Assembly (NCBI GenBank): GCA_009377635.1
Contig: WHTR01000011.1
Coordinates: 1-48,166, forward strand
DNA length: 48,166 bases
Direction: 5' to 3'
DNA from: Chloroflexota bacterium
Lineage (GTDB): Bacteria > Chloroflexota > UBA6077 > SHYK01
A program made the translations under genes and the position numbers. A model generated the notes under the pieces. That model worked only from the letters and a program-made list of their open reading frames with translations, made no database searches and was not told where the DNA came from. Shown here one piece after another: positions 1 to 48,166 of this stretch (positions are counted from its first letter, which is position 1; each line of letters starts with the position of its first letter).

Positions 1-3000
1 CTCATCGACGAGGTACCGCTGTGCGGCCTCCCGACCCTGGATGCTGAGAATCTCCTGCGGGTCTCTCGATCCCTCGGTGAGCTGCTCGCCCGCCGTGACG
101 ACCTGGGCATCCTCCACCCGCACGCGCGCCTGGGGCGGCACGCGGTACTCGTGCTCGTCGCGCTCTTCCGCGACGACCGCGACCAATGCCTGCGGCTGAC
201 CCGCGCGCTTCCGCCGCCCGCCCTCTTCGGGGATCTGCACCTCCACGGGCCCAGAGAGCTGGGCCACGATCGGCGGCCGGTCGGGGGCCGTCGCAAGGGC
301 CTGCCCAGCGTCGACCCACTGCCCCGGCGTCACGTCCAGGGTGTAGTCCTTGGGAATCTCATGGTCGTCCCGGTACACCTCCCGCGAGACGACGCGCACC
401 ACCCGGGCATCTTCGAGCCGATGGAGCTCAACGGACCCGTCGATCTCCGAAAGCACCGCCTTCCCCTTAGGCTGCCGCGCCTCGAAGAGCTCCTCGACGC
501 GCGGGAGACCTGTCGTGATGTCCACACCACCGGCGACGCCGCCCGTGTGGAACGTCCGCATCGTCAGCTGCGTGCCGGGCTCGCCGATGGACTGCGCCGC
601 GACGATGCCCACCGGGTCTCCGATCCGCACCATCGATCGCGTTCCCAGGTGCCAGCCGTAGCACATCCGGCACATACCGTACCGGGATTCACAGGCGAGT
701 GGCGACCGGAGATGGATCTGTTGAAGACGTGCGACAGCGGCGATCAGCTCCTGCTTGTCCTCGTCGATCACCTCGTTTCGGTCGACGACGATCTCGCCGG
801 TCTCCGGGTCGATGATGGGAGTCGCCACGACCCGGCCGACAAGCTGCTCGATGCGGCTCTGGTGTCGGTTCGGGTTGCCGAGATCCTCGACCCAAATGCC
901 ACCTTCCGTTCCGCAGTCCTCATCGTAGACGATGAGGCTCTGGGACACGTCGATGAGGCGCCGCGTGAGGTATCCAGAGTCGGAGGTCTTGATCGCCGTG
1001 TCTGCGAGCCCCTTCCGGGAGCCGTGGGTGGACAGGAAGTACTCAAGCACCGTCAGGCCTTCTCGGAAGCTCGACCGAATGGGGAGCTCGATGATGCGCC
1101 CCGACGGGTCCGCCATCAGCCCACGCATGCCTGCCATCTGCGCGATTTGCTGCACATTCCCCTTCGCCCCCGACTGCGCCATCATGTGGACCGAGTCGAA
1201 TGGATCGAGCACGTGCTCCACACCGCGCGTGATCTCGTCCTTCGCGCCAGTCCAGACATCGAGCACCTCATTGTAGCGCTCCTCGTCGGTGATGAGCCCT
1301 CGGCGGTAGTCTCGCTCGACGCGTGCAACCTCGGCCTCGGCACGCTCGATCACGGCCGGCTTCTCCGGCGGCACCTTGAGGTCGTCGATGGCGATGGTCA
1401 TGCCCGAGACCGTCGCGTAGTGGAAGCCGAGCGTCTTGATCTCATCCAGCAAGCCGGCCGCGATCTCGTTTCCGAAGAACCGGATCACCCGCGCGACGAG
1501 ACTCTTCAGGGTGCCCTTGTCCATGATTCGGTTCTGGAACTCGATGAGCTCGGCACCCGCATTCCGAAGCGCGGTTGAGACCGCGTCGTTGAAGATGATC
1601 CGCCCAACGCTGGTCTTCATCCGCTGCCCGGTCCCGTTGTCCGCGCCCGGCACCCGCACCTCGATCTCGGCACGCAGATCGAGGTGGCCGAGGTCGTACG
1701 CGAGCCGCGCGTCGTCGAAACCCGCGAAGGCGCGCCCCTCGCCCATGCTTCCTGGCTTCACCATCGTCAGGTAGTAGCAGCCAAGGACCATGTCGAGGGT
1801 TGGCGCCGTGATGGGCTCGCTGTTGGACGGCTGGACGAGGTTGTGAGTCGACAGCATGAGGTTCCAGGCCTCGTTCTTTGCCCCACGAGACAGCGGCACG
1901 TGGACGGCCATCTGGTCGCCGTCGAAGTCGGCATTGAAGGCCGCGCACACGAGCGGATGGATCTGGATCGCGCTTCCCTCGATGAGCACTGGCTGGAACG
2001 CCTGGATGCTCAGGCGGTGAAGGGTCGGCGCCCGGTTGAGCAGCACCGGATGGTTCTGGATGACCTCCTCGAGGACGTCCCACACCTCCGGGCGCATCCG
2101 CTCGACGACCCGCTTCGCGCTCTTAATGTTGTGGACGATGCCCCGCTCCACGAGCTTCTGCATGACGAACGGCTTGAACAGCTCGAGTGCCATCCGCCTG
2201 GGCAGCCCGCATTGGTGGAGCTTCAGCTCCGGCCCGACGACGATCACCGACCGGCCCGAATAGTCAACGCGCTTGCCCAGCAGGTTCTGGCGGAACCGTC
2301 CCTGTTTGCCCTTGAGCATGTCCGACAGGCTCTTGAGCTTGTGGTTGCTGGATCCGGACACGGCCCGCCCGTGGCGCCCGTTGTCAATCAACGAGTCCAC
2401 GGCCTCCTGGAGCATGCGCTTCTCGTTGCGGACAATGATCTCCGGCGCGCCGAGGTCCTGGAGCCGCTTCAAGCGGTTGTTCCGGTTGATCACGCGTCGG
2501 TACAGGTCATTGAGGTCGCTCGTCGCGAAGCGGCCGCCGTCGAGCTGGACCATGGGCCGGAGGTCGGGCGGCAGCACCGGCAGGATGGAGATGACCATCC
2601 ACTCCGGCCGGTTGCCGGACTTGCGGAACGACTCAACGATGCGCAGCCGTTTGGTGGCCTTCTTCCGACGCTGGCCGGACGTGCTGTGCGACTCGGCCCG
2701 GAGGTCGATGGCCAGCTTGTCCAGATCGATCGCGCGCAGCAGGTCGCGGACGGCCTCGGAGCCCATCGCCGCGCGGAAGCTGCGGCCTGCGTTCTCCTGG
2801 AGCTCCCGGTACTCGCCCTCGGTGAGTGTCTGGAGGACGCGGATCCCCTCGATCCGCTTGGTCCGCGCTTCCGCGGCGGTCCGCGCCTGCTCCTCTTCCT
2901 GGGCCACCTTCGACTGGACGCGACCCAGATCCTCCTGGAGCTGGGTCTTGACGAGGTCAATCTCAGCGCCCGCCATTGCCTGGGCGTTCGCTCTCGCTTC

Positions 3001-3807
3001 CTCTGCCTGGCCCTCGATCCGCGCGACCTCCTCGTCGAGCAGGTGCCGGAGCTCGGCCTGGTGCTCTGCCTGCACGGCAGCGTCCTTGTGCACGATCACC
3101 ATCTTGGTCGGGGAGAAGACGATCGCCTCCGGCGCAGCCTGGCCGACGAGAGAACCCAGAAGCCCGTCGGTCTCCTGGCCAGCCTGGGTAATGCCATTGA
3201 GCTCTGCCTCCCGCCGTCCGTCGAGCTCCGCAAGCTCCTGGGCCATCCGCCCCTCGACCTCGGCAATCCGCTCGCCCCCCGTTGCCCGCAGCTCCTCCTC
3301 ACGCGACTCGCCGGCCCGACGCGTCCGCTGGAGGCGTCCCTCCAGATCCGTCTGGACCTGCTGGGTCTGCCGCTCACGGGCAGACTCGTTGACCTCAGCG
3401 ACGATGTACTTCGCGAAGTAGAGGACCTGCTCCAACGTACGCGGCGTAATGTCCAGCAGGAGTCCGATGCGGCTCGGAGTCCCCTTCACGAACCAGATGT
3501 GGCTCACGGGTGAGGCGAGCTCGATATGACCCATCCGCTCGCGGCGTACCTTGGCACGGGTCACCTCGACGCCACACTTGTCACAGACGATGCCCTTGTA
3601 CCGGACGCGCTTGTACTTTCCGCAGGAGCACTCCCAATCCTTCGTTGGACCGAAGATGCGCTCGCAGAACAGACCGTCGCGCTCCGGCTTCAGCGTGCGA
3701 TAGTTGATCGTCTCCGGCTTTCGCACCTCGCCGCGCGACCAGGAGCGGACCTGCTCTGGCGACGCCAGCCGAATCCGCACCGCATTGAAATTGTTCACCT
3801 CAAGCAT
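1..3807 (-). CDS. rpoC: RNA polymerase subunit beta' (3' end outside window)
   Basis: Largest catalytic subunit of RNA polymerase. The visible 1269 codons start at ATG 3807, six bases after the rpoB stop, with a GGAG motif upstream, so the two genes form one operon. The N-terminal zinc site is C60, C62, C75, C78. The active-site motif NADFDGDQ is at residues 625-632, with D627, D629 and D631 binding catalytic Mg. The second zinc site is C965, C1039, C1046, C1049. Between about residues 140 and 310 there is a Glu/Ala/Gln-rich, predicted coiled-coil insertion compared with the E. coli protein. Thermus RpoC carries a larger insertion in a comparable place, so this is probably a lineage trait. 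The C-terminal end lies beyond position 1. Confidence 0.97.
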
Positions 3808-3813
3808 CGTCCG

Positions 3814-7359
<3,546 letters not shown>

Positions 7360-7412
7360 GGAGAGAAACCTCCGTCCAATGGGCTACAAGGGGGGCTCCC
7401 AGAGACTGGAGA

Positions 7413-7432
7413 GACGCCGGCGCGCCGGCGTC
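7413..7432. repeat. Perfect 20-bp palindrome in the rpoB leader
   Basis: The sequence gacgccgg-cgcg-ccggcgtc is fully self-complementary. As RNA it can fold into an 8-bp GC stem with a CGCG tetraloop, 54 bases before the rpoB start. No T-run follows, so it does not look like a simple terminator. It could be a protein-binding site or a leader hairpin acting on the rpoBC transcript. Confidence 0.6.
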
Positions 7433-7560
7433 CATACGACACAGCCCGGGTCAGAGCTACAACGCACCCTTGGGGGGAACCCCCTGAGCGTCCATTCCGT
7501 AGGCAGGCGCCCCCACCGGACGGAAAGCTACCCCCGGCCCGCGCTGAGAAAGCACAGCAT

Positions 7561-7566
7561 ATTATA
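7561..7566 (-). promoter_or_regulatory. Candidate -10 box for rpoB-rpoC
   Basis: A consensus TATAAT lies on the minus strand just after the slipin stop codon and about 200 bases before rpoB. The hexamer 17 bases upstream (CACCGA) is a poor -35 match. If used, the transcript has a leader of about 190 bases that contains the 20-bp palindrome. Confidence 0.35.
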
Positions 7567-7579
7567 TCGCATGTTCGCG

Positions 7580-8419
7580 TTAGTCGGTGCGCGGCGGAGC
7601 CGGGCTTGGCGCCGAGGCGCGCTGCGGCGGCTGGGCCGGCAGCGTAGGGCCCCCGCCGCTGTCGGACCGCTGGAAGAGCTGGCCGATCATCTCGATCGGA
7701 AGCGGAAATACGACCGTCGAGCTGCGATCCGAGGCAATCTCGGTCAGGGTCTGCAGGTAGCGGAGCTGAAGCGCAATCGGCTGGACGGAGATTATCTGTG
7801 CCGCCTCCGACAGGCGATGCGCGGCCTCGTACTCGCCCTCCGCGTGAATGATCTTCGCGCGCTTCTCCCGCTCTGCCTCGGCCTGGCGGGCCATCGCGCG
7901 CTGCATCGACTGGGGGAGCTCCACGTCGCGTAGCTCGACCACGGAGACCTTGACCCCCCACGGCTCCGTCTGCTCGTCGATGATGCGTTGGAGGTCCTGG
8001 TTGATCTTGTCCCGCTGCGCCAGCAGTTCGTCCATGGTGGACTGGCCGAGGACGCTGCGGAGGGTGGTCTGGGCGATCATGGACGTCGCCCGGATGTAAT
8101 CAAGCACGCGAACCACCGACGCGTCCGGGTCCACAACTCGGAAGTAGACCACCGCGTTCACCCGTACCGTCACGTTGTCGCGCGTGATGGCCTCCTGCCC
8201 CGGCACGTCCATCGTGATAACCCGGAGATCCACCCGCACCATCCGTTCGATGCCGGGGATGACGAAGCGCAGCCCCGGCCCGCGGCCCCCGATGAGCTTG
8301 CCCAGGCGAAACACCACCCCCCGCTCATACTCCTGGATGACCCGAAGGCCACTCATCAGAAGCAGGGCAACCGCGATGAGCGCGATACCAACCGGGCCGA
8401 GGAATCCAATGATCTCCAT
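7580..8419 (-). CDS. Slipin / stomatin-like SPFH-domain membrane protein
   Basis: 279 residues. An N-terminal membrane segment (about residues 5-27) is followed by the SPFH/band 7 domain (about 28-190), with the typical stretches YERGVVFRLGK, GPGLRFVIPGI and the central VNAVVYFRV. A charged helical region (AEAEREKRAKIIHAEGEYEAA) and a Pro/Ser-rich tail come after. Slipins form oligomers on the inner membrane and are thought to organise membrane microdomains or act with NfeD proteases. No NfeD partner is next to it here. AAAGGAG sits upstream of ATG 8419. It is followed by the rpoB promoter region and is probably transcribed separately. Confidence 0.9.
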   Translation of the reverse strand: MEIIGFLGPVGIALIAVALLLMSGLRVIQEYERGVVFRLGKLIGGRGPGLRFVIPGIERMVRVDLRVITMDVPGQEAITRDNVTVRVNAVVYFRVVDPDASVVRVLDYIRATSMIAQTTLRSVLGQSTMDELLAQRDKINQDLQRIIDEQTEPWGVKVSVVELRDVELPQSMQRAMARQAEAEREKRAKIIHAEGEYEAAHRLSEAAQIISVQPIALQLRYLQTLTEIASDRSSTVVFPLPIEMIGQLFQRSDSGGGPTLPAQPPQRASAPSPAPPRTD

Positions 8420-8561
8420 CGATGAGTCTCCTTTCGCTCGCGCATCCCGACGGACGACGCGTCAGACCAGATATCCAATCATCGCACGATGTGCCTGCTT
8501 ATCAGAAACGTCGCGACTCTCATGACTCGGTGGCGCACCGAGCTATCGGGGCATGAAAAAC

Positions 8562-9686
8562 TCACAGCTCGAATCGATAGAGCCGCCGCCGAAGCAGCGG
8601 CGACTGCACGAGTCCCATGGCGGCCAGATCCGTGATGAGCGCACTGCCGCCGTGGCTCACAAAGGGCAGCGGGATCCCCGTGATGGGCATCAACCCCAGG
8701 TTCGCGCCGACGTTGACGACGACCTGAAATCCGAGCATCGAGACAACCCCAGCACAGACGAGACTGGAGAAGCGGTCGTCGGTCAGCTCGTACGCGCGGA
8801 GCACCCGGAACAGGAGCACCACGAACGCCGCGAACAGCGCCATGGCGCCGACGAACCCGAGCTCCTCCCCGAGGACCGAGAAGATGAAGTCGCTGTGCGA
8901 GACGCGGAGAAAGCGGAGCTGTGTCTGCGTCCCCTCGAAGAGCCCCTTCCCCCACATGCCGCCGGACCCGATGCTGATCAGCGCTTGAAGGATATTGTAG
9001 CCCTGGCCCTGCGGATCGGCGGCGGGATTCAGGAAGATGAGCACACGGTCGCGCATGTAATCCTGCAGCCCGAACCAGGCGATCGGAGCAGCAGCCACCA
9101 CCGTACCGACGATGCTGACCGCGTAGCGCATGGGGAAGCCAGCGAGGAGGATCATACCGAACCAGATGACGCCAAGCGACGTCGCGTTTCCCAAGCCTGG
9201 CTGGAGGTAGACCAGGGCCATCGGTACCGCGGCCATCAGCGCCGAGATCCCCAGCAGTCGAAGGCTCGGCGCGTTGGTCGAGAGGAGGCGGGCCAGCGCA
9301 ACGGCCAGCGCCAGCTTCGCTGGCTCCGACGGCTGGAGGGGGAGGCCGGCGACCTCAAGCCATCGCTGGGCTCCGTACTCTTCCGATCCGTGCCCGAGCA
9401 GGAGCACGGCGACGAGCGCGACCACCGCGCCACCATAGATCGGGTACGCGAATGCCCGGATGGTCCTCGGATGGATGCACGCGGCGACCACCATGGCCAC
9501 GACGCCGACGATCGAGAAGAGGAGCTGCTTCAAGAACCAGGTGTTTCCGAGGAGCGTTGGAGGCTCGATGTACTGCCACGTCGCGCTCGTCACCAGGACG
9601 AGGCCCAACATCGTGAGCCCCGCGGTCGACAGGAGGAGGAGCGGATCGCCGCGCCGCCAGCGCACGCCGGTCGGGTAGGAGATCAT
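8562..9686 (-). CDS. rodA: Rod-shape SEDS glycosyltransferase RodA
   Basis: 374-residue polytopic membrane protein of the FtsW/RodA/SpoVE family, which polymerises lipid II into glycan strands during cell elongation. Typical family segments are visible: RWLEVAGLPLQPSEPAKLA, YLQPGLGNATS, RDRVLIFLNPAADPQGQGYN and PITGIPLPFVSHGGSA. The start is ATG 9686, because it overlaps the mrdA stop (ATGA) and the RodA homology begins there. Longer open frame upstream is only an overlap with mrdA. It is the last gene of the mre operon and would work with the transpeptidase encoded just before it. Confidence 0.94.
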   Translation of the reverse strand: MISYPTGVRWRRGDPLLLLSTAGLTMLGLVLVTSATWQYIEPPTLLGNTWFLKQLLFSIVGVVAMVVAACIHPRTIRAFAYPIYGGAVVALVAVLLLGHGSEEYGAQRWLEVAGLPLQPSEPAKLALAVALARLLSTNAPSLRLLGISALMAAVPMALVYLQPGLGNATSLGVIWFGMILLAGFPMRYAVSIVGTVVAAAPIAWFGLQDYMRDRVLIFLNPAADPQGQGYNILQALISIGSGGMWGKGLFEGTQTQLRFLRVSHSDFIFSVLGEELGFVGAMALFAAFVVLLFRVLRAYELTDDRFSSLVCAGVVSMLGFQVVVNVGANLGLMPITGIPLPFVSHGGSALITDLAAMGLVQSPLLRRRLYRFEL

Positions 9687-11629
9687 GGCCGCACGTCGGC
9701 GGGGGGTTGCGAGACGGCGGGATTCCGGACTGCGTTCCGCCGGTCGAAGTACGCCTTCATGATGTCCATGGCGACCGGCGTTGCGTCGCTCGGGCCGCCG
9801 CCCTTCTCCAGGAACACCGTCACGGCGACTTCCGGGTTCTCGGCCGGGGCGAAGGACGTGAACCACCCGTGGGTGGGGAGATTGCCATTGACTTCGGCAC
9901 CCGGATGCTCGGCCGTCCCGGTCTTCCCAGCGACCACCACGTTCGGCAGGCGATAGGCCTTCAGCTGATCGGTCTCGAGAACGGCTCGCATGCCTTCCCA
10001 CATCAGGGACAACACATCCGGTCGCAGCCCCAGGGTCCGAGTCGCGGGGAAGTCCAGCGTCCGGATCGTCTGCCCTTCGTCGTCCTTGACCGCCATCCCG
10101 AGGTGCGGCGTGGCGACGGGCCCCCCGTTCGCGATGGCGTTCGTGGCGTCGGCCACCTGGAGGGGGGTCGCCAGCACGTCGCCCTGCCCGATTGCCATAT
10201 GGTATGTGTCCCCCTTGAGCCATTCCTCGCCCATGTTCGCGATCTTCCAGGCCGGCGTCGGGATACGTCCGGCCTCCTCGCCCGGAAGGTCGATGCCCGT
10301 CGGCTCACCGTACCCCAGCCGCTCAGCGTACGTCGCGAGCCGTTCGGCGCCGAGCCCCGCGACCATCGGGACCGAGCCCGTCACAGAGCCACCACCGAGT
10401 GTGTAGAAGTAGACGTTGCACGACTGCGCGAGGCCCTGCACGAAGTTGAGCCGCCCCAACACGCCCCAGTCGCGGAGAATCGTGGGCTGCATGGGAAAGT
10501 ATTCGTTCGGCACAACGAACTGGCCGTTGCAGTTAACAGTTGTATTTCGGTTAGCGGTCCGTTCCTCCAGTGCCCCGATCCCCGTCACGAGCTTGAACAC
10601 CGAGCCGGGGGGATACTGGCCAGAGATCGCGCGGTTGAAGAGCGGCAGGTTCGCGTCGCTTAAGAGCGCCGCCATCGATGCTCCGTCACCGGGCCGCGAG
10701 AAGACGTCCGGATCGAAGGTCGGGATGGACACCAAAGCGAGCAGCTCGCCATTCCGCGGATCCGCCACGATCGCCACCCCGGACGAGTCGTCGGGGACTT
10801 TCGCGTCCAGGATCTCGGAGACCGCTCGCTGCAGCCCGAGATCGATCGTCAGCTGCAAGTTCTCGCCTGGCGTCGGAGGCTGTTCCTGCACGTCCCGGAG
10901 GAGCTGACCGGCCGCATCCACTTCGACGGTGAGTTGGCCGGCGCGACCGCGCAGCTCGGCCTCATAGCTGGCCTCAACACCCGATATCCCCACCTTGTCA
11001 CGAATCCCGTACCCCTCCGCCCGATAGCGCTGCTCGTACTCCTCCCGGCTCGGCGACCCGAGGTACCCGAGGACGTGTGCCAGGAGCGGCCCCTCCGCGT
11101 ACTCGCGCACCGAGTCCACGACGATCTGCACACCGGGGAGCTCCCACCCATGCTCTGCGATTGTGAACGCCACCTCTCGTGGCGCCTGCGTCCGGACCGG
11201 AACCGGATTGAAGATGTCGTCGGGATCCCGATTGCGATCGAGGCTTGCTTCGATCTCCGTAACGCCCGTTCCCAGCAACCCGGCGAGCCTGCCCAGCACC
11301 TCCGCGCGCCGCTCCGTCGGTAGGTCCTTCTCGACAATGGCCACGACGAAGCTCCCCGTGTTCCTCGCGAGAATCTCGCCCTTCCGGTCGTAGATGACGC
11401 CGCGGGGGGCGGGAATCGACACCTGGCGCTGCGAATTCTCGCTCGCCGCCTCCCCCGCCCGCAGGCCCTCGACGATCTGCAAGCGCCACAGCTGGACAGT
11501 GAGCAGCCCGAAGGCGAGCAGAATGCCCAGCCGGACGATCATGGATCGGAACCGTCGGGTCGTGAACTCGGCCGCCCGTGGATCGGCGCGAGACATCTGC
11601 TCGTCCCGCCCGGGACCTCCGAGCGTCAT
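9683..11629 (-). CDS. mrdA: Penicillin-binding protein 2 (elongation transpeptidase)
   Basis: 648-residue class B PBP that cross-links peptidoglycan along the cylinder. An N-terminal membrane anchor (about residues 25-45) is followed by the dimerisation domain with APRGVIYDRKG. The transpeptidase domain has the catalytic S343-x-x-K346 (GSVFK), S403-x-N405 (SCN) and K569-T-G-T. The start at ATG 11629 overlaps the mreD stop by one base and has GGAGG upstream; ATG 11596 (MSRADPR) is an alternative. The stop overlaps rodA by four bases, which implies translational coupling of the PBP2-RodA synthase pair. Confidence 0.93.
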   Translation of the reverse strand: MTLGGPGRDEQMSRADPRAAEFTTRRFRSMIVRLGILLAFGLLTVQLWRLQIVEGLRAGEAASENSQRQVSIPAPRGVIYDRKGEILARNTGSFVVAIVEKDLPTERRAEVLGRLAGLLGTGVTEIEASLDRNRDPDDIFNPVPVRTQAPREVAFTIAEHGWELPGVQIVVDSVREYAEGPLLAHVLGYLGSPSREEYEQRYRAEGYGIRDKVGISGVEASYEAELRGRAGQLTVEVDAAGQLLRDVQEQPPTPGENLQLTIDLGLQRAVSEILDAKVPDDSSGVAIVADPRNGELLALVSIPTFDPDVFSRPGDGASMAALLSDANLPLFNRAISGQYPPGSVFKLVTGIGALEERTANRNTTVNCNGQFVVPNEYFPMQPTILRDWGVLGRLNFVQGLAQSCNVYFYTLGGGSVTGSVPMVAGLGAERLATYAERLGYGEPTGIDLPGEEAGRIPTPAWKIANMGEEWLKGDTYHMAIGQGDVLATPLQVADATNAIANGGPVATPHLGMAVKDDEGQTIRTLDFPATRTLGLRPDVLSLMWEGMRAVLETDQLKAYRLPNVVVAGKTGTAEHPGAEVNGNLPTHGWFTSFAPAENPEVAVTVFLEKGGGPSDATPVAMDIMKAYFDRRNAVRNPAVSQPPADVRP

Positions 11630-12129
11630 CACAGGATGCCCCCCTCCTCGACCGCCTCGTGCTCGCCCATGAGGGCCCGCAAGACTGGGTACGCAACCGC
11701 CATGCACAGGCCCGTCAGAACCGCGCTCGGCACGGCGGAGACCAAGAGCGCGCTCTCCCACGCAGCGACCCATCCAGACGCCTGAAGCGCGAGGACGCTC
11801 AACGCGAAGGCGGCCAAGCTCGCGACGCCGGCGGCGACCGCAGGCATCAGCACGCTCGTCCGGCCAATGCGATCCATGACGAGTCCCGCGGCGCCCCCGA
11901 CGAGGGCAAGTCGAACCACACTGACGCCGAACGGCGCCGCGGAGAACACATCGAGCAGAAATCCGCCCAGCAGCCCCACGAGGATTCCCTCCTCCCAGCC
12001 CCGGAACGTCGCCCAGGCGACGACGACGATGAGCGTCAGGTCCGGCCGAATGCCGTTGCCCACGAGGCCCGGCAAGACCATCGCCTGGAGAACGGCCCCC
12101 GCCACGAGCGACACGACCAACCAGCGCAT
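11629..12129 (-). CDS. mreD: Rod shape-determining protein MreD
   Basis: 166-residue very hydrophobic protein with about five membrane segments and the family signature GNGIRPDLTLIVVVAWA near residue 25, followed by GFLLDVFSAAPFG. MreD links the MreB cytoskeleton and MreC to the wall-synthesis enzymes in the inner membrane. It lies five bases after mreC, and its stop overlaps the mrdA start by one base. Confidence 0.9.
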   Translation of the reverse strand: MRWLVVSLVAGAVLQAMVLPGLVGNGIRPDLTLIVVVAWATFRGWEEGILVGLLGGFLLDVFSAAPFGVSVVRLALVGGAAGLVMDRIGRTSVLMPAVAAGVASLAAFALSVLALQASGWVAAWESALLVSAVPSAVLTGLCMAVAYPVLRALMGEHEAVEEGGIL

Positions 12130-12134
12130 GGGGG

Positions 12135-12962
12135 TCAGGAATCCTGAGGGCTGAGGAGCACGAACAGACGCTCGAGGCTTCGGACATCCACGGCCGGCTC
12201 CACGAGCGCCTGTTGGAAGACCTCGTAGGGCAGCTGCCGGACCTGCACCACTTTCCCGATGGGGAGCCCGGAGGGGAGGCCCTTTCCAACCACTGAGGTG
12301 ATCACCAGATCGTCAAACCGAAGTGGATCCTCCTGCGGGACGTAGTCGAGCAGGAGCCGACCCTCACCGGTGCCATGAGCAAGGCCGGTAGCGCGCGAAT
12401 CCGGGTCCTGGATTCGGGCGCTCACGGAGCTGTTCACATCCGTTATGAGCAGAACCTCCGCGGAGTCCGGGTGCACCTTCGTGACCCTGCCCACCAACCC
12501 GAGCGATGTGATCACGGGAAGGTTCACGGCGATACCGTGGTCTGCCCCGCGGTCGATCACCAGGGAACGAACAAGGGGCAGCGGGTCCTGAGCGATGACA
12601 TTCACAAGCAGAGGGGTTCCCTGCGGAACACGCTCCCGCAGGTCGAGCAGGCGCCGCAGATCGGTGTTCTCCAGCTCCAGCTCACCCATCTGAACCTGCT
12701 GCGACTCCAGACGGGCGATCTCATCCCGATAGGCTCGATTCTGAGCCGAGAGCGATCCCGCCTGCTGTACTGTGCCCCACAGGTATGCGAGGCTCCCCCA
12801 CACCCGGGAAATGCCCAGCTCGATCGGGGCCATCACCCGCGTGCCCAGCGCCTCAGCATGCTGAGCCGCTCCGGGCGCCGCGATGAGTCCCGCAGCAGTA
12901 ACGAGGGCGAGAATGGCAACCCAGCCCGGCACGGATCTCCGTGCCCGCAGGGGTGTCCTCAC
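12135..12962 (-). CDS. mreC: Rod shape-determining protein MreC
   Basis: 275-residue protein with a single N-terminal membrane helix (WVAILALVTAAGLIAAPG), a coiled coil at about residues 75-110 and the periplasmic double beta-barrel region (VIAQDPLPLVRSLVIDRG, LPVITSLGLVGRV). MreC forms a scaffold that activates PBP2-RodA. I chose GTG 12962 because GGAGG lies directly upstream and the homology starts there. The 67 further in-frame codons upstream only overlap mreB. It is 13 bases after mreB. Confidence 0.92.
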   Translation of the reverse strand: MRTPLRARRSVPGWVAILALVTAAGLIAAPGAAQHAEALGTRVMAPIELGISRVWGSLAYLWGTVQQAGSLSAQNRAYRDEIARLESQQVQMGELELENTDLRRLLDLRERVPQGTPLLVNVIAQDPLPLVRSLVIDRGADHGIAVNLPVITSLGLVGRVTKVHPDSAEVLLITDVNSSVSARIQDPDSRATGLAHGTGEGRLLLDYVPQEDPLRFDDLVITSVVGKGLPSGLPIGKVVQVRQLPYEVFQQALVEPAVDVRSLERLFVLLSPQDS

Positions 12963-12975
12963 CGCTCCGCCTCCA

Positions 12976-14028
12976 TCATCGCCGCCCGGCCCGTCCGTTG
13001 CGCGGGTCGATCGCAACCCGCCGGAGGACATCGAGGTCGTTGAGGACTTTGCCGGCGCCGCGAACAACGCACCCAAGCGAGTCCTCCGGAATGTGCACGC
13101 TAATATGTGTGTGCTCGCGCAGCAGCTCGTCCAGATTGCGGAGCAGGCCGCCGCCGCCGGCAACCGTAATGCCTCGTGCCATAAGGTCCGCCACGAGCTC
13201 CGGCGGCGTCTCGTCGATAGTATCGATCACGGCCTCGACGATGGCGTTGACGGAGCCGGAGATCGCGTCTGCGATCTCCTCTGACGAAACCATGATCTCC
13301 TCCGGCAGCCCGTACTTCAGGCTCCGACCTCGGACCACGGCGCGAACGCCGCAATCCTTGGAGATGGCCGAGCCGACCGCGATCTTGATCTCCTCCGCCA
13401 TCCGCTCGCCGATGGCCAGATTGTGGTGCTGGCGCATGTGCGTCACGATGTCCTGGTCCATCTCGTCACCCGCGATTCGGATCGACCGGTTGGCCACGAC
13501 CCCGCCCAGGGAGATGACCGCGACCTCCGTCGTGCCGCCACCGATGTCGACGATCATGCACCCCTGCGGCTCCGTGATCGGGAGCCCGGCCCCGATCGCG
13601 GCGGCCGTCGGCTCGTCGATGAGCCACACTTCCCGCGCCCCCGCGCTCATGGCGGCGTCGTACACTGCCCGGCGCTCGACCTCGGTCACGCCAGAGGGGA
13701 TCCCGATGACGATGCGGGGCCGCGGGATGATGGTGACCTGCTCGTGGACGCGCTCGATGAAGTAGCGCAGCATGCGCTCGGTAATGTCGAAGTCCGAGAT
13801 GACGCCGTCCTTGAGTGGGCGAACGGCGACGATGTTCGACGGAGTCCGTCCGAGCATCCGCTTCGCCTCGCGGCCGACTGCCAGCACGCGTTTGGTCTTG
13901 TAGTTGACGGCCACGACCGACGGCTCGTTGATCACGATGCCCTTCCCCCGCACAAGGACCAGGGTGTTGGCCGTGCCGAGATCGATCCCGATATCTCGAG
14001 AGAGCAGTCCAAAAAGCGAATTCAGCAC
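12976..14028 (-). CDS. mreB: Actin-like rod-shape protein MreB
   Basis: 350-residue bacterial actin that directs lateral wall synthesis. The phosphate-1 motif DIGIDLGTANTLV is at residues 12-24, the phosphate-2 motif MIVDIGGGTTEVAVI is near 160 and the adenosine motif GGGGLLRNL is near 290. Length is normal. The start is GTG 14028 with GAGG upstream. It is the first gene of the mreBCD-mrdA-rodA operon, so this organism is expected to grow as a rod or to keep the elongasome for another form of wall growth. Confidence 0.96.
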   Translation of the reverse strand: MLNSLFGLLSRDIGIDLGTANTLVLVRGKGIVINEPSVVAVNYKTKRVLAVGREAKRMLGRTPSNIVAVRPLKDGVISDFDITERMLRYFIERVHEQVTIIPRPRIVIGIPSGVTEVERRAVYDAAMSAGAREVWLIDEPTAAAIGAGLPITEPQGCMIVDIGGGTTEVAVISLGGVVANRSIRIAGDEMDQDIVTHMRQHHNLAIGERMAEEIKIAVGSAISKDCGVRAVVRGRSLKYGLPEEIMVSSEEIADAISGSVNAIVEAVIDTIDETPPELVADLMARGITVAGGGGLLRNLDELLREHTHISVHIPEDSLGCVVRGAGKVLNDLDVLRRVAIDPRNGRAGRR

Positions 14029-14078
14029 GCGAGCCGCCTCACACCCAATCCTCGTCCCCTACGGGTGCGGGGCCAGGG

Positions 14079-14106
14079 AGTATGCGCTGATTCCACTACG
14101 GCGCAA
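14079..14106 (-). promoter_or_regulatory. Candidate promoter of the mre operon
   Basis: On the minus strand TTGCGC (14101-14106) and CATACT (14079-14084) are separated by 16 bases. The expected start of transcription lies about 45 bases upstream of mreB. Only moderate matches to the consensus. Confidence 0.35.
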
Positions 14107-14196
14107 TCCGCGGTCCGCGATCCAAATCACACCGCAGGACGAAGGTGACGTTCTGAGATCACGAGGCCCGTCTGCTCACAAACCGGTCCAACCACC

Positions 14197-14940
14197 CTAC
14201 GGGAAGCCAAGGGATCGCTCGCGAAGGCTGACCCATCCGTCCGTCGACGGCCCCGGGAGCCCGATAATGATATGGTCCAGCACGTCGATGTCGAGCAAGT
14301 GGCCCGCCTCGACCATCTTCCTGGTAACGGCAGCGTCCTCAGCGGAGGGCGTCGGATCTCCACTCGGATGGTTGTGTGCAACGACGATCGCCGCGGCCTG
14401 CTGGCGCACGGCCTCCTTGAATAGCTCACCGACGCGGATCACCGAGCTGTTCAGGCTCCCGAGCGAGACCTGCACGACGCCCTGCACGCGGTTCTTCGTG
14501 TTCAACAGCACGACCCGCACGCTTTCCTGCTCGAGAAAGCTCATCTCCCCGTGCAGGAGCGCGTAGACCTCCTGCGGACTGGTGATCTGAGGACGCTCCT
14601 CGGGGGCAAGGGTCATCACGCGCTTTCCGAGCTCAAACGCCGCTTTGAGGTCGACGGCCTTGACGCCCCCGACTCCTCGCGTCCGGGCAAGCTCTGCCAG
14701 GCCGGCGCGGCTCATGCCGGCGACTCCGCCGTGGCGGGTCAACAGGTCACGGGCGACGTCGAGCACGTTGAAGGCGTGGGTCCCGGTCCGAAGGATGATG
14801 GCGATGAGCTCCTCATCTGACAGCGCTTGGGCGCCGAGAGCCTCCAGCCGCTCCCGGGGCCGGATCGCGGACGGGAGATCTCTGATGGCCGGATAGTAGG
14901 GGAGCGTTACATCCCGGACGATGTCGGGCCTCCTTGGCAC
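14197..14940 (-). CDS. radC: RadC-family JAB/JAMM metalloprotein
   Basis: About 247 residues. The N-terminal half has a helix-hairpin-helix-like region with RPRERLEALGAQALSDEELI and ARTRGVGGVKA. The C-terminal JAMM domain has the zinc motif H189-N-H191-P-S-G-D and an upstream Glu in the ESVRVVLLN region. The family was named for a DNA repair phenotype that was later withdrawn, and its activity is unknown. The start is uncertain. GTG 14940 has a GGGAAG upstream and gives nearly the usual length; ATG 14973 is possible but would overlap the promoter-like box. Divergent from fmt. Confidence 0.88.
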   Translation of the reverse strand: MPRRPDIVRDVTLPYYPAIRDLPSAIRPRERLEALGAQALSDEELIAIILRTGTHAFNVLDVARDLLTRHGGVAGMSRAGLAELARTRGVGGVKAVDLKAAFELGKRVMTLAPEERPQITSPQEVYALLHGEMSFLEQESVRVVLLNTKNRVQGVVQVSLGSLNSSVIRVGELFKEAVRQQAAAIVVAHNHPSGDPTPSAEDAAVTRKMVEAGHLLDIDVLDHIIIGLPGPSTDGWVSLRERSLGFP

Positions 14941-14963
14941 GGTACAGCTTCCCGGGCGACGCC

Positions 14964-14973
14964 AGTATACCAT
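14964..14973. promoter_or_regulatory. Overlapping divergent -10 boxes for radC and fmt
   Basis: On the minus strand TGGTATACT resembles an extended -10 box for radC. On the plus strand TACCAT (14968-14973) lies exactly six bases before the fmt GTG, the spacing expected for a leaderless mRNA. There is no Shine-Dalgarno before fmt. No clear -35 was found for either. Confidence 0.35.
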
Positions 14974-14979
14974 TGACCT

Positions 14980-15930
14980 GTGCGGGTTGTTTTCATGGGA
15001 ACCCCCTCGCTCGCGGTAGTTTCGCTGCGCGCTCTCGCCGCCGCGGGCACGTCCGTGAGCCTCGCGGTGACGCAGGTGGCCCGGCCAGCAGGCCGCGGAC
15101 GGCGAGAGACAGCGCCTCCGGTTGCGCGCGCCGCGGCCGAGCTCGGCATCCTCCATTTTCAGCCCGACCGAATTCGGGATCCGGACGCTGTCGAGCGGCT
15201 CGCCAGCGAGGCACCGGACGTCATCGTGGTGGTCGCCTACGGGCAGATCCTGCCACCGGCCGTCCTGACCATCCCCCGCCTCGGGTGCATCAATGTGCAC
15301 CTGTCCCTGCTACCCAGACATCGCGGCGCATCCCCCGTCTCTGGCGCGATCCTGGCCGGCGATGAGGTCACTGGTGTGACCATCATGCTGATGGACGAGG
15401 GGATGGACACCGGCCCGATTGTCGCGCAACGGGAGACACCGATCGCCCCCGAAGACGACGAGGCCACGCTCCGCGAGCGCCTTGCGGCGCTCGGAGCTGA
15501 CCTGCTGGTCGAGACCCTCCCGAATTGGGGGGACGGCCGCATCACGTCCCGGCCGCAAGACCACGCGCGGGCGACGGTCACCCGGAAGGTCAAGCGCGAG
15601 GATGCCCTCCTGAACTGGGGCCACCCGGCGATCCACCTCTGGCAGCGCATTCGGGCCTACGCGGAATGGCCCCAGGGCCACACATTCTGGGAAGGGAAGC
15701 GCCTTCGCATTCGAACCGCGGCAGTCGACGACTCCGCGTCCGCCGAGCCAGGGCTGGTCATCCCGTGGGGACCGCGGACGCGCTCGCCGTCGGCGGTCGC
15801 GATCGGCACGGGCCAGGGCGTGCTCGTTCCGAAAACGCTCGGCCTGGAGGGACGGCAGGTCGTCCCGATCGGCGCATTCCTCGCTGGCCACCCCACGTTC
15901 ATCGGCAGTCATCTGCCCTCGGGGTCATGA
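14980..15930 (+). CDS. fmt: Methionyl-tRNA formyltransferase
   Basis: 316-residue enzyme that formylates the initiator Met-tRNA with 10-formyl-THF. The N-terminal MRVVFMGTPSLAVVSL starts the Rossmann fold. The catalytic Asn105 and His107 lie in NVHLSLLPRHRGASP and the catalytic Asp in MDEGMDTG (about 139-143). The C-terminal tRNA-binding domain is present. The start is GTG 14980, where homology begins. It uses a product of the folate pathway whose enzymes are encoded by the folD and fchA-like genes 5-7 kb away. Confidence 0.95.
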   Translation: MRVVFMGTPSLAVVSLRALAAAGTSVSLAVTQVARPAGRGRRETAPPVARAAAELGILHFQPDRIRDPDAVERLASEAPDVIVVVAYGQILPPAVLTIPRLGCINVHLSLLPRHRGASPVSGAILAGDEVTGVTIMLMDEGMDTGPIVAQRETPIAPEDDEATLRERLAALGADLLVETLPNWGDGRITSRPQDHARATVTRKVKREDALLNWGHPAIHLWQRIRAYAEWPQGHTFWEGKRLRIRTAAVDDSASAEPGLVIPWGPRTRSPSAVAIGTGQGVLVPKTLGLEGRQVVPIGAFLAGHPTFIGSHLPSGS

Positions 15931-16098
15931 CTGCCGCGAGACGCAGGCTGGAAGGCTCGTTGGTCATACCTCCAGTGATGCGTGCAGCACATGCGGCTGA
16001 AAGCCCCAGCACGGCCAGTGTCGTGCTGAGCGCGTGTTATCATATGAACGCATGCGACCGAGTTGCATGTGCTCGTGGGAGGAAACGAGGAGTCGATC

Positions 16099-16971
16099 GT
16101 GGCGACAAGCAACATGTTCAAGACCGTACTGCTCCTGACCGCGTTAACGGTGCTCTTGCTCTTCATCGGGCGAGCGGTGGCAGGCACCGGTGGCATGATT
16201 TTCGCCTTCGTCCTCGCCCTTGGGATGAACTTCTTCTCGTACTGGTTCTCCGACAAGCTCGCGCTGTCGATGGCGGGGGCCAAGGAGGTCTCCGAGGCGG
16301 ACGCGCCGGACCTCAACACTGTCGTCAACAACCTGGCGCTCTATGCCCGCATCCCAAAGCCGCGCGTCTTTGTCATACCGACCGACTCGCCAAACGCATT
16401 CGCCACGGGGCGCGACCCTTCTCATGCAGCCGTTGCCGTGACGAGCGGAATCGTGAACATGCTGAGCCGGTCCGAGCTGGAGGCCGTTCTTTCGCATGAG
16501 CTCGGGCACATCCGGAACCGCGACACGTTGATCATGACCGCGACAGCCACCGTCGCTGGCGCGATCACCATGATCGCGCACATGGCTCAGTGGGCCCTCA
16601 TCTTCGGCGGGCTTGGGGGTCGAGACGATGAGAACGGCGGTGGCATCGCGGATCTCGCAGTGGGTCTGCTCATGATCATCCTCGCGCCCATTGCGGCGAC
16701 GATCATCCAGCTAGCGATCTCCCGCGCCCGGGAGTTCGAGGCGGACGCCGCGGGCGCCCGGATCTCGGGGCAACCTCTGGCCCTCGCGAACGCGCTGGAG
16801 AAGCTCGAGGCCGGGGTCCGCCATCGTCCGATGCACGTGTCGGAATCGGCCGCCCATCTCTTCATCGTGAATCCGCTGAGCGGCAACGGCCTCACGAGCC
16901 TGTTCCGAACCCATCCGACGACCGAGGAGCGAGTGGCGCGCCTTCGTTCGATGGCCACCGTCCTCCGCTAG
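16099..16971 (+). CDS. htpX: M48 membrane protease HtpX
   Basis: 290-residue zinc metalloprotease of the inner membrane, involved in quality control of membrane proteins. Two N-terminal membrane helices are at about residues 8-50. The zinc motif is H133-E-L-G-H137, and the third ligand is the Glu in [10 protein letters not shown] near residue 213. Two further membrane segments lie between them. GTG 16099 is chosen because CGAGGAG lies 7 bases before it and the homology begins with MFKTVLLL. It is ten bases upstream of rpe, in the same direction. Confidence 0.94.
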
Positions 16972-16981
16972 CGGTAATGGA

Positions 16982-17644
16982 GTGAAACTGGCCCCGTCGA
17001 TCCTCAGCGCGGACTTCACGCGGCTCGGTGAGCAAGTCCGCCGAGCCGAGGCGGCCGGCGCCGACTACATCCACATCGACGTCATGGACGGCCGCTTCGT
17101 GCCGAACCTCACCGTCGGCCCCCTCGTCGTCGAGGCGGTACGTCGGTCGACGTCGCTCCCCGTCGACGTGCACCTCATGATCGAGGAGCCCGCTCGGTAC
17201 GTGCAGGACTTCGTCTCTGCGGGGGCGTCGATCCTCACCGTGCACCAGGAGGCCTGCCGCCACTTGCAGGCCACGCTCGGGGACATCAGGTCCCGCGGCA
17301 GCCGCGCCGGCGTCTCTCTGTGCCCCGCCACCCCGGTTCACGTGCTCGAGGAGATCACCGACGACATCGACCTGGTCCTCATCATGACCGTGAATCCGGG
17401 TTTCGGAGGCCAGACGCTGATCCCCGCAAGCGAGGAGAAGGTGCGCCGTACGCAGGCGTTTCTCACCGCGGCGGGCTGCACGGCAGAGCTCGAGGTGGAC
17501 GGCGGGGTGAACGAAGCGACGGCCGCGGGCCTCATCGCATCAGGCGCTGACGTGCTGGTCGCGGGGTCTGCCGTCTTCAGCGGAGACGAGATCGAGCGGA
17601 ACCTTGACCGGCTCCGCCGGGCAGTCTCGGTAGCGGCGCGCTGA
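16982..17644 (+). CDS. rpe: Ribulose-phosphate 3-epimerase
   Basis: 220-residue TIM-barrel enzyme of the pentose phosphate pathway that interconverts ribulose-5-P and xylulose-5-P. Motifs are APSILSADF at the N-terminus, HIDVMDGRFVPNLTVGP (metal-binding His and catalytic Asp), VDVHLMI, MTVNPGFGGQ for phosphate binding, and ELEVDGGVN with the second catalytic Asp. The start is GTG 16982. It probably belongs to one transcript with htpX. Confidence 0.96.
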   Translation: MKLAPSILSADFTRLGEQVRRAEAAGADYIHIDVMDGRFVPNLTVGPLVVEAVRRSTSLPVDVHLMIEEPARYVQDFVSAGASILTVHQEACRHLQATLGDIRSRGSRAGVSLCPATPVHVLEEITDDIDLVLIMTVNPGFGGQTLIPASEEKVRRTQAFLTAAGCTAELEVDGGVNEATAAGLIASGADVLVAGSAVFSGDEIERNLDRLRRAVSVAAR

Positions 17645-17685
17645 CGGCGCGGCCGACACCCCTCGCCGATCGGGCCATGGGGAAG

Positions 17686-17880
17686 TCAGGACGTGCTCGC
17701 GTGCTTGCGCGCTGTACGCATGCAACGCGTGCACGCATAGACCTTGCGCGCGTAGCCGCGAACCATGATGGTCGTCTTCTGAATGTTGGGATGCCAGGGA
17801 CGGTTCGTCTTCCGATTCGAGTGACTCACGTTGTGGCCGAAGGCCGTACCTTTCCCGCAGATCTCACACCGACTTCGCAT
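17686..17880 (-). CDS. rpmB: 50S ribosomal protein L28, zinc-type
   Basis: 64 residues, normal for a bacterial L28. The protein starts MRSRCEICGKGTAFGHNVSHS and has four cysteines in two CxxC pairs (CEIC and CTRC) that would bind zinc. The zinc-containing paralogue is common in this phylum. ATG 17880 has AAGGA seven bases upstream. It is convergent with rpe (41 bases between the stops). Confidence 0.96.
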   Translation of the reverse strand: MRSRCEICGKGTAFGHNVSHSNRKTNRPWHPNIQKTTIMVRGYARKVYACTRCMRTARKHASTS

Positions 17881-17953
17881 TCGATTTCCTTCATTATCCG
17901 ATTGTCTGGTGGCCAACGCTCCGCCATCTGAGGCGGGACTTGTACGGCCAGCC

Positions 17954-18244
17954 CTACCCTCTGAGGTCAAAGGCGCCCACATGCTCGCGGACGTCGGACC
18001 ACTGGACGTCCACCGAATCCACGCGCGCGCCCCGCGGGCCGACCTGGGACCAGTTCAGCACTGCGCGGAGCGCATCCTCTGACCCCTGGAGCACCGCCTC
18101 CACGGAGCCGTCCAGTCGGTTCCGGACCCAGCCGTGGACGTTACGCATATCGGCCTGCTGCTTCAGGCTGGCGCGATAGAAGACTCCCTGAACGTACCCG
18201 CGCACGATGATATGCGCTTCCACACGCCTCGCATCGGCCGCCAC
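17954..18244 (-). CDS. acyP: Acylphosphatase
   Basis: 96-residue enzyme that hydrolyses acyl phosphates. The phosphate-binding loop and catalytic residues are R24 in GVFYR and N42 in WVRNRLDGSV. The start is GTG 18244 with GAGGTGAG upstream, six bases after the M28 peptidase stop. It is in the same run as folD and the peptidase. Confidence 0.93.
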   Translation of the reverse strand: MAADARRVEAHIIVRGYVQGVFYRASLKQQADMRNVHGWVRNRLDGSVEAVLQGSEDALRAVLNWSQVGPRGARVDSVDVQWSDVREHVGAFDLRG

Positions 18245-18250
18245 GGGTGC

Positions 18251-19312
18251 TCACCTCGCAGCCAGGCGCACCAACTCGATGGCGATATCGCCCATCAGCT
18301 CCAGTGAATCCGATTGCACGTTTTCGGCGACGTCAAACGCCGTATGGTACTGGGGATCATCGACCCAATGCAACATAATGGCTGGTAGCCCGGCGTCCAA
18401 GAACGAGGCGTGGTCACTCATCCGCCGCAAGTACGATGATAGATTGGCTGGCCGGTAGCCCTCCGCCCCGGCATGGGCGGTCGCCTCCATCACCCACGCC
18501 TCAGACCCGCCGAACGCTGGCTGCGCGCCGACGGAGATCATGTCGATGCTCATCGCAAGCGTGAAGCGGCGTCGGTCGGCGTCGGACAGATCCCGCACGT
18601 ACTCCTTGCTGCCCAAGAGGCCGATCTCCTCAGCGCCGAACGCCACGAAGCGGACCGCCACATCCGGGATGGGGGTCCACGCCAGCTCCCGCGCAACCTC
18701 AACCATTGTAGCCGTGCCGGACGCATTGTCGTTGGCGCCGGGGCCGGCGGGAACCGAGTCGTAGTGGGCACCGACGACGACCAGGGGCGCAGATCGTTCC
18801 TCCTCCGGATCGCTCGCCACGACGTTCTGGCTCGTTCCGGATCCCGCCCGGACCGCGTACTGGAAGGGCTTCACATCTACCGCGTATCCCATGGCCGTCA
18901 GCTCCTCGGCCAGGAACCCGGCAGCTTGCCGCTCCGCCGTAGTGCCCGCGGGGCGGCTGCCGATCTTGTCGGCCAGCGACCGGACCAGACGCATTGCCCG
19001 ATCGCGCAGCGGCGGTGGCGGCGCAACCTGTTCCGTCGGCTCGGGGAGTGGCGTCGGCGACGCCTCAAGGAGCTCCTGGAACCCACCGCTGGACGCGACT
19101 CCTGGTGTGACCCCAACGCTCGTCGGTGCAGCGGTCAGGTCCGCAACAGGTGAGCCGCCCGACCGCTCGGAATCTGCCGCTCGGACGCACGCGCTGGTCA
19201 CGATCATGACCAGGCCCAGCAGAAGCATGGCTGGAACCCAGCGGCGCGCGGACTGCTGCCTTGTCCGGCACCGGGCAGGACACGGTCCTCGCGCCTGAAA
19301 GGAGAGGTTCAC
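18251..19312 (-). CDS. M28-family metallopeptidase, predicted lipoprotein
   Basis: 353 residues. The N-terminus has a basic stretch, a hydrophobic core (MLLLGLVMIVTSAC) and a probable lipobox with Cys42, so the mature protein should be anchored on the outer face of the membrane. A Pro/Ser-rich linker leads to the M28 domain with the zinc ligands in VVGAHYDSV, GANDNASG and AFGAEEIGLLGS, and a late His in LHWVDDPQYHTAFD. This points to an aminopeptidase-like enzyme, substrate unknown. The start is GTG 19312, overlapping the folD stop by four bases. Confidence 0.9.
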   Translation of the reverse strand: MNLSFQARGPCPARCRTRQQSARRWVPAMLLLGLVMIVTSACVRAADSERSGGSPVADLTAAPTSVGVTPGVASSGGFQELLEASPTPLPEPTEQVAPPPPLRDRAMRLVRSLADKIGSRPAGTTAERQAAGFLAEELTAMGYAVDVKPFQYAVRAGSGTSQNVVASDPEEERSAPLVVVGAHYDSVPAGPGANDNASGTATMVEVARELAWTPIPDVAVRFVAFGAEEIGLLGSKEYVRDLSDADRRRFTLAMSIDMISVGAQPAFGGSEAWVMEATAHAGAEGYRPANLSSYLRRMSDHASFLDAGLPAIMLHWVDDPQYHTAFDVAENVQSDSLELMGDIAIELVRLAAR

Positions 19313-20163
19313 GACCGGTTCTCGACCGCGCGCCGGAAGAGGAGCAACGTGTTGCGGAGCAGCATCGCAGTGGTCACCGGGCCGGTGCCGCCCGGGACGG
19401 GCGTCAGCAGTCCCGCACGGTCCGCGGCGTCGGGCTGCACGTCTCCGACGGTCTTTCCGTCAACAACGTTGGTGCCGAAGTCGATGACCGCCGCGCCAGG
19501 ACGGATCATGGCGCCTGTCACCAGCCCTGGGCGACCAGCCGCCACGGCGAGGATGTCGGCCTCCCGGGTGAGTGCATCAAGTGCCCGCGTCCGGCTGTGG
19601 CACATGGTGACGGTCGCGTCGTGCTGGAGAAGCAGCGACGCCATGGGGCGCCCGACTTCGACGCTTCGCCCGACGACGACCGCCCGAGCCCCAGCGATCT
19701 CCACGCGGTGGTGGAGGAGGATCTCCAGCCCACCGAGCGGCGTCGCAGGGACGATCGACGGCCGGCCCTGAGCCAGACGGCCGGCGTTCAGTGGGTGGAT
19801 CCCGTCGACGTCCTTGGCCGGGTCCAACTCTTCGAGGAGTGACTCGAGCGACACCTGCGCAGGCAGGGGAGTCTGGATCTGGATGGCATGGATAGCCGAG
19901 TCGCCGCTGAGCTGACGAACGAGCGCCGCGGCTTCGTCCGGCGCGGTTGTGGACGGGCAAACGTGGAGGCGGACGTCAACTCCTGCCTCTGTAAACGCCC
20001 GCTGGAGGTGACGCGTGTAGACGGTCGCGCTCGCCTCCTCGGTGATCTGGACAATCGCAGCCCCGGGCGGGACACCGGAGTTGGAAGTCAGTGCCCTAAA
20101 CTCGTGAGCCGACTCCTCCCGAATCACTCGGGCGAGCGTGTTTCCGTTGACGATTATCGCCAA
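19309..20163 (-). CDS. folD: FolD-type methylene-THF dehydrogenase, catalytic Lys replaced
   Basis: 284 residues of the FolD family, which normally carries both NADP-dependent methylene-THF dehydrogenase and methenyl-THF cyclohydrolase activities. Family motifs are DPAKDVDGIHPLN, PATPLGGLEIL, VVGRSVEVGRPM, TVTMCHSRT and TPVPGGTGPVTTAML. In the active-site motif Y-x-x-x-K the Tyr (Y49) is kept but the Lys is L53 (codon CTC at 20005-20007). This Lys is essential for the cyclohydrolase step in studied homologues, so the protein may only be a dehydrogenase. An FchA-like cyclohydrolase gene lies two genes upstream. The start is TTG 20163 with GGGGGA upstream. Confidence 0.9.
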   Translation of the reverse strand: MAIIVNGNTLARVIREESAHEFRALTSNSGVPPGAAIVQITEEASATVYTRHLQRAFTEAGVDVRLHVCPSTTAPDEAAALVRQLSGDSAIHAIQIQTPLPAQVSLESLLEELDPAKDVDGIHPLNAGRLAQGRPSIVPATPLGGLEILLHHRVEIAGARAVVVGRSVEVGRPMASLLLQHDATVTMCHSRTRALDALTREADILAVAAGRPGLVTGAMIRPGAAVIDFGTNVVDGKTVGDVQPDAADRAGLLTPVPGGTGPVTTAMLLRNTLLLFRRAVENRS

Positions 20164-20251
20164 TCAGGCATCCCCCAGGGACTGTCGGGGATCAGGATTC
20201 GGCCTCTGCCGCGCCTGTCTCGATAGCAGGGCTGAACGGTGATGCCTCACA

Positions 20252-21091
20252 TCATGCGGAAAGGATCAACACGCCGGAGCGGATGAGGCTGAGACCGACG
20301 ATCCCGACGCCGATCGCCAACAGGCGGATTATAACTGTGTGCGACACGCGGCTGGAGAGACGGGCGCCGAGCTGTGCGCCGACGATCGCGCCCACCGCGA
20401 GAAACATGATGCGCTCGGCCCCGAAGTCGAAGTCGCCAGCCACCGCGTGCGTGACGGTGCCTGTGCCTGACGCGATGGTGAGAACGAAGGTCGAGGTGGC
20501 CGTAGCGATATGGACCGGGAAGTGCAAGAACAGGACGATCGCTGGCACCATGATCGGACCCGCGCCGATTCCGGCCAGGGAGGAGATGATGCCCCCCGCG
20601 AGGCCGACGGCCAGGGCCCGCCACCAGAGAAACGCGTATGCGTACGTGCGACCGAGAGCATCGGTCAGCGTGCGGTACACCGACCCGGAGCTCGGCGCGA
20701 GCGGCGCCGCCGGTAGCCGCCTCGGCAACAGCAGATAGGCGGTTAGGGCCAGAATCAGGAATCCGAACCCGAGGTCGAACCACCCGCGCGGCAGCAGACG
20801 CGTCGCCCACGCGCCGACGACCGCTCCGGGAACGGCCGCCGTCGCCAGAATGACACCGGAGCGGACGTCGATGCGCCGAAGGCGCGAGTACGCGACGGAC
20901 CCGGAGAGTCCGCTGAGAAAGACGACGGCCAGCGAGATCGTGGTGATAACGCGAGGGCTTTCGGTTGGCTCCAGCAGCAGCAGGGCGGGCACGAGGAGGA
21001 AGCCGCCCCCAGCCCCGATGAGGTTCCCGTAAGCGGCGACGAGCATGCCGAGCAGCACCAGAAAGGGAGCGCTCGACGCGTCAATCGACAT
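20252..21091 (-). CDS. TauE/SafE-family membrane transporter
   Basis: 279 residues with about eight membrane segments and the two family half-repeats, each containing a glycine-rich signature (NLIGAGGGFLLVPALLLL near the N-terminus and GIISSLAGIGAGPIMVP in the second half). Members move organic or inorganic sulfur anions or other small anions. The substrate cannot be read from the sequence. ATG 21091 (MSIDASSAP) is preferred because the homology begins there, but no Shine-Dalgarno is seen. It lies between the fchA-like gene and folD. Confidence 0.88.
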   Translation of the reverse strand: MSIDASSAPFLVLLGMLVAAYGNLIGAGGGFLLVPALLLLEPTESPRVITTISLAVVFLSGLSGSVAYSRLRRIDVRSGVILATAAVPGAVVGAWATRLLPRGWFDLGFGFLILALTAYLLLPRRLPAAPLAPSSGSVYRTLTDALGRTYAYAFLWWRALAVGLAGGIISSLAGIGAGPIMVPAIVLFLHFPVHIATATSTFVLTIASGTGTVTHAVAGDFDFGAERIMFLAVGAIVGAQLGARLSSRVSHTVIIRLLAIGVGIVGLSLIRSGVLILSA

Positions 21092-21167
21092 CGCAACCGC
21101 TGGGTCGAGAACCCGAACGCGCGACCGAGAAGCACAGAAGTCGTCGGGATCGACCGGGGAGCGCCAC

Positions 21168-21803
21168 CTATGCTCTCCGGGACCGGGTCTGAACGAGCTG
21201 AAGCGCGCGCGCGGCGACATCGTCGGCCCCCGCCAGCGCGCCTGCGAGGCGTGCGCGCATCGACGCAGCGAATGCGGCCTCTGTCACCTGCTGCAGGTTC
21301 AAGCCGGCCTGGTCGGCGGCCCCGCGAGCAGCGGCGAGGGCGAGGTGGGCAGCCACGGCGACATCCCCGAGGAGAGCGACGTTCGTCGTCCCAGCGGCCC
21401 GGAGCGCCAGGTCGAGCACCGCACGGCTCGTCTCCGCTCCCTCTACCGGGACCTCGGTTGCCCGATGCATTGCGGCCTCAATGCTCCGGTCGCGGGCAGC
21501 ACGTTCCACGTCGCTCGACCGTGGGAGCCGATACGCATCGCGAACGGCGAGGTAGGCGTCCGCATCCGTGTCGGCCAATTCGAGCAGCCGCTGTCGCAGC
21601 AGAGCGGTGTCGGCGAGGATCGTCTGCACATCGGCCTCAATCGCGGCGTAGCGCGGGCGTCCGACCGTCAGATTGCAGGTCATGGCGAGCATAGCAGCGG
21701 CCATGGCACCTGCGAGTGCGGCCAGGCTCCCGCCTCCGGGCGTCGGGTCGGAGGAGGCAAGGCGGGCGAGGTATTCCTCAATGGTGAGCGATACGAGCGA
21801 CAT
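21168..21803 (-). CDS. fchA: FTCD cyclodeaminase-family protein, likely methenyl-THF cyclohydrolase
   Basis: 211-residue all-helical protein of the formiminotransferase-cyclodeaminase family. The N-terminal SSDPTPGGGSLAALAGAMAAA is the folate-binding signature. A middle segment has RYAAIEADVQ and DADAYLAVRDAY, and the C-terminal NVALLGDVAVAAHLA is also typical. Stand-alone members of this length in acetogens and methylotrophs act as methenyl-THF cyclohydrolase (FchA). This fits with the FolD two genes downstream, which has lost the cyclohydrolase lysine. The start is ATG 21803 or GTG 21812. Divergent from murI. Cyclodeaminase activity on formimino-THF is a second possibility. Confidence 0.85.
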   Translation of the reverse strand: MSLVSLTIEEYLARLASSDPTPGGGSLAALAGAMAAAMLAMTCNLTVGRPRYAAIEADVQTILADTALLRQRLLELADTDADAYLAVRDAYRLPRSSDVERAARDRSIEAAMHRATEVPVEGAETSRAVLDLALRAAGTTNVALLGDVAVAAHLALAAARGAADQAGLNLQQVTEAAFAASMRARLAGALAGADDVAARALQLVQTRSRRA

Positions 21804-21852
21804 TGCAGGCACATTCTAACCGGCCAGGGCGGGCGCCCGTGCGCCTAGCTCC

Positions 21853-21858
21853 TATAAT
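21853..21858 (+). promoter_or_regulatory. murI -10 box at leaderless spacing
   Basis: A consensus TATAAT ends exactly six bases before the murI ATG at 21865, so transcription should start at or next to the start codon. No Shine-Dalgarno is present. No good -35 was seen. Confidence 0.55.
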
Positions 21859-21864
21859 CAGCCC

Positions 21865-22665
21865 ATGAGCGACGCGCGGCCGGTGGGGATCTTCGATTCC
21901 GGGATCGGCGGCCTCAACGTATTGCACGAGATCCGCAGGCAGCAGCCCACCGAGCATTGCGTGTACGTCGCGGACAGCCGAGAGGCTCCCTACGGCACGA
22001 AGTCGATTCCGTACATCCAGGGCCGGTGCGGGCGGATCGTCGACTTTCTCCTCGAGCGGGGCGCGAAAGCCATCGTGGTCGCCTGCAACGCGGCGTCCGT
22101 GGCTGCCCTCAGTCACCTCCGCCGACGCTACGCCATCCCATTTGTGGGGATCGTTCCGGCGGTGAAGCCCGCGGCGCGCATGACGAGGTCCGGGAAGATC
22201 GGTGTGCTGACGACGCCGGCGACAGCGGACAGCGAGCCCCTGGCCGACCTCGTCGAACAGTTCGCTTACAACGTTACCGTCATGACGCAGATATGCCCCG
22301 GCCTCGTCCCGCTGGTCGAGCGCGCGATCGTCGACGGCGCCGAGACGGAACAGCTCCTGCGACGGTACCTCGCGCCGCTCCTCGAGGGAGGCGTCGACAC
22401 TATTGTGCTCGGGTGCACTCACTATCCATTTCTCAGAAGCAGCATTGAGCGCATCTGCGGCCCGGGAGTCGCCATCATCGACCCGTCCGACGCGGTCGCG
22501 CGGCAGCTCGGACGCGTCCTCGCGATGCACGGGCTCGAGAGCATGTCCGAGGACCGGACCGGGAGCACGCGTTACTTCACCACTGGCGACCCAGAGGAGT
22601 TCAGAGCCGTCGTCGAGAAGCTCATCGGTCCGGTGCCCGACCCCGTCGAACACGCCCGTCTCTGA
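21865..22665 (+). CDS. murI: Glutamate racemase
   Basis: 266-residue enzyme that makes D-glutamate for peptidoglycan. The N-terminus has GIFDSGIGGLNVL and the YVADSREAPYGTKS segment. The two catalytic cysteines are C74 (ACNAAS, where Ala replaces the common Thr) and C184 (GCTHYPFL). Length and architecture are normal. The mRNA is probably leaderless. The gene is alone on its strand, divergent from the fchA-like gene. Confidence 0.95.
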   Translation: MSDARPVGIFDSGIGGLNVLHEIRRQQPTEHCVYVADSREAPYGTKSIPYIQGRCGRIVDFLLERGAKAIVVACNAASVAALSHLRRRYAIPFVGIVPAVKPAARMTRSGKIGVLTTPATADSEPLADLVEQFAYNVTVMTQICPGLVPLVERAIVDGAETEQLLRRYLAPLLEGGVDTIVLGCTHYPFLRSSIERICGPGVAIIDPSDAVARQLGRVLAMHGLESMSEDRTGSTRYFTTGDPEEFRAVVEKLIGPVPDPVEHARL

Positions 22666-22726
22666 CGCAGTGACCCAATTGTGATACGGCGCCTGCTCCG
22701 CTCGGGTGGTAACGTTCGGGTCAACC

Positions 22727-22735
22727 TGGTATGAT
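22727..22735 (+). promoter_or_regulatory. Extended -10 promoter of a micro-ORF transcription unit
   Basis: TGGTATGAT matches the extended -10 pattern TGnTATAAT with one mismatch. The predicted transcription start is near 22742, only a few bases before the Shine-Dalgarno of the 14-codon ORF. The -35 region is weak, as is common with extended -10 promoters. Confidence 0.45.
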
Positions 22736-22760
22736 CGCGACTGCGAAGGAGGTGATGCCC

Positions 22761-22805
22761 ATGGTTGATCAACCGACGGGCATTATCTCGGAGGTGGCCG
22801 CGTAG
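22761..22805 (+). CDS. 14-residue micro-ORF with perfect Shine-Dalgarno
   Basis: The ORF encodes MVDQPTGIISEVAA and ends with TAG. AAGGAGGTGAT at 22746-22756 is complementary over 11 bases to the 3' end of 16S rRNA, and the spacing from GGAGG to ATG 22761 is eight bases. A second ATG at 22755 would add MP. A strong intrinsic terminator follows 30 bases after the stop. The next gene is on the other strand, so this is not a leader peptide of a downstream operon. I do not recognise the peptide. It could be a small protein, or a structured RNA whose binding to ribosomes matters. Confidence 0.55.
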   Translation: MVDQPTGIISEVAA

Positions 22806-22834
22806 GCCGTCGCCCGGGGTAATGTCCCAGGCCC

Positions 22835-22880
22835 CTGAAGCCCGGTCCTTCTCCGGAGGGACCGGGCTTCAGCATTTTGT
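22835..22880 (+). terminator. Rho-independent terminator of the micro-ORF unit
   Basis: A perfect 14-bp stem (22835-22848 with 22859-22872, CTGAAGCCCGGTCC and its complement) closes a 10-base loop and is followed by CATTTTG. The T-run is only on the plus-strand side, so it acts for the micro-ORF and possibly murI. Confidence 0.75.
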
Positions 22881-22957
22881 GCGTGGCCGTTGCCTCTCGA
22901 AATGCACACTGACAGCAGCGTTTCCCTCGAGGGCGAATGCGCTTGGCGAAGGGTGAC

Positions 22958-23761
22958 CTACGCGACGATCTCCTCGCCGCCGTCGACGTTGATGACGTTG
23001 CCCGTCATCCACGCGGCTCCGGGCTGCGCGAGCACCGCGATCGCCGAGGCGACGTCGGCCGGAGTGGTCATACGGCCGCCCGGGTTGCGCCGAAGCGCTT
23101 GCTCTACGAGCTGGCCGTAGGCGGGGATCTTGCGGGACGACGGCGTGTCGGTGACGCCCGCGCGGATGGCATTCACCCGGATACCGAGCGGTCCCAGCTC
23201 GAGCGTCAGCTGTCGGATGTGCGCGTCGAGCGCAGCCTTCGCAGCGCAAACCGGCCCGTAGGTCGGCACGGCCCGCTCGTCCCCGGCGCTGGTCATGGCC
23301 CAGACAGTCGCACCGCGGCCCATTAGGCCCGCGTGGACCAGGTCCTGAGTCCAGTAGACGAGGGAGTGCGCCATGACGTCGAGGGTCATCTCCATCTGGG
23401 CGCGGTTGACTGCCTCCTGCGGGTCCTGACGCGCGATGTAGGGCCGAAGGGTCCCGAACGCCAGCGAATGGAGGAGAAGGCGAATCGGGGCCTCGGTGCC
23501 CGCAGCGGCCCGGATCTGGTCGATGACGAACGCCCGCTTTGCATCATCCGCGGCGTTGACGTTGAAGAAGACGGCCCGCCGCCCCAGCGTTTCGATGTCG
23601 GCAGCCACCTGGCGGGCCAGGGGAAGGGTCTGGGCACGATCGAGATGCACGCCCAAGACGTTCATTCCGCAGCGGGCAACCTCGACGGCCGTGGCACCAC
23701 CGAAACCGCTGGAGGCGCCGAGGACGAGAGCCCACCCTTCAAGGTGGGGAAGATCCGCCAT
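22958..23761 (-). CDS. FabI-like enoyl-ACP reductase (SDR superfamily)
   Basis: 267 residues. The N-terminal nucleotide-binding segment is LVLGASSGFGGATAVEVA. The active site has the divergent spacing Y168-x6-K175 (YGPVCAAKAAL), which is the FabI type rather than the Y-x3-K of other SDRs. LLHSLAFG and NAIRAGVTDT also resemble FabI. The likely reaction is NAD(P)H-dependent reduction of enoyl-ACP in fatty acid synthesis, although the Met of the FabI YxxMxxxK motif is Cys here, so another enoyl or keto substrate is possible. ATG 23761 has AGGAG seven bases upstream and is preferred over the upstream GTG or ATG codons. Confidence 0.82.
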   Translation of the reverse strand: MADLPHLEGWALVLGASSGFGGATAVEVARCGMNVLGVHLDRAQTLPLARQVAADIETLGRRAVFFNVNAADDAKRAFVIDQIRAAAGTEAPIRLLLHSLAFGTLRPYIARQDPQEAVNRAQMEMTLDVMAHSLVYWTQDLVHAGLMGRGATVWAMTSAGDERAVPTYGPVCAAKAALDAHIRQLTLELGPLGIRVNAIRAGVTDTPSSRKIPAYGQLVEQALRRNPGGRMTTPADVASAIAVLAQPGAAWMTGNVINVDGGEEIVA

Positions 23762-23856
23762 CGGACAACTCCTGCACACATTTCTATGCCAGTGGGGCGA
23801 GGGATTCTACGCGGGGCCCGGCGGGACGGTCAAGCAAAGGCGCTGGGGAGCGTCGG

Positions 23857-23862
23857 TATAAT
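23857..23862 (+). promoter_or_regulatory. -10 box for tRNA-Leu
   Basis: A consensus TATAAT lies 44 bases before the mature tRNA 5' end, giving a precursor leader of about 38 bases. No strong -35. Confidence 0.45.
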
Positions 23863-23906
23863 TCCCTGCGGCCCTGTTGTGTGGACGGGTTACCCGCCTG
23901 AGACGG

Positions 23907-23992
23907 GCCGAAGTGGCGGAACGGCAGACGCGGCGGTCTCAAAAACCGTTGGGGGCAACCCCGTGCGGGTTCGAATCCCGCCTTCGGCACCA
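23907..23992 (+). tRNA. tRNA-Leu (CAA), CCA encoded
   Basis: The 7-bp acceptor stem GCCGAAG/CTTCGGC, D arm, anticodon loop CTCAAAA with anticodon CAA, the long variable arm with GGGGGCAACCCC and the T arm GCGGGTTCGAATCCCGC are all present. Discriminator A and CCA are encoded at 23989-23992. It reads the UUG codon. The 3' end is the likely attachment site of the accessory region that starts directly downstream. Confidence 0.95.
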
Positions 23993-24040
23993 GCATTACT
24001 GAGCGTCTAGCGTTCATAACTCGGGGAGCCATTCGGGCTT

Positions 24041-24295
24041 TCACCCTACAAATTCGTTGCCAGTCCGGAATGCCTGGTCGAACTGCTGGACGGCCTCCCG
24101 GTGCATGGTTGGGGTAACATGGCTGTACGGGGCGAGCGTGAGCGCAACCGTCGCGTGGCCCAGCAGCTCCTGCACGATCTTCGGGGGCGTCCCATACCGC
24201 AAGAGCATTGAGGCAGCCGTGTGCCGCAAGTCATGAACCCGCACGTCGGGCAACTTAGCGTCGCGCCGCACCCGCTTGAAATAGTAGCTCACCAT
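24041..24295 (-). pseudogene. Tyrosine-recombinase (phage-type integrase) C-terminal remnant
   Basis: The 84 residues contain VHDLRHTAAS, LLGHATVALTLAPYSHV and the final Tyr, which are the C-terminal catalytic boxes of phage integrases. The N-terminal arm-binding and core-binding domains and the first catalytic Arg are missing, and no homology continues upstream of 24295. It points towards the tRNA, 48 bases away, as the integrase of an element inserted at tRNA-Leu would. Confidence 0.82.
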
Positions 24296-24656
24296 GGCAG
24301 ACCAGCGGCGACCGAGAGGTCAAGTACGACCCGCCGCGGGGAACACCACTTCGCCTCGACGTTCCACCGCGACGAAACCGGAAGCTGCTCGATCCTGAAC
24401 TGCCACTCCGTTCGCCTGAGGGGACGAAGAAGGCTAACAGCCTCGCGTCTCACGCCGCCGTCGCTAACTCTCAGCCTGGCGGCCAGGGCAGGCGCTGCAC
24501 AACTTGTGCATCTGGCTCATCATGCACCTCGGCCGCCCTCGGCCAGCGTTCGCGGATCTGGTCGACCGGTGACCACGGCGAAACTCACACCAAGCGTTCA
24601 AGTCAGTTGATCCAGGTAGCCTTTCTCCCGGTAGTAGCGTTCAGGACCCGAAACGG
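24296..24656. other. Gene-free stretch next to the integrase remnant
   Basis: I see no convincing coding sequence, RNA or repeat here. It probably contains degraded element DNA, because the integrase homology stops abruptly at its left edge. Confidence 0.4.
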
Positions 24657-25220
24657 GTGGTGAACGGAGCGCGTGCGGCGGGGCTCATCTATCTCATACG
24701 GCACTGCGAAGCGGGGTCGCCGCCGGGGCCGGAGTCGGCGCTCACCGAGCGGGGTCGGGTCCAAGCCCGCAACCTGGGGGAGCGGCTGGCGGATCTGAGA
24801 ATCGGTCGGATAGTGACCAGTCCATATCGGCGGGCGATCCAGACAGTGGAGCCGCTGGCGGAGCGGTTGGGTCTGGAGATTGAGACGGACGAGCGGTTGG
24901 TCGAGCGGCGGATGCCGTTCGACCCGGACGTGAACTGGATTGCGCACGTGCGGCCGACCTTCTTCGACCTTGATCTGGAGCTGACTGACGCGGAATCGAG
25001 TCGGGTGGCCATGGCGCGCGGGGCGGCCGCGTTGTCGGACATCGTAACGGGTGGACGCTTCCCGGTCGCAGTGTCGGCCCATGGGCAGATCCTGTCGCTG
25101 CTGCTGGTGCACCTGGATGGACGGCCGGGCTTCGCAACCTGGACAGCGATGACCCTCCCGGACGTGTTCAAGGTGACGGTCAGCCGACAGGGAGCTGAGG
25201 TGGAGCGGGTGTGGTCGTGA
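24657..25220 (+). CDS. Histidine phosphatase (phosphoglycerate-mutase-like)
   Basis: 187 residues. The catalytic motif is LIRHCEAG near residue 15 (R15, H16), where the usual Gly after His is Cys. TERGRVQARNLGERL and TSPYRRAIQTVEPLAE are typical for the family, and the second catalytic His is in AVSAHGQIL. The reaction is phosphomonoester hydrolysis through a phospho-His; the substrate is unknown. The start is GTG 24657 or 24660 without a clear Shine-Dalgarno. It is adjacent to a kinase fragment. Confidence 0.8.
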   Translation: MVNGARAAGLIYLIRHCEAGSPPGPESALTERGRVQARNLGERLADLRIGRIVTSPYRRAIQTVEPLAERLGLEIETDERLVERRMPFDPDVNWIAHVRPTFFDLDLELTDAESSRVAMARGAAALSDIVTGGRFPVAVSAHGQILSLLLVHLDGRPGFATWTAMTLPDVFKVTVSRQGAEVERVWS

Positions 25221-25450
25221 ATGAGCGACTTGGTACCCACCCACGGCGACCCCAGTTACACAAACTTCCTCGTAATTGACATCCGCACCTTCCTGGTCGA
25301 CTGGGACGACCTCATGTTGGCGGATCCCCTGCGAGACATCGGTCCTCTGCTCTGGTGGTATGTGCTCCCAGTCAAATGGAACGCGTTCTTTCTCGCCTAC
25401 GGGCTGGAGCCGACTGAGCGGGTCATTCACCGGCTCTTCTGGCGGGTGAC
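25221..25450 (+). pseudogene. Aminoglycoside-phosphotransferase-like kinase, C-terminal fragment
   Basis: About 75 residues keep the catalytic loop HGDPSYTN (H8, D10, N15 of the fragment), the metal-binding VDWDDLMLADPLRD and a C-terminal helix ending in LFWRV. The ATP-binding N-terminal lobe is absent. The open frame runs on to 25547, but after about 25450 it is only the reverse of the neighbouring PHP gene. It begins one base after the phosphatase stop. Confidence 0.7.
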
Positions 25451-26091
25451 CGAGCACCACGATCCCGCATCGTCTCCAGGATGCCCCGGACTTTGGCCCG
25501 GATCGCGGGTGTATCCACCTGTTCGGCTGGTTCGAGGAGCATCTTGATCAGATACAGGTGGCCGATCACCCGAGCCAGGCGCCAGTCGAGCAGCTCCAGC
25601 ACATGGTCGTAGTAGTCGAGGTACAGCCGCACGGGTGATCCGGCCCGCCGCAGGGCTTCGGTAATCCGACCCCGATCCCAATCGATGGCGATGTCCTCGC
25701 CGTCGTAGCGCACGTAGTGCACCGAACCAACGAAGTACTCGAACGGCCAGGGCCGGATCTGCTCGCGGGTCCAGGCTTCGGCGCCGCGAATGTATTCCAG
25801 CTCGGTGCCCAGCACGAGGCTCACCTGATCCGAGTAAGCGACCTGTACTTCCCGGACGGCCGTCACGTAAGCGCCAAGCCACTCGGTTCGACCCGCAAGC
25901 GGATGGGTGACGCCATCCGGGCTGAACTCGCGGCAGGGTGGGAGCGCGAAGTACTCGGTGAAACCGAATCCGAGGAAGCCTCGGTCGGCCACCAATTGGG
26001 CCGTTTCAGCGACGGTACCCCGCGCATGGCCGAAGGCCGTATGACCTCCGTGGAACGACGCCCAAGGACGGCGGTTATCAGTCCTGGCCAC
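25423..26091 (-). pseudogene. PHP-domain phosphatase (histidinol-phosphatase-like), 3' truncated
   Basis: 222 residues. The N-terminal metal motif reads SFHGGHTAFGHARGT, followed by GFLGFGFTEY, EYIRG and GSVHYVRYDGEDI, as in PHP histidinol phosphatases. The homology ends at GILETMRDRGA, where related proteins continue for 40 or more residues. The last 11 codons lie inside the convergent kinase fragment, so both genes were cut at the same junction near 25450. GTG 26091 has GAGG upstream. Activity is doubtful because the C-terminal metal ligands are missing. Confidence 0.72.
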
Positions 26092-26253
26092 TCTCGGTCC
26101 TCAGATTCTCTTGGGGGCAACTCTTGCTTTTCCTCGTAGTGGTCGTCCTGCCCCTAACCGAGCGATACTATCCGCCTACGACGCAAAACGATCTCACTGC
26201 CGCCCATCCAAATCGCCATCGGGTGGATTCCCCCAGCTTTGGTGGTGGTGAAG

Positions 26254-26697
26254 ATGCCGGATTTTCGAGAAATCCACCCCGGTGAAACAAGGCTCGCTTA
26301 CCAAGCGATGATCGAGCTTCGCCCCAACATGGGTTCTGAAGCGGAGTTCGTTGAGCGCGTCAACACTCTCCAGAGACCTGAGGGGTATCGCCTCGTGGGG
26401 GTCTTCGTAGAAGGGGATGATCAGCCGACTGCGGTCGCCGGGTTTCGCACCGTTCATTCTCTGGTCTGGGGCTACGCCCTCTATTGCGATGACCTTTCGA
26501 CGCGGACGGACCATCATCGTCGTGGCTATGCGGGCACGCTTGTTGACTGGATGATGGAGGAAGCTCGCCGGCTGGGCTGTGACCAGCTCCATCTCGACTC
26601 GGGGGTTCAGCGGGAACGTCAGGACGCGCACCGGCTGTACTTCAACAAGGGTTTGCGGATCTCGGCCTACCACTTTGAGTCGGTTGTCAACCGTTGA
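26254..26697 (+). CDS. GNAT-family N-acetyltransferase
   Basis: 147 residues. The acetyl-CoA loop is RTDHHRRGYAGTLVDWMMEEA, followed by GCDQLHLDSGVQRERQDAHRLYFNKG, which is typical of GNAT proteins acting on small molecules. ATG 26254 (MPDFREIHPGE) is preferred; in-frame GTG codons from 26239 are possible. The substrate is unknown. Intact in a region of mostly broken genes. Confidence 0.85.
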   Translation: MPDFREIHPGETRLAYQAMIELRPNMGSEAEFVERVNTLQRPEGYRLVGVFVEGDDQPTAVAGFRTVHSLVWGYALYCDDLSTRTDHHRRGYAGTLVDWMMEEARRLGCDQLHLDSGVQRERQDAHRLYFNKGLRISAYHFESVVNR

Positions 26698-26759
26698 CCG
26701 CGAAACGAGCCGCGGCGGCCGCAGAGTTGCGCCTAGAAGTGCGGCCGAAAACGCCTTCT

Positions 26760-26846
26760 GTCATCCTGAGCGAAGCGAAGGATCTCCCTTTAAGCGTAAG
26801 TTGGCGGTCACGAGAGATCCTTCGTCGCTGCGCTCCTCAGGATGAC
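26760..26846. repeat. REP-like inverted repeat
   Basis: GTCATCCTGAG...CGAAGGATCTC at 26760-26786 is repeated in inverted form at 26814-26846, with about 27 bases between the arms and a few extra bases in the right arm. Elements with this CATCCTGAGCGAAGCGAAGGATCT motif are common intergenic palindromes in several phyla. It may be a non-autonomous mobile palindrome. Confidence 0.65.
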
Positions 26847-26902
26847 GGGGCTTTGCGGCCGGGGTTCTAGGCCCTGTACTCGATGCTTTCAACATTGGAC
26901 GG

Positions 26903-26988
26903 TTGGTGTCACCGCCGCGCGAGGTCGCTCGGGGCGAAATGGGACAAGTGTTTCGCGTCGAAATGACGACCGGAACCTGGGCCCTGAA
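26903..26988 (+). pseudogene. Possible N-terminal fragment of an aminoglycoside-phosphotransferase-like kinase
   Basis: The plus-strand frame reads GEMGQVFRVEMTTGTWALK, which looks like the glycine-rich loop and ATP-binding Lys of APH-family kinases. Homology stops after about 28 residues. The matching C-terminal lobe type lies 1.5 kb upstream, in the wrong order to be the same gene. From here to 27226 I see nothing else. Confidence 0.4.
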
Positions 26989-27226
26989 GGGCTACCGCGC
27001 CAATGCGGTTCCAACCGTTGCCAGGCGCGGGAAGTGTCATGTGGACTTCCTGGTCTGTAGCGTCCATCGGGTGTGTCCGCCTTTCCGGGCAGGCAGGGGG
27101 CTCGCAGCAGTCGGCAGGGGTCCCCGCAGCCTGGTCTCCGTCTACAGCCGCTGCACTCTTCCCGTACATCCTCCGGCGACCTGTTCAGAACGTGAACTCG
27201 ATGTCCGGACCGCGCTGACGAGCGCG

Positions 27227-27541
27227 TTAGTAAGCATAGCTCGCCAGCGCGATATCGCCTGGCCCGCCGCGCGATTCTCGATAGACCGTGATGTCCTCCG
27301 GCCCATTGCGGGGCGCGAGGACTCCCCGCACAATGGCGCCCAGCGAGCGGTCATTCGGGCGGGACAGTATCGCGGCGTGGATGTAGATGTACCGACCATC
27401 AGTTTGGAAGCTGCTGGGCTGGACCGTGCCAAAGGCCCGGAGCCGCTCCTCGAGCAACGCGAGGCGGTCGGAGTCCCGCGAGTTGAAGACAAACCGCTCC
27501 CGCCCGAGCTCCTCGAGCGACAGCGTGTCTATCTTGGACAA
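27227..27541 (-). CDS. Hypothetical protein, possibly a fragment
   Basis: 104 residues, starting with TTG 27541 (MSKIDTLSLEELGRERFVF). It has no membrane segment or motif I recognise. The composition looks protein-like, with a plausible mix of beta strands in SSFQTDGRYIYIHAAILSR. No Shine-Dalgarno is obvious, and it lies among gene fragments, so it may be a remnant. Confidence 0.35.
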   Translation of the reverse strand: MSKIDTLSLEELGRERFVFNSRDSDRLALLEERLRAFGTVQPSSFQTDGRYIYIHAAILSRPNDRSLGAIVRGVLAPRNGPEDITVYRESRGGPGDIALASYAY

Positions 27542-27564
27542 CTCGCCACACTATCACGACTGCG

Positions 27565-28430
27565 TTATAGGTGACGAGACGGCATTGGTCGCGAGGTCGT
27601 TGACCCCTCCAGAGACCAATGGTATATCGTAATGCTCAGACGGCCGGCACGATCCGGGCGCGCCGTGCCAAAGGAACTCAAAGTCTCAGCGGCGAGGGCA
27701 CCGAGCTCCCCCTCCCCGGCGTGCACCCGGTGGGCAAGCACGCGGTCAGGCTCCGCATCGGCGAAGCCTCTGGCCGGCGGGCGAACGCCAGGATCTCGCG
27801 GAATTGGCGGCTCGCCGAGACTGCGTCGGATGCGGCGCCGTTTGAGCAGGGCAGCGCCCCCCACAACCACTCCCGCAGCGGCCACCCCGGCAGCTCCATA
27901 TACAAGTGGCGAGGGCACCATCTGCTCTGCCGGCGCCGCCGGCTGGATGGAGACATGTGGCGGTACCAGAGGGTTCCGTGCTGGCTGGCCGACATCCAGC
28001 GGGTCGCCGACCTCCGTCCCGGCCGGGGTGTGGCCGCCGACCGCCTCCACGCCCTCAGCTTGAGCGGACGCAGACGGCTCCATGGACGCCGGCTCCATTG
28101 GCATTGGAGCAGCGGTCACCGCCTCCGCGCGCTCCTCCGGTGCCGCTCGTTGTGGCGCGAGCCACCCGGCGGCCGCGCCCGGAATCCGCAGCCGGAGACC
28201 CGGCCAGATGAGGTCCGGGTTGGTCAGGGTGCGACCATCGGCAAGCCGCGCTGATCCTCGATTCAGCTCGAAGATCTCATCCCAGCGCTCCGCGTCGCCC
28301 ACGAGACGCGCCGCGATGCCGCGCAGCGTGTCGCCGGACTCGACCGTATACTACGTCGCCCCATCGGCTCGTTCCACTGCAACGCTCGAGAGAGGAACCG
28401 CGAGCACCCACCCGGGATAGATGGCGGCGG
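27565..28430 (-). pseudogene. LysM-domain membrane protein, interrupted by a stop codon
   Basis: From the 5' side the frame encodes IYPGWVLAVPL, then an in-frame TAG (28352-28354), then YTVESGDTLRGIAARLVGDAERW and DLIWPGLRLRIPG, which form a LysM domain that binds wall polysaccharide. A Pro/Ala-rich linker, one membrane segment (VYGAAGVAAAGVVVGGAALL) and a basic RRRIRRSL stretch follow. Chloroflexota have long proteins of this type with several LysM domains. Here the 5' part is cut off by the Rad52-like gene near 28430, and the TAG replaces a probable Tyr. The downstream open frame could still start at GTG 28302. Confidence 0.7.
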
Positions 28431-28843
28431 CCTGGCTGAAGCGCCGTCCCTCAGCCGATCGCCGGGTGATGGCGTACCTCGAAGGCCATGCGGTGATCGA
28501 TCAAGCCAACCGTATCTTCGGCTACGGCCGCTGGGGCAGCGAGGCCATCGGTCCTCTCAGCTACCGGGAGTTCAAGACCCAGAGCTGCGGAACCGAGCAA
28601 GTCGCGACAGTCGGGCTGTACTGGGCCCGCGTACGGGTTCGGGTCCACGGATGCGAGTCGCGCAGCGACGTGGGCTGCGGCGTCGTAGCCGAGCAGACCG
28701 CCGACGCGCACGAGACGGCGATCAAGACGGCCGTAACCGACGGCACAAAGAGAGCCCTTCGCGGCTTACCTATTACGTGGAATGGAACGCAAGTCGCTCG
28801 TCCCGGTGCGTGCCCGAGGGTGGCGAAAGGGAGCCTGCGATGA
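28421..28843 (+). CDS. Rad52-like single-strand annealing protein, short
   Basis: 140 residues. YLEGHAVIDQANRIFGYGRWG, GLYWARVRVRVHG, DVGCGVV and ETAIKTAVTDGTKRAL match the DNA-binding core of the Rad52/Rad22 family, whose members anneal complementary single strands coated with SSB. The N-terminus is probably truncated: the first codons overlap the LysM remnant on the other strand and no Shine-Dalgarno is near ATG 28421. The usual C-terminal FGxQFGNxLY segment is missing. The stop overlaps the start of the ERF-like gene (ATGA). Confidence 0.72.
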   Translation: MAAAWLKRRPSADRRVMAYLEGHAVIDQANRIFGYGRWGSEAIGPLSYREFKTQSCGTEQVATVGLYWARVRVRVHGCESRSDVGCGVVAEQTADAHETAIKTAVTDGTKRALRGLPITWNGTQVARPGACPRVAKGSLR

Positions 28844-29307
28844 CTCGACATTCAGAGCGGTTGCATGAGTTGGCTGCCGCACTGGCGCGAGCTCAAGGAC
28901 AGATCGATCCGGTCGTCGCTGACGCGGTCGGGTATGTCGGGCCGGGAGGTGACGGACGGTCATATCGCTACGCCACCCTGACCAGCGTCTGGGAGGCGAT
29001 CCGCCCAATGGTTGTGCAGAACGGCCTCGCGGTCGTCCAGACCTGTAAGCCAGGAAACGCCGGGGAGCTGCGGCTGACGACCACCCTACTGCACAAGTCC
29101 GGTCAGTGGGTCTCGGGCACCATGGTCATTCCCCTTCTCACACCAACTCCACAGGGCTACGGGTCGGCATTGACCTACGCTCGGCGCTACGGACTCGCCG
29201 CTATGGTGGGTCTGTGCGTTGACACCGACGATGATGGAGCAGCGTGCAGCCAGCTCACATCTGCTTCGAAGGCCGGGCGACCGGCAGCGAATCACAGATC
29301 GATGTAA
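28840..29307 (+). CDS. ERF-family single-strand annealing protein
   Basis: 155 residues. YRYATLTSVWEAIRPMVVQNGLAVVQ, LTTTLLHKSGQWVSG and GYGSALTYARRYGLAAMVGLCVDTDDDG are the full signature of the ERF recombinases of phages and prophages. ATG 28840 overlaps the Rad52-like stop and has AAAGGGAG seven bases upstream, so the two annealing proteins are probably translationally coupled. No exonuclease or SSB gene is next to the pair, which would be the usual partners. Confidence 0.87.
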   Translation: MTRHSERLHELAAALARAQGQIDPVVADAVGYVGPGGDGRSYRYATLTSVWEAIRPMVVQNGLAVVQTCKPGNAGELRLTTTLLHKSGQWVSGTMVIPLLTPTPQGYGSALTYARRYGLAAMVGLCVDTDDDGAACSQLTSASKAGRPAANHRSM

Positions 29308-29319
29308 TGCTATTTGCAG

Positions 29320-29325
29320 TACAAT
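29320..29325 (+). promoter_or_regulatory. -10 box at leaderless spacing before the toxin-like gene
   Basis: TACAAT ends exactly six bases before GTG 29332. There is no Shine-Dalgarno. No clear -35. Confidence 0.45.
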
Positions 29326-29331
29326 GATTCT

Positions 29332-29607
29332 GTGGCTCGGCGACAGGCGCTCATCATCGAGGCCCGCGGGGAGCGGTTCCGGTTCTACTACGACCTCGAG
29401 CAGCCTGAGGCCCTGCACATCACGTTGCACCATGGCACCACACCAAGGGAGGCAATCCGAACCTTCTTCGAAGGTGAGACTGGCGCCTGGGACGAAGCCC
29501 ACAGCCGGTTCGAGACGGTGACGGAGACGCGCGGGATCTACTGGACCCGTCACGCGCAGGACCAATCGGTGATGGTCATCACCTGCTTCAAGAGAGGAGA
29601 CGAATAG
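29332..29607 (+). CDS. Small basic protein, candidate toxin of a two-gene module
   Basis: 91 residues from GTG 29332 (MARRQALIIEARGERF); TTG 29314 is an alternative in the same frame. It has an N-terminal FRFYYDLEQPEALHITLHHGTTP, a central FFEGETGAWDEAHSRFETV and a C-terminal VMVITCFKR. I do not recognise a named family. The reasons for calling it toxin-like are its size and the directly following gene for a ribbon-helix-helix-like protein, which starts at the base after its stop. Confidence 0.55.
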   Translation: MARRQALIIEARGERFRFYYDLEQPEALHITLHHGTTPREAIRTFFEGETGAWDEAHSRFETVTETRGIYWTRHAQDQSVMVITCFKRGDE

Positions 29608-29892
29608 ATGGCCAAGCAAAACGATGAACCGATCGACATGCGGATCGTCGCCGACCGCGCCGACGAGGAGCCCGAGGTCTCCGAGCTGGTGACGCGCTTG
29701 GAGGCGGAGGCGGAACGGGAGATTGCCGACGGCACGGTCACGCTGCGGTGGGGACGCGACCAGATCGCCGTGGTCAAGCGTGCCGCGTCCCTCATGGGCA
29801 TTCCGTACCAGACATACCTCAAGCAGGTGGTCTTCAAGCAGGCCCTCGCGGACATCGAGCATGCTGAGGCGGTGTTTGCCCATCGCCATTAG
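29608..29892 (+). CDS. CopG/BrnA-like small DNA-binding protein, candidate antitoxin
   Basis: 94 residues. The acidic N-terminal half (DEEPEVSELVTRLEAEAE) and the C-terminal VTLRWGRDQIAVVKRAASLMGIPYQTYLKQVV resemble antitoxins of the CopG/BrnA type, in which a strand and two helices form a ribbon-helix-helix dimer after a GIPYQT turn. GAGGAG lies upstream of ATG 29608. The spacing of zero bases from the first gene supports a joint toxin-antitoxin function. It would also be expected to repress its own promoter. Confidence 0.65.
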   Translation: MAKQNDEPIDMRIVADRADEEPEVSELVTRLEAEAEREIADGTVTLRWGRDQIAVVKRAASLMGIPYQTYLKQVVFKQALADIEHAEAVFAHRH

Positions 29893-30395
29893 ATCGACAC
29901 CTGCGGGTCTGTCTCCCGAAGAGGCGACCCTTGTTCCAGGACGGTGAGGCCGCGTCTCAGCTGTCGCGGGGTCGGTCCCTCCGGAGTCGGCACATCGGAC
30001 AGCTTGCCCAGCAGGCAGTCAAAAGCCGTGACGCTATCCTCGACGGCCTCACGCTCGTCCTCGGTGAGGGGAATCTCCTGGAGCAGCCGCAGCAGGTTGG
30101 CCTTGCCTTCGAGCGCCTGGGCGCGGCTTGAGCCCTTGGGGACGTAGAAGGCGCACTTCGCGCAGGCCATGCGATGGGGACACTGCTCGAAGAAGTCGTA
30201 CGAGCAATAGCTATGGCCCAGGTCGTACAGCTTCCAGGCCTCACCCCGGGCAGCTGCTCCATCCCGCAAGGCATCCTGGTCCAGGAGCACGGCGATGGTC
30301 CGGACGTTCCGGGTGAAATAGTCAGCGTCCGCATAGGCGCGGCTCAATGTTGTGGGGGTGAGTTTCGCATAGTACTGGGTGGATTCGGGCGAGCG
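29889..30395 (-). pseudogene. Large tyrosine recombinase, C-terminal fragment with Cys-rich tail
   Basis: The minus-strand frame reads SPESTQYYAKLTPTTLSRAYADADYF, which contains the catalytic Tyr region, then a tail with SYCSYDFFEQCPHRMACAKCAFYVPKGSSRAQ, a likely zinc site with four cysteines, and a helical LLRLLQEIPLTEDE segment. Such tails are found on the large recombinase of two- or three-recombinase elements. The frame is closed by TAA upstream of 30395, so all N-terminal catalytic boxes are missing. It is convergent with the antitoxin-like gene. Confidence 0.7.
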
Positions 30396-30488
30396 GTGTT
30401 AAATATGTGGGTGATACGGGACCGTTCCCTGAGGGGGAGTCCCGGCCGCGCCGGCGTCCGGCGCTGCACATTCCACAAGGAGTCTTCC

Positions 30489-31535
30489 ATGCGTTGGACC
30501 CCATGTTTCAGCCGCACCCTCCACCGGGACGGGGAGCTGGTCGCCGTCGCCCTCGGTCATCCACTCGTCGACGACTACCTCGGCTTTGTCGCCACTCGGG
30601 CCCGCCCCAACACCCTGCTCGCCGTCGCCTTCGACCTCAAGGTCTTCTTCAGCATTGTCGAGAAGGACCCCGACCAGGTCACCAGGGCAGACGTCTTCGC
30701 CTTCCTCAAGGCTCAGCGCTCCTCGAATGAGGGAGCCAAGATCGTGCGTATCGAGGACGGAGAGACGGGACTCTCGGCGCGCACGATCGCGCGCCGGTTG
30801 AGCAGCGTCTCGGGGCTGTTTGCCTATCTGCTGACGCGTGGTGACACAGCCCTCAAGGCCAACCCCGTACCTCACGGGCTCGCCAACCGTCGTCCGGGAC
30901 GACGCCGTGGGGTCCCACTCATCCGCACGCCTCGCATGCTGCCTCGGGTGCTGGCCCCATCCGAGGTGGACCTCCTGATGAGAGCGCTGCGCACACATCG
31001 GGACCGGGCCATGATCGAATCCATGTTGCTCGGCGGCTTGCGCCGCTGCGAGGTGCTGGGCCTGCGCCTGGGCGACGTCAACGCTGGCGAGCGGCGCCTC
31101 TTCATCGCCCATGGGAAGGGAGGCCGCCAGCGCATCGTGCCGGTCTCGGCTCGCTTCTTCACCACCCTGGGCCGCTACTTGGGCGAGGAGCGGCCTCGGA
31201 CTTCCGCCAGCGACCAGATCTTCGTGGTGTTGAAGGGCCCGAGCCGGGGTCGCCCCTTGTCGTCCGATGGACTGGACGAGATCCTCGATGGCGCCCGACG
31301 CCGAGCGGGACTGGCGCACGCCAGCTGCCATGAGCTTCGCCACACCTGCCTCACTCGACTGCGGGAGGCAGGCATGGCCCTTGAGGCGATCCAGGCCCAG
31401 GCAGGCCACGCCTCGATCGAGTCCACCCGCATCTACCTGCACCTGGCCAACGACTGGTTGGAGCACGAGTACCTGCGCGCCGCGGAGGCCATCGAGGCGC
31501 AGACCGTCGCGACAGCCGAGGCGGTGTCGTCGTGA
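30489..31535 (+). CDS. Tyrosine recombinase, first of a tandem pair
   Basis: 348 residues. The catalytic residues are visible: R185 (GGLRRCEVLGL), K210 (HGKGGRQR), H281-x-x-R284 (CHELRHT), H307 (AGHASIEST) and Y316 (RIYLHL). ATG 30489 has AAGGAG seven bases upstream. It overlaps the next recombinase by four bases (GTGA), as in Tn554-like and RIT (recombinase-in-trio) elements, where two or three different tyrosine recombinases act together. It appears intact. Confidence 0.9.
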   Translation: MRWTPCFSRTLHRDGELVAVALGHPLVDDYLGFVATRARPNTLLAVAFDLKVFFSIVEKDPDQVTRADVFAFLKAQRSSNEGAKIVRIEDGETGLSARTIARRLSSVSGLFAYLLTRGDTALKANPVPHGLANRRPGRRRGVPLIRTPRMLPRVLAPSEVDLLMRALRTHRDRAMIESMLLGGLRRCEVLGLRLGDVNAGERRLFIAHGKGGRQRIVPVSARFFTTLGRYLGEERPRTSASDQIFVVLKGPSRGRPLSSDGLDEILDGARRRAGLAHASCHELRHTCLTRLREAGMALEAIQAQAGHASIESTRIYLHLANDWLEHEYLRAAEAIEAQTVATAEAVSS

Positions 31536-32226
31536 GCGGCTCGCGGTGTCAGCGCCTCGACGTTGAATCTTTGGTCGACGCCTATCGAGCCGACCTCGTG
31601 GCCGCCGGCCAGTTCGCCGAGCACCCGGTGACCTCGGTGGCCCGCACCTTCCTCGCTCGGGTGGGCCTGGATGGCTGGGCCCGGCTGCCACTGGCGGACC
31701 AGTGCGCGCTGCCCACCAAGGTGCGCCGCGTCGTCAGCTGGCTGATTGTCACCGGACGGCTGCGCCCAAGTGCTGACTACCTGGTGGCGTGCCGGCCCTA
31801 TCTGGGTGAGGTCGCCGCCCACCACCACAGGGCGCTCCACGAGCGTTTCACCACTGTCTCGGCTGAGCTCGGGTTCGCACCCTTCGTCACGCGGCTGCAG
31901 TGGTCGGCGACGGTGAAGGCGGCGGCGCTGGCCGGGCTGGCGCCCGATCAGCTGACCAAGGAGGCCCTCGAGAACGGGCGAGTGGCGCTCACCGCCGCCC
32001 TCTCTCGTCACCGACCCGGGAGTCACGGCGTCATGGCTTTGAGCGGCGCCCTCTTCGGCGCTGAGACCACGCTCTACCACCTGGGCGTGCTCGACGCCTC
32101 GGCACAGAGGCGCCCCGGCGACCGGTCCGCTACTCGAGCCGCTGCGTGGGCGGCGGTGCCCGATCGCCTGGCGGCCACGCTGTGCGGGTACATCGAGCAG
32201 GTGCGCCTGCCGCTGCGGCCCGCCAC
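31532..32226 (+). pseudogene. Second tyrosine recombinase, interrupted by IS21-family element
   Basis: About 232 residues from GTG 31532 (MSGSRCQRLDVESLVDAYR) encode the long N-terminal region typical of the large recombinase of such pairs, ending at EQVRLPLRPATVYH. The reading frame then enters the left end of the IS21 element and stops at 32395. All catalytic residues would lie beyond the insertion. No continuation is seen right of the element, but an inverted C-terminal fragment of the same protein type lies at 29889-30395. Confidence 0.78.
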
Positions 32227-32246
32227 TGTGTATCACGGGCGAAAAC

Positions 32247-32361
32247 GAACAGTGATTTCGGAGGAAGCCGAACAGCTATTTCGGTCCAAGCCGAACAGTG
32301 ATTTCGGAGGAAGCCGAACGGTCATTTCGGTCCAAGCCGAACACCCGTTTCGGATGAAGCC
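32247..32361 (+). repeat. Five 23-bp tandem repeats at the left end of the IS21 element
   Basis: Units begin GAAC and contain TTTCGG and AAGCC, with a strict 23-base period from 32247 to 32361. Units one and three are identical, and units two and four share TTTCGGTCCAAGCC, so there is also a 46-base super-period. These are likely IstA binding sites. Confidence 0.85.
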
Positions 32362-32485
32362 GAACAGCATGGGCGGCTGCGGCGGCAGCATCTAGGACAG
32401 TCGGTCCAGTCGGTGACGCCATGGAGGTCCAGGCGGCACGTAGCCTCCTCGTTGGAAGCTGCCACTTTCAGCGAGGGAGGGCTCC

Positions 32486-34048
32486 GTGCCGCAGAAGAGA
32501 TTATCCATGCGTCAGATCACGGAGGTGCTGCGCCTGGCCGCGCAGGGCCTCACCTACCGCCAGATCGGCCAGAGCGTCGGCATCAGCGCATCCACCGTCC
32601 AGGGCTACCTCGACCGAGCGCGACGGGCCGGTGTCCGCTGGCCGCTGCCCGAGGATATGGACGGGGCCGGCCTCGAAGCGCGGCTGTTCAAACGCAGTGA
32701 CGAGGACACGCGGTCGGGTCGGCCCGAGCCGAATTGGCTCGCGGTGCACCGCGAACGCAAGCAGGGCAAGCACGTCACGCTCCAGCTGCCCCATCTCGAA
32801 TACAAGGCAGTCCACCCCGACGGCTGGGGCTATACCCAGTTCTGTGCCCACTACCACCGCTGGCTGGGCCGCCAGCACGTGGTCATGCGCCTGGAGTACG
32901 CCGCGGGCGAGCGGATGTTCGTGGACTTCTGCGGCGACACGATGCCAATCACCGACCCGGACACGGGGGAGATCGCGCAAGCGCAGGTGTTCGTCTCGGT
33001 GCTGGGCGCCAGTGGCTACCTATACGGAGAAGCCACCGCCGGTCAGGACCTCGTCTCCTGGCTGAACGCCCACGCGAACGCCCTGGAGTTCTATCGGGGC
33101 TCGCCCCGCGTGGTCGTCCCCGATAACCTGAAGGCCGGGGTGACCAAAGCGTGCTGGTACGACCCGGAGCTGAACCCGAGCTACCTGGAGCTGGCCCGCC
33201 ACTACGCGATGGCCGTGCTGCCGACCCGGCCCTATCACCCGCGCGACAAGGCCGCGGTCGAGGCCGCCGTTCAGGTTGCCGAGCGCTGGGTGCTGGCACC
33301 GCTCCGCAAGTGGCAGTTCTTCTCGCTGGGCGAGCTGAATGCCGCGATCACCGAGCAGGTCGCCTTCGTCAATGACCGGCCCTTCCGGGGCCAGAAGACC
33401 TCACGCCGGCAGCTGTTCGAGGAGCTCGAACGCGCGGCGCTCCAGCCATTGCCCCCCACACGCTACGAGCTCGCCACGTGGAAGCCGGCGAAGGTGAACA
33501 TCGACTGCCACGTTGAGTGCGCCGAGCACTACTACTCGGTGCCATATCAGCTGGCGCGCGAGGCGGTCGACGTGCGCGCGACGGCCCGGGTGGTCGAGAT
33601 CTTCCATCGCGGCCGGCGGGTGGCCAGCCACCTCCGCGCCTACGGCCGACGTCGGTTCATCACGAACCCGGACCACATGCCCGCCGCGCACCGTGCCCAT
33701 CTGGAGTGGACGCCGTCGCGGCTGGTGGTGTGGGGGAGGAGCGTCGGGCCAGCGGTGGCTGAGCTCATCGAGACGATCCTGAGCACCCGTCCGCATCCGG
33801 AACACGGCTATCGCGCCTGCCTGGGGCTGATGCGGCTGGTCAAGCACTACGGCCGCGAACGCGTGCAGGCCGCGTGTGAGCGGGCACTGGCGACGGGCGG
33901 CGTCTCGTATCGCAGTGTGGACACCATCTTAAAGAACGGCCTCGACCGCGTCCCGGTCGGCGGCGAGGGACCCGTGCCGGGAGCACCCATCCAGCACGCC
34001 AATCTGCGCGGACCGGCTTACTACCAGCAGACCTTGGAGGAGGCGTGA
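32486..34048 (+). CDS. istA: IS21-family transposase IstA
   Basis: 520 residues. The N-terminal helix-turn-helix (GLTYRQIGQSVGISASTVQGYL) is followed by the DDE catalytic core with D147 (VDFCGD), D213 (VPDNLK) and E259 (KAAVEAAV), and a C-terminal beta-barrel region. It cuts and joins the element ends as a multimer together with IstB. GTG 32486 with GAGGGAGG upstream is the start. No damage seen. Confidence 0.95.
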   Translation: MPQKRLSMRQITEVLRLAAQGLTYRQIGQSVGISASTVQGYLDRARRAGVRWPLPEDMDGAGLEARLFKRSDEDTRSGRPEPNWLAVHRERKQGKHVTLQLPHLEYKAVHPDGWGYTQFCAHYHRWLGRQHVVMRLEYAAGERMFVDFCGDTMPITDPDTGEIAQAQVFVSVLGASGYLYGEATAGQDLVSWLNAHANALEFYRGSPRVVVPDNLKAGVTKACWYDPELNPSYLELARHYAMAVLPTRPYHPRDKAAVEAAVQVAERWVLAPLRKWQFFSLGELNAAITEQVAFVNDRPFRGQKTSRRQLFEELERAALQPLPPTRYELATWKPAKVNIDCHVECAEHYYSVPYQLAREAVDVRATARVVEIFHRGRRVASHLRAYGRRRFITNPDHMPAAHRAHLEWTPSRLVVWGRSVGPAVAELIETILSTRPHPEHGYRACLGLMRLVKHYGRERVQAACERALATGGVSYRSVDTILKNGLDRVPVGGEGPVPGAPIQHANLRGPAYYQQTLEEA

Positions 34049-34051
34049 GCC

Positions 34052-34807
34052 ATGTTGATCCACCAGACCCTGGAGAAGCTCGAGGCCTTGGGGCTCTTGG
34101 GCATGGCCCTCGGGCTGCGCGAGCAACTCGAAGGGAGCTCCTATCTCGGCCTGAGTTTTGACGAGCGCCTCGGGTTGCTTGTCGATCGCGAAGCCGACGC
34201 CCGGGAGGGTCGCCGGCTGGCCCTACGCCTGAAGGCGGCCAAGCTGCGTCAGGAGGCCACCGTGGAGGACATCGACTTCCGCACCCCCCGGGGGCTCGAC
34301 AAAGCGGTCATCCTGAACCTGGCTCAGGCGGGCTGGGTGGCAGCCCATCACAACCTGCTCGTGACCGGGCCAACCGGCGCCGGGAAGTCCTTCGTCGCGT
34401 GTGCCTTGACTCACGCGGCCATCCGCCGTGGCCACACGGCGCTGTACGTCCGCACGCCCCGCCTGTTCGCCGACCTCGCGCTCGGCCGCGGCGACGGGCG
34501 GTACGCGCGCCGCTTGGCGTACGTGGCCAAGATCGCCGTGCTGGTGCTCGATGATTTCCTGCTCACCCCGCCCAGCGTGAACGAGGCCAAGGACTTACTC
34601 GAGGTCATCGACGATCGCAGCCAGGTGCGCTCCACGGTCATAGTGAGCCAACTGCCCGTCGAGAACTGGCATGCGGCGCTGGCCGCCGGTGATCCGACCC
34701 TGGCCGATGCCATCCTGGATCGTTTGGTCCATAATGCCCACCGGCTGGCCCTCACGGGCAGCTCGATGCGCCGCCGCCAGCCAGAGGAGGCGCCCATCGC
34801 GCCGTGA
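34052..34807 (+). CDS. istB: IS21-family helper ATPase IstB
   Basis: 251-residue AAA+ ATPase related to DnaC that assembles on target DNA and recruits IstA. Walker A is G106-PTGAGKS with K112, Walker B is VLVLDD (D167, D168). The N-terminal LEALGLLGMALGLREQLE and SFDERLGLLVDRE are typical. It starts three bases after the istA stop. Confidence 0.95.
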   Translation: MLIHQTLEKLEALGLLGMALGLREQLEGSSYLGLSFDERLGLLVDREADAREGRRLALRLKAAKLRQEATVEDIDFRTPRGLDKAVILNLAQAGWVAAHHNLLVTGPTGAGKSFVACALTHAAIRRGHTALYVRTPRLFADLALGRGDGRYARRLAYVAKIAVLVLDDFLLTPPSVNEAKDLLEVIDDRSQVRSTVIVSQLPVENWHAALAAGDPTLADAILDRLVHNAHRLALTGSSMRRRQPEEAPIAP

Positions 34808-34820
34808 TCGCCGCCCCGCC

Positions 34821-34853
34821 CGGAGACGAGCGCGCCCGACGAGCTCGTCTCCG
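34821..34853 (+). repeat. Hairpin after istB, with a third arm copy
   Basis: CGGAGACGAGC at 34821-34831 pairs with 34843-34853 across an 11-base loop. A third direct copy of the arm is at 34901-34911, so alternative pairing is possible. No T-run follows. Confidence 0.5.
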
Positions 34854-34955
34854 GCGACCAGCCTACCGTCACACGAGGAGGTGACGGCCCAACACGCAAA
34901 CGGAGACGAGCCGACAGAGAGAGCCTCCACTGGCGTCGCTGGCTGCGATCCGTTC

Positions 34956-35023
34956 GGCATGGCCGAAATCACTGTTCGGCATCAACCGAAACGGCCGTTC
35001 GGCATCAGCCGAAACGGCTGTTC
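34956..35023 (-). repeat. Three 22-23-bp repeats at the right end of the IS21 element
   Basis: Read on the minus strand, units at 35001-35023, 34978-35000 and 34956-34977 begin GAAC, contain TTTCGG and end ATGCC. They are the inverted counterparts of the left-end array. Confidence 0.8.
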
Positions 35024-35065
35024 GCCTTCGCCGAAATACGCAGTCGCCAAACTGGGGACTTTTCA

Positions 35066-35583
35066 GTGACGCTTGACAATCCAAGCCTGCTGGAGCAGCT
35101 GCGAGCCGAACTACCACAACACTGCATGATTTAGGAGGGCATTCTCTTGGCACCGTTAAGAGCCACCTCGGGAACGCCATCGCCTGGGAGGCAGTGAAGC
35201 ACAACCACACCGCCTACGTTCGTTCGGCGCATCGGCTGCTGGCCGACCTCCAGACCGCCCGGGCGAACGGGACCTTCACCCGCCGCTTCGCCCGACTGTG
35301 CTCAGTGGAGCTGCTGGCAATCGATGATTTCGGCCTGCGGCCGCTTGCTGCGCAAGGAGCGGAGGACCTCTACGAGCTCATCCGCGAACGGTACGAGCGG
35401 AAGTCCTTGATCATCACCAGCAACCGGGCGTTCCAGGAGTGGCCCGACGCCTTTGGCGAGCCACTCCTGGCGAGCGCCGCCCTGGACCGGCTCACCCACC
35501 ATTGCCACACCCTGGTCATCACCGGCCAGAGCTACCGCCAGCGCGGCCGAGCCGACGCGGCCGGGAAAGGAGGGCCATCGTGA
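35066..35583 (+). pseudogene. Deleted and frameshifted istB
   Basis: GTG 35066 starts an IstB-like N-terminus (MTLDNPSLLEQLRAEL) that stops at TAG 35134. In another frame the ATPase domain resumes with LGTVKSHLGNA at the Walker A position, where the second Gly of GxGKS is Val, and continues through LLAIDDFGLRPL (Walker B), EDLYELIRERYERKSLIITSN and EPLLASAALDRLTHH to the normal end. About 90 codons between the two parts are missing. ATP binding is unlikely. Confidence 0.78.
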
Positions 35584-35933
35584 CCCACTCCCCCGTGCGT
35601 AACGTTGGCGTAACGACCCCGTGCCCGGTGTGCAGGGCGCCCTTCACGCCCGTGGGACGCCAGCGGGTCTGTTCCGCGGCCTGTCGCCAGGCCGCCTGGC
35701 GGAGCCGCCACGGGGTGCCACTAGCCAGCATTCCCCCACGAGCCTCTCGGGCGGCCACCATCTATGAGTGTCCCTCCTGCGAGACCCGGTATCTCGGCGA
35801 GCAACGCTGCCCGGAGTGCGCGATCTTCTGTCGGAAGCTGGGCCCGGGCGCACCCTGTCCTCATTGCGACGAGCCCGTCCTCCTGGCGGACCTGGTGCTC
35901 GGAATGGAAGGAGGTGAGGCCGCGCGTCCCTGA
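35580..35933 (+). CDS. Zinc-ribbon protein coupled to istB remnant
   Basis: 117 residues with 13 cysteines in CxxC-type pairs: PCPVCRAPF, RQRVCSAACRQAAWR, YECPSCETRYLGEQRCPECAIFC and PCPHCDEP. It probably binds three or more zinc ions and nucleic acid. GTG 35580 overlaps the istB-remnant stop by four bases (GTGA) and has AGGAGG upstream, so it seems to be a third gene of this IS21 subtype. It looks intact although istB in front is broken. Function unknown. Confidence 0.75.
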   Translation: MTHSPVRNVGVTTPCPVCRAPFTPVGRQRVCSAACRQAAWRSRHGVPLASIPPRASRAATIYECPSCETRYLGEQRCPECAIFCRKLGPGAPCPHCDEPVLLADLVLGMEGGEAARP

Positions 35934-36090
35934 CGTCGTGGGGACTTTCGGTGTCGTCACCCTGGGGACTTTCCGCGACGTTCGAAACGGCTCTAAACTC
36001 GATTTCGTAGCTGCCCCAAACTCATTTTCCGGAGGGCTTCACTCTGATTTCGTGGCACATACCAAGGCGGCTATGGCTGGCTCAAATCGG
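35934..36090 (+). other. Non-coding right end of the second IS21-type element
   Basis: Two direct copies of GGGGACTTT with about 27 bases between their starts, followed by degenerate CTCGATTTCGT, CTCATTTTCCGG and CTCTGATTTCGTGG repeats. These resemble the multiple inner repeats of IS21 ends. It ends at the ISL3 insertion point. Confidence 0.5.
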
Positions 36091-37950
36091 GGATCTCCCG
36101 CACTTTGTGTGACGGGGGTGTAGGTTGGCAGGAGCACGCTCGGGACTGCGCTGTTAGGCGACGACGCGGCGACGAAGTAGATCGGGCCTCGTGCGCCCGT
36201 AGCCTTGGCGCTTGATCAGCTTGAGCCGATGAACGTGTCCCTCGACCGTACCGTTCGACCACGGTGTGGTGAGGGCCGCGTTCACGGCCAGCCGGTCCAT
36301 GCGAATCCCGTGCGCCAGGATCAGAAACGGCGCGATGCCGCTCTGCTCGGCGTCGATGAGCCACTGATCAAGTGCCGCGACGTTTCGGTCGTGGACGAGC
36401 TGGCGAAAGTGTTGGACGAGGCTGTGGCCCAGCGCCAGGTGGGCGTCCTGCTGGAGGACCTGTTGGAGCGCGGTGCGCTCGTCCTCTTTCAGCGACTCCG
36501 GTGGGCGCAGGCACAGCCAGCGGACGCTGAGCTGGCGCGGGGGTTCGCGCTCCCTCTTGCGATCACGAGGCGGTGGCCGTGGCGGTCGGGAGGGACGGAG
36601 CGCCTGTTCGAGGAGCGAATAGCTCCCCGTATAGCCACGGGCGGCGAGCTCGCGATAGAGCTGACGCACATTCGTGCAACCCGCCTGCCAGCGCTCTTCG
36701 AGATGGCTCACGTAGGGGTGCAGCTTGGGCGAGGTCAAGCCCCCGGGGCGAGGAGGTCGGGGCACCGGTTCCAAGCTGGGTCTCGGCCGGTCGAGGAGCC
36801 GACGGACCGTCATGCGCGCGATGTGCATCTCCCGGGCGATCTGCCGGAGTCCTTGCCCACGAGCCCGTCGGTCATGGACCTCTTCCCACCGGGCGATCCG
36901 GGCGCCGGCGCGATCGAGCTGCCGCCGTCTCGCTGCGCTCAGTGACGTGAGCGAGGGGGACGCTTCAGCAATGGAGACAGCCGTCGATTCCCCGGATGGC
37001 GGGATCGGCGGCGGGTCTGGTTCCGGGACAGAGACGACCCGGCGCGGCCGGCTACGCAGAAGCTCCTCCAGCGCCTGCGTCGCGTTCTGAATCAGATGGA
37101 AGCGGTCTGCCACCTGCATGGCGTTCGGCGCGCCGGCTCTGGCCCCTTCGGCATACGCACCAGCACGGTCCCGGACGATGATCTCGACACCGGGGTGGTC
37201 GCGTAACCAGGCGGCCAGCGTGTCTGCCGTGCGATCGGTGAGCAGGTCGATGGGCGCATGGGTTTCCATGTCCACCAGAATGGTCCCGTAGCGGTGGCGA
37301 CGGCGGAAGGCGAAGTCATCAACTCCGAGCACCCGCGGCGCTGACGTACAGGCCGCGGCGGAGCGTCGGAGGATCCGCACCAGGGTGTCCGCGCTGACCG
37401 GCAGGCCCGCGGACCTCGCCACTCGGGCGCCGGCTTCTCCGCCGACGTGTTCCGCGAGCGTGGTCAGGAAGGTGGTGGCCGCCAGCGTGCGCCGGCCATG
37501 TGGAGGCACCAGCGAGTCGAATCGCTCCGCGAACGTCTGTCGATCGCACTGGGCGTTGGTGCAGCGGAATCGCCTGACCGCAAGCAGGATGCGCACGGTC
37601 TGGCCACGCCAGGGGAGGTCCAGGGGTCGACGGGTGTACCAGCCATGGACGCGATCGCTCCAGGTGCCACACGCAGGACACTGGGCATGCCCGGTGCCCG
37701 CTTCCGCTTCCAAGACGACCTGCTGATCGACGAGGCGGATACAGTGAATACCGATTGGGACACCGACATCGCCCATCGGGGTCACCTCGCTTCCCACAGG
37801 AGGCCACGATGGGTGATGATGTCATCCGGTCATCCGGAGTTTCGAGCTGCTCCGTACGGCGTTGCGGATTCGGAGCCGACGCGTCGGCCCACCCCCAACC
37901 GTCCCCGCGTGCGAGTGCTGTCATGCTGTCACACAAAGTGCGGGAGATCC
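36091..37950 (-). mobile_element. ISL3-family insertion sequence, complete
   Basis: 1860 bp, bounded by perfect 23-bp inverted repeats (36091-36113 and 37928-37950, starting GGATCTCCCGCACTTTG). AAATCGG occurs directly outside both ends, and CAAATCGG (36083-36090 and 37950-37957) is repeated if the last base is shared; ISL3 elements usually duplicate 8 bp. The perfect ends suggest a recent insertion. Removing it joins CTCAAATCGG with CCGGCTATTGACAC of the underlying IS21-type end. Confidence 0.93.
36154..37776 (-). CDS. ISL3-family transposase
   Basis: 540 residues. The N-terminal zinc finger (CPACGTWSDRVHG and RRFRCTNAQCDRQTF) is followed by the DDE core with D153/D154 (GVDDFAFRR), D203 (VRDRAGAYA) and E512 (NGTVEGHVHRLK), and the typical ending IKRQGYGRTRPDLLRRR. 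A region with a helix-turn-helix (GLRQIAREMHIARMTVRRLL) lies between D203 and E512. ATG 37776 has GAGGTGA six bases upstream. Intact. Confidence 0.94.
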   Translation of the reverse strand: MGDVGVPIGIHCIRLVDQQVVLEAEAGTGHAQCPACGTWSDRVHGWYTRRPLDLPWRGQTVRILLAVRRFRCTNAQCDRQTFAERFDSLVPPHGRRTLAATTFLTTLAEHVGGEAGARVARSAGLPVSADTLVRILRRSAAACTSAPRVLGVDDFAFRRRHRYGTILVDMETHAPIDLLTDRTADTLAAWLRDHPGVEIIVRDRAGAYAEGARAGAPNAMQVADRFHLIQNATQALEELLRSRPRRVVSVPEPDPPPIPPSGESTAVSIAEASPSLTSLSAARRRQLDRAGARIARWEEVHDRRARGQGLRQIAREMHIARMTVRRLLDRPRPSLEPVPRPPRPGGLTSPKLHPYVSHLEERWQAGCTNVRQLYRELAARGYTGSYSLLEQALRPSRPPRPPPRDRKREREPPRQLSVRWLCLRPPESLKEDERTALQQVLQQDAHLALGHSLVQHFRQLVHDRNVAALDQWLIDAEQSGIAPFLILAHGIRMDRLAVNAALTTPWSNGTVEGHVHRLKLIKRQGYGRTRPDLLRRRVVA

Positions 37951-38320
37951 AAATCGGCCGGCTATTGACACGCAGGCACGACGAGCGGGATCCAGGCCTG
38001 TCGCTCATACGTAGAGAGGCTGCTGAGCGGACGTACTGGAGGGCCCCACGACGCCCCCATTGCTGCATCCATGTAGCGAGGGGAGCCACGGCAATCGCGT
38101 CAATCAATGGAGGCCGTTGATTCTCCCAAGGACATCGTTACTACGCCAAGCACCAGCGCGCAGCTCAGGCTGACGGGCTTGGGACCCCATCGCCATCGTC
38201 GTTGTTTTCTTGGGTGGGAACAGCAGGTTGTCGATGCGGTCTGGCGCGCCTTCGAGGCGTCGCTGTCGACTGCCTGGACTACCACTCGGAGGCGGTCTTG
38301 CGCAGTCATAAGGAGGAGCA
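37951..38320. other. Gene-free stretch right of the insertion sequences
   Basis: The first 20 bases complete the IS21-type end. After that I see no convincing gene. An open frame of 73 codons on the minus strand (38100-38321) has a hydrophobic stretch but no Shine-Dalgarno or homology. Confidence 0.4.
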
Positions 38321-38767
38321 ATGGTAACGAGTCGTGCCGCGACGGTCGACGGCTACCTCGCAGAGCTGCCAGCGGACCGGCGGGCGGCCATTGCCACCAT
38401 ACGACAGGTGATCCTGGACAATCTGCCAGACGGATATGTGGAGACCATGCAGTATGGGATGATTACATACATCATCCCACTGGAACGCTATCCGATGACC
38501 TACAACACACAGCCGCTCGGATACGTCGGCCTCGCCTCGCAGAAGAATTACATGTCACTCTATCTCACGAACGTGTGGATGGACCCGGAGGCCGGACGCT
38601 GGTTCCACGATCGGTACACGGCCAGCGGGAAGCGGCTGGACAAGGGCAAATCGTGCGTGCGCTTCCGGAAGCTGGACGACCTACCCCTCGACCTTATCGG
38701 CGAGGCCATCGCCCGCACGACGGTAGACCGGTTCATCGAACGGTACGAGGCAGCGCGGACGCGGTAG
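38321..38767 (+). CDS. DUF1801-family protein (YdhG-like)
   Basis: 148 residues. VDGYLAELPADRRAAIATIRQVILDNLPDGYVETMQYGMITYIIP and NYMSLYLTNVWM are typical of the DUF1801 fold, a small alpha/beta protein with a role still debated (a Bacillus member was linked to iron delivery). ATG 38321 has AAGGAGGAG upstream. It appears to be a single-gene unit at the right border of the accessory region. Confidence 0.85.
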   Translation: MVTSRAATVDGYLAELPADRRAAIATIRQVILDNLPDGYVETMQYGMITYIIPLERYPMTYNTQPLGYVGLASQKNYMSLYLTNVWMDPEAGRWFHDRYTASGKRLDKGKSCVRFRKLDDLPLDLIGEAIARTTVDRFIERYEAARTR

Positions 38768-39091
38768 CAGACCGCAACGACGGAGACGACTGCCGGCAGC
38801 GGCCGGTGGGGTTGCTGGTGCCAGCATGGCCGACGTGGTTCCATTGGAGCCCGTCGGATCGAACCGGAGCGCCACCAGGACCTCTCGCAACCCGGCTGTC
38901 GGCATCCCGCACGCGTGCAGGTCGTGCTCTGGGCGCATGGAGCATCGAGCGCGACATACCCGCCGTACGCACGTTCTCGGTAAGATGTATGGGTGGATCC
39001 GGGCACGCGCGCGATTGACCCGCGGAATGCACGGACCTTCCCGCCTCAGGCGGGCCCCGAGTCATGAAGAGGGCCGAGGAGGGCTAGCTGC
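38768..39091. other. Gene-free stretch
   Basis: No gene is supported. A short hairpin CCCGCCTCAGGCGGG lies near 39042, and TAAGAT near 38981 could be a -10 box for the next gene. Confidence 0.3.
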
Positions 39092-39676
39092 ATGCGTGAC
39101 TGGTTCAAAGGGCTTCCACCCGCCCAGCGCAAGCTCACGGTTCTCTTTCTGTCGATCTGCCTCGCGACGCTCCCCTTCTATGCGCTCAGCTTCGCGCGGC
39201 TCACGACCGTCGCCTCGGCCGGGCTCGGAGCTCAACCGACTTCCCCCGACCCCGGTCAGCTCGCGAGCGAGGAGCTCCCCTCATCTCCGCCGACGCCCAC
39301 CGGCACAGCAGCCCCCACAACGACGGCAGTCCCAACCGAGGCGACTCCTTCGCCCGAGCCTCCCTCGCCTGAGCCTCCTTCGCCCGAGCCGCGGAACACA
39401 GCGAACGTCGACCAGCTTGCCGCTGAGCTACGCGCGCTCGTCGCGGGCTCGGTCCGGGCGGCGTGGAGCGGACATGGGCACCGAGATTTCCTGGTGGAGA
39501 TTGACGAAGTCACCGAGAAGCTCAGCAAGAACAAGACGAACGAGCTAAAGAACGCTCGCGAGCAGCTCCAAAGGCTCGCCGATCGGGCGGAAGATCGGGC
39601 GCGAAAGGGCGACCTCGACAGGCGCCTGGCGAATCAGATCATCGCCCAACTACACGGACTCACAAGCCGGCTGTGA
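39092..39676 (+). CDS. Membrane-anchored Pro-rich protein with helical C-terminal domain
   Basis: 194 residues. One N-terminal membrane helix (about residues 15-35) leads into a Pro/Thr/Ser linker with the repeated units SPEPP at about residues 87-99. The C-terminal 90 residues are helical and charged (VDQLAAELRALVAGS, EIDEVTEKLSKNKTNELKNAREQLQRLADRAEDRARKGDL), somewhat like a FIMAH domain. The likely topology is a helix anchor with the domain outside the cell. GAGGAGG lies nine bases before ATG 39092. Function unknown. Confidence 0.75.
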   Translation: MRDWFKGLPPAQRKLTVLFLSICLATLPFYALSFARLTTVASAGLGAQPTSPDPGQLASEELPSSPPTPTGTAAPTTTAVPTEATPSPEPPSPEPPSPEPRNTANVDQLAAELRALVAGSVRAAWSGHGHRDFLVEIDEVTEKLSKNKTNELKNAREQLQRLADRAEDRARKGDLDRRLANQIIAQLHGLTSRL

Positions 39677-39805
39677 GCCAGCGCGAGATGGCGGGCATCA
39701 CGCAGCGACGCAGATCCATTCCGGCTCCGGCGGGCCGGGAGCCCGCACCATGAACTCAGCACGAGTCGGCCGAGCGGCCCCTGGTCGTGGTGGGCGGCGG
39801 CCGGG

Positions 39806-40897
39806 CTACGAGAGGGCAGGGATGACCTCCTTGGCGAATAGCTCCAGCGACTTCTGCCACTGCTCGCGCGGCATGTCGGCGATCCGATGCTGCGCAAGGA
39901 ACACGTCGTAGCCTACGCGCTCCTGCTGGTCGCGCAAGTGACCAACGACGGTCTCGGGGCTCCCGACGAGCGCGAGGCCGTTGTCGATCCAGAAATCGTA
40001 CGACTTCGTCGTCTCCTGAAAGACACGGCCACGGGAATCGATCTCCGCCGTGCGCTCGCCGCCAGTGCCGCGTGCGTCGCCGCCCCAACCGATACGCGTC
40101 GCCGCGATGACCTGCCGGGCCGTGCCGTCCCCGAAGTAACCTTTGAGGAGCTGCGGCTCCGCCTCGGTCCGCGCCTGCTCGTCGGTCTCGGCCACGTGGA
40201 CATGGCGGGCGACCAGCGCGCGGGGCATGGCACCACCGTGACCCTCCTCCTGCCACTTCTGCCGAAAGTAGGCGAACTTCTCCCCCATCACATCGTCGAC
40301 GTCGATGTTCTGGCCGACGTGGAAGTTGTGGCGCGCGGCGTAATCGAACGAGACGAAGCTGTGTGCACCGATCCACACCGGCGGATGCGGCCGCTGGAAC
40401 GGCTTGGGGTTGGGGAGCGCCTCGTCGAAGGTCCAGTACTCCCCCTGGTACGACACCGTGTCCTCGGTCCACGCCTTGAGGAGGATTGCCATGAGCTCCT
40501 CGCCCATGGCGCGCCGCTCAGGGAACGAAAGCTGCCAGCGCAGGAACTCGTGCGCGTAGATGCCGTAGCCGGCGCCGAACTCGAGGCGGCCGCGCGAGAG
40601 CTGGTCGACCATCGCGGCGTCCTGGGCGAGGCGGATCGGGTGATGCATGGGCAGCTGGTAGACCATGGGCCCGAATCGCAAGCTGCTGGTCTCTCGAGCG
40701 AGGGCGGCGAGGTAGACGCTGGGCGCGGTCACCAACGCACCGGGTGAGTTCTGGTGCTCGATGAAGAAGTAGTACCGGTAGCCGAGTGCCTCAGCCCGCA
40801 CAGCATCCCGTAGGTGCTGCTCGTAGCCATCGGCGGCAATCGGGTACTTCGCGACGTCCGCGAACCCGTCCATGATGCCGAAATCCAGCTCTGCCAT
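39806..40897 (-). CDS. Luciferase-like (LLM-class) flavin-dependent oxidoreductase
   Basis: 363-residue TIM-barrel flavin enzyme of the bacterial luciferase-like monooxygenase family. YYFFIEHQNSPGALVTAPSVYLAALA, SLRFGPMVYQLPMHHPIRLAQDAAMVDQLSRGRLEFGAGYG and HPPVWIGAHS are typical. It should use FMNH2 or F420; substrate unknown. ATG 40897 has GGGGAGGAG upstream and a good promoter about 40 bases before. The next gene on the same strand ends 75 bases upstream. Confidence 0.9.
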   Translation of the reverse strand: MAELDFGIMDGFADVAKYPIAADGYEQHLRDAVRAEALGYRYYFFIEHQNSPGALVTAPSVYLAALARETSSLRFGPMVYQLPMHHPIRLAQDAAMVDQLSRGRLEFGAGYGIYAHEFLRWQLSFPERRAMGEELMAILLKAWTEDTVSYQGEYWTFDEALPNPKPFQRPHPPVWIGAHSFVSFDYAARHNFHVGQNIDVDDVMGEKFAYFRQKWQEEGHGGAMPRALVARHVHVAETDEQARTEAEPQLLKGYFGDGTARQVIAATRIGWGGDARGTGGERTAEIDSRGRVFQETTKSYDFWIDNGLALVGSPETVVGHLRDQQERVGYDVFLAQHRIADMPREQWQKSLELFAKEVIPALS

Positions 40898-40935
40898 GGA
40901 CTCCTCCCCGTGTCTGTCCGAGACAGCTTCACAAG

Positions 40936-40964
40936 AGGATACTCTGCCGCCGCTGTCCAGTCTA
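40936..40964 (-). promoter_or_regulatory. Promoter of the LLM oxidoreductase gene
   Basis: On the minus strand TAGACT (40959-40964) and TATCCT (40936-40941) are exactly 17 bases apart, giving a leader of about 30 bases with a strong Shine-Dalgarno. Confidence 0.5.
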
Positions 40965-40972
40965 GGGCGGGC

Positions 40973-42391
40973 CTATGCTAACCGCTTGAGCGCCGCCCGG
41001 GCGGCGTGATACCCGCACATGCCGTGAACGCCCCCGCCGGGCGGCGTCGATGACGAGCAGATATAGATGCCTCTAGCAGGTGTCGTATACGGCGTGAGGC
41101 TTCTCGTGGGGCGAAAGAAGAGCTGCAGACCGCCGCTGGAGCCCCCGGCGATGTCCCCGCCCACGTAGTTCTCGTTGTACGCCTGCAAATCGCGTGGCGC
41201 CATCGCGTGGCAGGCCAGGACTCGTCCTCGAAAGCCGGGGGCGAACCGTTCGATCTGCGCCAGGATCCGGTCCGTCATATCGACGCTCGAGCCATGAGGC
41301 ACGTGGCAGTACGCCCAGACCGTGTGCTTGCCAGGCGGTGCGCGCGTCGGGTCGAACAGGCTCTGCTGCCCGACGAGGACGTACGGCAGCTCCGGCGCCT
41401 CTCCGCGAGCGACCGCCGCCTCGGCAGCGGATATGTCCGCGAGGGTCGGACCGACGTGGACCGTGCCGGCGCGCCGGCAGTCGGCCGCATTCCACGGAAT
41501 CGGCCCGTCCAGCGCAAGGTCGAGCTTGACTGAGCCCGCGCCGTAGCGAAAACCGGACAGGGCCCGCTGGTACGAGGTGGGCAATCGCCCGCCGGCGACC
41601 TGAACGACCTGACGCGGCGTCAGGTCCAGCAACATCGCGTCGGTCGCCGGCAGCTCGTCGAGAGACGTGACCCGACGGCCCGTGACGACGTTGCCGCCCA
41701 GGGACCGCAGATGCGCGGCAAGCGCGTCGACGACGCTCTGCGAGCCGCCCCTGGCGATGGGTCAGCCGACCGCGTGCGCCGCTACGCCCAGGACGAGCCC
41801 GAAGCTCGCCGTGAAGGGCTGCTCCAGGGGGAGCGCGGCGTGGGCGGCGAGGCCGGCGAAGAGCGCGCGGGTGCGCTCCTCCCGGAACGCACGCCGAGCG
41901 AGGCCGGCAGCAGGCAGTGCAGCGAGCACCCCGAAGCGGGCCAGGAGCAGCGGATGCGCTGGCGGTCGGAGGAGGGGCCCCAGGATCTGCGCCACGAGCT
42001 GCGGCCAGCGCCGCGCGAGCGGCGCCATCATGCGACGATACGCACCCGCGTCCGAGCCGAGGTGGCGCGCCGTCTCGTCGACCGAGCGGTAGAGCACGGC
42101 TGCCGTCCCGTCGTCGAACGGATGGGCGAGCGGCAGCTCCGGCTGTATCCAGTCCAGGCCGTGCGCGGCCAGCGGCAGCGAGCTGAAGAAGGGCGAGCCG
42201 GCCGCGAGCGGATGGATGGCCGAGCAGACATCGTGGCGGAAGCCCGGAAGCGTCAGCTCCGCGGTGCGCGACCCGCCACCGAGCGTTTCCGTTGCCTCGA
42301 GCACCGTCACCTCGCAGCCGGCGCGCGCAAGGGTGACGGCGGCCGCAAGGCCGTTGGGGCCCGCTCCGACGACAATAGCGCTCCTGATCAC
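40973..42391 (-). pseudogene. Phytoene-dehydrogenase-type FAD oxidoreductase with one in-frame TGA
   Basis: The frame of 473 codons has the dinucleotide-binding N-terminus (VVGAGPNGLAAAVTLARAG, then VLEATETLGGGSRT), a middle region and the C-terminal FAD contact (GIYICSSSTPPGGGVHGMCGYHAA). Codon 210 is TGA (41762-41764) in the context AVG-stop-PIARGGSQ, where relatives have Trp (GWPxxRGGSQ). Everything before and after is in one frame and looks functional. Other genes here end with TGA, so the code is standard. A recent nonsense mutation or a base error (TGG to TGA) is most likely. The start is GTG 42391. Confidence 0.85.
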
Positions 42392-42490
42392 TGCGTCAAT
42401 GGTCCTGCACCGGTGTCACCGGCGGAGCGCTGCTCGAATCCATCGGACCGGCGCCCCAAACGTGTAGACGAACGAACGGATGCCGGCGTT
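42356..42490. repeat. Direct repeat copy A
   Basis: Imperfect 135-bp direct repeat with 43005-43139. This copy spans the first codons of the FAD oxidoreductase and a broken copy of the 3' end of the gene at 43065. The outer 75 bases differ at about five or six positions, the inner 60 at roughly a third. Confidence 0.85.
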
Positions 42491-42525
42491 AGCCCGACGA
42501 CACAAACGTTCAAGGCAACTTCGGC

Positions 42526-42531
42526 TATCCT
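42526..42531 (+). promoter_or_regulatory. -10 box at leaderless spacing before the DUF4258-like gene
   Basis: TATCCT ends exactly six bases before GTG 42538, with no Shine-Dalgarno. Confidence 0.45.
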
Positions 42532-42537
42532 CTCGTT

Positions 42538-42780
42538 GTGGCCGAGTACCAGTTCACGGATTACTTCGAGAATGCAGTGCTCAAGAAACGGCCGTATTTG
42601 CGAAAGGAATGGTGCATCCAGGTCGTGGAGCGACCAGTTCGGTCGGAGCCCCAGGAGCACAATCGACACCGCTTCTGGGGCGAGATCGCCGAGCTCGAAG
42701 GTCGGTACCTCCGCGTGATCACCCTCGAAGACAAACGGACGATTCACAACGCGTTTCCGGATCGGCGGTTCAAGCTATGA
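42538..42780 (+). CDS. DUF4258-like small protein, toxin position
   Basis: 80 residues from GTG 42538 (MAEYQFTDYFENAVLKKRPYL). The stretches EWCIQVVERPVRSEPQE, HRFWGEIAELEGRYLRVITLEDKRTIHNAFPDRRF are characteristic of small proteins that are paired with DUF2283 proteins in many bacteria. The pair has the layout of a type II toxin-antitoxin system, but activity is not proven. The stop overlaps the next start (ATGA). Confidence 0.75.
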   Translation: MAEYQFTDYFENAVLKKRPYLRKEWCIQVVERPVRSEPQEHNRHRFWGEIAELEGRYLRVITLEDKRTIHNAFPDRRFKL

Positions 42781-42995
42781 AGGTCAACTATTTTCCCGAC
42801 ACCGACTCGCTCTACATCGACCTGTCGGAGCGTCCGAGTGCCGAAAGCCGCGAGATCTCCGACGGCGTCGTGCTTGACTACGACCACGCGGGTAATCTCG
42901 TGGGCATCGACATCGACAATGCGAGTACCAAGGTGCAGCTCGACACGCTGGTCGTCAGCAAGCTGCCGGCGACGATCGAGCGAACGGCGGGCTAG
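42777..42995 (+). CDS. DUF2283-family protein, antitoxin position
   Basis: 72 residues. MKVNYFPDTDSLYIDLSERPS, SDGVVLDYDHAGNLVGIDIDNAS is the complete DUF2283 signature. ATG 42777 overlaps the stop of the DUF4258-like gene by four bases, so translation is coupled. The two genes sit between the two 135-bp direct repeats. Confidence 0.82.
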   Translation: MKVNYFPDTDSLYIDLSERPSAESREISDGVVLDYDHAGNLVGIDIDNASTKVQLDTLVVSKLPATIERTAG

Positions 42996-43004
42996 TACGC
43001 GAAT

Positions 43005-43139
43005 GGGGCCAGCTCCGACGACGACCGCGCTCCTCGTCACGGCCTTAGCGGTCCCACGCCCGCGTCATCGGCGGATCGCTGCTCGAATCCATCGGACCGG
43101 CGCCCCAAGCGTGTAGATAGACGAACGGATGCCGGCGTT
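43005..43139. repeat. Direct repeat copy B
   Basis: Second copy of the 135-bp repeat. It contains the intact 3' end of the gene at 43065 and, on the minus strand, a 12-codon stump of an oxidoreductase start (VTRSAVVVGAGP). Confidence 0.85.
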
Positions 43140-43832
43140 GTGCCAGACATTTTTCGCCTGCGACCAGTTGCGGCGCGGGTCGACGCAGGTCACTCGCGTC
43201 TCCGGTATCGCCTCCACGCCGAAGTGTCTCGCCAGGAACGACAGGACATGGACCCACTGCCTGTCTTCGAGCTTCTGTGCCCCGAGGAACAGGGAGATCT
43301 CCATAATGGGGTCCTGGGCACGCATGAGCACCTGCGCTTGCGCGACGGGCGAGCCGCCCTCCATGAAAGCACTAAACGTGACCCAGGCCGCGAGCATGTG
43401 CCCCTGCGGCGTCATGAACGTGAAGGATTCGTCGTCGGCGTAGAGGACGAGGACACCGCTCGATAGCCGCATCGGGCCAGTCGACACGCTGAAGAGCGCC
43501 ACCTCGCCCGGCTCGAGGCCCGCGAGCGGGGGGTAGAAGCGGTTGCCCCTCGGCCAAAACTCGGGGAAGCGCGCCCGCCAGACCTTCATGATCTCCGCCG
43601 GGGTCGCGTCTGAGCCGCTGAGCCGCACCCAATACGTCTTCTGCCACATCTGGCCGAACCCCTGGAGGGGCCCGACCAGGCGCCGCCCGTCGACGAGGTT
43701 CGGCGCATCCCCCGACACCCCGGAGGCCTGGAGCTTCTGGACGAGGGGCGCCCAGTTCGCAGCATCTCGTGCCACAGGGTCGCGCAGCTCGTCGGATGGT
43801 GTGGTCATCTCACGCTCCCCGTTCCCGCTCAT
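43065..43832 (-). CDS. Unknown protein coupled to STAS gene
   Basis: 255 residues, soluble, no signal peptide. Recognisable stretches are NLVDGRRLVGPLQGFGQMWQKTYWVRLSG, FPEFWPRGNRFYPPLAGLEPGEVALFS and FTFMTPQGHMLAAWVTFSAF. I do not recognise the family; the middle part looks like a ligand-binding beta-rich fold. ATG 43832 overlaps the stop of the STAS gene by four bases, so it is part of the partner-switching operon. It could be an effector of that pathway. Confidence 0.75.
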   Translation of the reverse strand: MSGNGEREMTTPSDELRDPVARDAANWAPLVQKLQASGVSGDAPNLVDGRRLVGPLQGFGQMWQKTYWVRLSGSDATPAEIMKVWRARFPEFWPRGNRFYPPLAGLEPGEVALFSVSTGPMRLSSGVLVLYADDESFTFMTPQGHMLAAWVTFSAFMEGGSPVAQAQVLMRAQDPIMEISLFLGAQKLEDRQWVHVLSFLARHFGVEAIPETRVTCVDPRRNWSQAKNVWHNAGIRSSIYTLGAPVRWIRAAIRR

Positions 43833-44182
43833 GGGACATCGCCCAGCGCCGACGCCTCACCGTCAAAGATGCGGATCGCTTCGTCCAGCCGCGTCAGCTC
43901 GAAGATCTGCCGATAATGATCGTTCAGCCCGAAGGCGAGCAGGCGCTGACCCTGGCGCTGCGCCCGGATGAGCAGCGTCACGAGGAGGCCGATGCCACCG
44001 CTGTTCATGTATTCGAGACCGCCGAAGTTGAGGACCACGGCGCTCGCTCCATCCGAGACGGCCTCGTTGTATGCGCCCATCAGGATGAGCTCGCCCCCTG
44101 CGTTTACTTCGCCCTCGATATCGATCACGCTGGTTGTCGGGTTGGGTTTGCGGACGTTCATCGCGATTCTGGATTCTGGCAT
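43829..44182 (-). CDS. STAS-domain anti-anti-sigma factor, second copy
   Basis: 117 residues of the RsbV/SpoIIAA type. SVIDIEGEVNAGGE and VVLNFGGLEYMNSGGIGLLVTLLIRAQRQGQ are typical. At the phosphorylation loop (DSSG in SpoIIAA) it reads N60-S61-G62-G63, so the usual phospho-Ser position is Gly and only S61 remains. It may escape kinase control or use S61. GGGGAGGACGGAG precedes ATG 44182, 18 bases after the first STAS gene. Confidence 0.88.
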   Translation of the reverse strand: MPESRIAMNVRKPNPTTSVIDIEGEVNAGGELILMGAYNEAVSDGASAVVLNFGGLEYMNSGGIGLLVTLLIRAQRQGQRLLAFGLNDHYRQIFELTRLDEAIRIFDGEASALGDVP

Positions 44183-44200
44183 CTCCGTCCTCCCCGTGAC

Positions 44201-44557
44201 TCATGCTGCCGAGGTTGCCTCGGCGACCGCGCTCGCTTCATCGTCGTGAAGGCTCATGAAGTCGGCGAGCCGTGTGATCTGAAAGATGTGCCGATAGTGC
44301 TCACCGAGGCCGCAGACCAGCACCCGCTGTCGCATCTTTCGTGCTTGAGCCAGTATCGCGACGATGAGGGCAATGCCCGTACTGTTGATATAGGTGGTTT
44401 CTCGGAAGTTGAGTAGGACGCTCTTCGAGCTGTCGCGGCTCGCCTGATGATAGGCCGCGGTGAGCGCCTGCTCGGCGACCGCGTTCATCTCGCCCTTGAG
44501 GTCGATCACGGACACGCCGTCGACGTGTCGAACACTCGCCTCGAAGATCTCAGGCAT
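44201..44557 (-). CDS. STAS-domain anti-anti-sigma factor, first copy
   Basis: 118 residues. SVIDLKGEMNAVAEQA and LLNFRETTYINSTGIALIVAILAQARKM define the STAS fold. The phosphorylation loop reads I-N-S59-T60-G, so T60 is in the phospho-Ser position. It should bind an anti-sigma kinase when unphosphorylated. ATG 44557 lies six bases after GGAGGAG and overlaps the end of the phosphatase gene by eight bases. Confidence 0.9.
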   Translation of the reverse strand: MPEIFEASVRHVDGVSVIDLKGEMNAVAEQALTAAYHQASRDSSKSVLLNFRETTYINSTGIALIVAILAQARKMRQRVLVCGLGEHYRHIFQITRLADFMSLHDDEASAVAEATSAA

Positions 44558-46151
44558 CGTCATCTCCTCCGCGGTGGAGCACAAGCTCGATGGTGTGCAG
44601 TTTCCCGTCGCTCGTCCTCCGCACGTCGTCAACCATGCTCTTCATGAGCAAGAAACCCCAGCCTCGCGGACTCTGCTCGCCGGCGAGCTTCGCATCTAGA
44701 TCGGGAGCCTGCGGCTCCTGTATCTCCTGGTCACCACCGTGGTCGGTCACCTCGACCGAGACCTGCGTCCGGCTCGCGCGGACGCGGATCGAGACGGGGA
44801 GCTCCGGCTGGTAGTGATTGCCGTGCTCCATGGCGTTCATCGCCGCCTCGCCCACGGCGGTCTTGAGGCGTTCAAGGCGACCAGTGGAGAGATCGAGGGG
44901 CTGCACCGAGGCCGCCACACGGTCGATGGCGATCCGCTCGTTCCCCGGCTTGCTCGCCACCGTGAACGCGGCGAGGACCTCGTTGCCAACGTCGCGAGCA
45001 GAAGAGGTCTCTGCAGCCGCCTCGCGCGCGAGGGTGACGAGCGTCACGTCGTCCTCCTGCTCGCGACCGCCGCCCACAAAACCGGTCATCTCGGCCATGA
45101 GCACGTTGATCACGTCTGTGCCGGGCGCGCAGCCGCCGACGATCCCCATGAGACGCGGGAACCCGAACATATCTCCCGCCCCGTTGTGCGCCTCAGCCAG
45201 GCCGTCGCTATGGAAGAGGACGCTGTCGCCCGATCCGATGACGATCTCCCTCTCCTCGTAGGCCATCCCAGGCATGAGGCCAAGGGGCATGCCGGTCGCC
45301 CGGAGCTCCAGCACGCCAGAGCTCGTGCGCATGTACGGAAGGTTGTGGCCGGCGTTGGCGTAGCCGAGACGGCCCGTGAATGGATCGAGCACGGCGAAGA
45401 GGCACGTCGCGAACATGTTTCGCGGGATGTCGGGACACAACAGCTCGTTCGCTCGCCTCAGGACATCCCCGGGCGAGGACGATCCACGTGCGGCTGCCCG
45501 GAGGATGCTGCGCGTCGCGGACATCACGAGCGCGGCCGGAACGCCCTTGTCGGTCACGTCCCCGATCACGAGTCCCAGGCGGCCATCGTCGAGCGGGATG
45601 AAGTCGTAGAAGTCGCCGCCGACCTCGCGCGCGGGCCCATAGTGGGCGGCGATCCGCCAGCCCGGCAGATTCGGCGACTCCCTCGGCAGGAAGCTCTGCT
45701 GGATGATCTGCGCGACCCGCAGCTCCTGCTCGAAGCGCTCGCGCCTCCGCGCCTCCGCTTCCTGGCGGCGGACCAGCTGCGCCACCTGCACGGCCGGTGC
45801 CACGTGCCCGGCCAGGTTCTCCAGCAGCCTGCGGTCGTCGCTGGAGTAGTCTTGATCGCTCAGTCGGACACCAAGGTTGAGCAGCCCGATGAGCTCACCC
45901 TGGCTGACCAGCGGCACGACCAGCTTGATGCCGGCGCCCCGGAGCGCCTGCAGACCTGGAGAGTCCAGCGAAAGGATGTCGATGTCGACGGCGCCGACGC
46001 TGCTCTGGAAATAGGCAACGAGTGGATCGTTCGGCGCGATCTCCACTGGATCGGCCAGTGCCAGGCTCGAGCCAGCCTTCGCCGCGACGTGCGACGGCGC
46101 ATCCTGCTCCCGCCTGAACAGCTGACTGACGGCCCTCAAGATCGTGCTCAT
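44550..46151 (-). CDS. GAF-SpoIIE phosphatase-HATPase fusion
   Basis: 533 residues with three parts. A GAF-like sensor (about 40-130, LLNLGVRLSDQDYSSDDRRLLENLAGHVAPAVQ) leads through a helical linker (ARRRERFEQELRVAQIIQQSFLP) to a SpoIIE/PP2C phosphatase (about 165-365, EVGGDFYDF, GDVTDKGVPAAL, GHNLPY, LFHSDGLAEA, DDVTLV). At the C-terminus is an RsbW-type HATPase (about 390-533, AVGEAAMNAMEHG, VEVTDHGGD, GWGFLLMKSMVDDV). It can both remove phosphate from STAS partners and bind or phosphorylate them, so one chain may hold both arms of a partner switch. ATG 46151 has AAAGGAG upstream. Confidence 0.92.
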   Translation of the reverse strand: MSTILRAVSQLFRREQDAPSHVAAKAGSSLALADPVEIAPNDPLVAYFQSSVGAVDIDILSLDSPGLQALRGAGIKLVVPLVSQGELIGLLNLGVRLSDQDYSSDDRRLLENLAGHVAPAVQVAQLVRRQEAEARRRERFEQELRVAQIIQQSFLPRESPNLPGWRIAAHYGPAREVGGDFYDFIPLDDGRLGLVIGDVTDKGVPAALVMSATRSILRAAARGSSSPGDVLRRANELLCPDIPRNMFATCLFAVLDPFTGRLGYANAGHNLPYMRTSSGVLELRATGMPLGLMPGMAYEEREIVIGSGDSVLFHSDGLAEAHNGAGDMFGFPRLMGIVGGCAPGTDVINVLMAEMTGFVGGGREQEDDVTLVTLAREAAAETSSARDVGNEVLAAFTVASKPGNERIAIDRVAASVQPLDLSTGRLERLKTAVGEAAMNAMEHGNHYQPELPVSIRVRASRTQVSVEVTDHGGDQEIQEPQAPDLDAKLAGEQSPRGWGFLLMKSMVDDVRRTSDGKLHTIELVLHRGGDDDA

Positions 46152-46272
46152 CTCGACTCCTTTGTACCACGCGGGCGTTCCGAGATCGTTACGAAACCTG
46201 CCGCCCCGCTGACTTGGCGACGACGCCTTTGTTTCATGCAGGGTTCGCGCAGGAGGCTGAGTCGGCATCGAG

Positions 46273-47589
46273 TCATCCGGCGCCTCCGTTTGCCTGCGCG
46301 GCAAGGTGCGCTGCCAAAGCATCGAGCCCCTTCGCGATTCCGCCGACTCCGATTCCGTGAGCCTCCTCGATCCGCCGCGCGAACTCGGCCGTCTGGCGTA
46401 GCCGCTCTTCGAGCAGCAACCAGGCGGCGTGCCGGTTCGGCAGGAGATATCCGCTGCTATAGAACAGCTCGAACGTCGGGGCCCCGGTGGCGCCAGGATG
46501 GCTCGGGCCAAACGGCAACCGGGTCAGGAGCAATCCCAGAGGCCGAATGGCCTGGAACATGAGGCGCACTGGGAGATCGGCGAGCGTCGCGAGCTGCTCG
46601 CTGGTCTCATCCGTATGCGCAAAAAAGCGCGTCATGGTCAACAAGACGATCTCATTGACGACATTGAAAAGGTCCGCCACCTGAGCTGTGGCAGGATCGC
46701 TGATGACGGGTAGATCCGTGCCAACCTGGGGACGGACCGTCCCTGGAACGACGGGGCGCGCGGGCTCGAAGTCCGGATCAACCTGACGGACGGCACGAAG
46801 CTCGTCGAAGACCTGCATGAAGCGGCCGAAGTGCGCATCCTTCCAGTCTCCACGTGCACCCTCACCCTGCTCAACGATCGTGCTGACGGCACGGTGCGCG
46901 GAGTCCAAGTCAACGACCGGAATGAGCTTCGGCCACCCGAAGTGTTCTTCTGTCGCCTGTGCTGACGGCGGACCCGCAAACAGCCGATCCTCGCCCAGCT
47001 TGGCGGTCAGCCAGGCGAACCCGATGTCGATCGCGCGATAGAGATGTCCGACGGTCGCGTAGTGCTGGGGAAGTGGGACGATGTCCTCGTCACCCACGAG
47101 GGGACGCGCATGACCACCCGCAGGGAGCCCGTCGACATCCTCGAAGGGCATGCCCTCCGGCCGCTCGAGGAAAAGGAAGTGTCGGAGCGCCCGTTCACCG
47201 AACGGAATGAGCGCAATTTGAACGTCGGCCGGAAAGCTGTCGGGAGGCGTTGGGATGTTCGGCCGCGCCAGCATTGGCCCGGCACCGATGTCGGTCAGCA
47301 GGTTCTGGACGAGCGCGAGGTGGAGCATCTCCTCGCGTGCGACCTGAAAAAGAGTGCTCCGCCACTGACCAACGGCCTCAGCCTGCACTGACGTGAGGCC
47401 CTCGCCCGTTCCTTCTTTCATCGAGGAGGCAGCGAACAGATACTGGCACATGATGGCATGCTCGAGTTGGGCCGCCTCGCGGAGGAGGAGCATGAGCTGT
47501 TGGCGATGTTCCACGACGATCGGTCGCTCCGGAGCCGCCAACCCCTCCGTGCTCGGCATAGGCCCGATGGCCAGCTCATCCGCAGTCAA
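46273..47589 (-). CDS. Ferritin-like domain protein (VioB-type)
   Basis: 438 residues. The helices REAAQLEHAIMCQYLFAASSM and FQVAREEMLHLALVQNLLTDIGA carry the ExxH pairs of a di-iron ferritin-like domain of the type found in iminophenyl-pyruvate dimer synthases and related proteins. The C-terminal part is large and unassigned. I chose TTG 47589 because GGAGGTG lies upstream and it overlaps the stop of the preceding gene (TTGA). The longer start at GTG 47616 is less likely. Confidence 0.82.
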   Translation of the reverse strand: MTADELAIGPMPSTEGLAAPERPIVVEHRQQLMLLLREAAQLEHAIMCQYLFAASSMKEGTGEGLTSVQAEAVGQWRSTLFQVAREEMLHLALVQNLLTDIGAGPMLARPNIPTPPDSFPADVQIALIPFGERALRHFLFLERPEGMPFEDVDGLPAGGHARPLVGDEDIVPLPQHYATVGHLYRAIDIGFAWLTAKLGEDRLFAGPPSAQATEEHFGWPKLIPVVDLDSAHRAVSTIVEQGEGARGDWKDAHFGRFMQVFDELRAVRQVDPDFEPARPVVPGTVRPQVGTDLPVISDPATAQVADLFNVVNEIVLLTMTRFFAHTDETSEQLATLADLPVRLMFQAIRPLGLLLTRLPFGPSHPGATGAPTFELFYSSGYLLPNRHAAWLLLEERLRQTAEFARRIEEAHGIGVGGIAKGLDALAAHLAAQANGGAG

Positions 47590-48166
47590 CGACGCACCTC
47601 CGGATCCCGCAGCCACAGCGACGCTCTGGCCGGCTCCATCGTCTCATCCACGATCGCGAGCAGATCGTACCGGAGCGTGTCCAGATCGATCTGCTCGCGA
47701 AGCCGCGCGCTGAATGCGTCAATCGTGCGAGCGGCGTCGTACGTCCGGCGATTGAAGCGGCGATCGACCGCCGCCTGCACCCAGCGTCGCACCGGCAAGA
47801 ATAAGGCCGCGACAACCAGGGTCGTCACGACGATCGCCGCGTCGTTGCTGCCGGTGATGGGACGGAGCAGCGCCTGCAGCCCAACCACGAGAGCGACGTA
47901 GGTCGCGCCCAGACCTGCCGTGAGCAGCGCGTAGGTCAGCGTGCGGTTGATGATCCGATCGATCTCGTAGAGACGGTAGCGCAACACTGCGGTCCCGATC
48001 GCCAGTGGCGGCGCGCTCATCGCGAGCACCGTTGCGACGTTCTCGATGGCCTTTCCCGCCACCCCGGAAGCCGCGATCACCGCGCCCGAGACCAGCAGGA
48101 CGATCATAATGAGCGCACCGAGCGCGAACGACCGCATCTGCAGTCGCTCGATGCCGCGCGATCGCC
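47586..48166 (-). CDS. Membrane protein of sensor type (5' end outside window)
   Basis: At least 190 residues. Four membrane segments are visible (FALGALIMIVLLVSGAVIAA, TVLAMSAPPLAIGTAVL, YALLTAGLGATYVALVVGL, DAAIVVTTLVVAALFLPV), with YRLYEIDRIINRTL between them, then a cytoplasmic VDRRFNRRTYDAARTIDAFSARLREQIDLD stretch that ends without a kinase. This N-terminal module often precedes GAF or kinase domains in Chloroflexota. The frame continues past the window edge. It is coupled to the ferritin-like gene. Confidence 0.8.
   Translation of the reverse strand, partial: RSRGIERLQMRSFALGALIMIVLLVSGAVIAASGVAGKAIENVATVLAMSAPPLAIGTAVLRYRLYEIDRIINRTLTYALLTAGLGATYVALVVGLQALLRPITGSNDAAIVVTTLVVAALFLPVRRWVQAAVDRRFNRRTYDAARTIDAFSARLREQIDLDTLRYDLLAIVDETMEPARASLWLRDPEVRR

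Follow-up and report, generated by a model that had tools for sequence, protein, structure and literature searches.

The separation of the two FolD reactions onto two proteins has precedents. Clostridium perfringens reportedly has a FolD that acts as a dehydrogenase only and a separate FchA that supplies the cyclohydrolase, a split that is said to have been shown biochemically (Aluri et al. 2016, Microbiology 162:145). Gene clusters of acetogens that carry both fchA and folD have also been described (PMC3584212). Lys56 and Gln100 of the human enzyme are described as acting together, Lys56 possibly moving the proton in the hydrolysis (PMC3368264). A simulation of human MTHFD2, in turn, found no unambiguous catalytic role of the lysine in the cyclohydrolase step and assigned it a role in binding in the dehydrogenase step (PMC9173628). 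Here, we describe a folate gene pair on a stretch of 48,166 nucleotides from a Chloroflexota bacterium (contig WHTR01000011.1), which we term the window. The relevant features are the following.

18251 to 19312, minus strand: M28 peptidase (PF04389), sharing 4 bases with the end of folD.
19309 to 20163, minus strand: folD without the lysine (Leu at the E. coli K54 position), encoding a probable monofunctional NADP-dependent methylene-THF dehydrogenase (PF00763 and PF02882).
20005 to 20007, minus strand: codon CTC for Leu53, where bifunctional FolDs have the catalytic lysine, read directly and aligned to E. coli FolD.
20252 to 21091, minus strand: TauE/SafE-family permease between fchA and folD (PF01925, 144.5 bits); the reading frame is open from 21220, the start at 21091 being likelier.
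21168 to 21803, minus strand: fchA-like stand-alone FTCD_C gene, encoding a probable methenyl-THF cyclohydrolase (PF04961; nearest solved structure FchA, 7vg4); ATG start, with an alternative GTG start at 21812.

We propose, with a probability of roughly 0.8, that the window encodes a dehydrogenase-only FolD and an FchA cyclohydrolase, and that the two belong to an ancient, mostly adjacent gene pair of the phylum that is equivalent to the clostridial FolD/FchA pair. The window FolD would oxidize methylene-THF to methenyl-THF with NADP, and the replacement of Lys54 (E. coli numbering) by Leu would have cost it efficient cyclohydrolase activity. The stand-alone FTCD_C protein encoded two genes upstream would then hydrolyze methenyl-THF to 10-formyl-THF. 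Both enzymatic activities are predicted from sequence, on the basis of the observed residues, the co-occurrence and adjacency of the genes and the lack of a detectable Fhs.

The window FolD is a protein of 284 amino acids, read on the minus strand from a TTG start at 20163 to the stop at 19309, and it matches both Pfam profiles of a full-length FolD (PF02882 with 188.4 bits, PF00763 with 77.3 bits). Its YxxxK motif reads Y-T-R-H-L (codons TAC ACG CGT CAC CTC), so that the catalytic lysine of bifunctional FolD enzymes is a leucine here. Alignment with 1b0a and with relatives places Y, L, Q, D and G at the positions of E. coli Y50, K54, Q98, D121 and G122, and the NADP-binding motif is intact in the translation (VVVGRSVEVGRP, CHSRT). 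The original prediction that the lysine is gone while the other motifs are kept was therefore correct on both counts. A sequencing error is not the cause, since all other FolDs of the class also lack the lysine. No second FolD was detected in the genome, an assembly of 343 contigs that is 84% complete.

The original prediction had also placed a stand-alone gene of FchA length two genes upstream of folD on the same strand, and the PF04961 match (168.9 bits) and the coordinates agree with it. The protein has 214 amino acids, in line with the approximately 210 of a stand-alone FchA, and it is encoded by the only FTCD_C gene detected in this 84% complete genome. Its best match in the PDB is the Methylobacterium FchA 7vg4 (E 1.8e-36), followed by the weaker matches mammalian FTCD (E 6.9e-18) and 1o5h (E 1.1e-12). 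It scores 162.5 bits against the NCBIfam FchA equivalog NF045657, below the cut-off of 275 bits, and the FchA of Acetoanaerobium, which comes from an fhs cluster, likewise stays under this cut-off with 179.6 bits. In a tree of FTCD_C proteins fchA-type and hut-type sequences are intermixed with weak support, so that FchA proteins and cyclodeaminases are not cleanly separated. Promoter and terminator scans found nothing. The M28 peptidase belongs to the same gene run but probably has no share in the folate function.

A scan for relatives gave three, from a "Chloroflexi bacterium" (51%), an Acidobacteria contig (43%) and a member of the Thermomicrobiales (40%); the FolD on the Acidobacteria contig carries the lysine. 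Within the class, every FolD recovered from the 29 genomes has Ile, Leu or Val at the lysine position, bar an extra copy in genome G016 with Gln there, and a stand-alone FTCD_C gene lies directly before folD in most of these genomes. For the phylum, 251 genomes with a completeness of 80% or more were searched for the FolD and FTCD_C families, the FolD regions were read, and residue 54 and the neighboring gene were scored for 228 FolDs from 213 genomes. The lysine is present in 73 of the 228 FolDs and absent from 155. As the original prediction had anticipated, loss of the lysine and presence of fchA go together: stand-alone FTCD_C is found in 134 of the 142 genomes with a lysine-less FolD (Ile, Leu or Val) and in 1 of the 71 with a lysine-bearing one. 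The gene is adjacent to folD in 111 of the lysine-less genomes, lies elsewhere in 23 and was not found in 8, while fchA adjacent to a lysine-bearing FolD was not found in any of the 213 genomes. The window pair falls on the side of a lysine-less FolD with a stand-alone FchA, as in the clostridial type. The odds ratio of the association is extreme and Fisher's exact test gives p 7e-46, a raw value that ignores kinship. The two genes are also tightly packed, with a median intergenic distance of -21 bases in 93 measured pairs. Only the window pair is separated by a gap of about 1 kb, filled by the tauE-like gene, which would have come between fchA and folD in this genome.

The exceptions to this pattern are few. 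Leu-bearing relatives without fchA, the case that would speak against a division of labor, come down to the 8 of 142 lysine-less genomes without an FTCD_C match. Four of these belong to family f49 and are probable fusions (see below). In the other four (G021, G054, G233, G240) the assemblies are incomplete or only a second FolD-like copy was read, and fchA may have been missed. On the lysine-bearing side, the single well-scoring stand-alone FTCD_C is that of G188, where the gene precedes an aminotransferase-like gene. In 41 of the remaining genomes no FTCD_C was found, 18 have a fused FtcD and 9 a divergent FTCD_C or a match below the cut-off. The last two (G126 and G076, with genomes of 1.4-1.5 Mb) carry tandem folD copies, of which one has Lys54 and the other Ile; Fhs is present and FTCD_C was not found in either, and dehydrogenase and cyclohydrolase are perhaps split between the tandem paralogues. 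In G139 the FolD keeps Lys54 but has Glu for Gln98 and Ala for Gly122, and FTCD_C lies in an open frame of 634 codons.

The remaining active site residues of the 111 FolDs with an adjacent fchA are informative as well. Tyr50 is kept in 110 and Asp121 in 103, the other 8 having Glu, and this retention indicates that the folate dehydrogenase site is retained. Gln98 is relaxed, with 75 of 111 keeping it versus 72 of 73 lysine-bearing FolDs, as would be expected if the hydrolytic step were no longer under selection. The number of underlying evolutionary events is small. In a tree of 228 FolD sequences, for which the trait column was masked, 3 changes suffice to explain the lysine trait, and a tree of 73 sequences with outgroups requires 5; many independent losses are rejected on these counts. 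The raw association is thus not made up of many independent events, and the phylogenetic pair test (2 pairs agree, 0 disagree) has at most 3 informative pairs and therefore no power. Judged from these trees, the lysine-less FolD with fchA is essentially one large, ancient linked group in the phylum, plus a few other events. The original prediction had described a bifunctional enzyme that became a pure dehydrogenase and handed the second step to FchA. The division of labor fits all the genomic evidence; the direction, a loss from a bifunctional ancestor in this lineage, does not follow from the tree, which is unrooted. The further idea of a subfunctionalization within the gene run of the window has to be given up, as the pair is ancient and phylum-wide rather than local.

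Fhs was not detected in the window genome (84% complete) or in its four family members, and FolD with a cyclohydrolase is thus the likely route to 10-formyl-THF, although at this completeness the absence of Fhs or of a second FolD is not certain. A lysine-less FolD without Fhs needs a cyclohydrolase, and this bears on the view that the FTCD_C protein is instead the cyclodeaminase of histidine breakdown, converting formimino-THF to methenyl-THF together with a stand-alone formiminotransferase and lying near folD because of the shared product. We consider this unlikely. Cyclodeaminases of hut operons do share the Pfam family, and the window genome does contain a separate formiminotransferase gene (FTCD_N), on another contig (C11, position 30706), so that the window protein might serve histidine breakdown as well. 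Furthermore, six genomes of this order have their sole closely matching FTCD_C gene divergently next to FTCD_N and not beside folD; the FolDs there still lack the lysine. However, nine genomes of the class keep FTCD_C beside folD although no formiminotransferase was found in them. Histidine breakdown therefore does not explain the pairing, and we reject it as the sole role of FTCD_C in the clade. The nearest solved structure is moreover an FchA. The two roles are also not exclusive, and in the six genomes with the divergent pair a dual role of one FTCD_C protein is likely.

It is more improbable still that FolD remains bifunctional, with another residue or water substituting for the lysine and FchA being redundant or otherwise employed. 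The MTHFD2 simulation cited above leaves the catalytic role of the lysine ambiguous and thereby gives some room to this idea. Against it, almost no lysine-less FolD is found without an FTCD_C partner or fusion, 70 of the 71 genomes with a lysine-bearing FolD have no stand-alone partner, and Q98 is relaxed only in the lysine-less group. We give hardly any credence to the view that the lysine-less FolD is a diverged paralogue without folate dehydrogenase activity. Some related genomes (G100, G128, G170, G177, G219, G247) do have a second FolD-like copy in which Leu stands in place of Q98, and seven loci carry such a paralogue with no fchA beside it. In the window genome, however, no other FolD was found, and its copy keeps Y50, Q98, D121 and the NADP motif and groups with the main fchA-linked sequences. 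A dehydrogenase-only FolD paired with FchA thus remains our preferred reading.

The most novel result of the analysis concerns family f49. In its four genomes without an FTCD_C match the only FolD-like gene is longer than usual. A search of the order found a long FolD-like protein of about 420 amino acids in 16 of 18 f49 genomes, 60-95% identical, with two of the 16 copies split or cut by contig ends (example: locus L312, 1501-2757, minus strand). The first four examined have Phe, Leu, Val, Glu and Ala at the positions of Y50, K54, Q98, D121 and G122. The C-terminal part of about 150 amino acids is not recognised by Pfam, but an FchA profile scores it at 25-40 bits, and none of 3,200 shuffled versions of the same letters exceeded 17. 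Since a model of the full-length protein gave only FolD matches among the 50 matches listed, this part was folded alone, using f49 sequences only (pLDDT 83). By TM-score it most resembles FchA 7vg4, with 0.74 relative to the query and a Foldseek probability of 1.00, although E is 0.14. Neither Fhs in five f49 members tested nor a separate FTCD_C in the members tested was detected. The PGGG motif of the FchA-like domain is altered, as is the FolD active site. From profile and model we regard f49 as a probable lysine-less FolD fused at its C-terminal end to a shortened FchA domain, and this probable fusion replaces the reading of f49 as a lysine-less FolD without any cyclohydrolase, which we reject. 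We would put at slightly below even odds that the protein, if functional, is a bifunctional enzyme rebuilt by joining the two separated enzymes, its folate active site being replaced for the most part. If true, split activities would here have been rejoined in nature.

For annotation, dehydrogenase-only and bifunctional FolD can be told apart throughout the phylum by one residue together with the presence of a stand-alone fchA, yet the NCBIfam models that match these proteins carry the name "bifunctional". Genomes of the window's kind, in which no Fhs was detected, are predicted to rely on FchA for their 10-formyl-THF and, through it, for purines and formyl-methionine.

With the bifunctional FolDs of E. 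coli and the human MTHFD1 DC domain the window FolD shares two domains and Y50, Q98 and D121; these enzymes have the YxxxK lysine where the window protein has Leu. FtcD (1tt9) has a C-terminal domain of the same Pfam family as FchA, but the window protein is stand-alone, with the formiminotransferase on a different contig and neither fused nor adjacent. Methylorubrum/Methylobacterium extorquens likewise combines a cyclohydrolase-less dehydrogenase with FchA (7vg4, the closest to the window FchA), but this dehydrogenase is MtdA and not FolD as in the window. In Methylobacterium bullatum the open reading frame directly before fchA gives a weak FolD profile match of 21 bits. In other phyla, Fusobacterium vincentii has a FolD that, compared by eye with the E. 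coli protein, carries Gln at 54 and Asn at 98, and an FTCD_C gene that adjoins a formiminotransferase-like open reading frame. Acetoanaerobium noterae, a relative of the clostridia, has fhs and fchA in a row and a FolD in which, by the same comparison, the lysine is also replaced (Ala at 54, with Arg at 98). Both species thus show the pairing seen in the window, but their FolDs fall on the lysine side of the tree, outside the big lysine-less group, with moderate support, which suggests separate losses of the lysine. The closest parallel is the split reported for Clostridium perfringens, again a dehydrogenase-only FolD and a separate FchA. The window differs in having Leu where Acetoanaerobium has Ala, no detected Fhs, no acetogen-type cluster and a tauE-like gene between the two genes, and its activities are predicted. 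The arrangement is old and lineage-wide; it was not invented in the window genome, and it is of a kind already known in clostridia.
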